Assembly (NCBI RefSeq): GCF_000374845.1
Contig: NZ_KB895414.1
Span: 310,001-374,000 of the forward strand
Length of the DNA stretch: 64,000 nt
From: Paenibacillus terrigena DSM 21567
Lineage (GTDB): Bacteria; Bacillota; Bacilli; Paenibacillales; Paenibacillaceae
Direction of reading: 5' to 3'
Positions within the stretch are counted from its first letter, which is position 1, and every line of letters begins with the position of its first letter. The position numbers and the translations under genes are program-made. Positions 1 through 64,000 of the stretch are shown piece after piece. The notes under the pieces were generated by a model that was not told where the DNA came from, ran no database searches, and saw nothing but the letters and a program-made list of their open reading frames with translations.

Positions 1-564
1 TGATAATATAACAATACGATCGCCTGACAATTCGGATAGAAGATTACGAAAACGAATACGTTCTTCGGGGTCAAGACCAACCGTTGGCTCGTCAACGATT
101 AATAGCTTGGGATCGTTCAATAACGCCTGTGCGATACCTACACGTTGTTTCATCCCGCCTGAAAGACTATTCAATGGTTTTTTGCGAACCTCATGAAGAT
201 TAAGCAAATATAGTAACTCGTCAATTCTTTTTCTTGCGATTCTATGATCCAACCCTCTGATCGCCGCTAAATATTCCAAAAACTCAACCGCATTTAAATG
301 AGGGTATACGCCAAAATCTTGTGGCAAATAACCTAATATGCCCCGCACAGCATTAGGATTTTCAGTGATATCGATTCCATTCCAACTCACCTTACCAGCT
401 GTAGGTTGGATAATTGTCGATAAGATTCGCATCAATGTTGATTTTCCGGCACCATTCGGCCCTAACAATCCCAATACGCCTGTTTGAATAGTTAGAGATA
501 AGTCACGAAGCCCGTAAAAATCACCTTTATATTTCTTGCTTACACTATCAACAATTAATTCCAT
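1..564 (-). CDS. ABC transporter ATP-binding protein (3' end cut by window edge)
   Basis: The reading frame starts at 564 (ATG preceded by AGGGGGA) and runs off the left edge, so the C-terminus is missing. The N-terminal 188 residues show Walker A (GPNGAGKST), a Q-loop (YLPQDFGVYPHL), the ABC signature (LSGGMKQR) and Walker B with the catalytic acid (LLIVDEPTVGLDP). The domain matches the ABC-2 export class (drug, bacteriocin or antibiotic resistance exporters), where the ATPase pairs with a separate membrane subunit; that partner would lie beyond the window. It is the last visible gene of a leftward run (2936 to 1) holding a membrane protein, an Xre regulator, an oxidoreductase and a DUF4386 protein. 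The substrate cannot be inferred. The family call is firm. Confidence 0.93.
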   Translation of the reverse strand, partial: MELIVDSVSKKYKGDFYGLRDLSLTIQTGVLGLLGPNGAGKSTLMRILSTIIQPTAGKVSWNGIDITENPNAVRGILGYLPQDFGVYPHLNAVEFLEYLAAIRGLDHRIARKRIDELLYLLNLHEVRKKPLNSLSGGMKQRVGIAQALLNDPKLLIVDEPTVGLDPEERIRFRNLLSELSGDRIVILS

Positions 565-643
565 ATATTCCCCCTATATTACTTTGTTTTCTCATTACAT
601 TATGTTACATTATCCCATAAATTTCCTCAATGTGTTTTTATTG

Positions 644-1327
644 CTATAACTTGACAGATACATTGAAGCCTTTCACGATGAGCCATACCGCTAGAATCAT
701 TTCATAAGAGGCTACTGGAATCGCCAACACGACTCCCCATGTTGAAAGTTGAAGAATGATACCGAACATTTCTAGCACGGCTGCAAGAAGAATGAGTGTT
801 GCTCCAGCAAGACCCATGACTGCGATAGGCCGGGGAACAAGTTTGGATTGATAGAGTAGATAACTGCATATCAGCGTATTTATGCCTAGCATGAAATTGG
901 GGCCAAGCAAAAAGGTCCAGTCATGTACGGCTTTTAATAATGTGCCTGCAGTTTGAAAAGAGGTTGCATGCGGAGCTACTGCTTCTACAAATTCTTGACT
1001 TAGGGTCAATAGAGACAAGACGCTGACTATACCAACAGTAATGATAACGGCTTCAAGAAGCCTGAAACAAACATACCCAAGAGCTAAGCTTTCACTGTGC
1101 TTTTTGAAGAATGGGAACAGCATAATCGAGGTACCGACAGCGGAACAGACCAGAACTAACTCACACAGCGCGCCTAGTATCACCTGATTTTTATGTTCAA
1201 AACCTGTAATCAGGTAATTGGGATCTTTTAGAATCGGATCGTATAAAAGAACACCAATGATCGACGAAACCGTCGCAAGTATAAATAGGACTCCCACAAT
1301 TTTTGTTGCCTTCTTGCTATGATTCAT
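644..1327 (-). CDS. DUF4386 family multi-pass membrane protein
   Basis: This 227-residue protein has about six hydrophobic segments. It begins with a short charged tail (NHSKKATK) followed by a first helix containing [18 protein letters not shown] and a conserved-looking YDPIL stretch, the pattern of DUF4386 proteins of Bacilli. The function of the family is unknown. Its start codon overlaps the stop of the upstream oxidoreductase by 4 nt, so the two are translationally coupled. No catalytic motif is visible. Family assignment is by recognition of the overall pattern. Confidence 0.8.
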
Positions 1328-2241
1328 TGGTTTCTCACCCTAATCACGACGTTCCCTTTCTTATGTCCGTTTTCGACATACGTATGAGCCTCAGCGATCT
1401 GTTCCAACGAATAACAGCGATCGATGACCGATTTTACCTTTCCTTCCTCAATTAAACGTGTGAGCGAATACAGATCTTCCATCTTAAGCTTAATCGCGGA
1501 TTTAACGGAAAGATACCTCCCCTTGTTCTTAAGGGCGCTTTTACTGCGTGAAGACGAAATTTTCCCTACCGCATCGAAAATAAGGTCATACGTCTGGCCG
1601 CTTTGAGTAAAATCCCCCTTTGTATAATCCAGGACTTTATCGGCTCCCAGCGCTTTCACCATTTCCACGTTCGCGGTGCTGCAAACAGCAGTGACCTCCG
1701 CCCCAAATGATTTGGCAAGCTGAACCGCAAAAGTGCCGACGCTTCCGGATGCCCCGTAAATAAGCACTTTCTGTCCGCGCTCAATCCCTCCTTTTCTAAG
1801 AAAACACAGCGCTGTAAGTCCCCCGACAGGAACGGCGGCTGCTTCCTCGAAGGTCATATGGGCAGGTTTCATGGCCACAAACCCTTCATTGGCCTTCGCC
1901 CCTTCTTCTGGCAGGCAAATGTACTCAGCATAAGCGCCAAATCCAAGGCCGGTGTATGCGAAAACAGGGTCGCCCTTCTTAAAACGTGTCACGTCCTTGC
2001 CGACGGCTTCAACCTCTCCTGCTAGCTCAAACCCCAAAATGGTTGCCTTCTTCGGCCTAAAAAGTCCGTTGAAAAGTCTTGCCGCAACGGGATCGGCCTT
2101 TCTCATGCGCCAATCCGCTGCCGATACGGTCGTCATATGGATCTTGATTAATAGTTCATGATCCTTGGGCGTCGGCTTTTGCACCTCTTTCATTTCAAGC
2201 ACATGCGGTGGTCCATATTGTTCGTAGACGATGGCTCTCAT
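1324..2241 (-). CDS. NAD(P)-dependent medium-chain oxidoreductase (zinc-independent MDR, quinone reductase-like)
   Basis: This 305-residue protein has a GroES-like N-terminal domain ([20 protein letters not shown]) and a Rossmann fold with the nucleotide loop [16 protein letters not shown] near residue 145. Structural and catalytic zinc cysteines are absent, as in quinone oxidoreductase-like MDRs that reduce alkenals or quinones. The start is at 2241: the longer frame from 2256 begins ATG-AGG-AGG-AGC, which is the ribosome binding site itself. The stop overlaps the next gene's start. A clear paralogue lies at 27287-28273, sharing the YGASG/NGASG loop, the CST.NV..V..(L/I)GAD segment and the DF.QS..YDLIFD.VG stretch. 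The substrate is unknown. Confidence 0.9.
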
Positions 2242-2263
2242 GTCGCTCCTCCTCATAAATTAA

Positions 2264-2488
2264 TTATTGAACTGGATCTTCCTCGTAAGCGAAGACGTCC
2301 TCCAGAGGCATCTGGAACACGCGTGCGATGCGAAAAGCTAATTCCAACGAAGGCGAATATTTTCCCTTCTCAATCGCTACGATCGTCTGCCGTGTCACCC
2401 CTACTTGGTCAGCGAGCTGCTGCTGGGTCATTTCGTTATGGTTGAATCGCAAGCTGCGAATGTGATTGCTAATGTGACTTTGGCCCAT
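2264..2488 (-). CDS. Small Xre/Cro-type HTH transcriptional regulator
   Basis: The protein has 74 residues. The HTH covers residues 14-60, with MTQQQLADQVGVTRQTIVAI as helices 2-3 followed by EKGKYSPSLELAFRIARVF. The ending (MPLEDVFAYEED) is typical of the short YozG/YvzC-like regulators of Bacilli that have no ligand domain. The start at 2488 is preceded by GGAAAGGAG; the longer frame from 2539 would run back into the upstream gene. It lies 1 nt after the membrane protein gene, a recurrent pairing in which the small regulator is thought to control its own membrane-protein operon. The target is unknown. Confidence 0.88.
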   Translation of the reverse strand: MGQSHISNHIRSLRFNHNEMTQQQLADQVGVTRQTIVAIEKGKYSPSLELAFRIARVFQMPLEDVFAYEEDPVQ

Positions 2489-2489
2489 C

Positions 2490-2936
2490 TTATACTCCTT
2501 TCCGATAGTGATAAAGCCGCGTAACGCTGCTGGCAACATCGGATATGAATCCTGAGAAAATCAAAATGACGAACATAACGGAAGGCGTCATTCGCAGGAC
2601 TAATGAAACCATCGCGAGCAGAAATCCGAGAACGAAGACGAAATAAGACATTCTCATGGCCTTCAATTCGATTAGCTTGTCGAGCTCGTCAGCGAAGGAA
2701 GGTTCCACTTCTTTCGTCGCAATCCGGTTAATGATGATGAATATGATCTCAATGATGACTTTGGCCACGATCGTTACCGGAATGAGAATTAGGATAACGG
2801 CACCCCAGAAACGGAAAAGCTCCGCCCCCGCTAGATTCGCATCATTGTACCTGACGTACACAGCCCCACAGTAGGATCCAAAAATCAAAATCGTGCTGAT
2901 TAGCGATACAATATTTTTCTTCTCTTGATAGGACAT
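2490..2936 (-). CDS. Four-helix membrane protein paired with Xre regulator (DUF2178-like)
   Basis: This 148-residue protein has four hydrophobic segments, near residues 9-28, 43-70, 95-113 and 117-135. A charged cytoplasmic linker (FADELDKLIELKAMR) separates the two hairpins. The layout of two hairpins around an acidic linker, immediately upstream of a 70-residue Xre regulator, is the one I know from DUF2178-type proteins of Firmicutes and archaea. No enzyme motif is visible. It heads the leftward operon. The DUF number is a recognition call and could be wrong. Confidence 0.7.
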   Translation of the reverse strand: MSYQEKKNIVSLISTILIFGSYCGAVYVRYNDANLAGAELFRFWGAVILILIPVTIVAKVIIEIIFIIINRIATKEVEPSFADELDKLIELKAMRMSYFVFVLGFLLAMVSLVLRMTPSVMFVILIFSGFISDVASSVTRLYHYRKGV

Positions 2937-3078
2937 GGAATATCTCCTCTGCTAACCCGTCTGTTTATTGGTAAAGTTTTCCGTATACAATGTAACATTA
3001 AGGATACACCATGTCAAATATTTTTTACATTCAAATCTCCAATTTTCTGCGAGATCTGCTTTTCTAGGAAGCAGAATT

Positions 3079-3100
3079 AACCTTCATTAGCACGAAGGTT
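3079..3100 (-). terminator. Weak stem-loop after the CPBP protease gene
   Basis: AACCTTC and GAAGGTT form a 7-bp stem with an 8-nt loop just downstream of the leftward gene ending at 3116. Only a short, interrupted T stretch follows, so it is a weak terminator at best. Confidence 0.35.
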
Positions 3101-3115
3101 ATTCCCTACTGTGAA

Positions 3116-3901
3116 TTACAAGAGGAATCCGCTGAAAATCATAAGGACATTAATCCATGTATGCCAGATCACGACTGGAATGATACTTTTGGATTTGATC
3201 GTAATGCCTCCGAAATACAACCCTCCCAGCGCATAGGCGATGCACACGCCCCAAGAGAATCCAAGGGAATAATGCTGTAAACCAAACCCTGCGCTGGTCA
3301 CAATTACTGCCCACTTATCACCCAATTGTTCTGAGAACCGACTAAGAAGCATCCCTCGCCAGATGATCTCCTCCAACACATTTATGATGGAAAAAGCGAT
3401 CGCGAATAACCAAATCTCTTGCACGTTACTCCATCCGTTTCGAATAACAAATGGCATAAAAGTAAAAGAAATCGCTCCAATTGCGATGAGTAAGAAATAG
3501 TTAACTTTTGATTGACGGAAGCCTGACCAAATAAATGGTATACCTATCTTCTCGTTCCAATGCGGTTTTTTCGCATACAGCATGAAGGGTAATTTTTGAA
3601 TAAACGCTAAGATAAACAAGGGAATGATTATACAAATCAGTGACAATCTGTTTAGAAGGATATGCCATTCATTTGGCTTCAAATCGAGAACCCAACTTGA
3701 GTTTATGAATAGATATAGAGCAAATCCGACACCCAAACCTATCGTTGTCAGTAGAAATGATCGCATTGGCTTGTAAATGAAGAGCAATCCGGTACAACTT
3801 CCCCACAAACACATCAATAAGTAGTTTTGCGTTTGAAGAGAGGTAAAAAGTAACCCAACTAAGAACAGACAAGCTAAATTCCTAAGTAATGTGAAATTCA
3901 T
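3116..3901 (-). CDS. CPBP family intramembrane metalloprotease (CAAX/Abi-type)
   Basis: This 261-residue polytopic protein contains the three signature motifs of the CPBP (Rce1-like) family: EEIIWRG near residue 180, FGLQH near 207 and HTWIN near 245. The glutamates and histidines are the predicted metal and catalytic residues. Family members cleave CAAX-type substrates in eukaryotes. In Firmicutes they often protect against bacteriocins or process peptide pheromones. There are eight or so hydrophobic stretches. The start at 3901 is preceded by AAGGAGG. It stands alone between the Xre group and the accessory cluster, so no substrate can be inferred. Confidence 0.92.
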   Translation of the reverse strand: MNFTLLRNLACLFLVGLLFTSLQTQNYLLMCLWGSCTGLLFIYKPMRSFLLTTIGLGVGFALYLFINSSWVLDLKPNEWHILLNRLSLICIIIPLFILAFIQKLPFMLYAKKPHWNEKIGIPFIWSGFRQSKVNYFLLIAIGAISFTFMPFVIRNGWSNVQEIWLFAIAFSIINVLEEIIWRGMLLSRFSEQLGDKWAVIVTSAGFGLQHYSLGFSWGVCIAYALGGLYFGGITIKSKSIIPVVIWHTWINVLMIFSGFLL

Positions 3902-4008
3902 TTTATCCTCCTTATGGATTTAGACAATCGTGGAATTACGCTGGAGGGTACTCATTTGTCCATATTATCGAGGTACTCCATACATATACTGCATTATTGT
4001 GAGAGGAT

Positions 4009-4293
4009 GTGAGAATTGACTTGGATATGAAGAAAATGGGCTTTGCAGATCGCGTAATCTTTATTCTCGGACTAACCTTAGCCGGTGTACTGACATTTGT
4101 CCTTGTGATCGGAGTCATTGTTGCAGTATTAAAATTTTACATGGACAGCAAGGAACGAACAATACAAGTTCAGCCAGATCCACTGCTAAAGGATGATCCG
4201 AGGTCACCTTCGGGCAGCGTCTCGACGAGTAAGCATTTATCTGAAGACGAAGATTGGCAAGTCAATGATGCGCAAGAAAGGCCACCGAATTAG
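4009..4293 (+). CDS. Small single-pass membrane protein, unknown
   Basis: I do not recognise this protein of up to 94 residues. One strong transmembrane helix (VIFILGLTLAGVLTFVLVIG and on to VAVLKFY, residues 17-44) follows a short basic N-terminus. A hydrophilic, acidic C-terminal tail rich in Asp, Ser and Pro comes after it. The start is uncertain: GTG 4009, TTG 4021 and ATG 4027 are in frame, and the only purine-rich stretch (GAGAGGA, 4001-4007) suits none well. Its stop is 26 nt upstream of the next rightward gene, so they are probably co-transcribed. It sits at the left edge of the aromatic-acid/Lys-rich cluster. Confidence 0.6.
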   Translation: MRIDLDMKKMGFADRVIFILGLTLAGVLTFVLVIGVIVAVLKFYMDSKERTIQVQPDPLLKDDPRSPSGSVSTSKHLSEDEDWQVNDAQERPPN

Positions 4294-4319
4294 GTGATTT
4301 TAGAAAGGAGATGACGCAA

Positions 4320-4598
4320 TTGGCAACGAAAAATCAAGGGATGTCGAAGTTCTTTAGTGATGCGAAGAAAGGATTTCTAAATTTCGCCAATAACTATTCC
4401 ATAGCGGTGAACAGTGGCGCGAAAGAGGCAGGGAAGCAAATTTTTGAAGGTATGGAGGGATTGAATCAACCATCCGATATTCCTGCTGGAAAGCTGTTCA
4501 CAGCCGTTAAAATTGGCGTACAACATGCCAGTGAACATATGGTGAATTCAAGTATGGAATTCGTTGAACAAATGAAAAATAATCAAAAAAGCAAATAG
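4320..4598 (+). CDS. Small helical cluster protein A, paralogue of 11432-11644
   Basis: The protein has 92 residues and no known family that I recognise. It appears wholly alpha-helical, with no signal peptide or transmembrane segment. The core aligns with the 70-residue protein at 11432-11644: A..SGA...G.Q, NQP.D...G and TA.K.G fall in the same order and spacing. The start is taken as TTG 4320, because GAAAGGAG (4303-4310) directly abuts the ATG at 4311 and would sit 9 nt before the TTG. The two paralogues bracket the cluster, one at each edge, both rightward. A structural or scaffold role is only a guess. Confidence 0.72.
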   Translation: MATKNQGMSKFFSDAKKGFLNFANNYSIAVNSGAKEAGKQIFEGMEGLNQPSDIPAGKLFTAVKIGVQHASEHMVNSSMEFVEQMKNNQKSK

Positions 4599-4627
4599 GA
4601 AGTTTGACTCTCAGTTCCGTGTTTTCT

Positions 4628-4670
4628 CCTCTTGGTTGATGAACTTACGTTATTGACCAGAGGTTTTTTT
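4628..4670 (+). terminator. Rho-independent terminator of the rightward gene pair
   Basis: CCTCTTGGT pairs with ACCAGAGG, followed by seven T. It lies 30 nt after the stop at 4598 and ends the 4009-4598 transcript. Confidence 0.75.
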
Positions 4671-4716
4671 GAGTTGAAATCCGAATACATACATAGACTA
4701 AACGGTTTGGATTATA

Positions 4717-4763
4717 GAAAAAACGTAGGACCACTTCCTTTAACGAAAATAAGGAAGCAGTCC
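4717..4763 (-). terminator. Terminator of the leftward aromatic/Lys-rich operon
   Basis: On the minus strand GGACTGCTTCCTT pairs with AAGGAAGTGGTCC. A T-rich run follows (A run on + at 4718-4723). It lies just after the stop of the Lys/Glu-rich gene at 4786 and marks the end of the five-gene leftward operon. Confidence 0.75.
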
Positions 4764-4785
4764 CTATTTCATTTTCATGTATTTA

Positions 4786-5073
4786 TTACTCTTTATTTTC
4801 CTTATCTTTTTCTTTTTTTTCTTTTTCTTTTTCCTTTTTTTCTTTTTCTTGCTGCTGTTTCTCAATCTTTTTTTGTTCTTTTTCTTTCTTTTTCGCTTTC
4901 TTTTTTTCTTTTTTCTTCGCTTTTTTCTCAAGCTTCTTCTCTTCTTTTAGTCTCTCTTTTTCTTTCTCTTCTTCTTTTTTCTTTGCTTTTTTCTCAAGCT
5001 TAGCTTGCTCTTTCGCTTTTTCATTTTCCTCTTTGTTCGTCGATTTTTGTTCTTTCATTTCTTCCTCACTCAT
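4786..5073 (-). CDS. Lys/Glu low-complexity protein (about 90% charged or Gln)
   Basis: The 95 residues are almost entirely K and E with a few Q, A, L and R. Blocks such as KEEEKEKERLKEEKKLEKKA are typical of a long single alpha-helix or coiled coil with very high charge. The gene looks real: ATG 5073 has a good AGGGAG site, it lies 3 nt after the chorismate lyase stop, and a terminator follows its end. It is the last gene of the leftward operon. A second Lys/Glu tract is the C-terminal tail of the TPR protein at 10334-11353. I recognise no homologue. The many lysines could serve as polymer-binding or acyl-acceptor sites, which is inference only. Confidence 0.75.
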   Translation of the reverse strand: MSEEEMKEQKSTNKEENEKAKEQAKLEKKAKKKEEEKEKERLKEEKKLEKKAKKKEKKKAKKKEKEQKKIEKQQQEKEKKEKEKEKKEKDKENKE

Positions 5074-5076
5074 GTT

Positions 5077-5685
5077 TTATCCCTCCATTTTGGAATTGAT
5101 AACCTTGTTCAAACGGTATCTGACAACTTCTGGATTAAAATATTCAAGCATATGAATCCCTGGCACTAACTGAAAATAAATGTCATATATCTTGTAAGGA
5201 ATTTTAGCGTGCAGTTCAGGAATACGAAGATTGATCGGCTTTTGGAACAGATCGACAGCCTCTTCTTCGGTCTTGAGCCCAGAGTCAACCACTTTTCTGT
5301 AGGATTGTAAACCAATCGAGCTGATTGATTTGCCAATCCCCTCTTGTCTGTGAGCAATTTTCTCAAATAAAGAAGCTGGTACGTACCTCGAATTCACAAT
5401 TGCTATATTGTGAGAAACGATAAAATCACTTTTGTCGCTGATCAAAATCGATTCTCTCAGATATAAAGGAGCGCCGGAGAACCCATCTTGATGATCAGCA
5501 TGTTCTTCATTCAATTGCTCTTGTCGAATGACCGTTACGCGCAGCTTTTCGTTCAACAAGGTTTCTAGCAAATCTGTGGTCCTTCCGTCTGTCACTAATA
5601 GCAAATCGAAAATCAGTTTCTGCAAAAAATCCAATGCTTCCCCCGCATGCTGCGAGTCCTTGCCATCAGTATTCCTATCTGTCAT
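5077..5685 (-). CDS. Chorismate lyase family protein (DUF98-type, 4-hydroxybenzoate forming)
   Basis: This 202-residue protein resembles the DUF98 chorismate-pyruvate lyase family, whose characterised member is mycobacterial Rv2949c. That enzyme cleaves chorismate to 4-hydroxybenzoate and pyruvate. Visible matches are the TDGRTTDLLETLLNEKLRV strand-helix, the central basic YLRESILIS segment (the Arg that would bind the substrate carboxylate), and the VPASLFEKIAHRQEGIGKSI stretch with the invariant-looking IG. The start at 5685 follows GGAGGAAACTGT. It lies 20 nt after the DAHP synthase gene, so an upstream shikimate enzyme feeds it directly. No ubi or polyketide genes are near, so its product is probably used by the adjacent ligases. 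Confidence 0.72.
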   Translation of the reverse strand: MTDRNTDGKDSQHAGEALDFLQKLIFDLLLVTDGRTTDLLETLLNEKLRVTVIRQEQLNEEHADHQDGFSGAPLYLRESILISDKSDFIVSHNIAIVNSRYVPASLFEKIAHRQEGIGKSISSIGLQSYRKVVDSGLKTEEEAVDLFQKPINLRIPELHAKIPYKIYDIYFQLVPGIHMLEYFNPEVVRYRLNKVINSKMEG

Positions 5686-5705
5686 ACAGTTTCCTCCAAT
5701 AGCTG

Positions 5706-6728
5706 TTAACGATACAGACCGGAATCGCGGAGCCCCTGCAAAAATATGTTAAATTCGTCAAGATTCAACTGCTGCTTCGCATCAGAAAGTGCAACCTGCG
5801 GATTCGGATGCACCTCGACCATGATACCGTCTGCTCCAACCGCAAGCGCAGCTTTCGCGCATGGAAGCATAATATCCTTTCGACCCGTGGAATGGGTGAC
5901 ATCTACGAGAACCGGGAGATGGGTCTCTTGTTTCAATATCGGAACAGCAGAAATATCGAGTGTATTACGCGTCCATTTTTCATAGGTGCGAATTCCGCGC
6001 TCGATTAACATGACTTGGTTATTCCCGCTGGATAGCAGATATTCAGCCGCAAACACGAACTCCTCGAGTGTGGCGGAGAGGCCTCGTTTCAGCAGGACAG
6101 GCTTTTGGGTTTGGCCAACGGCTTTCAACAGATCGAAGTTATGCATGTTGCGGGCACCAATCTGAAAGATGTCAATGTAACGAGCAGCCGTGTCGATTTG
6201 CAAAGGGCTCATGATTTCACTGATCGTCACCATACCCGTTTCATCAGCCACTTCCTTCATGATTTTCAACCCTTCTTCGCCAAGGCCTTGAAAATCATAC
6301 GGTGATGTTCTCGGTTTGAACGCGCCTCCTCGTAAGACGGTAATGCCGGCATTCCTCATTGCGGTAGCAACCGTTAATAGCTGATCTCTGCTTTCAATTG
6401 AGCAGGGCCCAGCGACGGTGACGTGCGAAGAACCGCCGATTTCGGCATGCTTTACTTGAATAATCGTATCCTCACTCTTATGCTGGCGGCTAACAAGAAG
6501 CTTGCGCTCGGCTGGAGCCTCCTTTTTTACTTTGGGATTCGCAAAAGTATGGGTAGCAAGCTCATTCAGTAGTTGTTGGTTGCCAACTGGCTCCGCTTGT
6601 GAAATGCCCTGCTTATTCTTTTCTTGAACGATTTCCATTGCCATTCGTGCACGCTCGTTCATCAGATCGAGCAATTGTTGGTTAATTCCATCCCATTGCG
6701 TTATTAATTGTTGCCATTTGTCGCTCAT
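5706..6728 (-). CDS. DAHP synthase with degenerate AroQ-type N-terminal domain
   Basis: This 340-residue enzyme condenses phosphoenolpyruvate and erythrose 4-phosphate to DAHP, the first shikimate step. The C-terminal barrel (from about residue 100) matches the AroA(I-beta)/KDO8P class: VAGPCSIES, RGGAFKPRTSPYDFQGLG, GARNMHNFDLL, KRG, and VDVTHSTGR with metal ligands. Residues 1-60 look like an AroQ chorismate mutase domain. They keep an ERAR arginine and a K in EKNKQG, but the usual DPxRE substrate motif reads EPVGN. Mutase activity is therefore probably lost and the domain may only sense ligand. The start at 6728 was chosen over 6776 because GAGGTG precedes it. It is a second, pathway-dedicated copy in an operon with chorismate lyase and two ligases. 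Confidence 0.9.
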   Translation of the reverse strand: MSDKWQQLITQWDGINQQLLDLMNERARMAMEIVQEKNKQGISQAEPVGNQQLLNELATHTFANPKVKKEAPAERKLLVSRQHKSEDTIIQVKHAEIGGSSHVTVAGPCSIESRDQLLTVATAMRNAGITVLRGGAFKPRTSPYDFQGLGEEGLKIMKEVADETGMVTISEIMSPLQIDTAARYIDIFQIGARNMHNFDLLKAVGQTQKPVLLKRGLSATLEEFVFAAEYLLSSGNNQVMLIERGIRTYEKWTRNTLDISAVPILKQETHLPVLVDVTHSTGRKDIMLPCAKAALAVGADGIMVEVHPNPQVALSDAKQQLNLDEFNIFLQGLRDSGLYR

Positions 6729-6780
6729 GACGAGCACACCTCTCTTTTTCACAATTGACTGTAGCCTGACCCTCACCAGC

Positions 6781-8022
6781 TTAAACTTTATTTCGCTTCT
6801 GGATATATACCGGTTTGGTCGATGGCACGTTATTCACGAGCCCAACCCGATCGAGAAGCGTTGCGTCGGTAATGATTTGAAGGGTGACAGGCACATGAAG
6901 CTTTTCAGATAATCCAGTTTGGATGTCCTCCATACTCCATCGTCCAGCATCGTGCGAATCAAGTAGAATGTACAAACCCTCCTCTTGCTCCAATACCTTC
7001 CATGCATCTGGGGCAGGTGTCAACGAATAGACAGCTTCTTGGATGTCATAAGCATCTAGAATGGTATCACCGATCACGATTCGATCCTTACTTCTGCCGT
7101 AATGCACCAACTTGCCCATTGCTCGTCCACAAGCACACATGGAAGGTTCAACGGAGATAATATCTTCATTAAAGTATCGCAACAGAGGAGAAGCTTGATG
7201 AGAGAGCGTTGTTATCGCCGCAAACCCTCTCTCCCCTTGAGTAACAGGACCTGAACCATCTTCATGCAGCACTTCTACGCAAAAATCTTGTTCCATGATA
7301 TGCATCGAGCCAAACTCACACATGGCTGCAATATTCGCGGTTTCAGTCGAACCATACATATTGTATACAGGTACACCCCACAGCTTTTCTATATGCTCTT
7401 TGCGTTTATCGCTCATTAACTCACCGGCAACGCAAATGGCCCGTAGCGCTGGTAAATCTTTGAACACATCCAAACCGATGAGACGCGCTGTCTCAGCCAG
7501 AAGCTCCATCTCGCGCGGAAGCCCTGCTAATACGGTGACTTGTAGGCGCTTCATTAGACTTAATACTCTCGGGTATGGCGTAACTACCGTACGTCCGCTT
7601 GCAGGTACAACCCCTGCTCCTGTGTGCCAGGCAGCTTGCTGCATTAAGAAGGCGGGTAGCGCCAAGGCATACGGGAATCGAATCAGCACAAGATCATCCG
7701 CTGTCAATCGAACTCCACATTCCTGCAGCTGTCTTCCGCCTACTCGCATATCTTCTTGCGTGAACCAAGAAGCGGAAGGTTCTCCGGTTGTACCCGTGGA
7801 TTCGTGGTATTGGGCAATCTTACTTATTTCGACAGCTAGGTGTCCGAAAGTACCGGCATTCCGAAGATCTTCTTTCGTTGTCAATGGCAGTGTTTGGATG
7901 TGTTCCATTCCGATATTATCGATGTCATATTTCGCTAATCGATCCTTATATAGAGGGGATTTCGTTAGGCGTACTAATAAATTCTTGAACTTTTCCTCCC
8001 GCTCCCTCTGAATATCGGTCAT
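6781..8022 (-). CDS. PaaK-like AMP-dependent aryl-acid ligase 1
   Basis: This 413-residue protein belongs to the phenylacetate-CoA ligase/CapK branch of the adenylate-forming family. It has the P-loop-like HESTGTTGEPS near residue 73, an acyl pocket region with PASGRTVVTPYPRVLSLMKR, the adenine motif YNMYGSTETANIA near 220, and a Cys pair (CACGRAMGKLVHYGRSKDR) typical of PaaK hinge regions. The C-terminus ends VPSTKPVYIQK; the usual P.T.GK.xRI lysine motif seen in its neighbour is shortened. The start follows GAGAGGAGG. Upstream is the second ligase, downstream the DAHP synthase (52 nt). A 4-hydroxybenzoyl adenylate or thioester is the likely product given the neighbours. An aryl transfer role without CoA is possible. 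Confidence 0.85.
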   Translation of the reverse strand: MTDIQREREEKFKNLLVRLTKSPLYKDRLAKYDIDNIGMEHIQTLPLTTKEDLRNAGTFGHLAVEISKIAQYHESTGTTGEPSASWFTQEDMRVGGRQLQECGVRLTADDLVLIRFPYALALPAFLMQQAAWHTGAGVVPASGRTVVTPYPRVLSLMKRLQVTVLAGLPREMELLAETARLIGLDVFKDLPALRAICVAGELMSDKRKEHIEKLWGVPVYNMYGSTETANIAAMCEFGSMHIMEQDFCVEVLHEDGSGPVTQGERGFAAITTLSHQASPLLRYFNEDIISVEPSMCACGRAMGKLVHYGRSKDRIVIGDTILDAYDIQEAVYSLTPAPDAWKVLEQEEGLYILLDSHDAGRWSMEDIQTGLSEKLHVPVTLQIITDATLLDRVGLVNNVPSTKPVYIQKRNKV

Positions 8023-8099
8023 AAGGGCACCTCCTCTCGGCGTTACACGGCGCTTTGGGATGGCTAATGCGAATCCTTGGCCCCATGCTCCTGGCCGCC

Positions 8100-9443
8100 T
8101 TAATTGAATATTCGCGTTGCTTTGCCAAAAGTACGAGGAATATCATGTCTGATTTCCACTTCGCAATCAATCCCGATTCGGTCTGCCATATGCTTCCGGA
8201 TTTTCGTTGCCAATTGCTCATCTGTTAATTCCGTCCGAAACGGTTCGGCTTCAATCTTTAATGATCCCTGATTCAATTTGAAGTGATACCACATACCCAC
8301 ATCCGGAATTTCCATCAAGAATTGTTCTAACATGAACGGTGAATAGTCTTCATCCCCCAATCGAAGCATGTTCTCCATTCTTCCTCTCAGATGCAGGACG
8401 TCCATCGTGATACCACAATCACATTTGGATTTCTGCAAATACCCGATATCCCCACTACGGTAACGCACCATTGGCATGGCTTCGCGAAGCAACGTCGTTA
8501 CAATGATTTCTCCCGTCTTGCCGTAAGGGAGCTTTTCCATCGTAATTGGATTAATGATTTCGACTTTTACATGTCCTTCCATCACGTGATAACCTTTGTG
8601 CTCACTGCATTCAACCGCAACGACGCCGCATTCGGTCGATCCGTAGAAGAAGGATACTTCGCATCCCCACCATTTTTCCAAACGCTCACGGAATTTATTG
8701 GAGCAGCCTTCACCTGTAAGCAATATTTTTTTCAATCGTATATCTTCTCCGATTTTTATGCCGAACCGCTCGCTTTCTTCAGCCAAAAGTGCCGCATAGG
8801 AGGGGGTCGTAGTCAGAACTGTAGCTTGGAACTCCTTCATCAATTCTAATGACTTATCGACGGGAGCCATGTAACCGCCTTTGCCAAGTGACAGTACTGC
8901 CGTTCCAAAAGCAAATTGAAACAACCGCTGAAATCCAAGTCCAGGCAGAGCAAATTCATAAGGTAAGGCGATGGCCGCCACATCAACATCCGTTTCCTTA
9001 AACAATTCCAAATATTTCGGCAGCAAATCATAGACATACTGATCAGCTAACGAGTACGAGGTATAAATAGGTTTTCCCGAAGTACCGCTCGTGAGGTGAA
9101 CCTGACCGATTTCTTTTGGATCTAAGCATAAGATTTTCTGCTTATCGCCTCGAATGACGTCTTTATTCAATAGAGGTACATTTGTTAATTGCTCCAGACT
9201 TTCAATTTGTGGCACTGTAAAGCCTGCTTCTTCCAGCTTTGAGCGATAATATTCATTTCGGTCCCAAATATGAGTAAGTGTTGCGTTAATCGCTTTTAAC
9301 TGATAATCTTCAATTCTTTGCCGAGGCAGCTTCTCAATGGTGCTTCCATCCTCATCCAATTGCTTGAAAAAAGCTTTGAATTGTTCTAAATGGGATGTAT
9401 GGTCGTCCACGGATACCTTCATTTTATGGGTTTGTGCTTTCAT
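8100..9443 (-). CDS. PaaK-like AMP-dependent aryl-acid ligase 2
   Basis: This 447-residue adenylate-forming enzyme is the first gene of the leftward operon. Motifs in order are LTSGTSGKPIYTSY (ATP phosphate loop), VSFFYGSTECGVVAVE (adenine site), RYRSGDIGYL with the ribose-binding acid, a CDCG pair in KSKCDCGITMDVLHLRGR, and DIPRTFGKATRIF with the catalytic lysine at the very C-terminus. All elements needed for adenylation are present. The start at 9443 follows TAGGAGG; the longer frame from 9482 reads through this site. It shares the fold with its neighbour but little close sequence, so the two probably act on different substrates or in successive steps. The substrate is inferred from context only. 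Confidence 0.86.
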   Translation of the reverse strand: MKAQTHKMKVSVDDHTSHLEQFKAFFKQLDEDGSTIEKLPRQRIEDYQLKAINATLTHIWDRNEYYRSKLEEAGFTVPQIESLEQLTNVPLLNKDVIRGDKQKILCLDPKEIGQVHLTSGTSGKPIYTSYSLADQYVYDLLPKYLELFKETDVDVAAIALPYEFALPGLGFQRLFQFAFGTAVLSLGKGGYMAPVDKSLELMKEFQATVLTTTPSYAALLAEESERFGIKIGEDIRLKKILLTGEGCSNKFRERLEKWWGCEVSFFYGSTECGVVAVECSEHKGYHVMEGHVKVEIINPITMEKLPYGKTGEIIVTTLLREAMPMVRYRSGDIGYLQKSKCDCGITMDVLHLRGRMENMLRLGDEDYSPFMLEQFLMEIPDVGMWYHFKLNQGSLKIEAEPFRTELTDEQLATKIRKHMADRIGIDCEVEIRHDIPRTFGKATRIFN

Positions 9444-9747
9444 AAAAATCCTCCTAACCATTTCAATCCAAACCTGCGGCATGGTAATTCGTCTAGCAAT
9501 CTCTTATTGATTACTTGTGGTGTAGTAGATACGCTCCCTCCTCCCTAGTCACCCTAATATGAAATGCAAGCAATGTCAGGCTTGACTCGGACAGCCGTAT
9601 ATCTTCTAAAAAGTGATTATTTCATCCAATCATAGTAATAGGGCCTCACATATCGTAACAAGTATATAGTCTTCGAAATCATGAGAAGTTAGCATAGAGA
9701 AACTCGGCTTTCAAAGAATGACGAAGCAAATTGGAGGTTAGGTAAAA
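9444..9747. other. Divergent intergenic region of the aromatic/Lys-rich cluster
   Basis: These 304 bases separate the leftward ligase operon from the rightward TPR genes and must hold both promoters. I see an A/T-rich TATATA at 9663-9668 but no convincing -35/-10 pair in either direction, and no strong palindrome. The 150 bases before the ligase start would make a long untranslated leader. A sporulation-type or alternative sigma promoter is possible. Confidence 0.5.
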
Positions 9748-10272
9748 ATGTCATATGACAGCAATCCTGATAAACAATTTAAGGAAGCAATAAAGCTCCA
9801 TCAAGATGGGGTTGAAGGAGACAAAAAGGCAGCGAAAAGAGCGAATGAGAAGCTTTTAAAGCTCCGTGAGACCCAGCCTCATAATGCGCTTATTGAAGCC
9901 TATTACGGTAGTTCATTAGCCCTCTTATCACGTGATGCCGTTAAGCTTGTTGAGAAAGAAGAAAAAGCACTAGAGAGTTTGGAGGTATTGAATCATGCAG
10001 TAACAATGGATCCGAACGAAAAAGAAATTCGCTTCGTGCGCGGAAGCGTCTGCCTGCAACTGCCCGAGTCTTATTTCTATTCTTCGAAAACAGCGATCGA
10101 GGACTTCACATTCCTCCTTGACCGTTATCATCAACAAGGTTCAAATTACCTAACCCAAAAACAAGTCAGAGAAGTACTTCGAAACCTGAGTAAAGCCTAT
10201 CAAAATATCGGAAATCAGGACAAGGCGAATGAAGTCTTACAGCGTCTTGCCTCCATGCATCCGAAAAAATGA
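9748..10272 (+). CDS. TPR-like helical protein 1
   Basis: The protein has 174 residues, all helical in appearance, with TPR-like signatures: LIEAYYGSSLALLSR (residues about 50-64), LEVLNHAVTMDPNEKEIRFVRG, and LRNLSKAYQNIGNQDKANEVL near the C-terminus, the last being a good TPR consensus. The start has a clear TTGGAGG site. It is a paralogue of the next gene: AYYGS, LPE..FY..KT.IEDFT..L and EAY..IG (KAYQNIG here) are shared. No signal peptide or membrane helix is present, so it should be cytoplasmic. It probably mediates protein contacts for the cluster. I do not recognise a named family. Confidence 0.8.
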   Translation: MSYDSNPDKQFKEAIKLHQDGVEGDKKAAKRANEKLLKLRETQPHNALIEAYYGSSLALLSRDAVKLVEKEEKALESLEVLNHAVTMDPNEKEIRFVRGSVCLQLPESYFYSSKTAIEDFTFLLDRYHQQGSNYLTQKQVREVLRNLSKAYQNIGNQDKANEVLQRLASMHPKK

Positions 10273-10333
10273 TGATTAGAACCATGCAAGCGAGCGATGT
10301 GATCATGCATGAGTACAGAGAGGATGAAATCTA

Positions 10334-11353
10334 GTGACAAACCTTAACACCAGCGATATGGAAGGATCAGACTTGAATGAGACCGAAAATAACCTAAGTT
10401 CCGTGTCAATTCTGGAGTCTACTCCGTCTGACCCGTTCAATGAGAGACTCACCCTAGCTATCCAACTTTATATGGATGGCGTAGCTGGGAATGTAACTGC
10501 TGTTCAAGAAGCACATCGGATTTTAGAACAGCTACGCGTCGATTATCCAGATAAGCCTCTTGTTGATGCTTACTATGGCAGCACAATGATACTGATTGCA
10601 AGAGATAAAACAGAGGCTTTTGATAAATTGAAATGGTCAAAACAAGGATTGAAAATGCTCGACAATGCGGTAGCCGCTGCCCCACACGACAGTATGATCC
10701 GGCTGCTTCGCGGCAAGTCCTCTTACAATCTCCCAGAGCAACATTTCTATCGGACGAAGACGGTGATTGAAGATTTCACCCTCGTCCTCAATACACAATC
10801 TGACACGCTAGACACTGAAAAACAATTAGAACTCATCTATGAACTCGGTGAGGCTTACAATAGGATAGGTCAGAACCAAGAGGCGGCTACGCACTTTAGA
10901 AGATTGGAGAGTCAAACACAAAGTTCGGCATGGAAACAGCTATCCAAGCAAAAACTGCAAGCGCTTGAAGGAAAACCAGCAATTGAAAATCTACCAAACT
11001 TCAGTCCCACTTCCATTTTGATTGAAGCTACTCGGTCTGTAGGCAGCGCCCTCCTTACCTGGGCTGATGATGAAAAGAAGAAAGAAAAGAAGAAAGAGAA
11101 GAAGAAAGAAATAGACCAACAAAAAGCAGAAGAACGGGCTAAAGAACGGGCTAAAGAAAAAACTAAAGAAGAAGCGAAAGAAAAGGCTAAAGAACGTGTG
11201 AAAGAAAAAGCCAAAGAACCGGCGAAGGAAATGACCAAGGAACTAGCGAGAGAAAAAGCCAAAGAACTAGCAAGAGAAATGGCCAAAAAACTTGCGAAGG
11301 AAAAAGCCAAAGAACTAGCGAAAGAAATGGCCTTAAAGAAGAAAAAGAAATGA
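10334..11353 (+). CDS. TPR-like protein 2 with long Lys/Glu/Ala tail
   Basis: In this 339-residue protein, residues about 35-225 repeat the architecture of the upstream protein (AYYGSTMILIARD, LPEQHFYRTKTVIEDFT, LGEAYNRIGQNQEAATHFRRL). From about residue 245 a tail of nearly 95 residues consists of K, E, A and R with an irregular four-residue AKE(K/R/L/M) beat, which forms a charged amphipathic helix. The start is GTG 10334, 9 nt after AGAGGA. The tail resembles in composition the Lys/Glu protein at the end of the opposite operon. The TPR part may dock a partner while the tail binds a polyanion, a membrane surface or the Lys/Glu protein. I know no family with this layout. Confidence 0.78.
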   Translation: MTNLNTSDMEGSDLNETENNLSSVSILESTPSDPFNERLTLAIQLYMDGVAGNVTAVQEAHRILEQLRVDYPDKPLVDAYYGSTMILIARDKTEAFDKLKWSKQGLKMLDNAVAAAPHDSMIRLLRGKSSYNLPEQHFYRTKTVIEDFTLVLNTQSDTLDTEKQLELIYELGEAYNRIGQNQEAATHFRRLESQTQSSAWKQLSKQKLQALEGKPAIENLPNFSPTSILIEATRSVGSALLTWADDEKKKEKKKEKKKEIDQQKAEERAKERAKEKTKEEAKEKAKERVKEKAKEPAKEMTKELAREKAKELAREMAKKLAKEKAKELAKEMALKKKKK

Positions 11354-11431
11354 CCTTTAAGAAAGACAACTGGCGAATTCACATCAGACTTTACCTCAGG
11401 GGTTCCGTATTTTCGGAAGGAGGTGAGATAC

Positions 11432-11644
11432 ATGTCTACTAAACACAGCAAATTCCTCAAGAGTTTCCTTGAATCTGCATTAAAAAGCGGCGCGAACAAC
11501 ATCGGCAGACAACTTCTAGATGCAGTGAATGATGAAAACCAACCAGCTGATGTTGTTTTAGGGAGAGTCGTAACTGCCCTTAAGAGCGGTGCCGTTGCAA
11601 CTGGCCAAGAAGTGTTGCGGACTGGACTTAGTCAGCTTAAGTAG
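11432..11644 (+). CDS. Small helical cluster protein B, paralogue of 4320-4598
   Basis: The 70 residues are helical and soluble. It aligns with the protein at 4320-4598 through A..SGA...G.Q, NQP.D...G and TA.K.G. ATG 11432 has an excellent GGAAGGAGG site; an upstream in-frame ATG at 11423 lies inside that site. It is the last gene of the rightward TPR operon and is followed by a stem-loop terminator. Being one of two homologous genes at opposite edges of the cluster, it is likely part of the same structure or complex. Function unknown. Confidence 0.75.
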   Translation: MSTKHSKFLKSFLESALKSGANNIGRQLLDAVNDENQPADVVLGRVVTALKSGAVATGQEVLRTGLSQLK

Positions 11645-11702
11645 TCAACTTGCTGATAGGAGTTTCACGCAAATATCCCCAAATCTAGAAGGGGTTCTTG
11701 AC

Positions 11703-11737
11703 AAAATGGGTTGAGGATCTTGTCCTCAGCCCATTTT
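11703..11737 (+). terminator. Strong stem-loop ending the TPR/small-protein operon
   Basis: A 15-bp stem (AAAATGGGTTGAGGA with TCCTCAGCCCATTTT, one G-T pair) and a 5-nt loop lie 58 nt after the stop at 11644. The T-run is mostly inside the stem. It also faces the leftward gene ending at 11896 and could act in both directions. Confidence 0.65.
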
Positions 11738-11895
11738 GCTGTATTTATATAGTTTTCGTTGAATGGAAGGGCACCAAAATCTCCCGTTAGGAGAGTATCA
11801 CTTTCTGAATCGGTGATTGATGAATTAAAGGAAGGAATATTATCTACATGCTCGGAAAGAATGGTTGAAAGTAGAAGACAACTCGAACATCTCTG

Positions 11896-12327
11896 TTACT
11901 GTGGCTGTTGACCACCGAACTGTTTTTTCTTCATTCTTGTGCCCAGTATGATGATGGCGACATAGATTACGATGGCAATCGAATCTATGAACGTATCCGT
12001 AAGCCCCGAAGCGTCTAGCAATGCCGTTACGCTAAGAATGACCAACAGTCGGACGATCAGGATCACCACGATCATCCATGCGGCAAATCGGATCTTTAAC
12101 GACTCACTTTGGAATGACATGAAAATGAATGCGATGCCGATGACCAGATTTTCCGCCGTGATAATGTGCCAAACATACGTGAATACCGTCTGGGTATCCA
12201 TGGATATCGCCTTAATGTCAAGCGTCGGTAGCACCGCGGATTGCCCGTTCCATGCGTGCGTGACGGCAAACAGCATCGCAAGAACACCTGCAATTAGATA
12301 ATAAAAATTACTAACCTTGATGTTCAT
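11896..12327 (-). CDS. Four-helix membrane protein coupled to a MerR regulator
   Basis: This 143-residue protein has four hydrophobic segments (about 8-27, 54-73, 80-104 and 111-131) and a short basic, Gln-rich C-terminus (MKKKQFGGQQPQ). I do not recognise a named family; the WHI and N-terminal AGVLAMLFAVTHAWNG segments resemble small LIC/anthrone-type membrane proteins of Firmicutes. The start at 12327 lies inside the MerR gene, 17 nt before its stop, with AAGAAGGG as the binding site. Translation is therefore coupled to the regulator, and the regulator's effector response probably concerns this protein. Confidence 0.75.
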   Translation of the reverse strand: MNIKVSNFYYLIAGVLAMLFAVTHAWNGQSAVLPTLDIKAISMDTQTVFTYVWHIITAENLVIGIAFIFMSFQSESLKIRFAAWMIVVILIVRLLVILSVTALLDASGLTDTFIDSIAIVIYVAIIILGTRMKKKQFGGQQPQ

Positions 12328-12784
12328 CACAACCCTTCTTGGAAATTCCCGGTTCATTCTTTCGGATATCCATGTAAATCTCGCGGACGAATTCTGTCAA
12401 CCGTTGGTCGCTTTCATTATTAAAGTCTCTTATCGTTTCGGCTGCCATGTTGAGTAACTGACTGACCATTTCCAGATGGGCAATCTTCTTGCGCGTTTCT
12501 ACGTTCTTGGCATCGAGGAACGTAGCAACCTCTTCGCAGTAAGCGGGGTCGATATTTTCCATCTTACGGAGACTTAATTTCCCTCTGATTTCGTCAAGTG
12601 AAAAGTCCGCATACTGCATGATCTGAATATTCATCAAGTCTATGAGGTCGTCCTTCGAATACCTGCGGTACCGATTGTCTTTCCGGGACGGCGAGACGAT
12701 CCCAATCCGGTCATAATACCGAAGCGTATCCTTCGATATCCCAAGTATCTGCGAAGCCTCTTGGATAGAGTAAAGTTTTTCCAT
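12311..12784 (-). CDS. MerR family transcriptional regulator
   Basis: This 157-residue regulator has an N-terminal winged HTH (YSIQEASQILGISKDTLRYY then DRIGIVSPSR) and the RYRRYSKDDL wing of the MerR family, and a long dimerisation helix in residues 85-120. The C-terminal effector domain is short and lacks a clear Cys metal site, so an organic ligand or stress signal is more likely than a metal. It overlaps the membrane protein gene downstream by 17 nt. A MerR-type promoter with a 19-bp spacer and a palindromic operator precedes it (12791-12821), so it controls its own operon. Confidence 0.93.
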   Translation of the reverse strand: MEKLYSIQEASQILGISKDTLRYYDRIGIVSPSRKDNRYRRYSKDDLIDLMNIQIMQYADFSLDEIRGKLSLRKMENIDPAYCEEVATFLDAKNVETRKKIAHLEMVSQLLNMAAETIRDFNNESDQRLTEFVREIYMDIRKNEPGISKKGCDEHQG

Positions 12785-12790
12785 GAATTA

Positions 12791-12821
12791 AGAATATCAT
12801 TGGAGTTGACTTCAATGTCAA
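12791..12821 (-). promoter_or_regulatory. MerR-type promoter with 19-bp spacer and operator
   Basis: On the minus strand TTGACA (12816-12821) and TATTCT (12791-12796) are separated by 19 bp, the over-long spacing typical of MerR-activated promoters. An 18-bp near-palindrome at 12799-12816 (ATTGRAGTYRACTYCAAT) fills the spacer. The merR start codon lies 7 nt downstream of the -10. Confidence 0.7.
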
Positions 12822-12878
12822 GTCGTTTTATTTTTTCTCGATGCGTATTGAAGCGAGGAATGAAAGATTGAATCTGAT

Positions 12879-14369
12879 TCATAACGATACGGGTTGTTTG
12901 GTTTTCAAGTAACTACGAATAAATAGTATTGTTTTTATCCCCCCAATAAGAAGCAATATTATAGGATAAATAATCAAAAAATGACCTAATCCTGTTGAAA
13001 ACCCTATAATAACAGACCAAGACGCTGAGATAAGTCGAGGAATAAATATAAGTGCCCCAACGGGCAACAGCACATTAAAGATGAATAGAACTGGTATAAA
13101 CCTGAGCATAAACTTAGACTTCAACGAGAATCTTTTTTCCCATTTCAAGAGGTTCATGACAGAAAAGATGAGTAAGGTAAGCAGGATCACTACGACTATA
13201 CCGACTGTTAAATAGAACGATGTAAAGCTAGGTAAATTCTGAACTGAAGCGTTCTCTCCCTTTAGAATTTTGTAAACGCCTTGGAAAACGTCGTCATAAC
13301 TCACAAAAGGATCTGCAGCGTTAAACAACGTCACGATACCGTATTCTCCATCAAACATCATATCTGAACTGAAATTCTCTGTTCCTCCATTGTGCCAGAC
13401 GATCTCATTATCAACGACAATCCATCCCATTCCATAAGAAACTCCCTTAACAAGGGATACAGCAGGCTGATGCATGAGATCGGTTAATTTCTCTGGAAGG
13501 ATAGCAATATTGCCAAGCTGACCCTGATTCATTTGTGCTATCAAATAATTAGACATGTCTTTTGCTGATGAAATCAGGCCGCCTGATGCAATGCGTGCCT
13601 CGGGATTACGCAGATTGGTTGGCATCATCGCTCCAAACAATGACTGATATCCCTGTGCCAAACCGTTTGATTCTCCCTCCTTTAAAGACGTGAAACTATG
13701 CTTCATATCTAAAGGCTTGAAGATATGCTCCTTGATATAGTCTCCAAAGCTTTGGCTGGAAACAACCTCTACAATCCTTCCCAATACATCGTAGTTAAGA
13801 TTGGAATACTGGAATAGGGTACCGATTGGCTCAGCCAAGGCAATGTCACCCATCTCCTCAATGTGTTGTTTCAATGATATATCCTCTTTTTCCAAGGCTC
13901 TGCGGCCATCATATGTGGAAAAACCGCTATTTTGCACAAGCAAGTTACGAACTGAGATTCGGGCGGAATCTTTTTCACTGCTAATCTTGAACTGGGGCAA
14001 ATATTTTCGTACCGGTGCATCCAAATTGATCTTCCCTTCATCAACCAACTGCATGATCGCAAGCGCGGTAAAAGACTTGGAAGTGGAACCGATCAGAAAC
14101 GGGGTATCCGGAGTAACAAGGCGATCATTCGGGCCTGCATTTCCGTACCCTTGTAAATAAATAATCTCCTTATTTTTGATAATTCCTATGGCAGCGCCGG
14201 GAATATGAAGTCGTCTCATGGCCTCCTTCATATATCCATCAATCTTTTCATGATCCAGACCCGAGGCCGCATGAGCAGGCTGTCCACTAAGTTGAAGAAT
14301 CAGCATAATCGTTGCAACCAGGCAGAATATCGCTCTATGATAATATCTACAATTTGATCTTATTTTCAT
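12879..14369 (-). CDS. Membrane-anchored serine hydrolase (class C beta-lactamase/PBP family)
   Basis: This 496-residue protein has a signal peptide (residues 1-35, ending AHAASG), a beta-lactamase-fold domain with the nucleophile motif STSK (in IGSTSKSFTALAIMQL) and YSN (in FQYSNLNYDVLG), and an HNGG triad element (VWHNGGTENF) in place of KTG. A C-terminal membrane domain of four hydrophobic segments follows (residues about 380-490). This layout is common in Bacilli, where members act as D-amino acid esterases or peptidases rather than beta-lactamases. The start at 14369 follows TGAGGAG. It is monocistronic. Confidence 0.9.
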   Translation of the reverse strand: MKIRSNCRYYHRAIFCLVATIMLILQLSGQPAHAASGLDHEKIDGYMKEAMRRLHIPGAAIGIIKNKEIIYLQGYGNAGPNDRLVTPDTPFLIGSTSKSFTALAIMQLVDEGKINLDAPVRKYLPQFKISSEKDSARISVRNLLVQNSGFSTYDGRRALEKEDISLKQHIEEMGDIALAEPIGTLFQYSNLNYDVLGRIVEVVSSQSFGDYIKEHIFKPLDMKHSFTSLKEGESNGLAQGYQSLFGAMMPTNLRNPEARIASGGLISSAKDMSNYLIAQMNQGQLGNIAILPEKLTDLMHQPAVSLVKGVSYGMGWIVVDNEIVWHNGGTENFSSDMMFDGEYGIVTLFNAADPFVSYDDVFQGVYKILKGENASVQNLPSFTSFYLTVGIVVVILLTLLIFSVMNLLKWEKRFSLKSKFMLRFIPVLFIFNVLLPVGALIFIPRLISASWSVIIGFSTGLGHFLIIYPIILLLIGGIKTILFIRSYLKTKQPVSL

Positions 14370-14432
14370 CTGACGATGCTCCTCATTCAAGATTAGTATT
14401 ACCTTTATCTACTAAGAAGAAAGATAAGGGGA

Positions 14433-14546
14433 TTATCCTATACTTTTTAATGATTCAATCATATCAACACCAGCAAGAGCCTTGATCGTCACTCCTCCTA
14501 TTTTGTATTCTTTCGTTACGTTTTTGAATTCGATTAACGTTTTCAT
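14433..14546 (-). pseudogene. Truncated MacB-type ABC ATPase remnant
   Basis: A good ribosome binding site (AAGGAGACGTGAAA) and start are followed by about 26 codons that match the N-terminus of MacB/LolD-type ATPases (LIEFKNVTKEYKIGGVTIKA, then LAGVD). The frame then passes into MIESLKSIG and stops, before Walker A. The final nine residues and their DNA closely resemble a minus-strand remnant at 24459-24500 (NIIESLKSIE), so the gene was cut by a deletion or mobile-element event and joined to a foreign 3' end. Not functional. Confidence 0.7.
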
Positions 14547-14753
14547 TTTCACGTCTCCTTCGTTTCCTGAGATGGAAATAGTCAAACTGCCAACCGGAAT
14601 TCGACCAGCTGCAGCGGAAACTTGATTTACCATCCCTATTGCTCCAGACCTGAATTAAATTACCATATTATTCAAATTGATTATACGAAGGCAAGAGAAG
14701 GGAAACACCCATCTACAGTCTCCACTTCAGCTAGACCAAAGTCGGGTTCAAAC

Positions 14754-14788
14754 ACAAAAAAAACACGCCAGTATTTGGCGTGTTTACC
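14754..14788 (-). terminator. Terminator of the GH130 gene
   Basis: On the minus strand AAACACGCCA-AATA-CTGGCGTGTTT is followed by a run of eight T. It lies 50 nt after the stop at 14838. A second hairpin (CCTGACT/AGTCAGG, 14788-14809) next to it ends in T6 on the plus strand. Confidence 0.85.
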
Positions 14789-14837
14789 TGACTTCATGAA
14801 TAGTCAGGGTTTTTTCGTTATGTCAGAGCGCTACTGC

Positions 14838-15824
14838 CTATAGCGGATACTTGTCCATATAATCCAGCAACTCGTCCACGGTTGTGAAAGCGACTCCTGT
14901 TACGGTGTCCGCGCAACCGTAGTAAATAGCGATTCGGCCTGTCTCTGCATCTGTCAAGGCTGCGCATGGGAAGGTTACATTCGGTACATCTCCTACGCAC
15001 TCATACAATGTCTCAGGTCCTAAGATATAGTTGCGCGAGCGGGCCAATACCTTCCAAGGCTCATGAATATCCAGCAGCGCTACGCCCATCCGATACACAA
15101 ACCCGTTACATGTGTTAATTACACCATGATAGATCAGCAGCCAGCCGCGATCCGTTTCAATCGGCACAGGTCCCGGACCAATCTTCTTCGATTGCCATGC
15201 TGAAGCATCGGAATTAATCGTTCCCATCACGTAGCGATGCTTACCCCAATACGTAAGATCTGGACTCTCGCTAAAGAAAATATCTCCGAAAGGTGTATGA
15301 CCCGTATCGCTTGGACGGCTCACCATCGCGTATTTGCCATTGATTTTACGCGGGAACAGCACACCATTCCGGTTATACGGCAAGAACGTATTTTCCAGCT
15401 GGTGGAAGGTTTTGAAATCATACGTATACGCAAGTCCAATGGTTGGACCATGATATCCATTGCACCAAGTGATATAGTATTTGTCTTCAATCTTGCAAAC
15501 GCGCGGATCGTAACGATACTCACGCTTCGTAATATATTCGTCACCTTCAAATTGAATGGCATGATCTTGAATCTCCCAATCAATCCCGTTCTTACTAAAG
15601 CCTACGAAGATATCCATACTGACGGATCTGGAATCGCAACGGAAAACACCTGCGTACCCATCTTCGAAAGGAACAACTGCTGAATTAAAAATACTGTTTG
15701 AGTTCAACTGTCCGTCTCGCTGAATAATCGGATTCTGAGTATACCGCCATACTGGCGCCTTACAATCATTCGGCTTATCCTGCCACGGCATATTTGCTAA
15801 CGCTTCACCAATAATTTTACTCAT
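14838..15824 (-). CDS. GH130 beta-1,4-mannooligosaccharide phosphorylase-type enzyme
   Basis: This 328-residue cytosolic enzyme has the five-bladed propeller of glycoside hydrolase family 130, which phosphorolyses beta-mannosides to mannose 1-phosphate. Recognisable features are [20 protein letters not shown] at the N-terminus, [20 protein letters not shown] with the general-acid Asp, a phosphate-binding stretch [20 protein letters not shown], and the terminal [13 protein letters not shown] blade. Length fits the family. It is monocistronic here, with no mannan transporter or mannanase next to it; only an SDR remnant lies upstream. Exact substrate chain length cannot be set from sequence by eye. 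Confidence 0.9.
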
Positions 15825-15854
15825 CCTGTAATCCCCTTCCTTATCGCTTCAATA

Positions 15855-16096
<242 letters not shown>

Positions 16097-16138
16097 AATG
16101 TTTCACTGCCTAATTGATTCATAGTGTTATCTAGCCAT

Positions 16139-17356
16139 TTACAGCATAATAAGGTCCCGAGACAACTTATTCAGCCTCTCGCACCCGTTGTCGGTCACAA
16201 GAACCATATCCTCAATCATGATCGAGCCTACGCCGTGGCCATAATAGGGTGTCTCCAAGCAAATCACCATGCCCGAGCGAAAAATGGCTTCTTCCGATGG
16301 ACCGATAAAAGGAGCTTCCTCTGCCGCTAGGCTTAGTCCTGCGCTATGTCCTAAATGGCCTCGGTTATAGTGTGGAAGTCCCGATCTGCGGATGAGCGCC
16401 ATCACTTCATGAAAAGCGCTGCTCATCGGTCGCCCAGGTTCAATCATCTGTAGGAGACGGTCGTGCCCCGCCCGCAATGCATCGTATACGCGCTTCACTA
16501 CATCGGATGGAGATCCAAGTACGAATGTACGGGCGATATCCGAACCGTATCCTGCCACGTCGACACCTACATCAAATTTAATCACATCTCCCGGCTCGCA
16601 CGGACGAGTATCAAAGCGATGCGTTGGTGCGAAATCAGCTCCGACAGATATCATATGAAAGCGGGCATTCGAGCCATCCTCATACTTCATTAATGCTGTC
16701 CTAAAGTCATTCACGATTTCCAAGGCAGAACTGCCCGCGCGGATCCGGCGGACCGCTTCCGTCATGCCTGATTCTGCATACGTGCAGGCCTTACGCAGTT
16801 GCTCAATTTCCCACGTCGTTTTGATAGCACGCAACACTGTAAATATCCGATTCGCTTCCACGAGCTCAGCCTTGTGGATCGCGTTCTGCAGAGCCAAGAC
16901 GGCGGAATGACGCATGTCGCCTAATTCAACAGCGATCTTGCCGCGGGATACGCCATGTTCATCGAGCACCCGTTGGAGCAATCCGAACATTTCATCCGCC
17001 TGGGGAGAGACGGGACGTTTGCCTTCGAACGCTCCCCCCGTCAATCCGTATGGATCGTCGATATCAACCCATGTAGGGTATGTTCTGATCTCGCAGGGAG
17101 GCAAATCATCTGTCGCTACGCCCGCCGCCTCAAAATCATTTACGATCAATATGGTCTTATGGTCTGGATTCCGAAACATGACAGCAAGTGCAACTTCATT
17201 CATGCGCAGCGTATACATGAACGTGCTTGGATGCCCGGACAGATAGTAGAAGTTCTCGCAGGTCGATGCAACGATCGCATCGATCTGTTCCTTTTCCATG
17301 ATCAATCTTGCCCGTTCTGCTATATTGTTAAGATGTTCTGGGTCGATACGAACCAC
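16139..17356 (-). CDS. M24 family metallopeptidase (Xaa-Pro dipeptidase/creatinase-like)
   Basis: This 405-residue protein has a creatinase-like N-terminal domain (residues 1-160) and a pita-bread catalytic domain. The five metal ligands of the family are visible: Asp in FDVGVDV, Asp in GSDIARTF, His in GHLGHSAGLS, Glu in ICLETPYY and Glu in IMIEDMVLV. It may cleave X-Pro dipeptides or act on a small amidine/N-acyl amino acid. The start is GTG 17356 with AGAGGGAG 8 nt upstream. It is the last gene of the operon TetR-SBP-permease-ATPase-M24, 42 nt after the ATPase, so its substrate is probably what the transporter imports. Confidence 0.9.
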   Translation of the reverse strand: MVRIDPEHLNNIAERARLIMEKEQIDAIVASTCENFYYLSGHPSTFMYTLRMNEVALAVMFRNPDHKTILIVNDFEAAGVATDDLPPCEIRTYPTWVDIDDPYGLTGGAFEGKRPVSPQADEMFGLLQRVLDEHGVSRGKIAVELGDMRHSAVLALQNAIHKAELVEANRIFTVLRAIKTTWEIEQLRKACTYAESGMTEAVRRIRAGSSALEIVNDFRTALMKYEDGSNARFHMISVGADFAPTHRFDTRPCEPGDVIKFDVGVDVAGYGSDIARTFVLGSPSDVVKRVYDALRAGHDRLLQMIEPGRPMSSAFHEVMALIRRSGLPHYNRGHLGHSAGLSLAAEEAPFIGPSEEAIFRSGMVICLETPYYGHGVGSIMIEDMVLVTDNGCERLNKLSRDLIML

Positions 17357-17398
17357 GACTTCAACTCCCTCTATGTTGAACCAAGACTTGCCTTGCGG

Positions 17399-18151
17399 TT
17401 AGTCCGGTTGATGCGCCATCTGTCGCAAAAATTTACGCGCTCGCTCGGTTTTGGGATGGTCAAAAAATTGCTCTGGCGTCCCTTCCTCCTGAATGACGCC
17501 ATCGCTCATGAAAATAATTCGGTTCGCGATTTCACGCGCAAATTTCATCTCGTGCGTCACCACTAGCATCGTCATCCCTTCCGCAGCCAGCTGCTTCATC
17601 ACAGACAAGACCTCGCCAGTCAATTCCGGATCCAGTGCGGACGTCGGCTCGTCAAACAACATAATCTGCGGATTCATGGCAAGCGAGCGTGCAATGGCTA
17701 CCCGCTGCTGCTGGCCTCCGGAAAGCCGGGACGGATATTCGTCTTTCTTGTCCGCCAATCCCACTTTGGCAAGCAGGGCTTCACCCACAGCATTTGCCTC
17801 ATGCTTGGGCATATTTTTGACGGTGATCGGAGCCATCGCGACATTTTCCAATACAGTCATATGCGGGAACAGATTAAAGGATTGAAACACCATGCCGGTT
17901 AATGCGCGAATATCCTTCAACGCTTGTTTTTTCTGTTTTATGTTCATCGTGGCATCCCATTGCACACCGCCAACCTGGATCGTTCCTGCGGTAGGTTCCT
18001 CCAATCCATTGATGCAGCGCAGCAATGTGCTCTTGCCAGATCCGCTCGGTCCAAGCAAGACGACGATCTCTTGCGAACGGACATGAAGGTCAATCTGTTG
18101 TAATACAGTCAAATGGTCGAATTGTTTGCTGAGACTTGTTGCTTCAATCAT
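17399..18151 (-). CDS. Polar amino acid ABC transporter ATP-binding protein
   Basis: This 250-residue ATPase of the GlnQ/TcyC type has Walker [10 protein letters not shown], the Q-loop [18 protein letters not shown], the signature [16 protein letters not shown] and Walker [15 protein letters not shown]. It energises import of a polar amino acid or derivative with the permease (18166) and binding protein (18838) of the same operon. It lies 14 nt after the permease. All motifs are intact. Confidence 0.95.
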
Positions 18152-18165
18152 GCTTACACACGTCC

Positions 18166-18810
18166 TTAATAAGCTTTGGATAATTTGACTTCGATGCGGT
18201 TAAGGATATTGGAGAACAGTAGACTCATCAGCCAATACATTAGGGCAATCGCAACATAAAACGGCATAGCCGTATAATATTGGGCGATAAGCAATTGGGC
18301 GGATCGCAGCAGTTCCGTTACCGTAACAATCGACACGAGCGAAGTCTCTTTTAACATGCCAATAAACGTGTTGCCCATCGGGGGAATGGCCACCCGGGCT
18401 GCCTGTGGAAGAACAACCTTAACCATGGTCTGCCATGGCGTTAACCCGAGTGAGGCCGCCGCTTCCGTCTGTCCTTTATGCACAGAGAGTATCGCGCCGC
18501 GGAAAGTCTCCGACAAATAAGCGCCAATATTGATGCTGAGCGAAATGTAAGCCGCTGTGAGCGGTCCGAGCGTAATACCGAAATCAGGTAAACCATAGTA
18601 TACGATAAAAATCTGTACAAGAATCGGCGTTCCGCGAATGATGGATACATAACCCTTAGCCAGCGTGCTAATCAGCCAATTTCCTTTTAGACGAGCGATC
18701 GCCGTAATCAGTCCAATGATTAATCCAAAGAACATAGAGACGACCGTAATCAGCATCGTATAGTAAGCACCAGTTAACAAGAAATTGATGTTCTTAAAGA
18801 CGAGTTCCAT
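18166..18810 (-). CDS. Polar amino acid ABC transporter permease (HisMQ family)
   Basis: This 214-residue permease has five transmembrane helices and the EAA loop reading [20 protein letters not shown] around residue 137, which contacts the ATPase. The N-terminal [20 protein letters not shown] and the [15 protein letters not shown] segment are typical of the HisM/GlnP group. As usual for this group a homodimer would complete the transporter. Its start is 27 nt after the binding-protein gene. Confidence 0.95.
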
Positions 18811-18837
18811 GCATAAAGCCTCCTGTTACGCTCCTCG

Positions 18838-19671
18838 TTAAATGTTCGGTTCAACATCAAACCACTTCTTGAAAATGGTCTTGAACGTTCCGTCTGATTT
18901 CATCTCATCCAATGCTTTATTGACCGCTTCCACAAGCTCCGGATTGCCTTTGCGAACCGCGATACCAGCAACATCTTCCTTAATCGGCTCACCTACAGCC
19001 TTCACTTTAAGCTTGTTTTTTTGCAAGATCGGTTGGATCGCAAATGTATTGTTAATGGTGGCATCGATTCTTCCCGTGTTCAAATCCATTAATGAAGTGA
19101 TGACATCGTTGTACGTTGCAATTTCGAATTGTCCGACCTTGGGAATCGCGACATCACGCAAATATTTCTCGTCGTTGGTTCCAAGTCCGACGCCAATTTT
19201 TTTACCCTTGAAATCTTCCAACGAATGAATGTCACTATTGTCACTCTTGACGATCACGTTAACGGCATTTTTAATATAGGGTTCGGAAAAATCCATTGTT
19301 TTTTTGCGGTCCTCTGTGATCGTGACTTGGCTAACTAGGGCGTCGTACTTATCCTTTTGCAGCCCTTCAATCAAGCCAGAGAATTCGCCTGTAATAAATT
19401 CCACTTGCACGCCTAAGCGTTTTCCAACTTCTTTAGCCACATCGGCATCAAATCCATCCACTTCATTTTTATCATTCATAAAGTTGTATGGCGCATAGGT
19501 GCCCATTAATCCTACTCGAATTTTACCGGATGACTTGATTTTTTCCAGCAGGCTGGCTGGGGCGGCAGTTTCTGTTTTTTCCGTTGACTTGGCCCCGCAT
19601 CCGACTAATGCCAATGCCAAAATAAGTAATAGAGATATTGCTTTGAATGCAGGTTTTCCTTTTAACAACAT
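18838..19671 (-). CDS. Amino acid ABC transporter substrate-binding lipoprotein
   Basis: This 277-residue extracellular lipoprotein has a lipobox LALVGC at about residue 25 and a type-2 periplasmic-binding fold (SBP_bac_3): GKIRVGLMGTYAPYNFMNDK, VDGFDADVAKEVGKRLGVQV, and the hinge DFKGKKIGVGLGTNDEKYL. The ligand is probably a polar amino acid or cystine-like compound; the ligand Asp in VDGFDADVA and a TINNTFAIQ segment are seen. The start at 19671 follows AAAGGAGATG. It is the first transport gene after the TetR regulator, 23 nt downstream. Confidence 0.94.
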   Translation of the reverse strand: MLLKGKPAFKAISLLLILALALVGCGAKSTEKTETAAPASLLEKIKSSGKIRVGLMGTYAPYNFMNDKNEVDGFDADVAKEVGKRLGVQVEFITGEFSGLIEGLQKDKYDALVSQVTITEDRKKTMDFSEPYIKNAVNVIVKSDNSDIHSLEDFKGKKIGVGLGTNDEKYLRDVAIPKVGQFEIATYNDVITSLMDLNTGRIDATINNTFAIQPILQKNKLKVKAVGEPIKEDVAGIAVRKGNPELVEAVNKALDEMKSDGTFKTIFKKWFDVEPNI

Positions 19672-19694
19672 GGTTGATACATCTCCTTTATTCC

Positions 19695-20339
19695 TCAATG
19701 TTTAAATGATCCTAGTAATCCGCCGAATTCGAACTTTGCGGTTTCCGCAGCGATTTCCGAAGGAGGATATGCTGATTGAAAATCGACATCATGCATAGGG
19801 CCGAACAGCCATTTGGCAAGTACACCCGTGATTAAAGAGACAAGGATATTGACACGAAGAGACAAGTCCCCCGTGTCTGGAAGCATCCCTAACTCAAGTG
19901 CCCGCTTGACATTTTTATTAAAAGCTTCCTCGAACGCAATCCAGGTTTGCGATACGGCTTCCCGCACCGATGGATCTGCGCCTTGGCCTTTGATCAGCAA
20001 GAATGCCATCAGGTAGCGGTTCTGGTCTGCGAATTCGAACAAATCCGTTAACAATCGCGTGGACGATTCCAACATGTCATTTACAGTCCCTGCATGATTA
20101 CGATAACCTTGTTCGATCACTTTGATTAAACTTTGTTTACCGTCTTCAATTAGTTGTAAGGCAAGCTTCTCTTTGCTCTCGAAATACCAATAGAACGTAC
20201 CTTGTGATACCCCGGACGATTTAACCACATCGGATACCTTCGTATTGTGGTACCCTTGACGTGCAAATAACGCAAGGGCCGCCTGACTCAATTGCTGCTG
20301 ACGATCCGGATCGCGATTCGAACTCGTAGACAATGACAC
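19695..20339 (-). CDS. TetR family repressor of the amino acid ABC/M24 operon
   Basis: In this 214-residue protein the N-terminal HTH is clear (AALALFARQGYHNTKVSDVV then SGVSQGTFYWYFESKEKLAL, residues 18-62). The remaining helices form the ligand-binding domain. The start is GTG 20339 with AAGAGG upstream. A perfect 8+8 palindrome 14 nt upstream (20354-20371) is a likely operator, so the gene and the four transport and peptidase genes after it are autoregulated. The inducer is unknown and may be the imported substrate. Confidence 0.92.
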   Translation of the reverse strand: MSLSTSSNRDPDRQQQLSQAALALFARQGYHNTKVSDVVKSSGVSQGTFYWYFESKEKLALQLIEDGKQSLIKVIEQGYRNHAGTVNDMLESSTRLLTDLFEFADQNRYLMAFLLIKGQGADPSVREAVSQTWIAFEEAFNKNVKRALELGMLPDTGDLSLRVNILVSLITGVLAKWLFGPMHDVDFQSAYPPSEIAAETAKFEFGGLLGSFKH

Positions 20340-20353
20340 AACCTCTTTTCTAT

Positions 20354-20371
20354 TAACTGACTCGTCAGTTA
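20354..20371 (-). promoter_or_regulatory. TetR operator palindrome
   Basis: TAACTGAC-TC-GTCAGTTA is a perfect 8-bp inverted repeat with a 2-bp centre, 15 bp upstream of the GTG start of the tetR gene. Its size and placement are typical of an autoregulatory TetR operator. Confidence 0.8.
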
Positions 20372-20464
20372 GTAAATTCCGATGGGATTACTATACTTTA
20401 ATGCAATTCTGATTGTCAAGCTCTAATTACCTTAGATACCCTATCCTACACCTACGACAAAATA

Positions 20465-20497
20465 CAAAAAGCGATGCAGATTAGATCTGCACCGCTT
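20465..20497 (-). terminator. Terminator of the cysJI operon
   Basis: On the minus strand AAGCGGTGCAGAT pairs with ATCTGCATCGCTT, with one mismatched position, and T5 follows. It lies 18 nt after the cysI stop at 20515. Confidence 0.8.
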
Positions 20498-20514
20498 CCT
20501 CCTCCACCCTCATC

Positions 20515-22248
20515 CTAATCGTGGAAGTTCATTCCATTCGTTACCGCTGTGACATACCCTGTGCGAATGACAAAATCTCCAAAGTGCTCTCCCTGATTCC
20601 GATCAACCGCATAGTGCTGAATCATCGGTCTTAACGTATCGATAATGTCATCTTCGCCAATGTTCTCGCGATATAGCTTGCTCAGACGATCCCCAGAGAA
20701 CCCCGCGCCTAAATACATATTGTACTTGCCAGGTGACTTGCCAATGAACGCAATCTCGCCTAGCGCTGGACGCGCGCACCCGTTAGGGCAGCCTGTCATG
20801 CGGATATTAATTTCTTCATCCAAAATACCGGCTTCCTCAAGGATCGGCTCCAGCTTATCGATGAGTGTCGGCAGATATCGTTCCGCCTCGGCCATCGCAA
20901 GCCCGCAGGTTGGTAGTGCTACGCAAGACAACGCACTCCGGCGCAATGCCGAGTACTTCGAACCTTCGGCAACGCCGTACTGCTGCAGCAAGGCTTCTAC
21001 GGCTTTCTTCTTCCTGGTGTCTACACGCGCGATCATTAAGTTCTGATTCGCCGTCAGGCGGAAATCCCCCGTGTGTATCTTCGCAATTTCACGCAAAGCT
21101 GTTCTCAGCTTGTAGCCTTCTCCATCCGCGATACGACCGCTTTGAACATAGAGCGTCAAGTTCCATTTGCCATCCTTGCCTTTAACCCAGCCGTAACGAT
21201 CTCCCGTATGTTCGAATGTAAACGGACGCGCAGCTTCCAACTTCCACCCTAACCGGTCATGCAATTCATCCACGAACCAGTCTAAGCCATGTCGATCGAT
21301 CGTATATTTGAACCGGGCATTCTTCCGAACGGAGCGATTCCCGTAATCACGCTGGATCGTAACTGTCTTCTCCGCAACGTCCAGAATCCGGTCTGGCGTT
21401 ACAAAACCGATGCTCCGAGCAAGCTGAGGATACGTACTTGTATCGCCATGTGTCATGCCCATCCCACCACCGACGACGACATTGAATCCGACGAGCTTGT
21501 CGTTCTCCACGATCGCGATCAATCCAAGATCCTGCGAATAGACGTCAATATCGTTAGACGGCGGTACCGCAATCCCAATCTTAAATTTCCGAGGCAAATA
21601 GACTTTGCCATAAATCGGCTCGACTTCCACAACTGCTTCTTCTTGCTCTAGACTGTCGACCACCTTTTCCCCATCCAGCCAGATTTCATGATAGGCAGGT
21701 GTCTTCGGCGCCAAATGTGTCGTCAGCTGTTGCGCCCAGTAGTACACCTCGCCGTGTAAATCCGATTGGTAAGGATTTGGGTTGCACATGACATTCCGAC
21801 TCACATCGCCGCAAGCTGCCAATGTCGTCAGCAGCGCTTCATTGATATCTTGGATGGTCTGCTTCAAATTCCACTTCAAGACGCCATGCAGCTGGAATGC
21901 TTGCCGTGTCGTTAGACGAAGGCTTCCCGTGCCGTATTTATCCGCTAGTTCATCCATCACAAGCCATTGTGCGGGAGTAGACACCCCGCCTGGCGTAACA
22001 ACACGCAGCATAAATTGATAGTAAGGTTCTAATTTCTGCTTTTCCCGTTCATTACGATAATCACGATCATCCTGCATATAGCTACCATGGAACTTCAGAA
22101 GCCGATTATCCAGCTCAGGCAATCCGCCCGTTATTTGATTCGCCAGCGACTCCGTCAATGATCCTCGTAAATAGTTGCTTTCTAATTTCAATTGTTCCAC
22201 GTCACTCGGCGGTCCACCAATAGGCTCCACCTTTTGCTTATTTACCAT
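20515..22248 (-). CDS. cysI: Assimilatory sulfite reductase hemoprotein (beta subunit)
   Basis: This 577-residue protein, full length for CysI, reduces sulfite to sulfide with six electrons at a siroheme/4Fe-4S centre. The cluster cysteines are in [17 protein letters not shown] and [11 protein letters not shown]. Two nitrite/sulfite reductase repeats are visible, with the substrate arginines in [21 protein letters not shown] and [17 protein letters not shown]. The start at 22248 was chosen because AGAGGAG lies 11 nt before it; the frame could begin at 22272. It follows cysJ by 75 nt and forms the NADPH sulfite reductase with it. Confidence 0.96.
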
Positions 22249-22323
22249 GGCTATCAGCTCCTCTACTTGCATGATGCGGTCATGTTATTGCACCGATTGA
22301 ACCTTGTGCCGAAGCACAAGCGC

Positions 22324-24183
22324 TTAGTATACATCACGTTGGTAACGCCCCTGTTCTTGCAGCTCGGATAGATACGCAGCTGCCACCTCGGGCGATTTGC
22401 CGCCATATTGCCCAATAATTTCAATCAATGCGGCTTGAACGTCATGTGCCATATACTTCTCATCTCCACAGACATACACATGTGCACCGTCCTGCAGCCA
22501 GTTGTATACCTCTTCGCCATGTTCCAGCATGCGCTGCTGTACATATACCTTTTCTTCCGTGTCACGGGAGAATGCTACGTCCAGCTTCGACAACACACCT
22601 ACCTTCAACATGCGCTGCCAATCCGTCTGATACAGGAAGTCTGTGACAAAATGTCTGTCGCCGTAGAACAGCCATGATTTCCCTGTCGCACCCAGCTCTT
22701 CGCGATCCTCAAGAAACGCACGAAATGGGGCAACGCCCGTACCAGGTCCAATCATAATGACTGGCGAATCTGGATTAACAGGAGGTTTGAAATTCGGATT
22801 CTGTTGAATAAAAATCGGAAGTTTATCGCCCGGCACCAATCGTTCAGCGATATATCCTGAAGTTACGCCTTTGCGCTCGCGGTCATGCGCCTCGTATTTC
22901 ACCTTACGAACGGTCAAATGCACTTCATCAGGGTGTGCGTTAAGGCTGCTCGCAATCGAATACAAACGAGGCGGCAGCTTACGAAGCAGTGTCGATAGAT
23001 CTCCCGGGGCAATTGTCCACGGCTGGAAATCACGAAGCAGATCAAGCAAGTCGCGTGCTTTGACATATGCTCTCAACGCCTCTTGATTGCCTGGGTTCAC
23101 CAGCACTGCCAATTTGTCGCTGTCGGAGAAGGCAACGGCTTTCTCCAATAAAGGCTTCGTTAACACGGTAATTTCATAATAGTGCAGAAGTGCATCACGT
23201 ACAGAAGAGGTCTCTCCATTCTTACCAGTAACAACGACCTCCTCCGGATTCCACTTCAGAAGCGAGATCAGCTCATCCACGAGTGTCGGATCATTCTGCG
23301 GATATACGCCAACCGCATCGCCAGGAGAATACGTCAAGCCCGAATCTTCTAACGAAATCTCCACATGGCGCGTCTCACGATCGGATCCTCTTCCGTTCAA
23401 GTCTAGATTCTCCAGCACTTCTGCCATATACGGGTTATTTCGCGAATAAATTGGTTCAACAACATTGGGTTCAACTGACGCGCTAGCTGCATTCGTAGTC
23501 ACATTCGAGGATGTAGATGTCGCAGCTGAACTCACCGCGCGGTTAACAGATGCAATCCAACCTGCAGCAGATTCTTCAAAATCCACATCGCAATCCACAC
23601 GATCTGTGACTCGCTCTCCCCCTAGCTCCGCAAGCCTTGAATCGAAATCTTGACCTGTTTTGCAGAAAAACTCATACGATGTATCACCCAAGGCAAGTAC
23701 CGAGAATTTTATGCCATCAAGCTTCTGAGCACGCTTACTATGCAGATATTCATGGAATGTCAGTGCATTATCCGGTGGATCACCCTCACCATGTGTACTG
23801 ACAAGTACGAATAGATAATCAACCTTCTTTAACTGATTTGTCTTATACTGATTCATTGCCGACAGTGTCACTGTGATACCTTGCGCTTTCAAACTCTCTG
23901 CCAACCGACCTGCTAGTCTCTGCGCATTCCCAGTCTGTGAGCCGAACAAGATCGTCGCTTCACGCGGGACTTGCGTCACGACGGATACTGGTGCTACTGT
24001 AGGTATCGCCGATATGTCGTTTACCGTCAATGGTACTGTCACCGTATTCGCACTCACCATACGATAAGCAGATAAATAACCACCTAGCCAGCTTATTTGG
24101 ACATCCGTTAAAGTTGGGAGCAACTTATTAATTAGCTCTGTTTGCTCACTTGTAAATGGACTATTCGTAACTTGAAGTTGCAA
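22324..24183 (-). CDS. cysJ: NADPH-sulfite reductase flavoprotein (alpha subunit)
   Basis: The 619 residues form an FMN-binding flavodoxin domain (ILFGSQTGNAQRLAGRLAES at about 80-100; STHGEGDPPDNA), an FAD domain with RLYSIASSLNAHPDEVHLTV, and an NADPH domain (MIGPGTGVAPFRAFLEDREE; the terminal QGRYQRDVY). It passes electrons from NADPH to CysI. I place the start at TTG 24183, giving MQLQVTNSPF, which matches the B. subtilis CysJ N-terminus as I remember it; AGGTGG is 6 nt upstream. The frame opens further to 24198. No riboswitch is apparent in the leader. Confidence 0.95.
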   Translation of the reverse strand: MQLQVTNSPFTSEQTELINKLLPTLTDVQISWLGGYLSAYRMVSANTVTVPLTVNDISAIPTVAPVSVVTQVPREATILFGSQTGNAQRLAGRLAESLKAQGITVTLSAMNQYKTNQLKKVDYLFVLVSTHGEGDPPDNALTFHEYLHSKRAQKLDGIKFSVLALGDTSYEFFCKTGQDFDSRLAELGGERVTDRVDCDVDFEESAAGWIASVNRAVSSAATSTSSNVTTNAASASVEPNVVEPIYSRNNPYMAEVLENLDLNGRGSDRETRHVEISLEDSGLTYSPGDAVGVYPQNDPTLVDELISLLKWNPEEVVVTGKNGETSSVRDALLHYYEITVLTKPLLEKAVAFSDSDKLAVLVNPGNQEALRAYVKARDLLDLLRDFQPWTIAPGDLSTLLRKLPPRLYSIASSLNAHPDEVHLTVRKVKYEAHDRERKGVTSGYIAERLVPGDKLPIFIQQNPNFKPPVNPDSPVIMIGPGTGVAPFRAFLEDREELGATGKSWLFYGDRHFVTDFLYQTDWQRMLKVGVLSKLDVAFSRDTEEKVYVQQRMLEHGEEVYNWLQDGAHVYVCGDEKYMAHDVQAALIEIIGQYGGKSPEVAAAYLSELQEQGRYQRDVY

Positions 24184-24557
24184 CACGAACCACCTCACAA
24201 AAATATATAAAATCCGATAAAAGCACTAGGTATTATTTAATATTTATACTAAAACAGATTTGCAAAAGGTTCAACCTAAATATCGACAATTATTTATTAG
24301 ATATTTTTAGGTTTTTCATATTTTTACTTATAAAGCTGTAAATGCTATGAACCAGGCTAGATTTACCTATTAAAAAATGCACCCCCTGTGAATTCATTGA
24401 TCTACCCGAGGGGGTAATACCCATGATTTTAGGAGTGCATTTTGTTGATTTCCGTTATTCTATACTTTTCAAAGATTCAATTATGTTGATTTTGGTGACT
24501 TTTCTTCACCGGGGTTCTCACCCCCTAAGGTTTCCACCAATTAAAAAACGCAACCCT
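24184..24557. other. Gene-free region: cysJ leader, remnant 3' end, terminator and repeat scar
   Basis: 24184-24360 is A/T-rich leader DNA of cysJ with no clear operator. 24373-24443 is an inverted repeat. 24459-24505 on the minus strand encodes a gene tail (VTKINIIESLKSIE then stop) with no upstream gene. 24508-24539 is the right end of the tRNA-like repeat element, followed by half of a terminator that is split by the IS element. Confidence 0.6.
24373..24443 (-). terminator. Long stem-loop with A/T-rich ends
   Basis: AAAATGCAC (24374-24382) pairs with GTGCATTTT (24435-24443), enclosing a second stem CCCCCT/AGGGGG. On the minus strand T6 follows the stem, and the remnant reading frame ending IESLKSIE lies directly upstream. 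It is best read as the old terminator of that lost gene. Confidence 0.5.
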
Positions 24558-24597
24558 CATTAAACTGTACCCCTTGTAAAGGACATTCTAAAAAAGT

Positions 24598-25560
24598 CTA
24601 GGCAGATTGAAGAAGATGATCTCTGTATTGAACAGGGGTCATCTTTTTTAAATTCCATTGGTATCTGTAGTGATTGTAATAAGTCATGTAGTCTTTAATC
24701 TCCCGTTTTAACTCGTCCAAAGTCAAACAGGGTTTAATGGAGGCCTGATCTTTAAAATGACCGAAAAATGATTCCTGAGGTGCGTTGTCCCAGCAGTTTC
24801 CCCGCCTGGACATAGACTGCTTTAAATGCATCTTCCTCACCATTTTTTGAAAATCTGGATGTGTATAATGTGATCCTTGGTCAGAATGAATAAAGGCCCC
24901 CTCTGCTTTCTTATACCTTCTGTTTTTCTTAAGCTTAACGAGGGTGGCTGTTGCTAGATCCATTGTGATTCGGTCTGATACATGATAGGCTACGATCTCA
25001 TTAGTCGAACTGTCTTTGATGGTTGATAGGTAGGCTTTCTTGCCTGAACCGTACAATAAATAGGTGATGTCCGTCAGTAATACCTTACCAGGAATGTTCT
25101 GCTTAAACTCTCGGTTTAGCAGGTTGGGAACGACCCTGTGCTCTTGGGTAGCCTTCATCATCCTTTTATATGGATTAGCCTTTCTGAAAGGGCACACAAT
25201 GCCGTACTTCTTCATAATCCTCCTAATGCGTTTCAGATTGTAGACAACCTTAAACTGCCCCTCTAGTGTCATCTTAATAGAACGGGCACCTTTCTTGCGT
25301 TTTTTGAAATGATAAGCTTTTAAGATGACCTCTTTTACCTGTTCATCTTGCTGCTCACGTTGGCTTCTCTTTTGTTTTGCCTCGGAAGACCAGTACCTGT
25401 AATAACCGCTCCTAGAAACCTCAGCTATCTTACATAAATAGTTGGCCATACGATGGAGTTGATACTTCTTGATAATGGTATGGATTAGAATATATTTTTG
25501 GTGAGGCGACAGCCTTATTTCTTGCTCTGCCCCCTTTCCGCAAAACGAATCTTTTTTAAC
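24598..25560 (-). CDS. IS3-family transposase OrfB (DDE integrase domain)
   Basis: The open frame runs upstream to 25713, but true OrfB sequence begins near 25560, where it is reached by frameshift from orfA. The rve domain has the DDE triad: Asp in LLTDITYLLYG, Asp in FIHSDQGSHYTHPDF and Glu in CWDNAPQESFFGHFKDQ. The HTH_21 region (GYYRYWSSEAKQKR) precedes it. The C-terminus YNHYRYQWNLKKMTPVQYRD is the usual family ending. A slippery AAAAAAG (25551-25557, minus strand) lies inside the overlap and should give the OrfAB fusion transposase by -1 frameshifting. Confidence 0.93.
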   Translation of the reverse strand, partial: VKKDSFCGKGAEQEIRLSPHQKYILIHTIIKKYQLHRMANYLCKIAEVSRSGYYRYWSSEAKQKRSQREQQDEQVKEVILKAYHFKKRKKGARSIKMTLEGQFKVVYNLKRIRRIMKKYGIVCPFRKANPYKRMMKATQEHRVVPNLLNREFKQNIPGKVLLTDITYLLYGSGKKAYLSTIKDSSTNEIVAYHVSDRITMDLATATLVKLKKNRRYKKAEGAFIHSDQGSHYTHPDFQKMVRKMHLKQSMSRRGNCWDNAPQESFFGHFKDQASIKPCLTLDELKREIKDYMTYYNHYRYQWNLKKMTPVQYRDHLLQSA

Positions 25561-25931
25561 AACTCGTTCTCCGCTTTTAACAAGTTGTTCTGAGCCTCCA
25601 ACCTGGCATACTTCTCTTCCAACGTCAGTTCTCTCGTGAGAGGTCTTCCAGATCCTTGGCTTCTCGTATCCTGCAGGCCTAAGACACCGTTCTCCTGGTA
25701 ACTCGCACGCCATCTCATCCCCGAGGATTTGACTCTTTGGATCCCAATAATTGTTACGTCAAAACCACATTCCTCAAATATTTCTCTCGGCAATTTGCCT
25801 TTGTTATTCTCTGAGATAAACAATTGCTTAAATGCATCCGTATACGTAATTGCCTTTGACGATACAGACTTCACATAAGGATTGTTAGATAACAGCTTGA
25901 TTTCTTTATCCGTGAATATTTTCTTGCTCAT
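25515..25931 (-). CDS. IS3-family OrfA (DNA-binding protein)
   Basis: The protein has 138 residues. The N-terminal HTH region contains ITYTDAFKQLFISENNKGKL and a second HTH-like part (GIQRVKSSGMRWRASYQENG). A leucine-zipper-like stretch follows (KYARLEAQNNLLKAENELLK), as in OrfA of the IS150 group. It overlaps orfB by about 45 codons of open frame, with a slippery run near its 3' end. It binds the terminal repeats as part of the OrfAB transposase. Confidence 0.9.
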   Translation of the reverse strand: MSKKIFTDKEIKLLSNNPYVKSVSSKAITYTDAFKQLFISENNKGKLPREIFEECGFDVTIIGIQRVKSSGMRWRASYQENGVLGLQDTRSQGSGRPLTRELTLEEKYARLEAQNNLLKAENELLKKIRFAERGQSKK

Positions 25932-26048
25932 TTCATTTTTCCATTCCCATCTTTTCTGATATAAACAAAAGTACCCTACCGAGAGACTTTTTTAAAGTGT
26001 CTTCTCGATAGGGTACAGTTTACATCAGGTTGCGTTGTGTTTACAATT

Positions 26049-26277
26049 TGGTGGAGCCTAGGGGGATACCCGCTCGTCTAACTCGCTATCCTTTTCAATG
26101 GGATGTCCCATTCCTGATTTAACTTGCTGCCGTAGATTACTCGACGAGGACTACCTTATAGGTAGAATAAGACGCCGTGCTCCTTCATTAGAAGTTTTAT
26201 CTACGAAGCATGCTCTTTTCATTTCGTCCGCGCGGACTGAACCCGGGGGGTTCTCACCCCCTAAGGGCTTTCCACCA
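26049..26277. repeat. tRNA-ended repeat element, copy 1 (229 bp)
   Basis: It begins with TGGTGGAGCCTAGGGGGAT, which is the complement of the tRNA-Ala 3' end with CCA. It ends with CCCCCTAAGGGCTTTCCACCA on the opposite sense, so the two ends form an imperfect inverted repeat (TGGTGGA...TAGGGGG). The interior holds a perfect AATGGGA-TG-TCCCATT hairpin and a GTCCGCGCGGAC palindrome. Copy 2 lies at 31524-31745. Another right end lies at 24508-24539, left of the IS. No credible reading frame is seen. Confidence 0.75.
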
Positions 26278-26280
26278 ATT

Positions 26281-26309
26281 AAAAAACGCAACCCTCATCA
26301 GGTTGCGTT
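26281..26309 (-). terminator. Terminator of truncated tRNA-Ala (intact copy of the IS target)
   Basis: On the minus strand AACGCAACC/GGTTGCGTT with a 7-nt loop is followed by T6. The same hairpin at 24545-24557 plus 26026-26034 has been split by the IS element. Confidence 0.8.
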
Positions 26310-26321
26310 GTGTTTACAATT

Positions 26322-26380
26322 TGGTGGAGCCTAGGGGGATCGAACCCCTGACCTCATCGCTGCCAGCGATGCGCTCTCCC
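26322..26380 (-). pseudogene. Truncated tRNA-Ala(GGC), 5' part missing
   Basis: From the encoded CCA through the T arm, anticodon arm (CTGGCAG loop) and the 3' half of the D arm, the sequence is identical to the intact tRNA-Ala at 31788-31863. At 26381 it diverges abruptly, so the 5' acceptor strand and the first D-stem strand are lost. A recombination or integration breakpoint inside a tRNA gene is the simplest reading. Confidence 0.85.
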
Positions 26381-27017
26381 GCCATTGGGTATTTCACAAC
26401 CACAAAAGATTCAGAACTAGTTTAGAATTCATTAAGACACGTATTGACGTCATCCATTCGATATTTCTTTTCATCCAATGTACCTATTGTTGAAGGCACA
26501 TGTATTCTGTGAAAGGCAGCCAATAATACATTACATAATATTCCAGTCCCATTATTCAATTGTCAATAATATTTTACATACACAATATCTTATTTTCATT
26601 TATAATGAATAGAACTTTTATAGTGATATTCTGGAAGTAAGTTAGATTTCATGCGGATCACCTTTAGGAGTGAATATATTTCTTAGAGACTTGGTTGAAT
26701 TTTTTATGATTAATATATTCAGCACTTTTATTTTCATAAAGTGGGAAAATAGAGGGTTTATTTTGATTTTCGACGTGAAATAATGCTTTCTCAAAAGAGA
26801 CCGTTCAGAGTGTCGACAAAGTCGACACTCTGTTATTATTGTGTAAAGTAATTTTTGACTTTGGATTTAAAATATTCGACCTTGCTCAAGCCTCCTTGTA
26901 TTTTAAATGATAAAGTTACTTGTCTCACAAAAGATCCCCCCACTCTTACTATAGAGAGTAACGTTTTGTAACGTTCAATAATACCTTCCCATAATTTAGG
27001 TAAATGTGGTAAACAAC
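26381..27017. other. A/T-rich region without genes
   Basis: Very A/T-rich DNA with no credible gene. A perfect 12-bp stem, CAGAGTGTCGAC-AAA-GTCGACACTCTG, lies at 26806-26832 and is the only structured part. A 64-codon leftward frame (26836-27030) ending SKVEYFKSKVKNYFTQ could be a transposase C-terminal scrap, but I cannot support that. The region looks like eroded mobile-element DNA. Confidence 0.5.
26806..26832. terminator. Perfect palindromic stem-loop
   Basis: CAGAGTGTCGAC and GTCGACACTCTG with a 3-nt loop. The T-run is poor (TTATTATT on the plus strand). It has no gene immediately on either side, so it may be a leftover terminator or an insertion-sequence end. Confidence 0.5.
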
Positions 27018-27040
27018 AAAAAAACGGCATTTCTGCCGTT
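27018..27040 (-). terminator. Terminator of chimeric tRNA (duplicate of 31402-31424)
   Basis: AACGGCA/TGCCGTT with a 4-nt loop, and T7 follows on the minus strand. About 50 bp here, through to the tRNA 3' end, is identical to 31398-31446. Confidence 0.8.
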
Positions 27041-27051
27041 TATTAAAAGTA

Positions 27052-27124
27052 TGGATTGTCAGGGGCTCGAACCCCTGACCTCATCGCTGCCAGCGATGCG
27101 CTCTCCCTGCTGAGCTAAGCCCCC
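27052..27124 (-). pseudogene. Chimeric tRNA: tRNA-Ala(GGC) body joined to tRNA-Lys 3' end
   Basis: The 73 nt begin GGGGGCT and keep the D arm and the GGC anticodon arm of tRNA-Ala (loop CTGGCAG). From the T loop onward the sequence (TTCGAGC then CCCTGACAATCCA) and the terminator are those of the tRNA-Lys at 31436. The acceptor strands GGGGGCT and ACAATCC cannot pair at three positions, and the outer T-stem pair is also lost. It is therefore very likely non-functional. It arose by crossover in the conserved T-arm sequence. Confidence 0.85.
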
Positions 27125-27286
27125 GTGATAAATCTTACTGCTGGTATTTAATTCTTTTGGGGTTGTTAAATACCCAACCACGTACTCCCAGTTGGGTGGT
27201 TCACTACCCCAAAATCCCTCATGCTTCTTCAATACGCAAAACATCTAACTGTTAATCCACATTGTAGCAAGGTTTCACCTAGATTG

Positions 27287-28273
27287 TTAGGTCTTGTTCG
27301 TATGTTCCCAGGTTATAATGACTTTTCCTTGGGTATGTCCTTCTTCTAAGTATCGGATAGCTTCCTTTACTTCACTCGATTTGTAATATCTGTCGATGAC
27401 CGGTGTTACTTCTCCAGCTTCTAGAAGCTTTTGCATCGTCACAAGATCCCCTTTGCTCCATGTCGCCATAAACATCATCATTTCTTGGCTTACGAACCGT
27501 GACAGCAGAATCCCTCTGAGCGAACGAGCCAGTGGCCCAAGCCATCGGCCCTTGCTCTGCGATCCGACGATAACGAGGGTCCCCTTAGGGCTCAGTACAC
27601 GTCTGCAATTTAAGAGCGAACGATTTCCTACCGTATCGAAGATTAGATCATAACGACTCTCACTTTGGGTGAAGTCCTCTTGGGTGTAATCGATGACATG
27701 ATCAGCGCCGATTGATCGAACCATGTTTACATTCCTCGTGCTGCACACGCCGGTCACGTTCGCTCCTAAGGATTTGGCTATCTGCACGGCGAAGGTGCCC
27801 ACACCACCCGAAGCACCGTTAATCAAGACCTTCTGCCCGGACTGAATCAGTCCTTGATTACGAAGACCTTGTAGAGCGGTGAATGACGCGATCGGAACAG
27901 CTGCTGCTTGCTCAAAGGTCATATTGGCTGGTTTCTTAACTAGCGATCCTTCGGCTGCACATGAATACTCGGCAAAGGCTCCTTTGCACACACCGAATAC
28001 GTCATCTCCCGGTCGAAACTCCTTCACATTCTTGCCCACCGCTTCGATCCGACCTGCTACATCTGTTCCTATAGCATTGTTCTTTGGTCTGCGCAGCCCT
28101 GTCTGCATGCGCATGATATAGGGCTTGCCTCTCATGAAATGCCAGTCCAATGGGTTTACGGATACCGCATGAACTTTGACCAATACTTCATTGTCCTTGG
28201 GAATAGGTTTTTCTATCTCTTTGAGCTGAAGAACATCTGATGAGCCATACTTTGTGTATACAATCGCTTTCAT
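27287..28273 (-). CDS. NAD(P)-dependent MDR oxidoreductase, paralogue of 1324-2241
   Basis: This 328-residue zinc-independent medium-chain dehydrogenase/reductase has a GroES-like N-terminus (MKAIVYTKYGSSDVLQLKEI) and a Rossmann loop NGASGGVGTFAVQIAKSLGA near residue 150. No zinc ligands are visible. The start at 28273 follows CTAGGAGGG; the longer frame to 28318 is untranslated leader. Strong resemblance to the first MDR gene of the window suggests duplication within the genome. It sits between tRNA remnants, next to a MalT-like regulator transcribed in the same direction. Substrate unknown, perhaps an enal or quinone. Confidence 0.9.
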   Translation of the reverse strand: MKAIVYTKYGSSDVLQLKEIEKPIPKDNEVLVKVHAVSVNPLDWHFMRGKPYIMRMQTGLRRPKNNAIGTDVAGRIEAVGKNVKEFRPGDDVFGVCKGAFAEYSCAAEGSLVKKPANMTFEQAAAVPIASFTALQGLRNQGLIQSGQKVLINGASGGVGTFAVQIAKSLGANVTGVCSTRNVNMVRSIGADHVIDYTQEDFTQSESRYDLIFDTVGNRSLLNCRRVLSPKGTLVIVGSQSKGRWLGPLARSLRGILLSRFVSQEMMMFMATWSKGDLVTMQKLLEAGEVTPVIDRYYKSSEVKEAIRYLEEGHTQGKVIITWEHTNKT

Positions 28274-28443
28274 ATTATTCCCTCCTAGAATGAATGACCG
28301 GTCACGATCATCGGGCAAGTTATAACCCTTTAAGCCACTTATTCAATATGCTAGTAGTATATCTGCTACACGGTTTTGAATTATAGCTACTAAAGTATTG
28401 TTTTAGCATAGTGTTGTGGTTAGGAGGGTGGACATTCTATAGA

Positions 28444-31113
28444 TTACAACAAACCTAGCTTACGAGCACGAACTATAGCTTCGGTGCGCCTTTGAACCTG
28501 TAGTTTGCCAAAGATACTCTGATTATGCCCTTTCACCGTACTCAAGGCGAGGAAGAGTCGCTCGCTAATCTCACGATTCGATAGTCCTTGCGCAATAAGG
28601 TGCAGTACTTCTAATTCACGCTCACTCAATGGATCGATAAGGTGATTGGCAGACTGGACTAGGCGCCGATTAGATTGGACTTCACTTTTCAGTTCCTCTG
28701 CTCTCATCTCAGCCAGCAACTTGCTTAAATAGTCTGGCATATCTCCATATGTAGCTGCTTCGCACAATAATCTATTCATTGCAATACCTTCGTCAACAAA
28801 AACTCTAATGAAACCGCCACACTCAGCCTCTGTCAGAACGTCTGCCAGTATTTGCATCGCCTTTAACTTTTCACCATGCGCATGCAGTGCAATTGCTTGT
28901 AGAATGAATACCTTGAGCCGTTCATCTTCCCATCCCTTTGCTTCAATCTGCTCCGTCATTGGACCCAGCACTGCAAGTGCTGCGGACGTTTCCCCTTGTG
29001 CAAGATATACCCGAGCCTCGCTGATGGGAAGATCATACTTTTGAGTCCTATCTGCGGCTTCAGTCAGATTGCCCTGACGAAGTAACAAAAGTACATGTAT
29101 GGCAGCGATTTTGGGTACCAGCAACACAAAATTATGTTTTCGAGCTAAATGATCCGCTTGAGCCAATATAGCGGATGCCCCGCTCGTCTCTCCCCGAATC
29201 ATCTTCAGTCTTGCTAGAAACAATTCTCCTTCAATTGCTCTATCCATATGTTCAAACCGTTTCGCTAGTTGGACACTCTGTTCTCCATGTAGCAAAGCAG
29301 CATCCAAGTCGTTCCATTCATAATAAATATGGGCTAAGCCCTGATGCGCTTCGCAAGCAACCAGCAAGGGAAGATCACCTGTCATATTTAGAACTCGCCA
29401 ATAGGTCTCAAACGCAGTATAAAGCTGGTTTTCCGCTTCTTGTATGTTTCCTAAACCGAGTGTTGCCATAATGGTTATCATGACATGCCCGATCTTCTGA
29501 CTGGCCGATAATGCCTCGGTATACGACTTACCGGCTTTAGTACGATCCCCCTGAAGCTGGTAAGCATAACCCATCGTCCAGAGGGTGGCTGTTCGAACGG
29601 GCAGGTTGTCTGGGTTCAAATATTCCAATGCACGACGTGACTCGGCAAAGATGACTTCTGCTTGATTATTGCTGACAGCCAGCGTGGCACGTATGGCGGC
29701 AATATGTCCGATAAGGTCCTTCGTCTTTTCTTCTTGCTTGACACCCATCAGGGCTGTCTCAGCTGCTTGTAGTTTCTGTTCAACACCGATCAATTTGCCT
29801 ACCATCAGTAACGCGGAGGCAAAAATCACCCATAGCGATGGCCATGCATTAAGTTCCTCGTTTGATAAGGAATCCAGCCAATTCACTACCGGGAACACCT
29901 CTCCACGAAAATGTAAGGGCATCTCTTTTCCTTCTATTAGACGAGCGGCGCGCCCGATATCCTTCGCGACAGCGGCATGGTGAAAAGCTTCAATCCCCAG
30001 TCCATTGTCTTCATGCCAGATGCTGGCGCGTATATGTAAACCCCTTACTTTATCGTTTATATTTGAGCTCATGCTCTGGTACAGTCGATTTCGCAGCAAT
30101 TCAGCAAACAGATGGTGATAGCGGTACCAACCCCGCTCCTTGTCCAGCGGGATTATAAATAGGTTGGCGCGTTCGAGATATTCCAAGATTTCTTGCCCAG
30201 AAGTAGAAGGGACAATAGGCTCCACGACTCCATTATGGAGAATGGCATCACAAAGGGGGCCACACAACCTATCGAGGATGGAGGTGCGCAGCAAGAAAGT
30301 CTGAATGCATTCAGATTGTTGTTGGATTACTTCATCAACCAAATAGTCTAGTACGTAATGGTGACTGCCAGTGAAAGATTTAATGAAGCTATTTGGATCT
30401 TTATGCCCCTGCATGGAAAGTGCCGCTAATTGCAGACCCGCAATCCAGCCTTCTGTGCGAGATTCAAGCAGAGTGATGTTTTCGGATGAAAGGTTTAGCC
30501 CCATTACCCTGCTTAGAAATTCGGCCGTTTCGTTGAAGGTAAAGCTCAAGTCGGCTGTACGCACTTCGGTTAGTTGGTCTCTGGCACGCAATCTAGCCAA
30601 GGGTAGACGGGGAACTTCTCGGGTGACAATGACCAGATGCATCTGTGGCGGCATATGTTCGAGCAATAAGGAGATGGCATTGTCAATCGGCAAAGCATCT
30701 ATAGCATGATAATCGTCTAGGACGAGTATGAAATGATACGAAATGGAGGTTATTTCATTGAGCAAGGCAGTTATTATCGATTCAACCGGTAACGATTGAG
30801 CGGAGTGGATCAAACCTAACAACCCTTCTCCAATATTCGCCGCAATCGTCTGTAGAGCAGTAATGAAGTATCTCAGAAAGCGGACAGGATCATTATCTGC
30901 TTCCTCCAGTGACAGCCATGCGACCGGTTGTGAGCACACGGCGAGCCATTCCCTGACGAGCGAAGTTTTTCCATAGCCTGCGGAAGCCACGACGAGAGTT
31001 AACTTACGGTGCATCCAATCATTCAGATGCTCAATTAGGCGGGGGCGTAAGACGACATTTGAACGAGGCGCAGGGATATATAGTTTAGTGGATAAAATTG
31101 AATTAGACATCAT
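28444..31113 (-). CDS. MalT-like LuxR-family ATP-dependent regulator (STAND class)
   Basis: This protein of about 889 residues has a STAND NTPase domain with Walker A (ASAGYGKTSL near residue 42) and a Walker B-like ILVLDDYHAI near 128. A long TPR/ARM-like helical middle (about 400-800) follows, and then a C-terminal LuxR HTH (LSERELEVLHLIAQGLSNRE, then ISERLFLALSTVKGH). Proteins of this build bind ATP and an inducer, oligomerise and activate transcription; MalT is the model. ATG 31113 and ATG 31110 are both possible behind GGTGG. The upstream neighbour is a tRNA cluster and the downstream neighbour the MDR gene 171 nt away, its likeliest target. Confidence 0.92.
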   Translation of the reverse strand: MMSNSILSTKLYIPAPRSNVVLRPRLIEHLNDWMHRKLTLVVASAGYGKTSLVREWLAVCSQPVAWLSLEEADNDPVRFLRYFITALQTIAANIGEGLLGLIHSAQSLPVESIITALLNEITSISYHFILVLDDYHAIDALPIDNAISLLLEHMPPQMHLVIVTREVPRLPLARLRARDQLTEVRTADLSFTFNETAEFLSRVMGLNLSSENITLLESRTEGWIAGLQLAALSMQGHKDPNSFIKSFTGSHHYVLDYLVDEVIQQQSECIQTFLLRTSILDRLCGPLCDAILHNGVVEPIVPSTSGQEILEYLERANLFIIPLDKERGWYRYHHLFAELLRNRLYQSMSSNINDKVRGLHIRASIWHEDNGLGIEAFHHAAVAKDIGRAARLIEGKEMPLHFRGEVFPVVNWLDSLSNEELNAWPSLWVIFASALLMVGKLIGVEQKLQAAETALMGVKQEEKTKDLIGHIAAIRATLAVSNNQAEVIFAESRRALEYLNPDNLPVRTATLWTMGYAYQLQGDRTKAGKSYTEALSASQKIGHVMITIMATLGLGNIQEAENQLYTAFETYWRVLNMTGDLPLLVACEAHQGLAHIYYEWNDLDAALLHGEQSVQLAKRFEHMDRAIEGELFLARLKMIRGETSGASAILAQADHLARKHNFVLLVPKIAAIHVLLLLRQGNLTEAADRTQKYDLPISEARVYLAQGETSAALAVLGPMTEQIEAKGWEDERLKVFILQAIALHAHGEKLKAMQILADVLTEAECGGFIRVFVDEGIAMNRLLCEAATYGDMPDYLSKLLAEMRAEELKSEVQSNRRLVQSANHLIDPLSERELEVLHLIAQGLSNREISERLFLALSTVKGHNQSIFGKLQVQRRTEAIVRARKLGLL

Positions 31114-31401
31114 AACCACCGTTCTGCGCTGTCAATCGCGCGGTTTGAATATTTATTATTAGGTTCGACGTTTTAATTGATTTTACCTTTTACATACTTA
31201 GTCAGCATTTCAGTGAATTATGGCTAACCCCCGCCTTTTAGGGTGCAAACCATGGTTGCGTTTCCGATAACTCTAGATCAACACTCGATTCAACACTTAA
31301 TCAATTAATCCTTATAACCAGCCAAATAAAGACTGACGTGTTTTTTGTATCCCATTCATAGTTTTGGGAATAGAAGGACTTAATTAATAAGTTGACATAA
31401 C
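31114..31401. other. Upstream region of the MalT-like regulator
   Basis: About 290 bases with no gene. It holds the regulator's promoter, which I cannot place with confidence, and the downstream flank of the tRNA-Lys terminator. No repeat or operator is obvious. Confidence 0.5.
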
Positions 31402-31424
31402 AAAAAAACGGCATTTCTGCCGTT
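31402..31424 (-). terminator. Terminator of tRNA-Lys
   Basis: On the minus strand AACGGCA-GAAA-TGCCGTT is followed by T7. It lies 12 nt after the tRNA 3' end. Confidence 0.85.
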
Positions 31425-31435
31425 TATTAAAAGTA

Positions 31436-31508
31436 TGGATTGTCAGGGGCTCGAACCCTGGACCACATGATTAAGAGTCAAGTGCTCTACCAACTGAGCT
31501 AACAATCC
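31436..31508 (-). tRNA. tRNA-Lys (anticodon CTT)
   Basis: This 73-nt cloverleaf has acceptor GGATTGT/ACAATCC (perfect), a D arm with GCTC/GAGC, anticodon loop CTCTTAA giving CTT, and T stem CAGGG/CCCTG with loop TTCGAGC. CCA is not encoded. The anticodon stem CTTGA/TCATG has one T-T mismatch at the second pair, which may reduce function. A terminator follows. Its 3' end and terminator are duplicated at the chimeric tRNA at 27052. Confidence 0.85.
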
Positions 31509-31523
31509 ACAAATATAAAATTT

Positions 31524-31745
31524 TGGTGGAGCCTAGGGGGATACCCGCTCGTCTATCTCGCTATCCCTTTCAATGGGATGTCCCATTCCTGATTTAACTT
31601 GCTGTCGTAGATTACTCGACGATGACAACCTTAGCGGTAGACTGAGACGCCGTGCTCCTGCATTAGAAGTATTTCTTCGAAGCCTAATCATCCATTACGT
31701 CCGCGCGGACTGAACCCCAGGGTTCGCCCCCTAAGCAATCCACCA
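31524..31745. repeat. tRNA-ended repeat element, copy 2 (222 bp)
   Basis: Same ends and interior as 26049-26277: TGGTGGAGCCTAGGGGGAT at the left, CCCCCTAAGCAATCCACCA at the right, the AATGGGA/TCCCATT hairpin and the GTCCGCGCGGAC palindrome. Scattered substitutions and small gaps show that the two copies are not recent duplicates. It lies between tRNA-Lys and tRNA-Ala, in the position where a tRNA gene might be expected. Confidence 0.75.
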
Positions 31746-31749
31746 CAAC

Positions 31750-31776
31750 AAAAAAACCACGTCCGAAGACGTGGTT
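31750..31776 (-). terminator. Terminator of tRNA-Ala
   Basis: On the minus strand AACCACGTC-TTCG-type loop-GACGTGGTT is followed by a T6-T7 run. It lies 12 nt beyond the encoded CCA. Confidence 0.85.
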
Positions 31777-31787
31777 AATATTCATTG

Positions 31788-31863
31788 TGGTGGAGCCTAG
31801 GGGGATCGAACCCCTGACCTCATCGCTGCCAGCGATGCGCTCTCCCAGCTGAGCTAAGGCCCC
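31788..31863 (-). tRNA. tRNA-Ala (anticodon GGC), intact
   Basis: This 76-nt tRNA with encoded CCA has acceptor GGGGCCT/AGGCTCC (one G-T pair), D arm GCTC/GAGC, anticodon stem CATCG/CGATG with loop CTGGCAG (anticodon GGC), and T stem AGGGG/CCCCT with loop TTCGATC. All arms pair. It is the parent sequence of the truncated copy at 26322 and the chimera at 27052, and its 3' end is found at the ends of the repeat elements. Confidence 0.95.
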
Positions 31864-32161
31864 ATTTGCAGGACAAGCATAGCATAATTCGAAAAAAGTT
31901 GTCAATACAAAAGTTGGATAAACTCGGCGGACTATAGATCCGTTATACGTCGAATACTAACCCATCATAACGAATAGGCGGACACAGAAGCCTTTATATG
32001 ACCTATGTGAAGCCCCTCAAGGCTCCAAACCAATACATAAGCGCGCTACAGTCCGTTAGATCCGAATTCCAAGCAATTTTGGCGCATATAACGTACTTGG
32101 TGTCCATTATCCATTACCACCTGCATTACTCTTACCCACAACCATGCGCGCCAAGTCCTAC
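31864..32161. other. Intergenic region between tRNA-Ala and nrdR
   Basis: About 300 bases without a gene. It should contain the promoter of tRNA-Ala (leftward) and the end of nrdR. I see no clear terminator or operator. Confidence 0.5.
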
Positions 32162-32629
32162 TTATTCATCAATCGTATGCTTCGATAACAACCCCGTTAG
32201 CTCTTTCATGAACATATTAATGTCCTTGAATTGACGATACACGGAAGCAAAACGCACATACGCGACTTCGTCCACCGGATAGAGCTGCTCCATCAGAAGC
32301 TCACCGATTGCACGGCTCTCTACCTCAGGATTTGCTGTGTTCCGCAATGCCTTCTCGACTTCAGAGACGATCATCTCCAGACGCTCCATCGGTACGGGTC
32401 TCTTCTCACATGCGCGAATGAGGCCACGCAATACTTTGTCACGACTGAATTCTTCGCGGTTACCTTCTTTTTTGATGACAATGAGTGGCGTCTCCTCGAT
32501 CATTTCAAAAGTTGTAAACCGTCGACTGCAGCTCTCACATTCTCGACGACGTCTGATGGATCTATTCTCGTTAGCAGGCCGTGAATCCAGCACCTTTGTC
32601 CCCGAATAATCGCAATGCGGACATTTCAT
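32162..32629 (-). CDS. nrdR: Transcriptional repressor NrdR of ribonucleotide reductase genes
   Basis: This 155-residue repressor senses ATP/dATP and silences nrd operons. The N-terminal zinc ribbon is clear ([20 protein letters not shown] and [12 protein letters not shown]). The ATP-cone follows from about residue 50 ([20 protein letters not shown], then [11 protein letters not shown]). Length is exactly that of the family. It lies alone in this orientation, divergent from the SASP gene. Good RBS (GGAGG). Confidence 0.97.
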
Positions 32630-32681
32630 AAATAAATTTCCTCCGTCTCAAATCAATTACTTTAAATTTCCATTCGTCACC

Positions 32682-32711
32682 TGAATAACAATCATCGTTA
32701 AGCACATAATA
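32682..32711 (+). promoter_or_regulatory. Sigma-G-like forespore promoter of the SASP gene
   Basis: TGAATA (32682-32687) and CATAATA (32705-32711) are separated by 17 bp, matching the forespore sigma-G pattern (-35 TGAATA, -10 CATnnTA). The SASP start codon lies 33 nt downstream. Confidence 0.75.
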
Positions 32712-32743
32712 CAATTACCAACCGCAAGGAGGTGAATACAGAG

Positions 32744-32962
32744 ATGAGCGGAAACCGTTCTAGCAACACACTTGTCGTTCCTCAAGCAACTGCTGCTCTT
32801 GATCAAATGAAATATGAAGTTGCTCAAGAGTTAGGCATCGCTATTCCACAAGATGGTTACTATGGCAACATGGTAACACGTGACACAGGTTCTATTGGTG
32901 GTTACATCACCAAACGCCTTGTAACGATCGCCGAGCAACAACTTGCCGGTCAACACAGATAA
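32744..32962 (+). CDS. Alpha/beta-type small acid-soluble spore protein
   Basis: This 72-residue protein coats spore DNA. Both family signatures are present: QMKYEVAQELGI (with the germination-protease site in the KYEVAQELG region) and GNMVTRDTGSIGGYITKRLV. The start at 32744 follows AAGGAGG with 11-nt spacing; the GTG at 32732 overlaps that site. A sigma-G-like promoter precedes and a terminator follows, so it is monocistronic. It shows that the organism forms endospores. Confidence 0.97.
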   Translation: MSGNRSSNTLVVPQATAALDQMKYEVAQELGIAIPQDGYYGNMVTRDTGSIGGYITKRLVTIAEQQLAGQHR

Positions 32963-32978
32963 TTAAACTTTTGGAGAG

Positions 32979-33024
32979 AAGCGTTGGTCAGGCTGTTCCT
33001 ACAGCTTGTCCCACGCTTTTCTTG
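32979..33024 (+). terminator. Terminator of the SASP gene
   Basis: AAGCGTGGG-type stem: AAGCGTTGG (32979-32987) pairs with CCCACGCTT (33010-33018) with an inner GCTGT/ACAGC stem, followed by a T-rich tail. Confidence 0.7.
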
Positions 33025-33047
33025 TTTATCCCATGAAAAACAAGCCA

Positions 33048-33617
33048 TTACAGTTCATTCTGATAAAGATCCTTATATTTATTATAATAATAAACGACTC
33101 GCTGTACATAGTTTTTCGTCTCCCCGTAAGGGATCTTCTTGACGGTCTCGAATTTGCCGTCCCATGTCTCGTTCTGAAGCCACTTCGCAACGACACTCGG
33201 TCCTGCGTTGTAAGCGGCTAGCGCGACGTATGTATTATTGTTGAATTTCGTTAATAATGACTTGATATACCACGAACCAATCTGAATATTCGGTTCGGCT
33301 TCATGTTTCACCTCGTCCATCGTCACGGAATCGAACTTCCCCATCTCAATGACCCAGCTCGCCGTATTCGGCATCACCTGCATGAGCCCGAGCGCTCCCT
33401 TCCGCGATTCACTACTTAACTTATAATTACTTTCCACCCGAATAATTGCAGCGATCAGTAGAGGATCCACATCGAAGGTCTTCGCGTGCTTCACAATGGC
33501 TTCTTTATAGTGAATGGGATAAATCCATCTCCCCATCCAACTTGAATTGAAGAACAATACGGATACCAAAGCAATGAAAAGAACGAGCAATACCCTTTTT
33601 TTTCGTAATACCTTCAT
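33048..33617 (-). CDS. Lytic transglycosylase (SLT domain, membrane-anchored)
   Basis: This 189-residue protein has an N-terminal membrane anchor (residues 8-26) and an SLT/goose-lysozyme fold. The catalytic Glu is in IIRVESNYK; GALGLMQVMPNTA and ALAAYNAGPSVVAKWL are the family motifs. It cleaves peptidoglycan glycan strands non-hydrolytically. Its ATG overlaps the coaE stop by 4 nt, as expected for the conserved mutM-ytaF-coaE-SLT order in this group. It probably acts in wall turnover or sporulation. Confidence 0.95.
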   Translation of the reverse strand: MKVLRKKRVLLVLFIALVSVLFFNSSWMGRWIYPIHYKEAIVKHAKTFDVDPLLIAAIIRVESNYKLSSESRKGALGLMQVMPNTASWVIEMGKFDSVTMDEVKHEAEPNIQIGSWYIKSLLTKFNNNTYVALAAYNAGPSVVAKWLQNETWDGKFETVKKIPYGETKNYVQRVVYYYNKYKDLYQNEL

Positions 33618-34216
33618 TCGATCCCCTTTCTGCGCAAGAATTGATCGATTTGTTCCATCGTCTGCTCAAGTCCAAAGCGGTTATCGATGACAATGTCGGC
33701 TTTTTCTTTTTTACGTTCAATATCTAGTTGCGCGTTCAGCCTTTTGACAGCTTGTTCTTCCGTAATCTCATCCCGCTTCATCAGACGTTCGATCTGTAGC
33801 TCCCGCGGGACATAGACGACCATAATCTCATCGAAAAACCCTTCATATGCTGCACCTGCCTCGTACAACAAGGGAATATCTGCCACGATCAGCTTCTCCG
33901 GATGTTCCTTCTCATACGATGTCATCCGCTCCCGAATGCTCGTCCGAATCGCAGGATGCGTAATGCTCTCCAGCACTTGACGTTCTGCCGGATTCGAGAA
34001 TATGATCTCGCCGAGCCGTTTGCGATGAAGCGTTCCATCTTCTTGAAAAATATCTTGTCCAAAATGTGCTGCCACTTGCGCCAAAATGGGAGACCCTGGA
34101 TCCATAATCTCTCGAGCAATTTGGTCTGCATCTATAAGTAAGGCACCCCGAGCAACAAGGAGCGACGAGACTGTACTCTTGCCCGTCGCAATGCCACCAG
34201 TTAACCCAATATTCAT
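33614..34216 (-). CDS. coaE: Dephospho-CoA kinase
   Basis: This 200-residue enzyme phosphorylates dephospho-CoA at the ribose 3'-OH, the last step of CoA synthesis. The P-loop is GLTGGIATGKST at residue 4. The family segments LIDADQIAREIMDPGSP and IVADIPLLYEAG, and the lid VVYVPRELQIERLMKRD, are present. The start at 34216 (MNIGLTGG) follows TGAGGTG; the open frame further upstream is not coding. It overlaps the transglycosylase gene by 4 nt. Confidence 0.97.
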   Translation of the reverse strand: MNIGLTGGIATGKSTVSSLLVARGALLIDADQIAREIMDPGSPILAQVAAHFGQDIFQEDGTLHRKRLGEIIFSNPAERQVLESITHPAIRTSIRERMTSYEKEHPEKLIVADIPLLYEAGAAYEGFFDEIMVVYVPRELQIERLMKRDEITEEQAVKRLNAQLDIERKKEKADIVIDNRFGLEQTMEQIDQFLRRKGIE

Positions 34217-34257
34217 ATTTGTCACCTCAGAATATAATACCTCAATGAAATCAACAA

Positions 34258-34953
34258 CTAGAAAAACCTTAGGATTCCCATAATGATAAGCACGACACCT
34301 GGAATAAAGGACAGTTTGCGCAGCCATTGCAGTCCCGCGAACATCAGTCCTACCCGCGTCCCTAAATAGAGGAAGCTGCCGCTGGCAATCGTGATCGAAA
34401 TACAAGTCCATAATGGCGAGAAGCCTAACAATGCAGCACCTAATCCGGCGCCAAAAGCATCCAGCGACAACGCAATACCTAGCAATGCCGCTTCCGATGC
34501 CGATATCACACCCGAACGGTCGACATCCGCCGCCGATGGGGACTTCAAAATTTGAATGACAAGACCAAATGCCCGAATCTCAAACGTGAATACCGTCTTC
34601 TTCGTTGCCGATGCATCTTGCTTAACCACGCTATCTTCTGTAGGTCGATTTAACTCAGTCCCCACATCCATATCGCGATCCTTGGAGCCAATGAGTTGAA
34701 TCAGCGCCCAACCTCCGATGCCCATCAGAATTAGGGCACCAATCCATTTACTAATCTCAGGCGATACATAATTGGCAATCCATACCCCAATCAACATAGA
34801 GGTATAAATAATAATGCCTGAACAAGCGGAGATAATGATAACCGATAAGATTGGAATCCGTATTTTTCGCAAGCCATACGTAACCCCAACACCAAACCCA
34901 TCCAGGCTCAGTGCGCATGCGAGCAATACTAAAGACAACAAATGCACTAGCAT
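34258..34953 (-). CDS. ytaF: Sporulation membrane protein YtaF (MntP-like fold)
   Basis: This 231-residue protein has six hydrophobic segments in two halves, each with a DGFG/DAFGAG motif (LACALSLDGFGVGVTYGLRK; LLGIALSLDAFGAGLGAALL), as in YtaF and manganese exporter MntP. A hydrophilic loop (about residues 80-130) joins them. YtaF is a sporulation-linked protein of unknown transport role in Bacilli. Its place between coaE and mutM is conserved in this group. A metal-ion export role is inferred from the MntP resemblance. Confidence 0.92.
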   Translation of the reverse strand: MLVHLLSLVLLACALSLDGFGVGVTYGLRKIRIPILSVIIISACSGIIIYTSMLIGVWIANYVSPEISKWIGALILMGIGGWALIQLIGSKDRDMDVGTELNRPTEDSVVKQDASATKKTVFTFEIRAFGLVIQILKSPSAADVDRSGVISASEAALLGIALSLDAFGAGLGAALLGFSPLWTCISITIASGSFLYLGTRVGLMFAGLQWLRKLSFIPGVVLIIMGILRFF

Positions 34954-35060
34954 TCCATTCCCTCCCGCCTGCAGCTCTATAAGTCACCATCGTGTTGGTG
35001 CAACTGTGCCGCAATGTCTTCCACATCATATGGGCGGGGGGAGGAATAAGTGCCTACTAT

Positions 35061-35894
35061 TTATTTGGAATCCGGTTGGCAGTGCGGACAATAATGTGTA
35101 CCACGACCGCCAACGACTGTCTTCACAATGGCTGTACCACACGTTACACACGGCTCGTCTTTCCTGCCATAAATCTTCAAATATTGTTGGAACATGCCCA
35201 TCTCACCTTGTCCATTGACATACGATTTGATCGACGACCCTCCTGCTTCCACGGCTTCTTGCAAAGTTGCGATCACAGCATGATAGATGGCTTCAAGCTG
35301 TTCATCCGAGAGCGTATTCGCTTTCACTTCCGGATGGATACCTGCTCGGAATAGGGCCTCATCGACATAAATATTCCCAATCCCGACGACATATGCCTGA
35401 TTAAGCAAGGTTGGCTTAATAAGCGTAGCACGTTTACCAATGACAGCACGGAACTTCTCGAATGTAAATTGCTCATCTAGCGGTTCTAACCCGAGCTTGT
35501 TCAGCGGTGCCATCGCGAACTCTTGACCCGGCTCGAAAAGGTGCATCGTGCCGAACTGTCTTACATCCTTATAACGAAGCTCCGTCTGATCGGTAAAGTG
35601 GAAAATAACGTGCGTATGCTTCTCCACCGGCTCGTCCGAACGATACATCCCGTACCGTCCTTCCATCCGCAAATGCGATACGAGCACTAGCCCGTCCAAT
35701 ACGAGGCGCAGAAACTTCCCCCTGCGCTCGACCTTCTGGAATGTATGACCTTCCAGAAGATATGCGAACTGCAGCATATCATCTGGACGTTGTATGATTC
35801 GAGGGAGCGATACAGTGACTCGTTCGATCGTCTTCCCTACAATTAATTGATTTAATGTTCTTGTTACGGTCTCGACTTCCGGCAATTCCGGCAT
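35061..35894 (-). CDS. mutM: Formamidopyrimidine-DNA glycosylase (Fpg)
   Basis: This 277-residue base-excision enzyme removes 8-oxoguanine and cuts the abasic site. The N-terminus MPELPEVETV carries the catalytic Pro-2 and Glu-3. The H2TH region is near 150-200 (NQAYVVGIGNIYVDEALF), and a C-terminal zinc finger has four cysteines (CVTCGTAIVK...CPHC). Length is full. It lies 54 nt after polA in the same direction and is followed by ytaF, a standard Bacilli order. Confidence 0.98.
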   Translation of the reverse strand: MPELPEVETVTRTLNQLIVGKTIERVTVSLPRIIQRPDDMLQFAYLLEGHTFQKVERRGKFLRLVLDGLVLVSHLRMEGRYGMYRSDEPVEKHTHVIFHFTDQTELRYKDVRQFGTMHLFEPGQEFAMAPLNKLGLEPLDEQFTFEKFRAVIGKRATLIKPTLLNQAYVVGIGNIYVDEALFRAGIHPEVKANTLSDEQLEAIYHAVIATLQEAVEAGGSSIKSYVNGQGEMGMFQQYLKIYGRKDEPCVTCGTAIVKTVVGGRGTHYCPHCQPDSK

Positions 35895-35948
35895 ATGACT
35901 TCACCTCATCCTCCATTATACCGAATTCAAAGGATCTTTTCTCTTGGA

Positions 35949-38612
35949 TTATTTTGCTTCATACCAGTTCGCACCGAAGCTCACGTCGGCTTGAAGCGGA
36001 ACATCTAGCTTAAGGGCTCCCGCCATCACATCTGGTACGAGCTTCTTCATCATCTCCAGCTCCTCAGCCGGTACTTCGAACACCAATTCATCGTGTACCT
36101 GAAGCAGCATGCGGCTCTTGAGCTTCTCATCTTCAAGGCGCTTTGCCATCTGCACCATCGCCAGCTTGATAATATCTGCTGCCGTCCCTTGGATCGGCGT
36201 ATTCATCGCTGTCCGCTCCGCAAAAGAACGAAGGTTGAAATTCGACGCCGTAATCTCAGGCAAATACCGTCTGCGTTCAAGCAACGTCGTCACATAACCG
36301 TCCTGACGCGCTTGCTTCACAATATCGTCCATATATTTGCGAACCCCTTGGAATACGGCAAAATACTGCTCAATGAACTGCGCCGCATCTCGACGTGTAA
36401 TGTTCAAGTTCTGCGACAAACCATAATCACTAATCCCGTATACGATACCGAAGTTGACCGCTTTCGCTTGACGACGCATATTCGCATCAACCGCTTCAGC
36501 CGGTACCCCGAATACATCCATGGCGGTCTTCGTATGGATGTCCATATTATGAACGAACGCATCAATTAACTTCTCATCTTGCGATATATGCGCCAAGACC
36601 CGCAGCTCGATCTGCGAATAGTCCGCTGCGAGAATCGACCAACCTGGTTCAGACGGCACGAATACTTTCCGGATTTTGCGTCCTTCTGCAAGACGAATCG
36701 GAATATTCTGCAAGTTCGGGAACTGACTGCTAAGTCGCCCTGTTGCCGCGATCGTCTGACGATAGTACGTGTGCACCTTCCCAGTCTCTGGGCGTACCTC
36801 TTTGAGAAGACCTTCAACATACGTCGATTGCAGCTTCGCAATTTGGCGGTAGTGGAGAATCTGCTTCACGATATCATGATAAGGCTCTAGCTTCTCGAGC
36901 ACTTCCGCATCCGTCGAATAGCCTGTCTTGGTCTTCTTCATGACCGGCAATCCTAATTTATCGAACAGGATCTCTCCAAGCTGCTTCGGCGAGTTAATAT
37001 TGAACTCCATCCCTGCAAGGCGATAAATATCCGCAGCGAGATGATTAATAATCACTTCAAACTCACGCCCGAGATCTCGTAGATCTTCCACGTTAACGGC
37101 AATCCCCTGTTTCTCCATATCCGCGAGAACTTTGGACAAAGGAAGCTCCAAATCGTAATACAACATATGCATCTCGTTCTGCTCCAGAGCTGCTTGCTGC
37201 TTCACCATAATCTGTTGAACAGCCATTGCTTTCCGGCCTAAATGCTCGCTAAGCGTCGCTAGGTCCGGCACTTTGAACTTGGCGCCTTTTCCGAACACAT
37301 CCTCATCACGTCTCAGCGATGGTAATTCATATTTAGACGCCAAATAATCAATCGTCTGGTTCGAATCCGTCGGATCCAGAATGTAGGCTGCGAGCTGAAC
37401 ATCAAAAGCGGCACCTTCAAAAGCGATCCCTTGCCAATGCAGCGCAAGATCCGTCTTATGCAGATCATACCCACGCTTCGCAATGGATCCGTCTGCAATC
37501 CAAGCACGAAGAGGAGCCGATTCATCTGATTTTAGCTGTGCGTAAGGTACATAATAGCTTGTATCCGACGTCCGGAAAACGACACCGATCACATCCGATT
37601 GATGCGGGTTCTCTCCGATCGACTCGGTATGGAATACTTCTACATTTGTTAAGTCCGCGACAAGGGCAGGCAGCGTGTCCGAATCAACGACGACCAAGTT
37701 CAGTGGTGCAATCACTTCAGGCTCCATACCCTCAATCGCTTCTCCAGATTCGTCTAATGCAGCAATCCGCTCAATTAACGATTTGAACTCCATTTTGCGG
37801 AAGAAAGGAATAGCTTGTACAGCCGGAATACCTTTGAACTGAAGGTCATCCCAAGACTGCGTCAGAGGTACCTCGCGGAATATCGTTGCGAGCTCTTTAC
37901 TCATTCGCGCAGAATCGGCATGCGTCTCGATGTTCTCCTTGATCTTCCCTTTTAATTCTCCAGTACTCGCGATCACATTCTCAACGGTTCCAAATTGATG
38001 AAGCAGCTTGAGCGCGGTCTTCTCACCGACCCCAGGTACGCCAGGAATATTATCTGACGCGTCTCCCATAAGACCTTTCAAATCAATAATCTGATTCGGA
38101 GTCAAGCCGTATGTTTCCTGAATTTGCGCAGGGTCATACGCTTCGATCTCCGTAACCCCTTTACGCGTTATGGCAATCGTGACATGATCGGAAGCAAGCT
38201 GTAGCATATCTTTATCCCCGGAAATGACCATCACTTGCTTCTGCTGCTCGTCCGCTATACGCGTAAGTGTCCCAATAATATCGTCTGCCTCATAGCCGTT
38301 CAGTTCGAAATGGGTAATCCCGCACGCCGTCAGCAGCTCGCGCAGCAGCGGAAATTGCTCGGACAACTCCGAAGGCGTCTTCGCACGACCGCCCTTATAA
38401 TTCTCGTAACCGGCATGACGGAACGTCACTTTCCCGGCATCGAACGCCACCATCAGGTGGGTTGGTTTCTCTTCTTCAATTAACCGCAGCAGCATTGTCG
38501 TGAAGCCATATACCGCATTTGTATGTAATCCGCTGGAATTGGTTAATGGCGGCATCGCATAGAAGGCGCGATTCGCGATACTGTTTCCATCAATCACAAT
38601 CAGTTTGTCCAT
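35949..38612 (-). CDS. polA: DNA polymerase I
   Basis: The protein has 887 residues. The N-terminal 5'-nuclease (residues 1-290) shows DGNSIANRAFYA, the H3TH and the GDKDMLQL and DLKGLMGDASDNIPGVPG metal sites. The middle 3'-5' exonuclease region (about 300-470) lacks the DxE motif (it reads FHTESIGEN), so proofreading is lost, as in Bacillus stearothermophilus Pol I. The polymerase domain has motif A (DYSQIELRVLAHIS), motif B (RRQAKAVNFGIVYG) and motif C (VHDELVFEV). It acts in Okazaki processing and repair. It heads the polA-mutM-ytaF-coaE group. Confidence 0.98.
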   Translation of the reverse strand: MDKLIVIDGNSIANRAFYAMPPLTNSSGLHTNAVYGFTTMLLRLIEEEKPTHLMVAFDAGKVTFRHAGYENYKGGRAKTPSELSEQFPLLRELLTACGITHFELNGYEADDIIGTLTRIADEQQKQVMVISGDKDMLQLASDHVTIAITRKGVTEIEAYDPAQIQETYGLTPNQIIDLKGLMGDASDNIPGVPGVGEKTALKLLHQFGTVENVIASTGELKGKIKENIETHADSARMSKELATIFREVPLTQSWDDLQFKGIPAVQAIPFFRKMEFKSLIERIAALDESGEAIEGMEPEVIAPLNLVVVDSDTLPALVADLTNVEVFHTESIGENPHQSDVIGVVFRTSDTSYYVPYAQLKSDESAPLRAWIADGSIAKRGYDLHKTDLALHWQGIAFEGAAFDVQLAAYILDPTDSNQTIDYLASKYELPSLRRDEDVFGKGAKFKVPDLATLSEHLGRKAMAVQQIMVKQQAALEQNEMHMLYYDLELPLSKVLADMEKQGIAVNVEDLRDLGREFEVIINHLAADIYRLAGMEFNINSPKQLGEILFDKLGLPVMKKTKTGYSTDAEVLEKLEPYHDIVKQILHYRQIAKLQSTYVEGLLKEVRPETGKVHTYYRQTIAATGRLSSQFPNLQNIPIRLAEGRKIRKVFVPSEPGWSILAADYSQIELRVLAHISQDEKLIDAFVHNMDIHTKTAMDVFGVPAEAVDANMRRQAKAVNFGIVYGISDYGLSQNLNITRRDAAQFIEQYFAVFQGVRKYMDDIVKQARQDGYVTTLLERRRYLPEITASNFNLRSFAERTAMNTPIQGTAADIIKLAMVQMAKRLEDEKLKSRMLLQVHDELVFEVPAEELEMMKKLVPDVMAGALKLDVPLQADVSFGANWYEAK

Positions 38613-38858
38613 TGTACACCCCTAATTTAAGCGTTAAATGAATTTGTACGTTGAAAATCTTGTTCGCACGCGGCTCGCTCCGCGTCTGAATCGTTCTTCC
38701 GATCGCTCTTGTCCTCAGATTTCTTGGATTGGATTGAACCGTAAGTTGTAGAAATCCGATGACAAATGCGAACGCTGTCGCTTCTTCAGAACGATTTCAG
38801 CCGCTCCGCTGACATTGGACGGATATGTGAACATGCTGCCCGGTGGAGTGTAGTGGTT

Positions 38859-39080
38859 AACTGCTTTTTTGCAGTTATTTCACGCTTCGCGAGCCAGATT
38901 TAGCAAATTAGCTGCTTTTTTGCAGTTATTCCGCACTCCGCGAGCCAGATCCAGCTAATTAACTGCTTTTTTGCAGTTAATTCACGCTCCGCACACCAGA
39001 ACCAGCCAATTAACTGCTTTTTTGCAGTTAATTCACGCTCCGCACGCCAGTACCAGCCAAATAACTGCTTTTTTGCAGTT
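38859..39080. repeat. 51-bp tandem repeat, five units
   Basis: The motif AACTGCTTTTTTGCAGTT begins at 38859, 38910 (first base pair changed to AGCTGC), 38961, 39012 and 39063, an exact 51-bp spacing. Each unit carries this 6-bp palindrome around T6 followed by a less conserved segment (ATTCACGCTCCGCACGCCAG with changes). Outer units are more diverged than central ones. Each palindrome can form a small hairpin in RNA or a binding site in DNA. Confidence 0.9.
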
Positions 39081-39182
39081 AATTCACACCCAGTACGCTA
39101 AAAACAGCCTTTTTCAACGTCAAAAGACACATACGCCTATTCTTCCCTCCATTTTACCATATAGAAGGGGGAGTTAAAAATG

Positions 39183-39236
39183 CAAAGAAAGCTTCCACAT
39201 ACGATGTCCCGATCGGACTCGGTAAGAAGCTTTCAT
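39183..39236 (-). terminator. Terminator of pst cluster 1
   Basis: GAAAGCTTC (39184-39192) pairs with GAAGCTTTC, with an inner CCGATCGG palindrome. On the minus strand a T-rich tract follows. It lies 32 nt after the pstA stop at 39268. Confidence 0.65.
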
Positions 39237-39267
39237 TAAGCGATATATAGCGCGCCGACATGCCGTC

Positions 39268-40149
39268 TTAGCGTTTTAACTTGCGATTATTGAACCAAAG
39301 CGGAATGCGGAAGACCATATTGATCAACAAGACAACGAAGACAAGTACCGCAGCGGATTTGTCCGCAATTTGCCGTGCATCCTCGACGATGGCTTCCGAT
39401 TGCACGTACCAGAGATGAACCGCAAGGGTCTCACCAGGTGCGAACAGACTGAAATCCCACATTTCGCCCGATGTGCTAAGCCCCGCTGTTAGAATAATGA
39501 CCGCAGATTCGCCGAATGCACGTCCTGCGACGAGACATACACCGGTCACAATCGCATTCATTGCGACAGGCAGTACGACTGTACGGATACACTGGAATCG
39601 AGTAGATCCTAGCGCATACGATGCGTTCCGTAGATCATTCGGCACCGCACGAATCGCCTCTTCCGTAACACGTGTCAACATCGGCAAGTTCAAGAACGCC
39701 AAGCTGATCGAGCCGCCGATAATCGTAAGCCCTATGCCAAAGTATTCTGCGAAAATTGCGAGTCCCAGCATCCCGAACACGATCGAAGGAACCGAAGATA
39801 GCGCCTCAACGCAAATACGCAAACCTTCCGTGAATTTGTTCGCTGGTGCATATTCCGCCATGTAAATGCCTGCACCAACCCCAATCGGTATGGAGAAGAT
39901 CAAGGAGAGGATGAGAACATAGAACGAGTTGAACAGCATAGGCCCAATCCCGCCGCCCGCTTCAATCTCGTCTGGCAAATCAACCAAGAACTTCGGTGTA
40001 ATCTCAGGTAAACCTTTATGCATAATCGTATAGAGCAGCCAGAAAATAAGCAGCAAAATAAGCAAGCCAATACCCCAAAACAACCCGGTTGCCATGCGAT
40101 CCATGAAGCGTGCACGCATATTGCGTTTTGTCGCTGTGAATCCACTCAT
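39268..40149 (-). CDS. pstA: Phosphate ABC transporter permease PstA (cluster 1)
   Basis: This 293-residue permease has six helices and the EAA loop NASYALGSTRFQCIRTVVLP (about residues 175-195), typical of PstA. The segment GAGIYMAEYAPANKFTEGLR is the family hallmark. With PstC it forms the phosphate channel. Its ATG overlaps the pstC stop by 4 nt. No pstB follows: the next feature is a terminator and then the 51-bp repeats, so this cluster must borrow an ATPase. A second PstA is at 59350. Confidence 0.95.
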   Translation of the reverse strand: MSGFTATKRNMRARFMDRMATGLFWGIGLLILLLIFWLLYTIMHKGLPEITPKFLVDLPDEIEAGGGIGPMLFNSFYVLILSLIFSIPIGVGAGIYMAEYAPANKFTEGLRICVEALSSVPSIVFGMLGLAIFAEYFGIGLTIIGGSISLAFLNLPMLTRVTEEAIRAVPNDLRNASYALGSTRFQCIRTVVLPVAMNAIVTGVCLVAGRAFGESAVIILTAGLSTSGEMWDFSLFAPGETLAVHLWYVQSEAIVEDARQIADKSAAVLVFVVLLINMVFRIPLWFNNRKLKR

Positions 40150-41096
40150 GCCTGTGCACCGCCTTTACCCCGTATGAATCGAATAATTAGAATCAGAATC
40201 ATGGATATCGCTAATAGCAGGAACGCCATCATATGTAACGCATAGTTCCAAGTCGACTCGAACTCCACATTCGAGATCTGCATCACGATGTTACTCGTCA
40301 GCACGGAAGTAGGTGTGAAAAGGGTCTTCGCAAGCTGCGCGGTATTCCCGATCACCATCACGACAGCCATCGTCTCTCCAATCGCACGCGTCATGCCCAA
40401 GATCACCGCCGTCATAATGCCTCGACTCGCCGCAGGCACAATCACTTTGAGAATCACTTGTAATCGTGTTGAACCTAGCGCGTAAGCCGCTTCACGATAC
40501 TTCTTCGGCACCGCTGTGATCGCATCATCACTGATCCGGCTAATCGTTGGTAAGATCATAAGCGAAAGGACAAGCGCAGCCGCGAAGATCCCGTCTGCAA
40601 GCCCTTCACCCGTCCAATCACGTAAGAGCGGAATCAGGACAGTTAGACCTAGATATCCATACACAATCGAAGGAATTCCGACTAGAAGATCCAGTACAGG
40701 TCGAATGAAGCTGCGGAACCAAGCTGGAGCAATCTCCGCATTGAAGATCGCAATCGCGATCGAGATCGGCACGGAGATCAGCAGCGTCAATCCCGTCAAC
40801 GTAATCGTGTTCACGATGAATGCTGCAGCACCATAATGCTCTTCTTCCGGTGCCCAGTTGAACGAGAGGAAGAACTCCTTGAAGGATACCGTCTCAAAGG
40901 TTAGGAAGCCAGTTTTGGCAATAAAGACGATGACGAGCGCTAAGACGAAGCATAGTGCAAGGATACTGAATAAAAAGTAGCTCTGGAACAGCCGATTCGT
41001 AAATCTTACGCGAGCTGCACGATTGAACTTCGACTTCGACGTAACATCGCCAAGGATCGACGACTGTGGTGCCTGTTCAGAAATAGGCGTATGCAT
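40146..41096 (-). CDS. pstC: Phosphate ABC transporter permease PstC (cluster 1)
   Basis: This 316-residue permease has six helices and the PstC landmarks SIAIAIFNAEIAPAWFRSFI, VGIPSIVYGYLGLTVL and the EAA loop REAAYALGSTRLQVILKVIV. The start at 41096 follows GGGAGGAACC, giving MHTPISE. It pairs with PstA downstream (4-nt overlap) and with PstS upstream, from which it is separated by a stem-loop at 41118-41141. Confidence 0.95.
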   Translation of the reverse strand: MHTPISEQAPQSSILGDVTSKSKFNRAARVRFTNRLFQSYFLFSILALCFVLALVIVFIAKTGFLTFETVSFKEFFLSFNWAPEEEHYGAAAFIVNTITLTGLTLLISVPISIAIAIFNAEIAPAWFRSFIRPVLDLLVGIPSIVYGYLGLTVLIPLLRDWTGEGLADGIFAAALVLSLMILPTISRISDDAITAVPKKYREAAYALGSTRLQVILKVIVPAASRGIMTAVILGMTRAIGETMAVVMVIGNTAQLAKTLFTPTSVLTSNIVMQISNVEFESTWNYALHMMAFLLLAISMILILIIRFIRGKGGAQA

Positions 41097-41117
41097 AAGG
41101 TTCCTCCCATAAAGCAA

Positions 41118-41141
41118 CCAGCCTGATTCCTCTCAGGCTGG
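41118..41141 (-). promoter_or_regulatory. Intercistronic stem-loop between pstS and pstC (cluster 1)
   Basis: CCAGCCTGA/TCAGGCTGG, 9 bp with a 6-nt loop, lies 29 nt after the pstS stop. No T-run follows. Such hairpins after binding-protein genes usually protect the upstream mRNA or reduce read-through, raising PstS over the permeases. Confidence 0.6.
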
Positions 41142-41169
41142 CCGCAAGGTTGTTCATGAATGATTCGAA

Positions 41170-42030
41170 TTATTGCATTGCAGAAAGTGGAATGAATTTC
41201 ATTTTCTTCGCTGTTGTTGTTTGGAACTTTTTGTTCTGAATGTACTCGATGAATGCTTTCACTTCGCCTGTTGGTTGACCTTTTGTCATGTAGTAGCCAT
41301 AGGACCAAATTTTATATTTACCGTTGATAACATTTTCTGCTGTTGCTTCAACGCCATTGAACTTCACAGCTTTAATATCGCTGTTCACGTATACCAAGTC
41401 GATGTAACCGATCGAGTTCGGTGTTGTTGCGACAGCTGTTTTCATATCACCACTGGATCCTACTTCTTTATAGTTCTTGCTCTTCTTCACGATATCGCCA
41501 CCGCCAAGCGCTTTAGCTTGATAGTTAACACGTGTACCAGAACCGAATGCACGAGTGATCACGACGATGTCTTCATCCGAACCGCCAACATCTTTCCAGT
41601 TCGTAATTTTACCGGAGAAAATGCCTTTCAATTGGTCTGTCGTAAGGTTATCAACGCCCACGTTCTTGTTTACGACTGTTGCGAAAGGAATGACAGCGAC
41701 TTTGTTCGCAACTTGACCATCAAAAGCTTTGAATCCTGGAACGTCTGTGCTTGCATCCCAGTCACATGCGCCGATGTCCGCGATGCCTTTTTTAACCGCT
41801 TGAGGGCCTGTTACGGAACCTTTACCGGATGCTGCGAAGGATACTTTCGGGTGAAGCTTTTGGAATTCTTTTGCCGCTTGAAGCGTTAATGGAAGAAGGG
41901 CTGTGGAGCCGTTAATCGTGATTTTCCCCTTCAAAGTATCGCCAGCCGCTGCTGCGGAACCTGCGAATGCTGATGTGATGACGAACATTGTAGCTAATGT
42001 AAGCACAGTGAATTTTTTAAAAACGTTCAT
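41170..42030 (-). CDS. pstS: Phosphate-binding protein PstS, secreted form (cluster 1)
   Basis: The protein has 286 residues. The signal peptide (residues 1-30, ending AGSAAAAGD) has no lipobox cysteine, unlike PstS of cluster 2, so it would be released or held by other means in a Gram-positive cell. The binding fold shows INGSTALLPLTLQAAKEFQK, SGKGSVTGPQAVKKGIADIG and ITRAFGSGTRVNYQAKALGG (the phosphate-contact Ser/Arg segment). It lies 33 nt after the propeller protein gene and ahead of pstC. Confidence 0.93.
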   Translation of the reverse strand: MNVFKKFTVLTLATMFVITSAFAGSAAAAGDTLKGKITINGSTALLPLTLQAAKEFQKLHPKVSFAASGKGSVTGPQAVKKGIADIGACDWDASTDVPGFKAFDGQVANKVAVIPFATVVNKNVGVDNLTTDQLKGIFSGKITNWKDVGGSDEDIVVITRAFGSGTRVNYQAKALGGGDIVKKSKNYKEVGSSGDMKTAVATTPNSIGYIDLVYVNSDIKAVKFNGVEATAENVINGKYKIWSYGYYMTKGQPTGEVKAFIEYIQNKKFQTTTAKKMKFIPLSAMQ

Positions 42031-42063
42031 GTGTATATTCTCCTCTCGAGATTCAGGTTTAGT

Positions 42064-43497
42064 TTATTTCGTTAACGTCGTTGCTTGACCGTTCTGTACG
42101 ATAAGAACTTTACCGTCAGCGATCAATGCGATTGTGGAACCATCTGCAGATACTGAAATTTCTGATACTTCCGCTTTAATCTTGAATAATTCTTTACGCT
42201 CGCCTTGCGCAGATACTTGAGCGATCGTCACACCAGATGCATCTTCCGTAGCCACAACAAGCGTATCTTGCGTTGTTACAGCGCTCCAAAGTACATTTTT
42301 ATCTGCGATAAGATCTGATAGATTCTTTCCGTCTGCGGAGATCGCCTTCAAGACATCATTCTCGACTTTGCCGTCTGGATCTGCACTGATGTACACGACA
42401 CGACCATCATTCAAGACATTCGCGAACAATTTGTTATCGAGCGCTTTCGTCAATTGAACCGGCTTCGCATCTTTCTTCGTCAGGTCGAACACGAACAACT
42501 GGGAGCCTGCTTTGGAATAGTCAATTTTGAGTGACTCTTCCGTGCTCTCTTTGTCGCTATCCGCAACACCTGTTACGTTCACTGTATACACCATTTTTGT
42601 TCCGTCTGCCGACACACGTGGTTCTGCTTTGTTCTCTACTTTATCCGATAGAATCGATTTCACCGAAGAACTGCCTAGCTCGATGACGCCGATTTTCTCT
42701 TGCTTATCGCCTTGTGCGAAGTATACTTTTTTGCTGTCTGCTGTCCATACCAAATCCATTTTGACAGAGTTATCGCTGCTCCACACATGAGATGTTCCTG
42801 TATGTAAGTTCACGAGAATCAATTGTGCTGATGCATCAGCATACACACCGTACTGACCATCTGGCGATACGACCATCGATGCAGCTTCATCTACCGTTGA
42901 TAGAATCTCGTTCTTGTTGTTCGCAGCACGCAATTGATAGATCTCTGTCGCATCTGCATCATCTTTGTTCACGATCACAGCTGCGTTATTGATCAAACGC
43001 GGTGCGGAGAAAATACCTTCAAGGACTTTCACGCTCTTCACTTCTGTACCGTCGATTTCGCCACCTAGCGCATCAACGATCGCAGGCAATTCAACATACA
43101 AGACGCCTTGAACCGTTTGCGGTGCTGTAACGAATTTCGCTTCTTTGCCATTTGCCTTGAATTCTGCGCTGCTTGCAAAAATTTCAGCTGTGTGGAACTC
43201 GTTAAGCAACGTAGCGCTGCTGCCACTGCTGATATAACTTGCACCGAGTGCATTCGCAAGATCCGATGCGGCATAGAGCACTTGACTGCCAGATTTGATC
43301 GATTTCACAACAGACTTGATACCATCAACCGATAACGTTGCGTTCACGACCGGGTTCGCAAGCACGTTACGCGCTTCGATACTTGCAGTTCCTTGCGTAG
43401 GTTTCTTCTCTACTGGTGCTGCGCTTGCAGCAGTTGTTGTTACAACAGCAGTGACTAAAGCAGATGCAATGACCTTACCCAACATGTTCTTTTTCAT
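42064..43497 (-). CDS. Secreted beta-propeller protein at the head of pst cluster 1
   Basis: The protein has 477 residues. A signal peptide ends near residue 26 (TTTAASAAPVEKK). Residues about 45-160 resemble the copper-amine-oxidase N-terminal-like stalk domain common in Paenibacillus (NATLSVDGIKSVVKSIKSGS, then VLYAASDLANALGA and VLYVELPAIVDALGG). From about 190 to the end a TolB/PD40-like propeller repeats (MVVSPDGQYGVYAD; DLVWTADSKKVYFA; EPRVSADGTKMVYT; EISVSADGSTIALI). It lacks enzyme motifs. It is the first gene of the leftward pst cluster, 33 nt before pstS and behind Pho-box-like repeats. A role in phosphate-ester binding or in presenting PstS is conceivable. I know no named homologue in pst operons. 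Confidence 0.75.
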   Translation of the reverse strand: MKKNMLGKVIASALVTAVVTTTAASAAPVEKKPTQGTASIEARNVLANPVVNATLSVDGIKSVVKSIKSGSQVLYAASDLANALGASYISSGSSATLLNEFHTAEIFASSAEFKANGKEAKFVTAPQTVQGVLYVELPAIVDALGGEIDGTEVKSVKVLEGIFSAPRLINNAAVIVNKDDADATEIYQLRAANNKNEILSTVDEAASMVVSPDGQYGVYADASAQLILVNLHTGTSHVWSSDNSVKMDLVWTADSKKVYFAQGDKQEKIGVIELGSSSVKSILSDKVENKAEPRVSADGTKMVYTVNVTGVADSDKESTEESLKIDYSKAGSQLFVFDLTKKDAKPVQLTKALDNKLFANVLNDGRVVYISADPDGKVENDVLKAISADGKNLSDLIADKNVLWSAVTTQDTLVVATEDASGVTIAQVSAQGERKELFKIKAEVSEISVSADGSTIALIADGKVLIVQNGQATTLTK

Positions 43498-43613
43498 GGA
43501 TTTCTTTTCACCCATTCTTTTCGGATTATGTAGCGGATTTGAACTTCTAATGTTATTTTCACATGGGATTGTTAAAAGACTTCGCATGAATTGTTCGCCA
43601 GATATTAATATTC

Positions 43614-43674
43614 GGTGAAGGAATTGTAAAGAAAATTGTAAATTTTATGAAAAATACGATGGATTTCTTGTAAA
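43614..43674 (-). promoter_or_regulatory. PhoP-box-like repeats upstream of pst cluster 1
   Basis: On the minus strand TTTACA-like hexamers recur: complements lie at 43614 (GGTGAA), 43625 (TGTAAA), 43637 (TGTAAA), 43648 (TGAAAA) and 43669 (TGTAAA), with spacing 11, 12, 11 and 21. Bacillus PhoP binds TT(A/C/T)ACA-type direct repeats with about 11-bp spacing. The match is weaker than at 62218 but sits 117 bp upstream of the first gene. Confidence 0.6.
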
Positions 43675-43729
43675 TAGTAGTTCTTTATACCTTATAAACG
43701 TGAAGTGATTAAGAAATAATCCCCATAGC

Positions 43730-43781
43730 AAAGAAGCATGCAACCGTAACAATGATTCTAACGGTCACACGCTTCATGCAT
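43730..43781 (-). terminator. Terminator of the fucosidase gene
   Basis: On the minus strand GAAGCGTGTGACCGT pairs imperfectly with ACGGTTGCATGCTTC around a 14-nt loop, then TTTGC. It lies 33 nt after the stop at 43814. Confidence 0.6.
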
Positions 43782-43813
43782 TTCTTCTAAAATTTATGAT
43801 TATATAGTAATGG

Positions 43814-45235
43814 TTATAGACTCGAATAGACCCCGATGCTGGAAATTGTCGGACACCATCTCGATTCAGTAATCGATAGCCGGATATAGCGGGATCTCAC
43901 GGCATCGAATCGGCAAATACGCTTATAACCAATCACTGTCCCACGAAATAACGACTTCCATTCTTCTCCGTCACGATACTCTAAGACGAATCTTTCAATG
44001 CGCTGCCCTGATCGAATGTGTTCCTGTAGGACAACATGGTCAAACGTCGCTTCATGATTCAAATCAACTTCAATCGTTGCTTGCCCCGTGCCTTCTTGTG
44101 GACACCAGTATGTATCGTTATTCCCATCAACTAAGTTGCTTGCAGGATGTCCCTCCATCGATTCCGAGGATTGCACAGATGCATGAGCTGCTAGATTGTC
44201 TTTGAATGTATTACGGATCAATTCACCGAGTTCCCTCAGGCGTGCTACATCATTTTCGTGAAACAGTCCACGGCGATCAGGCGGAATATTCAAGAGAAAC
44301 ATTGCGTTGCCACCAACAGACCCATAGTAGATACGCCGTAGTTCATCTAGTGATTTGACCTTATCATCTTCTGAAGCATGATAGAACCATCCGGGACGAA
44401 TCGATGTATTCACTTCCGCGGGGTACCATACCAGCTCGCTCTCCTGTTGTATGACCTCTCTACTGCCCAAATCCTTGTCTTCCGAACTGTATCTTCGCGC
44501 GAACTCCGCATCATCCACCTGCTGCGATTTCTCTTGGATTCGCTCATTATCCCGAAGGGATGCAGGCACAACGCTCCACTCCGATTCTCGGCAGTGACCC
44601 GCTTCATTCCCGCACCAACGGATATCCGGACCGCATACGGAGATTGCCGCATTCGGCTGCAGCTCCCGGATCAATGCATAGTAGCTTTCCCAATCATAGA
44701 CTTGACGTTTCCCGTTCGGACCTTCGCCGCAAGCACCGTCGAACCAGACGCAGAATAGGTCCCCGTAATTCGTCAGCAACTCTCGCAATTGATTTCTAAA
44801 ATACGCATTATACAAGGGCGAATCGCCATAGGATTGTTCATGCCGATCCCATGGTGATAGATAGATTCCGAATTGGATGCCGCCCTTGCGACAGGCTTCG
44901 GATACTTCTTGTACAATGTCCCCTTTTCCGTCCTTCCATGGGCTATGTTGAACGGTATGGTCCGTATACGCACTAGGCCATAAGCAAAAACCATCATGAT
45001 GTTTGCATGTAAGGATCAAGCCTCTCATTCCCGCCGCTTTACACGCTTCCACCCATTGATTTGCATCAAATTCTGTAGGATTAAAAATCGAAGGATCTTC
45101 GTTCCCCATCCCCCATTCTTTGTCGGTATACGTATTGACCGTAAAATGGACGAATGCGTAAAACTCCATTTCCTGTACAGTCAACTGGCGATCCGACGGT
45201 CTAACTTGTGCAGCATTTCTAATCATGCTGTTCAT
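43814..45235 (-). CDS. Alpha-L-fucosidase (GH29) with C-terminal discoidin domain
   Basis: This 473-residue enzyme has a GH29 (alpha/beta)8 barrel in residues 1-340: FGIYLSPWDRHEQSYG, the nucleophile Asp in LFCVWFDGACGEG, and LILTCKHHDGFCLWPS, which carries the substrate-binding His pair. A carbohydrate-binding F5/8 type C domain (VQSSESMEGHPASNLVDGNN onward) forms the last 100 residues. No signal peptide is seen, so it hydrolyses imported fucosides in the cytoplasm. The start at 45235 (MNSMIRN) follows GAGGGAGGAA. It lies downstream of a sugar-uptake operon but is separated by a terminator, so the link is probable and not proved. Confidence 0.92.
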   Translation of the reverse strand: MNSMIRNAAQVRPSDRQLTVQEMEFYAFVHFTVNTYTDKEWGMGNEDPSIFNPTEFDANQWVEACKAAGMRGLILTCKHHDGFCLWPSAYTDHTVQHSPWKDGKGDIVQEVSEACRKGGIQFGIYLSPWDRHEQSYGDSPLYNAYFRNQLRELLTNYGDLFCVWFDGACGEGPNGKRQVYDWESYYALIRELQPNAAISVCGPDIRWCGNEAGHCRESEWSVVPASLRDNERIQEKSQQVDDAEFARRYSSEDKDLGSREVIQQESELVWYPAEVNTSIRPGWFYHASEDDKVKSLDELRRIYYGSVGGNAMFLLNIPPDRRGLFHENDVARLRELGELIRNTFKDNLAAHASVQSSESMEGHPASNLVDGNNDTYWCPQEGTGQATIEVDLNHEATFDHVVLQEHIRSGQRIERFVLEYRDGEEWKSLFRGTVIGYKRICRFDAVRSRYIRLSITESRWCPTISSIGVYSSL

Positions 45236-45362
45236 GTCGATTCCTCCCTCGTTGGATAAAAACGAACCTCTTCTATACGGATCTTTCCGTCGCTTTTCAA
45301 GTCCATTGTAGAATACGATGACGAGGTTGATTAGCATTATAATAGTCAACTTTTGAACAAAA

Positions 45363-45398
45363 ATAACCGAACCCCCAGGTCATAGGGAATTCGGTTAT
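45363..45398 (-). terminator. Terminator of the SorC/Rbs-type sugar operon
   Basis: ATAACCGAA (45363-45371) pairs with TTCGGTTAT (45390-45398), and T5 follows on the minus strand. It lies 13 nt after the kinase stop at 45412. Confidence 0.8.
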
Positions 45399-45411
45399 AT
45401 CTTATAGGCTC

Positions 45412-46917
45412 TTAATTTTCTATAAATAAGTTCTTCACAGAAGGATAAATGCTCTTATAACGCTCGAACTTACGTTGATAATGCGCATGAAGCGCATCAT
45501 CTGGCGTATACACCTCTGCCGCCGTTGTAGATAAATATTGATCCGCGAACTCGGTATAGCTATTCACCCAACCCAGTTCAATGAAACCACCAGAAGCCGC
45601 CCCTAGAGCCGGGAGGTATTGCGAATCTTGCGGAACTCGAACTTGGACGCCGAAAATATCCGCGATCATCTGACACCAGACAGGGCTTTTCGTTCCACCG
45701 CCAATGAGAACAAGCGGCTTATGAAGTGCGTTACCATCGCCGAGCTGCTGCTGCACTTGCTTCATCGCGAAGGCTACCCCTTCCAGCACCGCACATCCCA
45801 TCATCGCCTTCGTCGTTGCCTGCTTCAGACCTATAAAACTACCTGTAGCCTGCTGATCTTGAATCGGCGAACGTTCCCCGTTCAGATAGGGCAGGAACAA
45901 GACGTGATTCTCGAGTCGATTGGTCGCCCGAACGGCATCCTCAAACGCTTGATAATTTAAGTTCGATCCATCCGCACCTTCGCCAAACATTGTTACCGCC
46001 CACTGATGTGCATTACCCGCATTAAGCAGCGGTGCAACAGCGATCAACACACCATCCGCCGCATGGGCCAAATGGAATACCCGACTCTCTGCGGGCAGCT
46101 TCTGATTGGACGTCATCCCAATCCATCCTGTCGTCCCAATATAGCCATACATTTCACCAGGAGCCGTTACGCCGGCACCTATGGTCGTTGCTCCAGCATC
46201 GCCAATACCGCATAGCACCTTCGTTCCTGCCCGGAATCCGGTCATCCGCGCAGCTTCTGGATGCACCTCGCCCGCGACCGCTTCCGGTGCCAGAATCGGC
46301 GGCAGCTTCTTCGCATCAAGTGCATAACGCAATAACCAGGCCGATTCCCATTCCCGCATATGAAGGTTCATCATCCCCGTTGTCGCCGCAGTTGTCGCGT
46401 CCGTGACCGCCTGACCCGTAAGATGATAAATGACATAATCTTTGGAGCTGATCAGGTACCAAGCTGTCTTCACATCAAGCTCCGCTTCCCGCTCCTGCAT
46501 CCATAACAGCTTCGCCAACGGCGACGTGCCATCCAAAGCATTCCCGGTCACCTGGAATATCCCCTCATGACCGAGCTCCTGATTCATTCGTGCTGCTTGT
46601 TCTGCAGCACGTCCATCAGAGTAGAGGATGGCAGGCCGGACAGGGAGGCCATCGGCTCGGATGGGAATGATATCTTGCATTTGTCCGCTAAATGTAATGA
46701 GTTCGATGTCATGGGCACGAATTCCGCTGCTCCACCATACATCAGCAATCGTACACACGGCTTCCATCCATTGCTCTGGATATTGTTCGATCCATCCTCC
46801 TTGAAGGAGTGTATGCATCGGAACATCCTGCTCTTGATGTAATCCCCCATGCTTGTCCACCAACACACCTTTGGCATTCGTTGTCCCGATATCAAAAGCA
46901 GCAATGTAGCCCATCAT
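45412..46917 (-). CDS. FGGY family carbohydrate kinase (xylulokinase-like)
   Basis: This 501-residue protein has two actin-fold domains of the FGGY kinases: the ATP phosphate loop DIGTTNAKGVLVDKHG at residue 9, ELITFSGQMQDIIPIRADGL, and the C-terminal signature LVLIGGGTKSPVWCQMIADI. GYIGTTGWIGMTS is the second phosphate motif. It phosphorylates an imported sugar, alditol or ketose. It differs from the XylB at 52451 by clear divergence, so the substrate should differ. The start at 46917 or 46914 is ambiguous (ATGATG behind AAGGAG). It is the last gene of the operon, after the TrpA-like gene. Confidence 0.9.
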   Translation of the reverse strand: MMGYIAAFDIGTTNAKGVLVDKHGGLHQEQDVPMHTLLQGGWIEQYPEQWMEAVCTIADVWWSSGIRAHDIELITFSGQMQDIIPIRADGLPVRPAILYSDGRAAEQAARMNQELGHEGIFQVTGNALDGTSPLAKLLWMQEREAELDVKTAWYLISSKDYVIYHLTGQAVTDATTAATTGMMNLHMREWESAWLLRYALDAKKLPPILAPEAVAGEVHPEAARMTGFRAGTKVLCGIGDAGATTIGAGVTAPGEMYGYIGTTGWIGMTSNQKLPAESRVFHLAHAADGVLIAVAPLLNAGNAHQWAVTMFGEGADGSNLNYQAFEDAVRATNRLENHVLFLPYLNGERSPIQDQQATGSFIGLKQATTKAMMGCAVLEGVAFAMKQVQQQLGDGNALHKPLVLIGGGTKSPVWCQMIADIFGVQVRVPQDSQYLPALGAASGGFIELGWVNSYTEFADQYLSTTAAEVYTPDDALHAHYQRKFERYKSIYPSVKNLFIEN

Positions 46918-46918
46918 C

Positions 46919-47743
46919 TCACTCCTTCATATCTGCAAGCGTTGTGTTCTCTTTCATCTCCGAAATCAGACGGTACAAATAATCCTGCTCCCCCGTCTCG
47001 CATCGTGCTACAAGAACCGATCCTACGACAGCGCCTTCGAAGCCGCTAGCCACGACGGACTTCACGCGGTCCCCCGATCGCAGACCGAACCCGGCAACGA
47101 TCATCGCTGTCTTCGTGAACGTTCTAGCCTTCGCATACAGATCGGACAGATTCGTGCTGGAGTTCGCCAGCGGATTTCCTGTCGTTCCCGTGTAGAGCTG
47201 GGCATAGAGAATGTTGAGCGCACTGCAGACCCGCTCCATCTCTTCGTCCGGAAGCGCATCGTTAACGAATCCAACGACATCTACGCCATGCACCGCTAGG
47301 ACGGACTGCAGCGCGATTTGATCCTCGATGCTCGCATCCGGGATCACCAAACCATCGATCAGACCTGCTTCTGCGAGTTGCAGCGCAAAGCCCTCTTCGA
47401 CGAGCTCCTTCTTGTATCCCATCGCCCAGATCGGCTCTTCCATCTGCTGGCGAAGACGCGTCATATAAGGCATGAGCCAGTCATTGCCCGCTTCGTCCTC
47501 GGCATGTGCTTGAACCCGTTCATGTCCACGCTTAATGACAGCGCCGTCCATAAACGGATTTCTACTCGGAATACCAATCTCGAATATATCGATTCCGGCC
47601 GTCGCGGAATCCTTCACGATCTCAAGGGATTTCTCCACATCCGGATCTCCGGATACGAAGTAGCCAATCAACAGCGCTTCTTGCAATTCTTCAATCCGTT
47701 GCCAAGCTTGTAAGTTTCTCTTGCTGTTAAAATGATTGCTCAT
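46919..47743 (-). CDS. TrpA-like TIM-barrel protein in sugar operon
   Basis: This 274-residue homologue of tryptophan synthase alpha is set among sugar genes. The two catalytic acids of TrpA are kept: Glu in GIDIFEIGIP (position of E49) and Asp in NPFMDGAVIK (position of D60). Phosphate-binding glycines appear as AGFGLRSGDRV and AVVGSVLVARCE. No trpB is nearby. TrpA performs a retro-aldol split releasing glyceraldehyde 3-phosphate, so a sugar-phosphate aldolase is a reasonable inference here. The start at 47743 overlaps the permease stop by 4 nt; the kinase follows 1 nt after its stop, so the three are tightly coupled. Confidence 0.85.
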   Translation of the reverse strand: MSNHFNSKRNLQAWQRIEELQEALLIGYFVSGDPDVEKSLEIVKDSATAGIDIFEIGIPSRNPFMDGAVIKRGHERVQAHAEDEAGNDWLMPYMTRLRQQMEEPIWAMGYKKELVEEGFALQLAEAGLIDGLVIPDASIEDQIALQSVLAVHGVDVVGFVNDALPDEEMERVCSALNILYAQLYTGTTGNPLANSSTNLSDLYAKARTFTKTAMIVAGFGLRSGDRVKSVVASGFEGAVVGSVLVARCETGEQDYLYRLISEMKENTTLADMKE

Positions 47744-48714
47744 CGCGAACCACGTCCGAACTTCTGCATAATAACGGCTGCAATGACGATCAACCCTGTG
47801 ATGACGTCCTGCATAAATGTCGGAACCTGCATAATCGTAAGTCCATTCGCCAGAATCCCGATAATGGCAGCACCCACGAAGGTTCCCCAAATATTCGGTA
47901 CGCCTTCCTTGAACGATGTCATGCCAAGATATGCCGCTGCATAAGCCTGTAGGAACAATCCGTTCCCTGCAGTCGGATGCGCAGAGCCAAGACGCGAAGC
48001 CATAAGTACGCCCGTTAATGCCGCAAGTGCCGCACCTAAGGCGAACGCTGCGTTTTTATTCCATTTCACGCGAAGGCCTGCAATCCGGGAAGCCGATTCA
48101 TTGCCGCCAATCGCATAGAGACGTCTGCCGAAAGCCGTCTGCGTCATCACATACCAGAATAGAATCGTAATCAGCAGCATGACGATGGAGAGAAGCGGTA
48201 TACCGAGCAGCGATTTCTGACCGACCAATCGGAAGCTGTCTGGAATATTCTCGAAGATCGTCGCACCCCCTGTTAACCAGAAGGTGAATCCGCCCAGAAT
48301 GGTACTCATCGCAAGCGTCGTAATGAATGATAATACGCGGAACTGCGTTACGATCCATCCGTTGATGAAGCCGACAACCAGTGCCACAAGAACCGGTGCT
48401 AGAAAAGCGATCCAGATCGGTCCGCCGCTAGCTGCAATTTTCGCCGCAATGACCCCGCCGAGACTTGCAATCGCCCCGATCGATAGGTCAAATTCACTAA
48501 CGGACATGACAATCGTCGCGCCAATCCCAATGATGACGAGGAAGGAAATTTGACGACTAATGTTGATGGCATTATCCAGTGTCGCGAATGAGTCCGGATT
48601 CAATACGCTGAAAATAATCGTGATGATCACACCGGCGATCACCGTGCCATAGGATCTAAATATTTTGCCCCACTCGATAGAAGAAGAGCTTTTAGTTATT
48701 TTCGTAGTTTCCAT
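47740..48714 (-). CDS. Sugar ABC transporter permease (RbsC/BPD_transp_2 family)
   Basis: The protein has 324 residues. Eight to ten hydrophobic segments and the family signature (AIGGNESASRIAGLRV, NGLFLQAYAAAYLGMTSFKE and GVPNIWGTFVGAAIIGILAN) mark it as an RbsC-type permease. It forms a homodimeric channel for a monosaccharide. The start at 48714 follows AAAGGAAG; an earlier ATG at 48732 overlaps the rbsA stop. It is coupled to the upstream ATPase and the downstream TrpA-like gene. Confidence 0.94.
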   Translation of the reverse strand: METTKITKSSSSIEWGKIFRSYGTVIAGVIITIIFSVLNPDSFATLDNAINISRQISFLVIIGIGATIVMSVSEFDLSIGAIASLGGVIAAKIAASGGPIWIAFLAPVLVALVVGFINGWIVTQFRVLSFITTLAMSTILGGFTFWLTGGATIFENIPDSFRLVGQKSLLGIPLLSIVMLLITILFWYVMTQTAFGRRLYAIGGNESASRIAGLRVKWNKNAAFALGAALAALTGVLMASRLGSAHPTAGNGLFLQAYAAAYLGMTSFKEGVPNIWGTFVGAAIIGILANGLTIMQVPTFMQDVITGLIVIAAVIMQKFGRGSR

Positions 48715-48728
48715 GATAGGTCTTCCTT

Positions 48729-50225
48729 TCATCGATTATAGCAAATTTGTAAGAGTTGTTCGGAAGTAGCCTCCCCACCAGGCACTTCAGCCACGATAGT
48801 CCCTTCCCGAAGCACATAAATCCGATCACACAAGTCCAATACTTCGTGAATATCAGAAGAGACATAGACTACCCCGCGCTTATCACGCGCTTGCTGCCTA
48901 AGCAGGCGATGAATTTCTTCGCGCGTCATGACATCAACCGCTTGCGTTGCCTCATCACATAAGAAGAGCTCCGGATTGTTCATCATCGCTTTGGCAAAGA
49001 CGACTTTCTGCTGATTACCTCCACTAAGCTCGGATACGTTCTGCTCACTGGACGTTGCTTTGACATTCATGTGATCCATAAAACGCCGCACTTCGCTCTT
49101 CTCGAACCGCTGCCGCACATAGACTCCCGTTGAGAAATGTTTCAGACGAGGCAGTGTCATATTCTCGCGAATCGTCAGATTCATGATGAGACCTTCCGAT
49201 CTGCGATCTTCAGGGATGAGTACCATACCGTTCTCCAAGGCTTGCTGCGGTGAGGCAATGCACTGCGCTTTCCCTGCGACTGCCATATCACCACTCTGAA
49301 TTGGCCGCGCGCCATAGATCGCTTCGAGTAATTCCGTACGTCCTGCTCCAGCCAGACCGAAGATACCGACAATTTCACCGCGATGAACACGGAAGCTGGT
49401 ATCTCTCACCGTACCATCGACGGTAGATAAGTTTCTCACTTCAAGAAGTACAGGCTCATGCAAGGCATTCGTGCGCTCTTGTGCCGTTGTTCCTTGATAG
49501 TCTGTATCCGTCATATAAGAAATCACTTTCTTGAGATCGGCTTCTTCCCGTTGAAGCGTACCTGCCCACTTGCCGTTCCGGAATACGATAATTCGATCGG
49601 ATAATCGGAAAATTTCCTCCATCCGGTGCGAGACATACAGAATCGCTGTCCCTTGGTCCGTCATCCGCTCAATCAGGCGGAATAGAACTTCCGTCTCCTG
49701 ATCGGTTAACGATGCTGTCGGCTCGTCGAGAATTAGCAGCTTGCAATCCTGCATCATAACCCGCATCAGCTCGAGCATCGTACGTTCTGGCGGGGACATC
49801 TCCTCTGCCGTTTTCGTCAAATCCAACTCGATCCCAAGCTCTTTTTTCACAGCCTCAGCACGTTCCTTCATCTGATTCCACTTGACCCGAAGTCCGAATT
49901 TCAGCTGTGGAAGCGGAAGACCGAGATACAAATTCTCATACCCTGAGAACGAAGGGATTAAATGCCGCTCTTGATGGATTACATGAATGCCCAAACGATG
50001 CGCATCACGCGGTGAATGAATCGTAACGGCTTGTCCATTCCATGCGATGCGACCGCCATCCGGTGTATAGACACCTGTAATAATTTTGATGAACGTCGAT
50101 TTACCTGCGCCATTCTCCCCCACTAGACCCACGACTTCACCTGACGCGATCGAGAGGGAAATGTCCGAGAGGGCGTGATGTAGACCGAACTTCTTATCCA
50201 GTTGTTGAACCTCTAACAGTGACAT
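48729..50225 (-). CDS. Sugar ABC transporter ATP-binding protein (RbsA/MglA type, two ATPase domains)
   Basis: This 498-residue protein has two ABC domains in tandem. The first has GENGAGKSTFIKIITGVY and Walker B LILDEPTASLTD. The second has a degenerate Walker A (GLAGAGRTELLEAIYG), a normal signature (LSGGNQQKVVFAKAMM) and LFLCDEATQAVDV, as in RbsA, MglA and XylG. It energises uptake of a pentose, hexose or autoinducer-like sugar. The start at 50225 follows AGGAGGATGACC. It lies 71 nt after the binding-protein gene across a stem-loop. Confidence 0.95.
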   Translation of the reverse strand: MSLLEVQQLDKKFGLHHALSDISLSIASGEVVGLVGENGAGKSTFIKIITGVYTPDGGRIAWNGQAVTIHSPRDAHRLGIHVIHQERHLIPSFSGYENLYLGLPLPQLKFGLRVKWNQMKERAEAVKKELGIELDLTKTAEEMSPPERTMLELMRVMMQDCKLLILDEPTASLTDQETEVLFRLIERMTDQGTAILYVSHRMEEIFRLSDRIIVFRNGKWAGTLQREEADLKKVISYMTDTDYQGTTAQERTNALHEPVLLEVRNLSTVDGTVRDTSFRVHRGEIVGIFGLAGAGRTELLEAIYGARPIQSGDMAVAGKAQCIASPQQALENGMVLIPEDRRSEGLIMNLTIRENMTLPRLKHFSTGVYVRQRFEKSEVRRFMDHMNVKATSSEQNVSELSGGNQQKVVFAKAMMNNPELFLCDEATQAVDVMTREEIHRLLRQQARDKRGVVYVSSDIHEVLDLCDRIYVLREGTIVAEVPGGEATSEQLLQICYNR

Positions 50226-50256
50226 CCAGGTCATCCTCCTGCCATGGAAGGAATAA

Positions 50257-50277
50257 AGCGGCTGGAGACCAGCCGCT
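50257..50277 (-). promoter_or_regulatory. Stem-loop between binding-protein and ATPase genes of the sugar operon
   Basis: AGCGGCTGG-AGA-CCAGCCGCT, a perfect 9-bp stem, with TTTATT following on the minus strand. As an attenuator it would allow excess synthesis of the binding protein over the membrane components. Confidence 0.65.
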
Positions 50278-50296
50278 CTACCTTCATCCATTTGTG

Positions 50297-51223
50297 TTAT
50301 CCTTGGTCTTTCGTAATCAAGCTTGCTGGTGCGTACAATTCTGTACCTTCAACCGCTTTACCTTGGAATACGAGATCAAGCTGTTGCGCTACGATTTCTG
50401 CCATTCCAGGGAAGTTCTGTTTGACGGTTGCGATCAATGGTGAACCCTTCTTGATCATTTCTACCGCTTGACTGTTGCCGTCGATTCCGATAACAACGAT
50501 ATCTTTACGTCCAGATGCTTCGATCGCTTGTGCTGCACCAATTGCTGGCTCATCCCATCCTGTCCATACCGCTGTGATCGAACCCGGCTCTTTATTCGCG
50601 AGCAATAAGCTCTCCATTTGTTTACGTGCGCTCTCGATTGGCCCAGGAACTTCTACTTGCATTTCCGTTACTTTCTTCACATCTGCGTTCTCGCTTAGCA
50701 TTTGATCAAGGAAAAGCGTACGTTTCAGAACACCTGGATGCGCACGGTACGTTAACGCAACCAAATTCCCTTTTTTGCCGATTGTATCGAATAAGTGCGT
50801 TGTAATCATTTTCGACATTTCCGTATTATCGCTTGTCGCGTTCATCGTCATGCCTTCAATATATCCAGCGTCACAGCCCATAACCGGGATATTCTTCTCT
50901 TTCGCCGATTGAATTTGTGCTTTCAATTGGTTCGGGTCCGTACTTACGATAATAATCGCATCTGTCTTGCTCGCGATGACATCCTCCATGCGGCTAGCTA
51001 ATTGACCTACATCGCCCTTCGTATCGATGACATTGGCTTTCCAGCCATGATCAGCGGCTTGCTTCTTCAGCGCCTCGACCATCTCGTTCGTCGTTACGGA
51101 TGATAAGAATGGCGTCATGATAGACACGTTCTTCTCGCCATCCTTGCTTGAATTACCGCCTGAGCACGCTGCTAGACTAATGATGAAAATGATGGATAAT
51201 AACACGGATACTGCCTTTTTCAT
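50297..51223 (-). CDS. Sugar ABC transporter substrate-binding lipoprotein (RbsB-like)
   Basis: This 308-residue lipoprotein has a signal sequence with lipobox SLAACSGG at residue 19. It has the periplasmic-binding/LacI-like fold of the RbsB group: MVEALKKQAADHGWKANVID, IIIVSTDPNQLKAQIQSAKE, IPVMGCDAGYIEG, VWTGWDEPAIGAAQAIEASG and VIGIDGNSQAVEMIKKGS. The ligand is a sugar or polyol. It is the second gene of the operon, 36 nt after the SorC regulator. Confidence 0.94.
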   Translation of the reverse strand: MKKAVSVLLSIIFIISLAACSGGNSSKDGEKNVSIMTPFLSSVTTNEMVEALKKQAADHGWKANVIDTKGDVGQLASRMEDVIASKTDAIIIVSTDPNQLKAQIQSAKEKNIPVMGCDAGYIEGMTMNATSDNTEMSKMITTHLFDTIGKKGNLVALTYRAHPGVLKRTLFLDQMLSENADVKKVTEMQVEVPGPIESARKQMESLLLANKEPGSITAVWTGWDEPAIGAAQAIEASGRKDIVVIGIDGNSQAVEMIKKGSPLIATVKQNFPGMAEIVAQQLDLVFQGKAVEGTELYAPASLITKDQG

Positions 51224-51258
51224 TATTGTTCCCCCTATTCATTTCTCTAGATATGGTT

Positions 51259-52230
51259 CTATGTAACGGGATGAGCGTGATGCCACTCTAACACAGCCTT
51301 GGCCGTAGCCATATCCGTGACGAGTACATTGACCCATTTCCCTCGCAAGACAGAACATATGGCTGGGACTTTATCCATACCACTCGCGGTTGCGATCACA
51401 TTCGGTATTCGCCGTAATGTCTCCGCACTCATGCCGATCATTCGCTGTTCAGATGGATAAGAAATCACATGACCCTGCTCGTCTAGAAACGAAGTACAGA
51501 TGCCGCCGACCGCGCCCATAGACTTGATCTCATTCATTTCCTTCGTGCCAAAATACCCAAACTTCACAACAGATGCTTCGTCGGTCACTTGACTGATGCC
51601 TACGACAGCCACATTTACCTGATCCCACATGTCCACGACCTTCGATATCTCCGGCTCATTTACAATCGTATCGCGCACTTCTTTGGACCCTACAACCGCG
51701 GGTGCATTGAGCTGCAAATACTTTGCCTTCAACTTCTCTCCAATGACGCGTGCATTCGAATTCGCATGCCATGTTGCGCCTTCAGCGCCCCAGCCTCCGA
51801 TCAACGGAACGATCTGCATATGCTTGCGGCTGAAATAATTCAGTTCTTTGCTGAGCTCAGAGACCGTTCTCCCTGCCATAATCCCTACGGTGTCATAGTC
51901 TTTAAGTACGGATTCAAGCAGTGCGGCGCCCGCTCTTGCAAGCTTCAAATCGACCAAATGCTGTTCTTCTTCTGGCATCTGAATAATAATCACATCATGG
52001 ATTCCGAAGGTTTCGGCAATCACCCTCTCATACACCTGTTCCTCAGAGTACGGGTTGCGAATCGAAATCTGTACGATTCCTTGCGCTTTCGCAGCACTTA
52101 ACATGCGACTGATCTGCGGTCTGGAAATTCCGAGTCTCTCCGCAATTTCTTGTTGATTGAGGCCATCCATGTAGTACAAATGGCTCACTTTGACGAGTAA
52201 CCTCGTTCTTTCTTCTGCGATATCAGTCAT
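51259..52230 (-). CDS. SorC/DeoR-type sugar-responsive transcriptional regulator
   Basis: This 323-residue regulator has an N-terminal HTH (LYYMDGLNQQEIAERLGISR, then PQISRMLSAA, residues 16-45) and a C-terminal sugar-phosphate-binding SorC domain (VGIMAGRTVSELSKELNYFS, IVPLIGGWGAEG, VAVVGISQVTDEA, GGICTSFLDEQG). Family members are released by the phosphorylated sugar of their own pathway, here the product of the FGGY kinase or TrpA-like enzyme. The start at 52230 follows AAGGGGAA. It is the first gene of the operon and has a good promoter at 52288-52316, so autoregulation is likely. Confidence 0.93.
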   Translation of the reverse strand: MTDIAEERTRLLVKVSHLYYMDGLNQQEIAERLGISRPQISRMLSAAKAQGIVQISIRNPYSEEQVYERVIAETFGIHDVIIIQMPEEEQHLVDLKLARAGAALLESVLKDYDTVGIMAGRTVSELSKELNYFSRKHMQIVPLIGGWGAEGATWHANSNARVIGEKLKAKYLQLNAPAVVGSKEVRDTIVNEPEISKVVDMWDQVNVAVVGISQVTDEASVVKFGYFGTKEMNEIKSMGAVGGICTSFLDEQGHVISYPSEQRMIGMSAETLRRIPNVIATASGMDKVPAICSVLRGKWVNVLVTDMATAKAVLEWHHAHPVT

Positions 52231-52287
52231 GCTGAAAATTCCCCTTTCTGGCACAAATGTTCAAAAATGAAATATTGTTCGTTTTTA

Positions 52288-52316
52288 ATCTTAAAGCCAT
52301 TTCATATATTTGACAA
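52288..52316 (-). promoter_or_regulatory. Sigma-A promoter of the SorC/sugar operon
   Basis: On the minus strand TTGTCA (52311-52316) and TAAGAT (52288-52293) are separated by 17 bp. Between the -10 and the start codon lie two GAACA-type repeats about 18 bp apart, a possible SorC operator. Confidence 0.65.
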
Positions 52317-52395
52317 GGTATTAATTGGTTTTCATTAGACAAAATCATACAAATTTCGTGTAAATGCCGCAAAACTCGATTTTTACAGTTCACGT

Positions 52396-52429
52396 AAAAA
52401 AACCCTAATCCAAATGAAATTTGGACTAG
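52396..52429 (-). terminator. Terminator of xylAB
   Basis: CTAATCCAAAT pairs with ATTTGGACTAG (one mismatch, 3-nt loop), followed on the minus strand by a T7 run. It lies 22 nt after the xylB stop. Confidence 0.85.
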
Positions 52430-52450
52430 AGCTTGAGATACAACGTTCAG

Positions 52451-53944
52451 TTAACGAAATGCGGCTAATGACTCAGATAATACCTTCGTTTGATCATATA
52501 CTTGCTGGTAAAGTCGATAGAGTTGATTGTATTTTGCGACATTTTCCGGGTTCGGCTGATATCTCTGGGCAGGTCTTAAGAACTCATTCGCGCAGGCTTC
52601 CAGCGATTCGAACCACCCGCAGCCGTGAGCTGCAAGCATAGCCGCACCCATCCCTGGACCTTGCTCGCTCGTAAGACGCACAATTTCTGCATCGAACACA
52701 TCCGCTTGAATCTGCAGCCAGGTCTCATTCTTGGCACCGCCGCCAATCGAGATCATCATCGGAATATGCTTCCCTGCATCGCGGAGAATATCAAGCGACT
52801 CCCGTAGTGAAAAAGTAATGCCTTCGATCACAGCCCGCGTGAAATGTTCTTGTGTATGTGAGGCGTCCATGCCGATGAACGAGCCACGAATATTCGCATC
52901 TGGATGCGGCGTACGCTCACCCACTAGATACGGCGTGAATAGCAGCCCCTTCGCACCAACATCTGTGGATGCTAGACCGCTCAGCATTTCTGGGAACGAC
53001 TGTGTCTCGCAGAAAGTATCATGGAACCACTGCAAGGAATAGCCAGCAGCGAGCGTAACCCCCATGGCATAGTAAGCATCCTGCTGCGCATGGTTGAAGA
53101 AGTGAACTTTGCCTGCGACAGGGAGTGCCTTATTCTCCTCATAGGACAAGATCACGCCGGACGTACCGATTGAACACATCGCCTTCCCATCCGATAGAAT
53201 TCCTGCTCCAATCGCACCACAAGCATTATCAGCACCACCAGCGAACACTTTGGTATGTACGGATAATCCCGTCGCCGCTGCAAAGTCCGCCGTCACATAC
53301 CCTACAAAGTCATGGGATTCGACGAGTGGCGGACAGAGCCGTTCCTCCACACCCACTACGTTGCATATCGCTGAACTCCAGCGTTTATTGGCTACGTCCA
53401 AGAGCAGCGTCCCTGCCGCATCGGAATACTCTTGGGCGATGTGACCCGTCATACGGTATCGAACGTAGTCTTTGGGCAAAAGGAATACATCCGCCTGCGC
53501 ATAAATTTCCGGTTCATGCTCCTTCACCCATAGCAGCTTCGGAAGCGTGAAGCCTTCGAGCGCCGCATTACGGGCTGTATCCAGCAGCATTGGACCCAAC
53601 CGATCCTCAATCTGCCGACATTGCTGTGTCGTACGTGTATCATTCCAGAGAATCGCATTCCGCAGCACTTGGTGGCTTGCATCCAGCAAGACAAGGCCGT
53701 GCATTTGGCCTGAGAAGGATATCCCGTCGATGTCCTCTGCCTTCACGCTCCCCATGTCGAGTAGCTGCTTCATAACGTCCATTGTACCTGTTACCCAATC
53801 TTCTGGCCGCTGCTCACTATAACCGGATTGTTCATGGAATAAGGGGTAACTCGCACTCGCTTCATGAACGACATGCCCGTTTCGATCAACCAGCAGTGCC
53901 TTAACGGCACTAGTACCTAGATCAACCCCGATTACATATTTCAT
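52451..53944 (-). CDS. xylB: Xylulokinase
   Basis: The protein has 497 residues. FGGY kinase motifs of xylulokinase are clear: VIGVDLGTSAVKALLVDRNG at the N-terminus, DGISFSGQMHGLVLLD, LPKDYVRYRMTG, GGADNACGAIGAG, and the C-terminal PMMISIGGGAKNETWLQIQA with GPGMGAAMLAAHGCG. It phosphorylates D-xylulose to xylulose 5-phosphate. The start at 53944 was chosen because AGGAGAG abuts the earlier ATG at 53950. It follows xylA by 25 nt; a terminator ends the operon. Confidence 0.95.
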   Translation of the reverse strand: MKYVIGVDLGTSAVKALLVDRNGHVVHEASASYPLFHEQSGYSEQRPEDWVTGTMDVMKQLLDMGSVKAEDIDGISFSGQMHGLVLLDASHQVLRNAILWNDTRTTQQCRQIEDRLGPMLLDTARNAALEGFTLPKLLWVKEHEPEIYAQADVFLLPKDYVRYRMTGHIAQEYSDAAGTLLLDVANKRWSSAICNVVGVEERLCPPLVESHDFVGYVTADFAAATGLSVHTKVFAGGADNACGAIGAGILSDGKAMCSIGTSGVILSYEENKALPVAGKVHFFNHAQQDAYYAMGVTLAAGYSLQWFHDTFCETQSFPEMLSGLASTDVGAKGLLFTPYLVGERTPHPDANIRGSFIGMDASHTQEHFTRAVIEGITFSLRESLDILRDAGKHIPMMISIGGGAKNETWLQIQADVFDAEIVRLTSEQGPGMGAAMLAAHGCGWFESLEACANEFLRPAQRYQPNPENVAKYNQLYRLYQQVYDQTKVLSESLAAFR

Positions 53945-53969
53945 CGCCATCTCTCCTATGGTCTGCTTC

Positions 53970-55283
53970 TTACTCTGACAACAAATATTCGTTCACAACC
54001 GCTTTAATCCGCTCCTGACGACCTGACACATTTCGGATCGGATGGTTCTGGTATGCATAAGCTTCGAGCGATTTCAAAGTCGCTGTACCCGCTGCAATCT
54101 CTGCGCCAATTCCTACTTGGAAGGAGCGGTAACGACTCTCTACAACCTCTTCGAGCACACGATCTTCGATCAGTTTGGCAGCTACCTTCAACCCTTTGGC
54201 ATAGGCGTCCATTCCCGCAATATGGGCGAAGAATAAATCTTCTTGTTCAAAAGATGCACGACGGACCTTAGCATCAAAATTGACGCCGCCACGGCCAATA
54301 CCGCCGTTTTTCAAGACTTCATACATCGTTAACGTTGTCTGTGTCAAATCTTGCGGGAACTCATCCGTATCCCAGCCGAGGAGCATATCCCCTTGGTTCG
54401 CATCGAGCGATCCCAGCATTCCGTTGATGCTGGCTACGCGAATCTCATGTTCAAACGTATGGCCTGCAAGTGTCGCATGGTTCGCTTCCAAATTTAATTT
54501 AAAATGATCTTGTAAGCCATACGTGCGTAAGAAGTTCATCGTCGTCGCAGCGTCAAAATCATATTGATGTTTGGTTGGCTCTTTTGGCTTAGGCTCGATC
54601 AAAAATTGTGCGTCAAAGCCAATTTCCTGTGCATAATCAATAGCCATTCGGTATAGATGCGCCAAGTTATCCAATTCAAGCTTCATATTCGTATTGAGCA
54701 GCGTCTCATAACCTTCACGTCCGCCCCAGAATACATAATTTTCCGCACCGAGCTCTTTGCCGATTTCAAGACTTTTCTTAACTTGTGCCGCTGCATAGGC
54801 GTATACATCTGCATTCGATGTCGTCCCTGCACCATGTACGAACCGCGGATTCGTGAACATGTTCTGCGTGTTCCACAGTAATTTGACGCCCGTGTCCTTC
54901 ATGAACTGCTTCATCATCTCTACAATAACATCTAGATTCTTATTCGTCTCTTGCAGCGTTGCACCTTCCGGTGCGATATCGCGATCATGAAAGGCGAAGA
55001 ACGGCACGCCAAGCTTCGTAATGAATTCGAAAGAAGCCTCTGCGCGAGCTTTGGCGAGATCAAGTCCAGTATAACGATCCCAGTTCCGCACCATCGTCCC
55101 TGCACCGAACGGATCCGTCCCGTTAGCTGTGAACGTATGCCAATAAGCTACAGCGAAGCGCAAGTGCTCCTCCATCGTTTTGCCTGCGACAACTTCCTTC
55201 GGATTGTAATGTTTAAATGCTAGCGGGTTCTTCGAGCCTCTGCCTTCATATGCAATCGTAGAAATACCTTCGAAATAAGTCAT
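53970..55283 (-). CDS. xylA: Xylose isomerase
   Basis: This 437-residue class II xylose isomerase has the catalytic His in [14 protein letters not shown], metal ligands in [34 protein letters not shown] and [19 protein letters not shown], and [20 protein letters not shown]. It converts D-xylose to D-xylulose. The start is ATG 55283 with GGAGG 11 nt upstream; the frame adds a TTG before it. The XylR operator and a sigma-A promoter lie directly upstream. No xylose transporter adjoins. Confidence 0.98.
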
Positions 55284-55326
55284 CAATGATTACCTCCAAA
55301 TGGTGAAATGTCTTGCTTATGGGTTC

Positions 55327-55355
55327 AGTATACATTCATGAACTTAGTTTGTCTA
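55327..55355 (-). promoter_or_regulatory. Promoter of xylAB
   Basis: On the minus strand TAGACA (55350-55355) and TATACT (55327-55332) are separated by 17 bp. The XylR operator overlaps the -35, so bound repressor would block RNA polymerase. Confidence 0.7.
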
Positions 55356-55371
55356 TCGGTTAAACTAAGTT
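55341..55371. promoter_or_regulatory. XylR operator
   Basis: AACTTAGTTT and AAACTAAGTT are perfect 10-bp arms around an 11-bp centre, closely resembling the xyl operator of Bacillus (TTAGTTTGTTT...AAACAAACTAA). It lies between divergent xylA and xylR. Confidence 0.85.
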
Positions 55372-55495
55372 ATTATTACTTTGGTATATGCCGAAAATAT
55401 GTCATTGATTTCAAGAAATTTCTTCATTATGCTGATATAATGACAACAACGATAATTTATCGGTTATACGAATGAACGTACAAGCAGGAGGTTTC

Positions 55496-56638
55496 ATGAA
55501 GACAACAGGTGATCAATTTCTCGTCAAAAAAATCAATAAATCCATTGTTCTAGATACGATTCGGGAGCACTCCCCCATTTCGCGTGCAGCCGTGTCCAAA
55601 ATGACCGGATTAAATAAAGGAACCGTCTCCTCTCTCGTACAAGAGTTAATCGACAATGGTCTCATTCTCGAGATCGGTACAGGTAAATCAAGCGGGGGCC
55701 GCAAACCCGTCATGCTGCTGTTTCATGAGACAGCTGGCTATGCGATTGGTGTTGAGCTGGGTGTTTCGAGTATTCGAACGATATTAACAAATTTGAATGG
55801 CGAGATGATCGAAGAAGATCAACGTCCACTTGATACGACGGATCGCGATCAGGTCATTGAAGAGCTGTTCGCAACAATTCAAGCGATGATCGAACGAGCA
55901 CCGACCTCCCGTTATGGCATCGTGGGTATTGGCATCGGCGTGCCTGGCATCGTAGATGAGAAGGGGCAAATTCTATTCGCACCAAACCTTGATTGGGAGC
56001 ATGTCGATCTGCATACGCTCGTATCCGATCAGTTCGGACTCCCTGTTACCATTGATAATGAAGCCAATGCGGGTGCAGTAGGAGAACTGCAATACGGCGC
56101 TGGCCGCTCTGCATTGAATATCGTCTATATTTCCGTTAGTGAAGGGATTGGTACGGGCATCATGATCGGCGGAGAGCTCTTCCGTGGTACTGCAGGCTTG
56201 TCTGGTGAAATGGGACATATGACAATAGAGGCTAACGGACGCAAATGCCGCTGCGGGAATAAAGGCTGCTGGGAGCTGTATGCCTCTGCTAGCGCCCATC
56301 CGAATTTTGACTTTAAGACCTTGCTGCGCTTGGCTTCTGATGGCGAGGCGGATGGCATCCGCGGATTTTATGAAATCGGTGAATATCTCGGGATTGGCAT
56401 CAGTACGATTATCAACACCTTCAATCCAGAGCTCATCATCATTGGAAATCAAATATCCCGAGCGGAACGCTACATCACGAGCGCGATTCAACAGACGGTG
56501 GCATCACGTTCCTTATCCTATCACCGCAAACATACGACGATTCGATTCGCGCAACTCGAGACCCGCTCCACGCTGCTTGGCGCAGCGTATTATGCGATCG
56601 CTGGCTTTTTCTCGAAGGATCGTGCGACATTGGTGTAG
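55496..56638 (+). CDS. xylR: Xylose operon repressor XylR (ROK family)
   Basis: The protein has 380 residues. The N-terminal winged HTH (SPISRAAVSKMTGLNKGTVS, then SLVQELIDNGLI) is followed by a ROK sugar-binding domain: YAIGVELGVSSIRTILTNLN, IGIGVPGIVDEKGQI, TIDNEANAGAVGE, SEGIGTGIMIGGELFRG. The zinc-site motif GHMTIEANGRKCRCGNKGCW carries one His and three Cys. It has no kinase activity expected. It binds the 55341-55371 operator and is released by xylose. The start at 55496 follows GCAGGAGG. It is divergent from xylAB. Confidence 0.95.
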   Translation: MKTTGDQFLVKKINKSIVLDTIREHSPISRAAVSKMTGLNKGTVSSLVQELIDNGLILEIGTGKSSGGRKPVMLLFHETAGYAIGVELGVSSIRTILTNLNGEMIEEDQRPLDTTDRDQVIEELFATIQAMIERAPTSRYGIVGIGIGVPGIVDEKGQILFAPNLDWEHVDLHTLVSDQFGLPVTIDNEANAGAVGELQYGAGRSALNIVYISVSEGIGTGIMIGGELFRGTAGLSGEMGHMTIEANGRKCRCGNKGCWELYASASAHPNFDFKTLLRLASDGEADGIRGFYEIGEYLGIGISTIINTFNPELIIIGNQISRAERYITSAIQQTVASRSLSYHRKHTTIRFAQLETRSTLLGAAYYAIAGFFSKDRATLV

Positions 56639-56646
56639 TATGATGA

Positions 56647-57273
56647 TTACTCTACTGCGATGACCTGGATATCGATGAGACTATCATGACTATATTCGGC
56701 CCCTTTGGTGTGCCTGCCCGTAAACGTCGTGTTAAAAGTCGCTTGGGAGTGTGGCTCCATCTGGAGTTCAAATGGATCGAAAGTTGCATCGCGCCATTCA
56801 GGATCATGCGAGAGAGGAACAACCTTCATTCTCGTCGCTTGACCATAATTGTAAATTCTGAATTCTTGGGATGAAATAGTCACATCACCCGCTTCATTGC
56901 GTACAATATAGGCTCGTCGATCCTTCGGAACGACTTGAATGGAGCCTGTGTCCTTCACATTGTAATGGATGAGGTACATCGTATTCTCCGTCACCCAGGG
57001 AATCACAGAAAATAATAGGATGACGCCAATCAACAGTCGACTAACAATCTTTGGATAGATGGGACGGTAACCGTTGACGACACCAATGAAACTAATTACC
57101 AACATTACGAGGCCGATAATATTCGGGATATGTAATCCTTGCGTCCCTTCGGACCACGGCGACAACCCGATCGCTCGAAACGCGACTTCACCAAGCGATT
57201 GATTCAGATGACTTCGCGCGAGCCAGATGAGTGAAATCATAAGCAGGAGCAAAAAAACATGCCGCTTCTTCAT
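56647..57273 (-). CDS. Membrane protein with extracellular beta-domain, unknown
   Basis: The protein has 208 residues. An N-terminal hydrophobic segment (residues 5-20) and two more helices (about 45-65 and 73-93) are followed by a soluble domain of about 110 residues rich in beta-strand pattern (SIQVVPKDRRAYIVRNEAGD; FRIYNYGQATRMKVVPLSHD; FELQMEPHSQATFNTTFTGR). The soluble part looks Ig- or fibronectin-like. I do not recognise a family. The start at 57273 follows CTAGGAGGGA. It is convergent with xylR, 8 nt apart, and monocistronic. Confidence 0.75.
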   Translation of the reverse strand: MKKRHVFLLLLMISLIWLARSHLNQSLGEVAFRAIGLSPWSEGTQGLHIPNIIGLVMLVISFIGVVNGYRPIYPKIVSRLLIGVILLFSVIPWVTENTMYLIHYNVKDTGSIQVVPKDRRAYIVRNEAGDVTISSQEFRIYNYGQATRMKVVPLSHDPEWRDATFDPFELQMEPHSQATFNTTFTGRHTKGAEYSHDSLIDIQVIAVE

Positions 57274-57441
57274 CTTGGTCCCTCCTAGCGCGGAATGCAG
57301 GGAGAATCTCCCTATGTATAGCATAGCTCATATTTACAAATAAACCCATAACAATCTGCTCGTGGCAACCGCTGATCCAACATGCCTATGGCTAACGAAC
57401 CCAGTAATCGCTATTTGCCCCAAAATGGGCATTTTGAAATT

Positions 57442-57526
57442 CTAACGAATCGGTGACACGCTATTCCTTACATTTGAGCCTGTTTTCGCTCATTTTGAGC
57501 ACAATAGCGTGTCTGGGATTCGTTAG
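57442..57526. repeat. Inverted-repeat element A
   Basis: CTAACGAATC (57442-57451) and ACACGCTATT (57456-57465) are mirrored by AATAGCGTGT (57503-57512) and GATTCGTTAG (57517-57526), with 4-nt internal gaps in register. A diverged half unit (CTAACGAACCCAGTAATCGC, from 57392) lies just before it and GATTCGTTACACGCC (57567) after it, so the motif family recurs here. Confidence 0.8.
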
Positions 57527-57581
57527 CTCGATAAATGATCCAATTTGAGGTGAATAAGCTCTTTACGATTCGTTACACGCC

Positions 57582-57613
57582 AAATCCCCTTGCGCTATTT
57601 GGCAAGGGGATTT
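57582..57613. terminator. Hairpin AAATCCCCTTGC/GCAAGGGGATTT
   Basis: A perfect 12-bp stem with an 8-nt loop. It lies beyond the end of the pst cluster 2 operon and beyond the start of the membrane-protein gene at 57273. Its right arm also pairs with 57812-57829. Confidence 0.6.
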
Positions 57614-57829
57614 GTTCTGCCTACCAAGGTAATCAGCTGAAGCTTCAAAGGCGTGGGTGTATCCGATGCAGAGCTATAGCGTCCGCCTTTGTCATGAGGA
57701 AACATACCTAACCTTTCCATTCAACATTTCCTCATGACAACAGCGGCGAAATCGGATACACCCAGCCTCATAAGCTACTTCAGCTGATTACCTACACGCT
57801 CCTCATAACACAACAAATCCCCTTGCCAA
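57599..57829. repeat. Nested long inverted repeat B (231 bp)
   Basis: Four pairs of perfect arms lie in strict nested order: TTGGCAAGGGGATTTGTT (57599-57616) with 57812-57829; GGTAATCAGCTGAAG (57628-57642) with 57778-57792; GGGTGTATCCGAT (57655-57667) with 57751-57763; TTGTCATGAGGAAA (57689-57702) with 57727-57740. The unpaired loops are short on both sides, so the whole can fold into one long rod. No reading frame is plausible. It lies after the pst2/phoU operon. Confidence 0.9.
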
Positions 57830-57846
57830 CAAGCACAAGGGGATTT
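57815..57846 (-). terminator. Terminator of the pstSCAB-phoU operon
   Basis: AAATCCCCTTG pairs with CAAGGGGATTT, 3 nt after the phoU stop at 57850. Its left arm is also part of the outer arm of inverted repeat B, so two exclusive pairings are possible. Confidence 0.7.
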
Positions 57847-57849
57847 CCA

Positions 57850-58503
57850 CTAATTGAGTTCTGGCCGCTTCCCCGTTACGAGGAACACGACACTCTCGCC
57901 AATATTCGTTGCATGATCCGCGATCCGCTCGATGTAACGTCCAACGAACGTTAAGAGCATCGCTTGGGATACCGTCTTCGGATCTTCCACCATCAGCGTG
58001 AACAACTCACGCACGATTTGGCTATAGAGCTGATCCACAACGTCATCGTCTTTCGACATTTTGTAAGCCAGATCCACGTTCTCTTCCATATAAGCACGAA
58101 TCGATTCAAAGATCATCTGCTGTACCGTCTCACCCATCCGCGGAATATCGATCAATGGCTTGACGAGCGTCTGCCCTTCAAGACGAACGACAACTTTCGC
58201 AATATCTACGGAGAGATCCGCCATACGCTCCAAATCGCTAGAGATTTTGAAAGCCACGAGAATGCGGCGTAAATCTTTAGCCACCGGCTGCTGTGTGAGA
58301 ATCAACTTGGACCCCACATCCAGGATGCGTTCCTCCATGTGGTTGATCTCTGAATCGCGGGCGATAAGCGCTCGCGCATGATTTACATCCAAGCGCTGCA
58401 GCGATTCGATCGATTCTTTCAGCATTTGTTCCGTTTCGTTACCCATCGTTTCTAACAGCTTCGTCAGTTCATTGAGGCCTGAATCAAATTCTTTTCTAGG
58501 CAT
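57850..58503 (-). CDS. phoU: Phosphate signalling protein PhoU
   Basis: This 217-residue protein has two three-helix PhoU domains. The metal-cluster motifs are in EINHMEERILDV and KISSDLERMADLSVDIAKVV (first half) and FVGRYIERIADHATNIGESV (second half). It links PstSCAB activity to the PhoR/PhoP system and limits uptake. The start at 58503 follows GCAGGAGGAGACGG. It lies 30 nt after pstB as the last gene of the operon, followed by a hairpin terminator. Confidence 0.97.
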   Translation of the reverse strand: MPRKEFDSGLNELTKLLETMGNETEQMLKESIESLQRLDVNHARALIARDSEINHMEERILDVGSKLILTQQPVAKDLRRILVAFKISSDLERMADLSVDIAKVVVRLEGQTLVKPLIDIPRMGETVQQMIFESIRAYMEENVDLAYKMSKDDDVVDQLYSQIVRELFTLMVEDPKTVSQAMLLTFVGRYIERIADHATNIGESVVFLVTGKRPELN

Positions 58504-58533
58504 TGCCGTCTCCTCCTGCACATCGATTTCGGA

Positions 58534-59289
58534 TTAACCGAAACGTCCTGTAATATAGTCCTCGGTACGTTGGTCCGTTGGATTCGAGAATAATTGCTCC
58601 GTCTGCGAGAACTCGACGACTTCCCCGTTCAAGAAGAACACGGTCTGATCCGAGACACGCGCGGCCTGATGCATGTTGTGTGTAACCATAACAATGGTAT
58701 AGCGATCCTTCAGCTCTTGTACCAACTCTTCAATCTTCAGTGTCGAGATTGGGTCAAGGGCAGAAGTCGCCTCATCCATCAAGAGAATATCTGGATTGAC
58801 GGCTAGTGCACGTGCAATACATAGACGTTGCTGTTGACCGCCTGAGAGACTAAACGCGGAACGCTTCAAGTAGTCTTTGACTTCATCCCACAGAACCGAC
58901 TGGCGCAAGCTTTGCTCTACGATCTCATCAAGCTTCTGTTTACTCCGAATGCCGTGCAATCTCGGGCCGTATGCAATATTGTCGTAGATCGATTTTGGAA
59001 AAGGATTCGGCTGCTGGAACACCATGCCAACTTTCTTGCGAAGCGTCTCCACATCCACCTCATTGCTATAAATGTCCGTACCGGTAATTTCTACGCTGCC
59101 TACGATTTTCGTGCCAGCAATCATGTCATTCATACGGTTTAACGTACGCAGCAAGGTCGATTTACCACACCCGGATGGTCCGATAAACGCCGTGACCGCC
59201 TTTTCTGGAATCGTAAGAGATACATCTTTGAGCGCGTGGTACGTGCCATAATATAAATTCAATTTTTTGATATCGATCAACGTATTCAT
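58534..59289 (-). CDS. pstB: Phosphate ABC transporter ATPase PstB
   Basis: This 251-residue ATPase of the phosphate importer has Walker [20 protein letters not shown], the Q-loop [20 protein letters not shown] (a PstB hallmark), the signature [16 protein letters not shown] and Walker [13 protein letters not shown]. It is the only PstB in the window and must serve the PstC/PstA pair of this operon, and possibly that of cluster 1 (39268-41096). It lies 60 nt after pstA. Confidence 0.97.
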
Positions 59290-59349
59290 ACGTTTCTTCT
59301 CTCCTTTAATTGCAGCTGGAATCGAGCGTCGAGCTTGTTGAAATAGTAT

Positions 59350-60225
59350 TTACAAATTCTTAGAGTATTTGTTTCTGAGTAGGATCGCCGCAAAGTTCAT
59401 AATAAGCAGCAAGCCAAGTAAGAGAATGATACCTGCAGCTGCAAGTTCATGGAAAGCTTCCTGCGGTCTCGAAATCCAGTTAAAGATCTGAATCGGCATA
59501 ACAGTGAATGAGTCCATAATACCATTTGGCAAAAATGCCACGAACGTCAGTGCACCGATCATAACAAGCGGAGCCGTCTCACCAATTGCACGAGATAATG
59601 CGAGAATGACACCTGTCATAATCCCTGGCATCGCGGATGGCAGTACCGAACCGGATACTGTCTGCCACCGTGTTGCGCCCAGTGCGAAGGATGCATCACG
59701 GCGTTGTCTTGGCACCGCGCGCAGCGCTTCTTGCGCAGATACGATAATAATCGGAAGGACCAAGAGCGTCATCGTCAATGCGCCGGATAATAAGCTCCGT
59801 TCCAAATGCATACCGCGTACGAAAATCGTAAGTCCTAAGATCCCGTAGACGATGGAAGGCACGCCTGCTAATGTACTTATATTTAATTGAATAAGACGTG
59901 TAAGCCAATTCTTATTCGCATATTCTTCCAAGTAAATGGCCGCTCCGACACCTAGAATGAAAGAAATTGGCGTCATGATCAGCACCATATAGATGGAGCC
60001 TACGATGGCGGATTTCAGTCCAGCCTTCGAAGCCATCCGTGACGGATAGTTCGTGAACAAGTCCGGGGATAATCTCGATAACCCATCCATCATAATGTTC
60101 ACGAGGAGCGCCATCAACGCTAGGATTCCAACGGCGGTCGCTGCGATAAAGAGTATATGCAGAATCCAATCGATTTTACGTCTACGGCTAATCTGTTCTC
60201 TGTTGGCATCTTGTAAAATACTCAT
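59350..60225 (-). CDS. pstA: Phosphate ABC transporter permease PstA (cluster 2)
   Basis: The protein has 291 residues, six helices, with LGVGAAIYLEEYANKNWLTR, the GVPSIVYGILGLTIF segment and the EAA loop RDASFALGATRWQTVSGSVL. It forms the channel with PstC upstream, 4 nt away. It differs substantially from the PstA of cluster 1, indicating that the two clusters are not a recent duplication. Confidence 0.96.
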   Translation of the reverse strand: MSILQDANREQISRRRKIDWILHILFIAATAVGILALMALLVNIMMDGLSRLSPDLFTNYPSRMASKAGLKSAIVGSIYMVLIMTPISFILGVGAAIYLEEYANKNWLTRLIQLNISTLAGVPSIVYGILGLTIFVRGMHLERSLLSGALTMTLLVLPIIIVSAQEALRAVPRQRRDASFALGATRWQTVSGSVLPSAMPGIMTGVILALSRAIGETAPLVMIGALTFVAFLPNGIMDSFTVMPIQIFNWISRPQEAFHELAAAGIILLLGLLLIMNFAAILLRNKYSKNL

Positions 60226-60229
60226 CTGC

Positions 60230-61159
60230 TTAGTACTCCTCTCTGAACCGTCTTGCGACCCATTGGGCTAGAATGTTCAATAAGAATGTAATGACGAACA
60301 ACGCCATCCCTACCGCATAAATCGTTCCATATTCGATAGACCCGTGTGGGATATCCCCAAGGCTCACCTGTACGATATAGCCTGTCATCGTCTGAATGCT
60401 CTCTAACGGATTGAATGTCAGCTTCGGTGTTGCCCCTGCTGCGACAGCAACGATCATCGTCTCTCCAATGGCTCTAGAGAACGCGAGAACGGCGGAGGAT
60501 ACAATACCGGAGAATGCCGCTGGGACAACGACCTTCAGCGCCACTTCAAATCTGGTTGCGCCAAGTGCATATGCACCTTGACGCAAACTGCGCGGTACGG
60601 CCTGCATCGCATCTTCACTTAAGGAAGATACCATCGGAATAATCATGATCCCGACAACAATACCGGCACTTAGTGCATTGAACACCCCCGTGTCCGGGAA
60701 AATTATACGAATCAATGGCGTTACAAATGTCAGTGCGAAATATCCATAAACAATCGTTGGAACGCCTGCCAACACTTCCAATACCGGCTTCACAATTTTC
60801 CGCACTCTCGTCGGTGCATATTCACTCAGATAAATTGCACTTGCTAGACCTACGGGAATTGCGAATAGACATGCAATGATCGTAATCATCATCGTACCGC
60901 TGAGCAGCGGGAGAATTCCGAATGATTTCGGCGCGATGAGCGGACTCCAATTCGTTCCGAAGATGAAATCGAAGATCGGGATTTTACGGAAAAAATCAAC
61001 GGTCTCGGATAACAACGTGTAGACGATCCCGATTGTAGTTACAATCGAGACCGCAGCACATAAGAACAGGAATAGGGGCATCGCACGATCTAGGATGTAC
61101 GTCTTCTTATTTTTGAAGGAGATGCTGGTTATGCCTGGGCGTTCCTTCGCTTGGTTCAT
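60230..61159 (-). CDS. pstC: Phosphate ABC transporter permease PstC (cluster 2)
   Basis: This 309-residue permease with six helices has the [20 protein letters not shown] and [19 protein letters not shown] segments and the EAA loop [20 protein letters not shown]. It partners PstA and PstS in phosphate import. It lies 26 nt after pstS with no hairpin between, unlike cluster 1. Confidence 0.96.
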
Positions 61160-61185
61160 GGTGTATGCCTCATTTCTATATCGTT

Positions 61186-62160
61186 CTACTTGTTAAGCGA
61201 CGCAATTTGCTCGTCGTATTTCTCTTGCGGAAGAGCAATGAATCCTACTTCTTGCGCGAAGTTAGCTACATTTTTCAAATAGTATTCTGTGAAAGCTTTT
61301 ACTTCTGGTTTTTCCAATGCTTTTGTGTTCAGGTATACATAGAGCGGACGGGAAAGTGGCGAATAAGAATTATCTTTGATCGTCTCTGCCGATGGTGATA
61401 CAACAGCCGTTCCGTTATCGATAGGGACTAACTTCAACTTATCTTGGTTCTCTTCATAGAAGGAGAATCCGAAGTATCCGATGGAAGCTTTGTCGCCTTC
61501 AACACCAGACACAATCGAGTTCGTATCTGCTGCGAATGTAATTTGCTTGTCGTTACGGCTTTCTTGTGCTTTACCGTTAATCACTTCTGTGAAGTAATCG
61601 AAAGTTCCATGCTCAGATCCTGGCGAGTAAATTTTGATCGGCTCTGCTGGCCAGCCAGCGCGTACATCCGCCCAAGTCTTCGCGGTCGCTTCAGGTCCGT
61701 AGATTTTCTTCAACTCATCAAGTGTCAACTTGTCGACCCAAGTATTCTCTTTGTTCACAACAATGGACAGACCATCGTATGCGACTTCCAACTCTTTATA
61801 ATCAATACCCGCTGCCTTTGCTTCTTCAGCTTCTTTATCTTTAATCGGACGAGATGCATTGCTCATCGCAATTTCACCTTTGACGAAGCGTTTGAATCCG
61901 CCGCCTGTACCTGCTGTACCCACCGATACGCGAACACCTGCATTTTCTTTACCGAATTCCTCTGCTGCTGCTTCTGTTAATGGGAAAACTGTACTTGAAC
62001 CATCAATTTCAATCGTACCGGATAATGCTGCTCCAGTGCCTGTATCCGTTGTGCCTTTTCCTGCTTCATCTTTCTTACCTCCACCGCATGCTGCAAGTGC
62101 AACGGCAACGATTAACAACATGACTAACATCATGTAACTTTTTTTATTTTTGTGTAGCAA
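61186..62160 (-). CDS. pstS: Phosphate-binding lipoprotein PstS (cluster 2)
   Basis: This 324-residue lipoprotein has a lipobox VALAACGGG near residue 24. The phosphate-binding segments are [52 protein letters not shown] and [20 protein letters not shown] place the start at TTG 62160, 8 nt after AGAGGAG; a GTG at 62169 overlaps that site. It is the first gene of pstSCAB-phoU and lies behind an excellent Pho box (62218-62256). Confidence 0.95.
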
Positions 62161-62217
62161 TTCTACCACTCCTCTAGTTGATTGATTAACTTCTATAGCT
62201 GTATCATAAGATTCGAA

Positions 62218-62256
62218 TGTTAAGGCTATTGATAGAGTTTGTTAACGGATTGTAAA
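62218..62256 (-). promoter_or_regulatory. PhoP box of pstSCAB-phoU (four repeats, 11-bp period)
   Basis: On the minus strand TTTACA, TTAACA, TATCAA and TTAACA occur with an exact 11-bp period (complements at 62251, 62240, 62229, 62218). This is the textbook Bacillus PhoP binding pattern of direct TTAACA-like repeats. It ends 58 bp upstream of the pstS start, suitable for activation under phosphate limitation. Confidence 0.88.
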
Positions 62257-62294
62257 TTTTGAGTTTTTATTAAGATTTCGTAAAACGACGGGTG

Positions 62295-63383
62295 CTAGCT
62301 TGTCTTCTGCAACTGCTCAACGATCTGAGAGAGCGAACTCGTCACTTCGGATGTCTTCTTATCTGCAATGACCGATTGATGGCGAATATCCGATGCTTGC
62401 AGGCGATTCTCTTCTGCGGCGTGAGATAACCGTTCGAATAGGTCCTTCGCCCCAGTAACGAGCATGGCGCTATTGGCCGTCTCTTCCCGTCCGCTCTGGA
62501 CATCACGCACCGTGCTCGTTACCGCTTGCGCGATCTGCTCGATCATTTCCGTAATCGCAAGTGCCGAACGCTTCGTCTCGTCTGCTAACTTCCGAACCTC
62601 CGCTGCAACAACAGAGAAGCCTTTCCCATGTTCCCCGGCTCTCGCCGCTTCTATCGCTGCATTGACAGCCAACAGATTACTCTTCTCTGCAATTTCACGG
62701 ATAAAATGAGAAATCTGTGATACCGAGCTTGTCTTTTGCTGCAATTCATCAATCTGTCTCTCTTGCCTTTCCGCCTGCAGGGCAAAATTATTGAAGAGTA
62801 GCGATACTTTATCAAGTTCACTCTTGCCTTGAAGCGTCAAATGCACCATGTCCTCGGATTGCCTCATCCCTTGATCCGCTGCACTTGCTACTTCCTCAAC
62901 CGAAGCATGAATCTGCTCGATTCTCTCCTCCATACGATGTGCAATCCCAAGCTGATCTTGGATCGATTGCTGCTGCTGCATCCGTGCGATGTGGAGCAGT
63001 ACCCCCACCGTCAGAACCCCAATGAATTGTCCCTGGTTCGTCACGATAACGCAGTCGTACATATGTTTTTCCTCACGATTTAACGCCATATCAATCATCT
63101 CTTGCGGCCTTATATGTATATCCACGATCAACGGATTGGGGTCCATGATCTGCGTGATCGGTTTCTCATAATACAGATCTGCACCGTATTTTTTCCCTAG
63201 AAAACGGAAGAAGCGATCCTTCATCACAAGCCCCACAGGTTCATTGGTGATCTCATGACATACGACAAGGCATTCGCTATCAATTCCGCGATGGATCATC
63301 TGGACGACTTCACGACATGGCTGATTCGGCGAGATTACGCTAGGTACAGTAATAAATTTGTGAATCATTAGTGCTTTTGACAT
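62295..63383 (-). CDS. Soluble CBS-domain methyl-accepting chemotaxis-type signal transducer
   Basis: This 362-residue protein has no transmembrane segment. Residues about 8-135 form a pair of CBS domains ([40 protein letters not shown]). A linker ([20 protein letters not shown]) leads to an MCP signalling coiled coil with the conserved tip [20 protein letters not shown] followed by [18 protein letters not shown]. It should report adenine-nucleotide or similar ligand levels to CheA/CheW. The start at 63383 follows GCGAGGAAC. It lies upstream of the Pho box of pst2, transcribed the same way, with 38 bp between its stop and that box. Confidence 0.88.
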
Positions 63384-63523
63384 CGCTGTTCCTCGCATTC
63401 TTTGCTTTTGCTAATCAATTTACCATCCAACTATTAAATCAAGAGCTGCACTTTGTACTAAAAGTGTAAAATTTGGGCAAATTACGACCGAAGCTTATTT
63501 CGAATTTGAACAGAGGTGCAAAG

Positions 63524-63649
63524 GTGACGCAGCACAAATCAACCAATACCATACACAAACAAGAACAACGTCTCATCAAACTCTGTCTCGTCGTAGCGAT
63601 CATTATGCTGCTCGCTTTAACACGGATGTTGATGAAATGGTTCTTATAA
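63524..63649 (+). CDS. 41-residue single-pass membrane peptide before cytochrome bd gene
   Basis: GTG 63524 opens a frame of 41 codons: MTQHKSTNTIHKQEQRLIKL followed by a hydrophobic helix (CLVVAIIMLLALTRMLMKWF). AGAGGTG lies 8 nt upstream. Its stop is 16 nt before the ATG of the cytochrome bd subunit I gene, and the ribosome binding site of that gene begins at the stop. Small single-helix subunits (CydX, CydS) associate with bd oxidases, so this could be such a subunit. Sequence identity to those cannot be judged by eye. Confidence 0.6.
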   Translation: MTQHKSTNTIHKQEQRLIKLCLVVAIIMLLALTRMLMKWFL

Positions 63650-63665
63650 AGGAGGCGCGGTTCAC

Positions 63666-64000
63666 ATGAGTCACTATGATCCCGTCGTATACAGTCGGAT
63701 GCTAACATCCATCACGCTTGGATTTCACATTATCTATGCCACCATCGGTGTGGGCGTCCCTATGCTCATTGCGCTCGCGGAATGGATGGGCATCAAGCGC
63801 AAGGATCCTCATTATCTATTACTCGCAAGACGTTGGGCACGCGGTTATACCATTACCGTCGCGGTAGGTGTCGTCACAGGAACGGCGATTGGACTACAAC
63901 TAAGTCTATTGTGGCCAAGCTTCATGCTCGTCGCGGGACAGTCGATTGCACTGCCGCTCTTCATGGAGACGTTCGCCTTCTTTATCGAAGCGATCTTCCT
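63666..64000 (+). CDS. Cytochrome ubiquinol oxidase subunit I (CydA/YthA-like), 3' end beyond window
   Basis: The first 111 codons read MSHYDPVVYSRMLTSITLGF followed by HIIYATIGVGVPMLIALAEW, ARGYTITVAVGVVTGTAIGL and FMETFAFFIEAIF. These are the first three helices of bd-type quinol oxidase subunit I. The His in LGFHIIYA corresponds to the heme b595 ligand (usually His19), and the ETFAFFIE acids to the proton pathway near heme d. The SMIVGL-lacking, YthA-like N-terminus suggests the cyanide-insensitive branch. The start at 63666 follows AAGGAGGCG. The gene is cut by the window end. Confidence 0.93.
   Translation, partial: MSHYDPVVYSRMLTSITLGFHIIYATIGVGVPMLIALAEWMGIKRKDPHYLLLARRWARGYTITVAVGVVTGTAIGLQLSLLWPSFMLVAGQSIALPLFMETFAFFIEAIF

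Follow-up and report, generated by a model that had tools for sequence, protein, structure and literature searches.

The 64,000-nt window analysed here (Paenibacillus terrigena DSM 21567, NZ_KB895414.1, positions 310,001-374,000) carries a six-gene cassette in which a homologue of the tryptophan synthase alpha subunit, hereafter TrpA*, is coupled to genes for sugar-type uptake and phosphorylation. We propose that the cassette represents a widespread bacterial module in which indole-3-glycerol, or another aryl glycerol, would be imported, phosphorylated and cleaved for carbon by a dedicated TrpB-free TrpA, a proposal for which we judge the balance to be even. We infer the reaction, the order of its steps and the substrate from features that can be read in the sequence, namely the gene set, its order, coupling and conservation, the active site of TrpA*, its lost TrpB interface and the existence of carriers that lack trpB.

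A probable six-gene transcription unit in P. terrigena

The original prediction described a SorC regulator, RbsB, RbsA, RbsC, a TrpA-like protein and an FGGY kinase in one operon. All six genes lie on the reverse strand (Table 1), and Pfam/NCBIfam matches (PF04198, PF13407, PF00005, PF02653, PF00290 and PF00370/PF02782) confirmed their families. The last four genes are coupled as had been claimed, with 4-bp ATGA overlaps at the ATPase/permease and permease/TrpA* junctions and a 1-bp gap separating the TrpA* gene from the kinase gene. Terminator-like hairpins on both sides and a promoter-like site of their own make the six genes look like one transcription unit, distinct from the xylAB genes that precede them and from the GH29 gene that follows. 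Membership of xylAB and the GH29 fucosidase gene in the operon was ruled out, since terminators lie between and these genes are absent in other genera.

Table 1. Features of the TrpA* cassette and its borders, numbered within the window.
Feature	Position	Strand	Remarks
SorC/DeoR-type regulator, Sugar-bind domain	51259..52230	-	ATG at 52230 after AAGGGG
CUT2 solute-binding protein (SBP), lipoprotein-type	50297..51223	-	family profile match
RbsA-type double ATPase	48729..50291	-	conserved start probably 50234
RbsC-type permease	47740..48732	-	4-bp overlap with both ATPase and TrpA* genes
TrpA*, putative stand-alone TrpA-type aldolase, 274 aa	46919..47743	-	PF00290 match
FGGY kinase, GQMQD..YSDGR..GDAG subfamily	45412..46917	-	xylulokinase His78 replaced by Gln
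Sigma-70-like promoter TTGTCA-17-TAAGAT, upstream of SorC	52288..52316	-	consensus match only
Terminator-like hairpin between xylB and cassette	52400..52434	-	
Terminator-like hairpin 3' of kinase	45363..45398	-	

The cassette recurs across the Bacillota

TrpA* lies beside the kinase and the permease, in the same order, in 31 Bacillota genomes, nearly all of which have the whole SorC-SBP-ATPase-permease-TrpA*-kinase order, with permease-TrpA*-kinase gaps mostly of -4 to +30 bp. Because this coupling is repeated in 31 genomes with different flanking genes, the grouping is more than chance. No further enzyme gene belongs to the conserved cassette in these genomes. Exceptions to the general pattern were Shimazuella-type loci, where SorC was not detected by similarity, one genome (G847) with a rearranged gene order, and some loci cut by contig ends.

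A family-level search found TrpA* in 13 of 300 genomes, and a scan of 84,980 species returned 14 TrpA* loci, in Paenibacillus, Cohnella, Shimazuella and a Hydrogenibacillus MAG; class and phylum searches added further loci. The SBP profile reached additional Bacillota classes beyond the range of the TrpA* search, among them what we take to be a Halanaerobiia-like lineage. Plasmid trpA matches were ruled out as additional TrpA*, being ordinary TrpA, and the SBP of Rhizobium sp. BG6 (41%) was excluded as a cassette member on the absence of signature and kinase motifs. Of all the cassette proteins, the SBP is the best conserved (54-97% identity over 19 loci; 67-97% inside the core clade and 54% in G863), which suggests one common ligand across carriers.

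TrpA* keeps the TrpA active site and has lost the TrpB interface

The window's TrpA* matches PF00290 with 119 bits (cut-off 27) and falls marginally below the cut-off of the trpA equivalog profile TIGR00262 (102.3 versus 102.35 bits). Its predicted model is a TIM barrel (pLDDT 87.7), and with this model as the Foldseek query the nearest solved structures were all TrpA (TM 0.85-0.88). A phylogeny against biosynthetic TrpA had been put forward in the original prediction as a check; in a quick maximum-likelihood tree, TrpA* branched outside true TrpA, and one branch (SH-aLRT 99) had every one of the 52 true TrpA on the same side, while several long rows leave the branching among deep TrpA* unsure.

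The prediction that the catalytic acids and phosphate-site glycines are kept held across a comparison of 30 TrpA* with 52 true TrpA. Glu55 and Asp66 of TrpA* align with TrpA Glu49 and Asp60, and Thr188-Gly189, Gly220, Gly241 and Ser242 align with the phosphate site. In E. coli numbering, Glu49 is invariant (30/30), position 60 is Asp in 28 sequences and Glu in two, Tyr102, Tyr175, Thr183, Gly184, Gly211, Phe212, Gly213 and Gly234 are each present in 30/30, and position 235 is Ser or Thr. The catalytic set described for TrpA comprises Glu49, Asp60, Thr183 and Phe212 (PMC9512447). With the catalytic Glu/Asp (two Asp to Glu) and the phosphate site fully conserved across deep divergence, it is very improbable that TrpA* is a regulatory or binding protein and no enzyme of the route.

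By contrast with true TrpA, where Ser55, Asp56, Gln65, Asn104 and Pro132 at the TrpB contact are found in at least 51 of 52 sequences, these residues are mostly lost in the 30 TrpA*; Asp56, Gln65, Asn66, Asn104 and Leu177 have been identified as TrpB contacts (PMC8187860). The ring pocket appears largely kept, with Met100 in 30/30, Tyr or Phe at position 22, an aliphatic residue at 127 and Phe or Leu at 153. Position 177 is the exception, its Val being replaced by Gln, Pro, Arg, Thr or Met, and together with position 155, where Ala has become mostly polar, it repolarises the pocket. His74 and Trp106 are new in TrpA*. Given the polar residues at 155 and the change of Val177 to Gln, Pro or Arg, the head group accepted by TrpA* may differ from indole.

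Across the 30 sequences we found no invariant Lys in the TrpA* barrel and no His/Asp/Glu metal-ligand set besides the TrpA residues. Fructose-6-phosphate aldolase has its Schiff-base lysine at the end of beta-4; Lys111, at the end of beta-4 in TrpA*, was considered for such a role and ruled out, as relatives have Arg, Ser, Gln or Trp. TrpA chemistry uses neither a Schiff base nor a metal, the indole ring serving as the electron sink. Since TrpA* has no Schiff-base Lys or metal set, the electron sink would have to be part of its substrate, as in the case of indole, and a substrate with an indole-like ring would thus be chemically favoured.

TrpA* is distinct from the biosynthetic TrpA

The P. 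terrigena genome (6.36 Mb, 99.99% complete) encodes two PF00290 proteins, a canonical TrpA (301 bits) and TrpA* (119 bits), and TrpA* is approximately 23-32% identical to the genome's own TrpA. In agreement with the claim that trpB is not nearby, none was found in the neighbourhood of the cassette, and the canonical TrpA is encoded in a trpDCFBA operon on another contig. A second full-length trpB, an orphan without trpA, lies on contig C1.

This orphan, and the presence of an extra trpB in 11 of 20 carriers, would suit a reading in which TrpA* would serve as an additional alpha subunit of tryptophan synthase, partnering an orphan trpB elsewhere in the genome. We rejected this reading, which we consider extremely unlikely, on the trpB counts: eight of the 20 carriers have only the trpB of the trpBA pair and one (G863) has none, while an extra trpB turns up in five of 19 non-carriers as well, so that the orphan does not track with TrpA*. 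The loss of TrpB-contact residues and the strict operon link of TrpA* to the kinase and transporter genes likewise argue against it. The objection that the original prediction had raised against itself, that TrpA* might group within true TrpA while a trpB elsewhere lacked its own trpA, therefore fails: an orphan trpB exists, yet TrpA* lies outside true TrpA and nine of the 20 carriers have no such orphan.

All in-class carriers tested possess a trpBA pair of their own. In contrast, in three carriers from independent families (G806, G928 and G863, drafts of 93-96% completeness in which genes may be missed), TrpA* is the only PF00290 protein and trpB was not detectable. With no trpB and no other TrpA, TrpA* in these three must have a role other than tryptophan synthesis. 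The separate branch, the trpBA genes of in-class carriers and the three trpB-less carriers together indicate, at the level of sequence, that TrpA* is not the biosynthetic TrpA. In addition, the retained catalytic site, the lost TrpB contacts, the separate branch and the trpB-less genomes point to a TrpB-independent aldolase with the kinase product as its substrate and, probably, glyceraldehyde 3-phosphate (GAP) as a product.

Binding protein and kinase in relation to a sugar substrate

CUT2 transporters and FGGY kinases are known mostly for sugars, and one alternative to an aryl glycerol is a ketose: after import, the xylulokinase-like FGGY kinase would phosphorylate it and TrpA* would split the ketose phosphate, for example ketohexose 6-phosphate to dihydroxyacetone and GAP, as by fructose-6-phosphate aldolase. 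The CUT2 transporter, SorC regulator and XylB-like kinase fit this reading, as do the lack of an isomerase in the cassette, the polar positions 155 and 177 with the new His74 and Trp106 in TrpA*, and the retention in the SBP of RbsB positions D89, N105, R141, D215 and Q235. However, the three Phe residues with which RbsB sandwiches the pyranose or ribose (Phe15, Phe16 and Phe164) are replaced by Thr, Thr and Ile in the SBP. RbsB Asn190 is replaced by Trp223, and His162 is invariant. The SBP scored 73.7 bits against the RbsB profile NF007936 (cut-off 337), and a structure search returned generic ribose and polyol binders only. The kinase fell below the xylulokinase cut-off (336.8 versus 380.25 bits, TIGR01312), and the active-site His78 of xylulokinase is Gln in cassette kinases, or Glu in the L142/L143 branch. 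When the missing catalytic lysine and metal site of TrpA*, its mostly retained hydrophobic ring pocket and the position of TrpA*-less cassettes beside canonical trpBA (see below) are also weighed, a ketose appears a possible but rather doubtful substrate. The import-phosphorylate-split logic of the original prediction thus stands because of the strict gene coupling and intact active site, while the simple sugar or polyol that it envisaged as substrate has become less likely.

Genomic context points to an indole-type substrate

In the whole set, the cassette occurs without TrpA* in only two lineages, G858 and Nitratireductor, and in both it adjoins canonical trpBA. In G858, a canonical trpDCFBA is followed on its own strand by the SBP-ATPase-permease-kinase block; the distance from trpA is 132 bp, and the interval contains no terminator-like site. 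On three Nitratireductor plasmids, which represent one lineage and from which two regions were read, a kinase-SBP-ABC block stands beside trpBA in divergent orientation. None of the 31 TrpA* cassettes has trp genes in its flanks (Fisher p=0.0019 for trp adjacency in TrpA*-less versus TrpA* cassettes, with lineages taken as independent and two lineages making up the TrpA*-less side). The SBP ligand site of both TrpA*-less lineages is the same as that of TrpA* cassettes. Most simply, canonical TrpA would take the place of TrpA* in these cassettes, and the kinase product would then be indole-3-glycerol phosphate (IGP) or a compound like it.

One TrpA* cassette, in G090, is located next to genes of aromatic metabolism. 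An isatin-hydrolase homologue is encoded 91 bp upstream of SorC on the same strand (approximately 50% identity and 261 bits to 5nmp; about half identical to 5nmp, 5nnb and 4j0n), and downstream, again on the same strand, are a ring-hydroxylating dioxygenase (alpha and beta subunits, anthranilate/benzoate-type), an acyl-CoA-dehydrogenase-like oxygenase and an SDR. Indole degradation is known to involve acyl-CoA-dehydrogenase-like indole oxygenases, SDRs, isatin hydrolase and anthranilate dioxygenase (PMC6221969). This context is supporting rather than decisive evidence for an indole-type substrate, because it comes from one genome, the sole case among the 31 TrpA* cassettes, and because a terminator and promoters separate the cassette from the isatin-hydrolase and dioxygenase units.

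The same mechanism could also serve another aryl or heteroaryl glycerol, such as imidazole-glycerol, a neopterin-like compound or a hydroxyphenyl-glycerol from lignin. The ring pocket of TrpA*, kept yet repolarised at 155 and 177, and the aromatic-ring dioxygenase cluster of G090 would be compatible with such a substrate. We nevertheless consider it improbable, as both the canonical trpA and the isatin-hydrolase gene found next to cassettes speak for indole in particular. Our preferred substrate, on which we place about as much weight for as against, is indole-3-glycerol or a close analogue. Free indole-3-glycerol as a common environmental compound was not documented in the open-licence literature searched.

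Proposed route and relation to known systems

On the preferred reading, the SBP/ABC transporter would bring in a neutral aromatic glycerol (indole-3-glycerol or a near analogue being the likeliest), and the FGGY kinase would phosphorylate the terminal hydroxyl of the glycerol chain to give IGP. TrpA* would then cut the ring-C1' bond of IGP by retro-aldol chemistry, yielding indole and GAP, with Glu55 as general acid/base, Asp66, held by Thr188, as partner of the ring nitrogen, and Gly189, Gly220, Gly241 and Ser242 as the phosphate site. GAP would enter glycolysis, and indole might be released, used by TrpB or degraded, depending on the host, while SorC would sense the substrate or its phosphate. 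The skeleton of this route, in which TrpA* splits the kinase product to GAP, is likely to be correct.

TrpA* shares with the tryptophan synthase alpha subunit the fold, the catalytic Glu49/Asp60/Tyr175/Thr183, the phosphate site and a probable GAP product, but differs in having no trpB partner or TrpB interface, in its separate branch and uptake/kinase operon, and in scoring just under the trpA cut-off. Plant BX1/IGL enzymes are stand-alone, TrpB-free indole-3-glycerol phosphate lyases, and some ordinary bacterial TrpA, such as that of C. glutamicum, have TrpB-free IGP lyase activity (PMC9100643). The chemistry of these TrpB-independent retro-aldolases is probably the same as that of TrpA*. 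Unlike them, TrpA* is a bacterial protein tied to import and phosphorylation, which suggests a catabolic or salvage role rather than a biosynthetic one.

Lsr (AI-2) and rhamnulose/fuculose-type routes resemble the cassette in combining a CUT2 transporter, an FGGY kinase and then a cleaving enzyme, in the case of Lsr with a SorC-type regulator. In contrast to both, the part of the aldolase is taken in the cassette by a TrpA homologue with neither Schiff-base Lys nor metal; the cassette also has no LsrF or LsrG, and its kinase is far below the LsrK cut-off (133.6 versus 528 bits). The nearest solved kinase is the C. violaceum 'xylulokinase' 3hz6, which has the GQMQ and YSD motifs in common with the cassette kinase and for which we know of no proven substrate.

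TrpB-free IGP lyases are thus already known from plants and some bacterial TrpA, whereas a TrpA homologue with a dedicated place in an operon for uptake and phosphorylation appears to be new: we found no description of one in the open-licence literature, and the searches for a TrpA-type sugar aldolase or an indole-glycerol kinase returned nothing relevant. Textbooks present TrpA as one subunit of a channelled bienzyme. If the proposal is true, a TrpB-free clade in an uptake operon would be a clear example from nature of biosynthetic chemistry put to catabolic use, linked in some places with indole degradation or with the trp operon. It would also give bacteria a second way, next to tryptophanase, of making the signal molecule indole, and would bring to light an environmental nutrient that has gone unrecognised. 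As the score of TrpA* is right at the threshold for trpA, annotation pipelines may name it tryptophan synthase and so credit tryptophan auxotrophs with trpA.

The stand-alone TrpA-type protein of the cassette, a predicted aldolase, scored 102.3 bits against a trpA equivalog cut-off of 102.35. Since this score lies practically at the cut-off, annotation pipelines may assign its relatives as tryptophan synthase alpha. The GQMQ and YSD motifs of the cassette FGGY kinases are also present in PDB 3hz6 from C. violaceum, and the name of this structure, xylulokinase, may be wrong.

In another genome, G880, the cassette has decayed, with truncated SorC and substrate-binding protein remnants and an in-frame stop (L144), and both the TrpA-type protein and the kinase are absent from the contig bearing these remnants (C193).

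The genome of the window additionally carries a second, orphan trpB without trpA (386 aa, 579 bits), in the vicinity of genes for a siderophore-binding-type lipoprotein and an amino-acid permease. Extra trpB copies of this kind are patchily distributed across the family.

Downstream of the cassette in the relative G090, we observed genes encoding ring-hydroxylating dioxygenase alpha and beta subunits, an acyl-CoA-dehydrogenase-like oxygenase, an SDR, an AP_endonuc_2 TIM-barrel protein and a CrtO-like FAD enzyme, possibly a cluster for aromatic or indole degradation.

Coordinates of the features described
Feature	Location	Remarks
TrpA-type protein	window 46919-47743	
Orphan trpB	G000 C1:114566-115726	within L092
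Glycine riboswitch match	L092:11410-11489	directly 5' of an amino-acid permease gene, 3' of orphan trpB
Gene cluster 3' of G090 cassette	L018:491-7968	Paenibacillaceae genome
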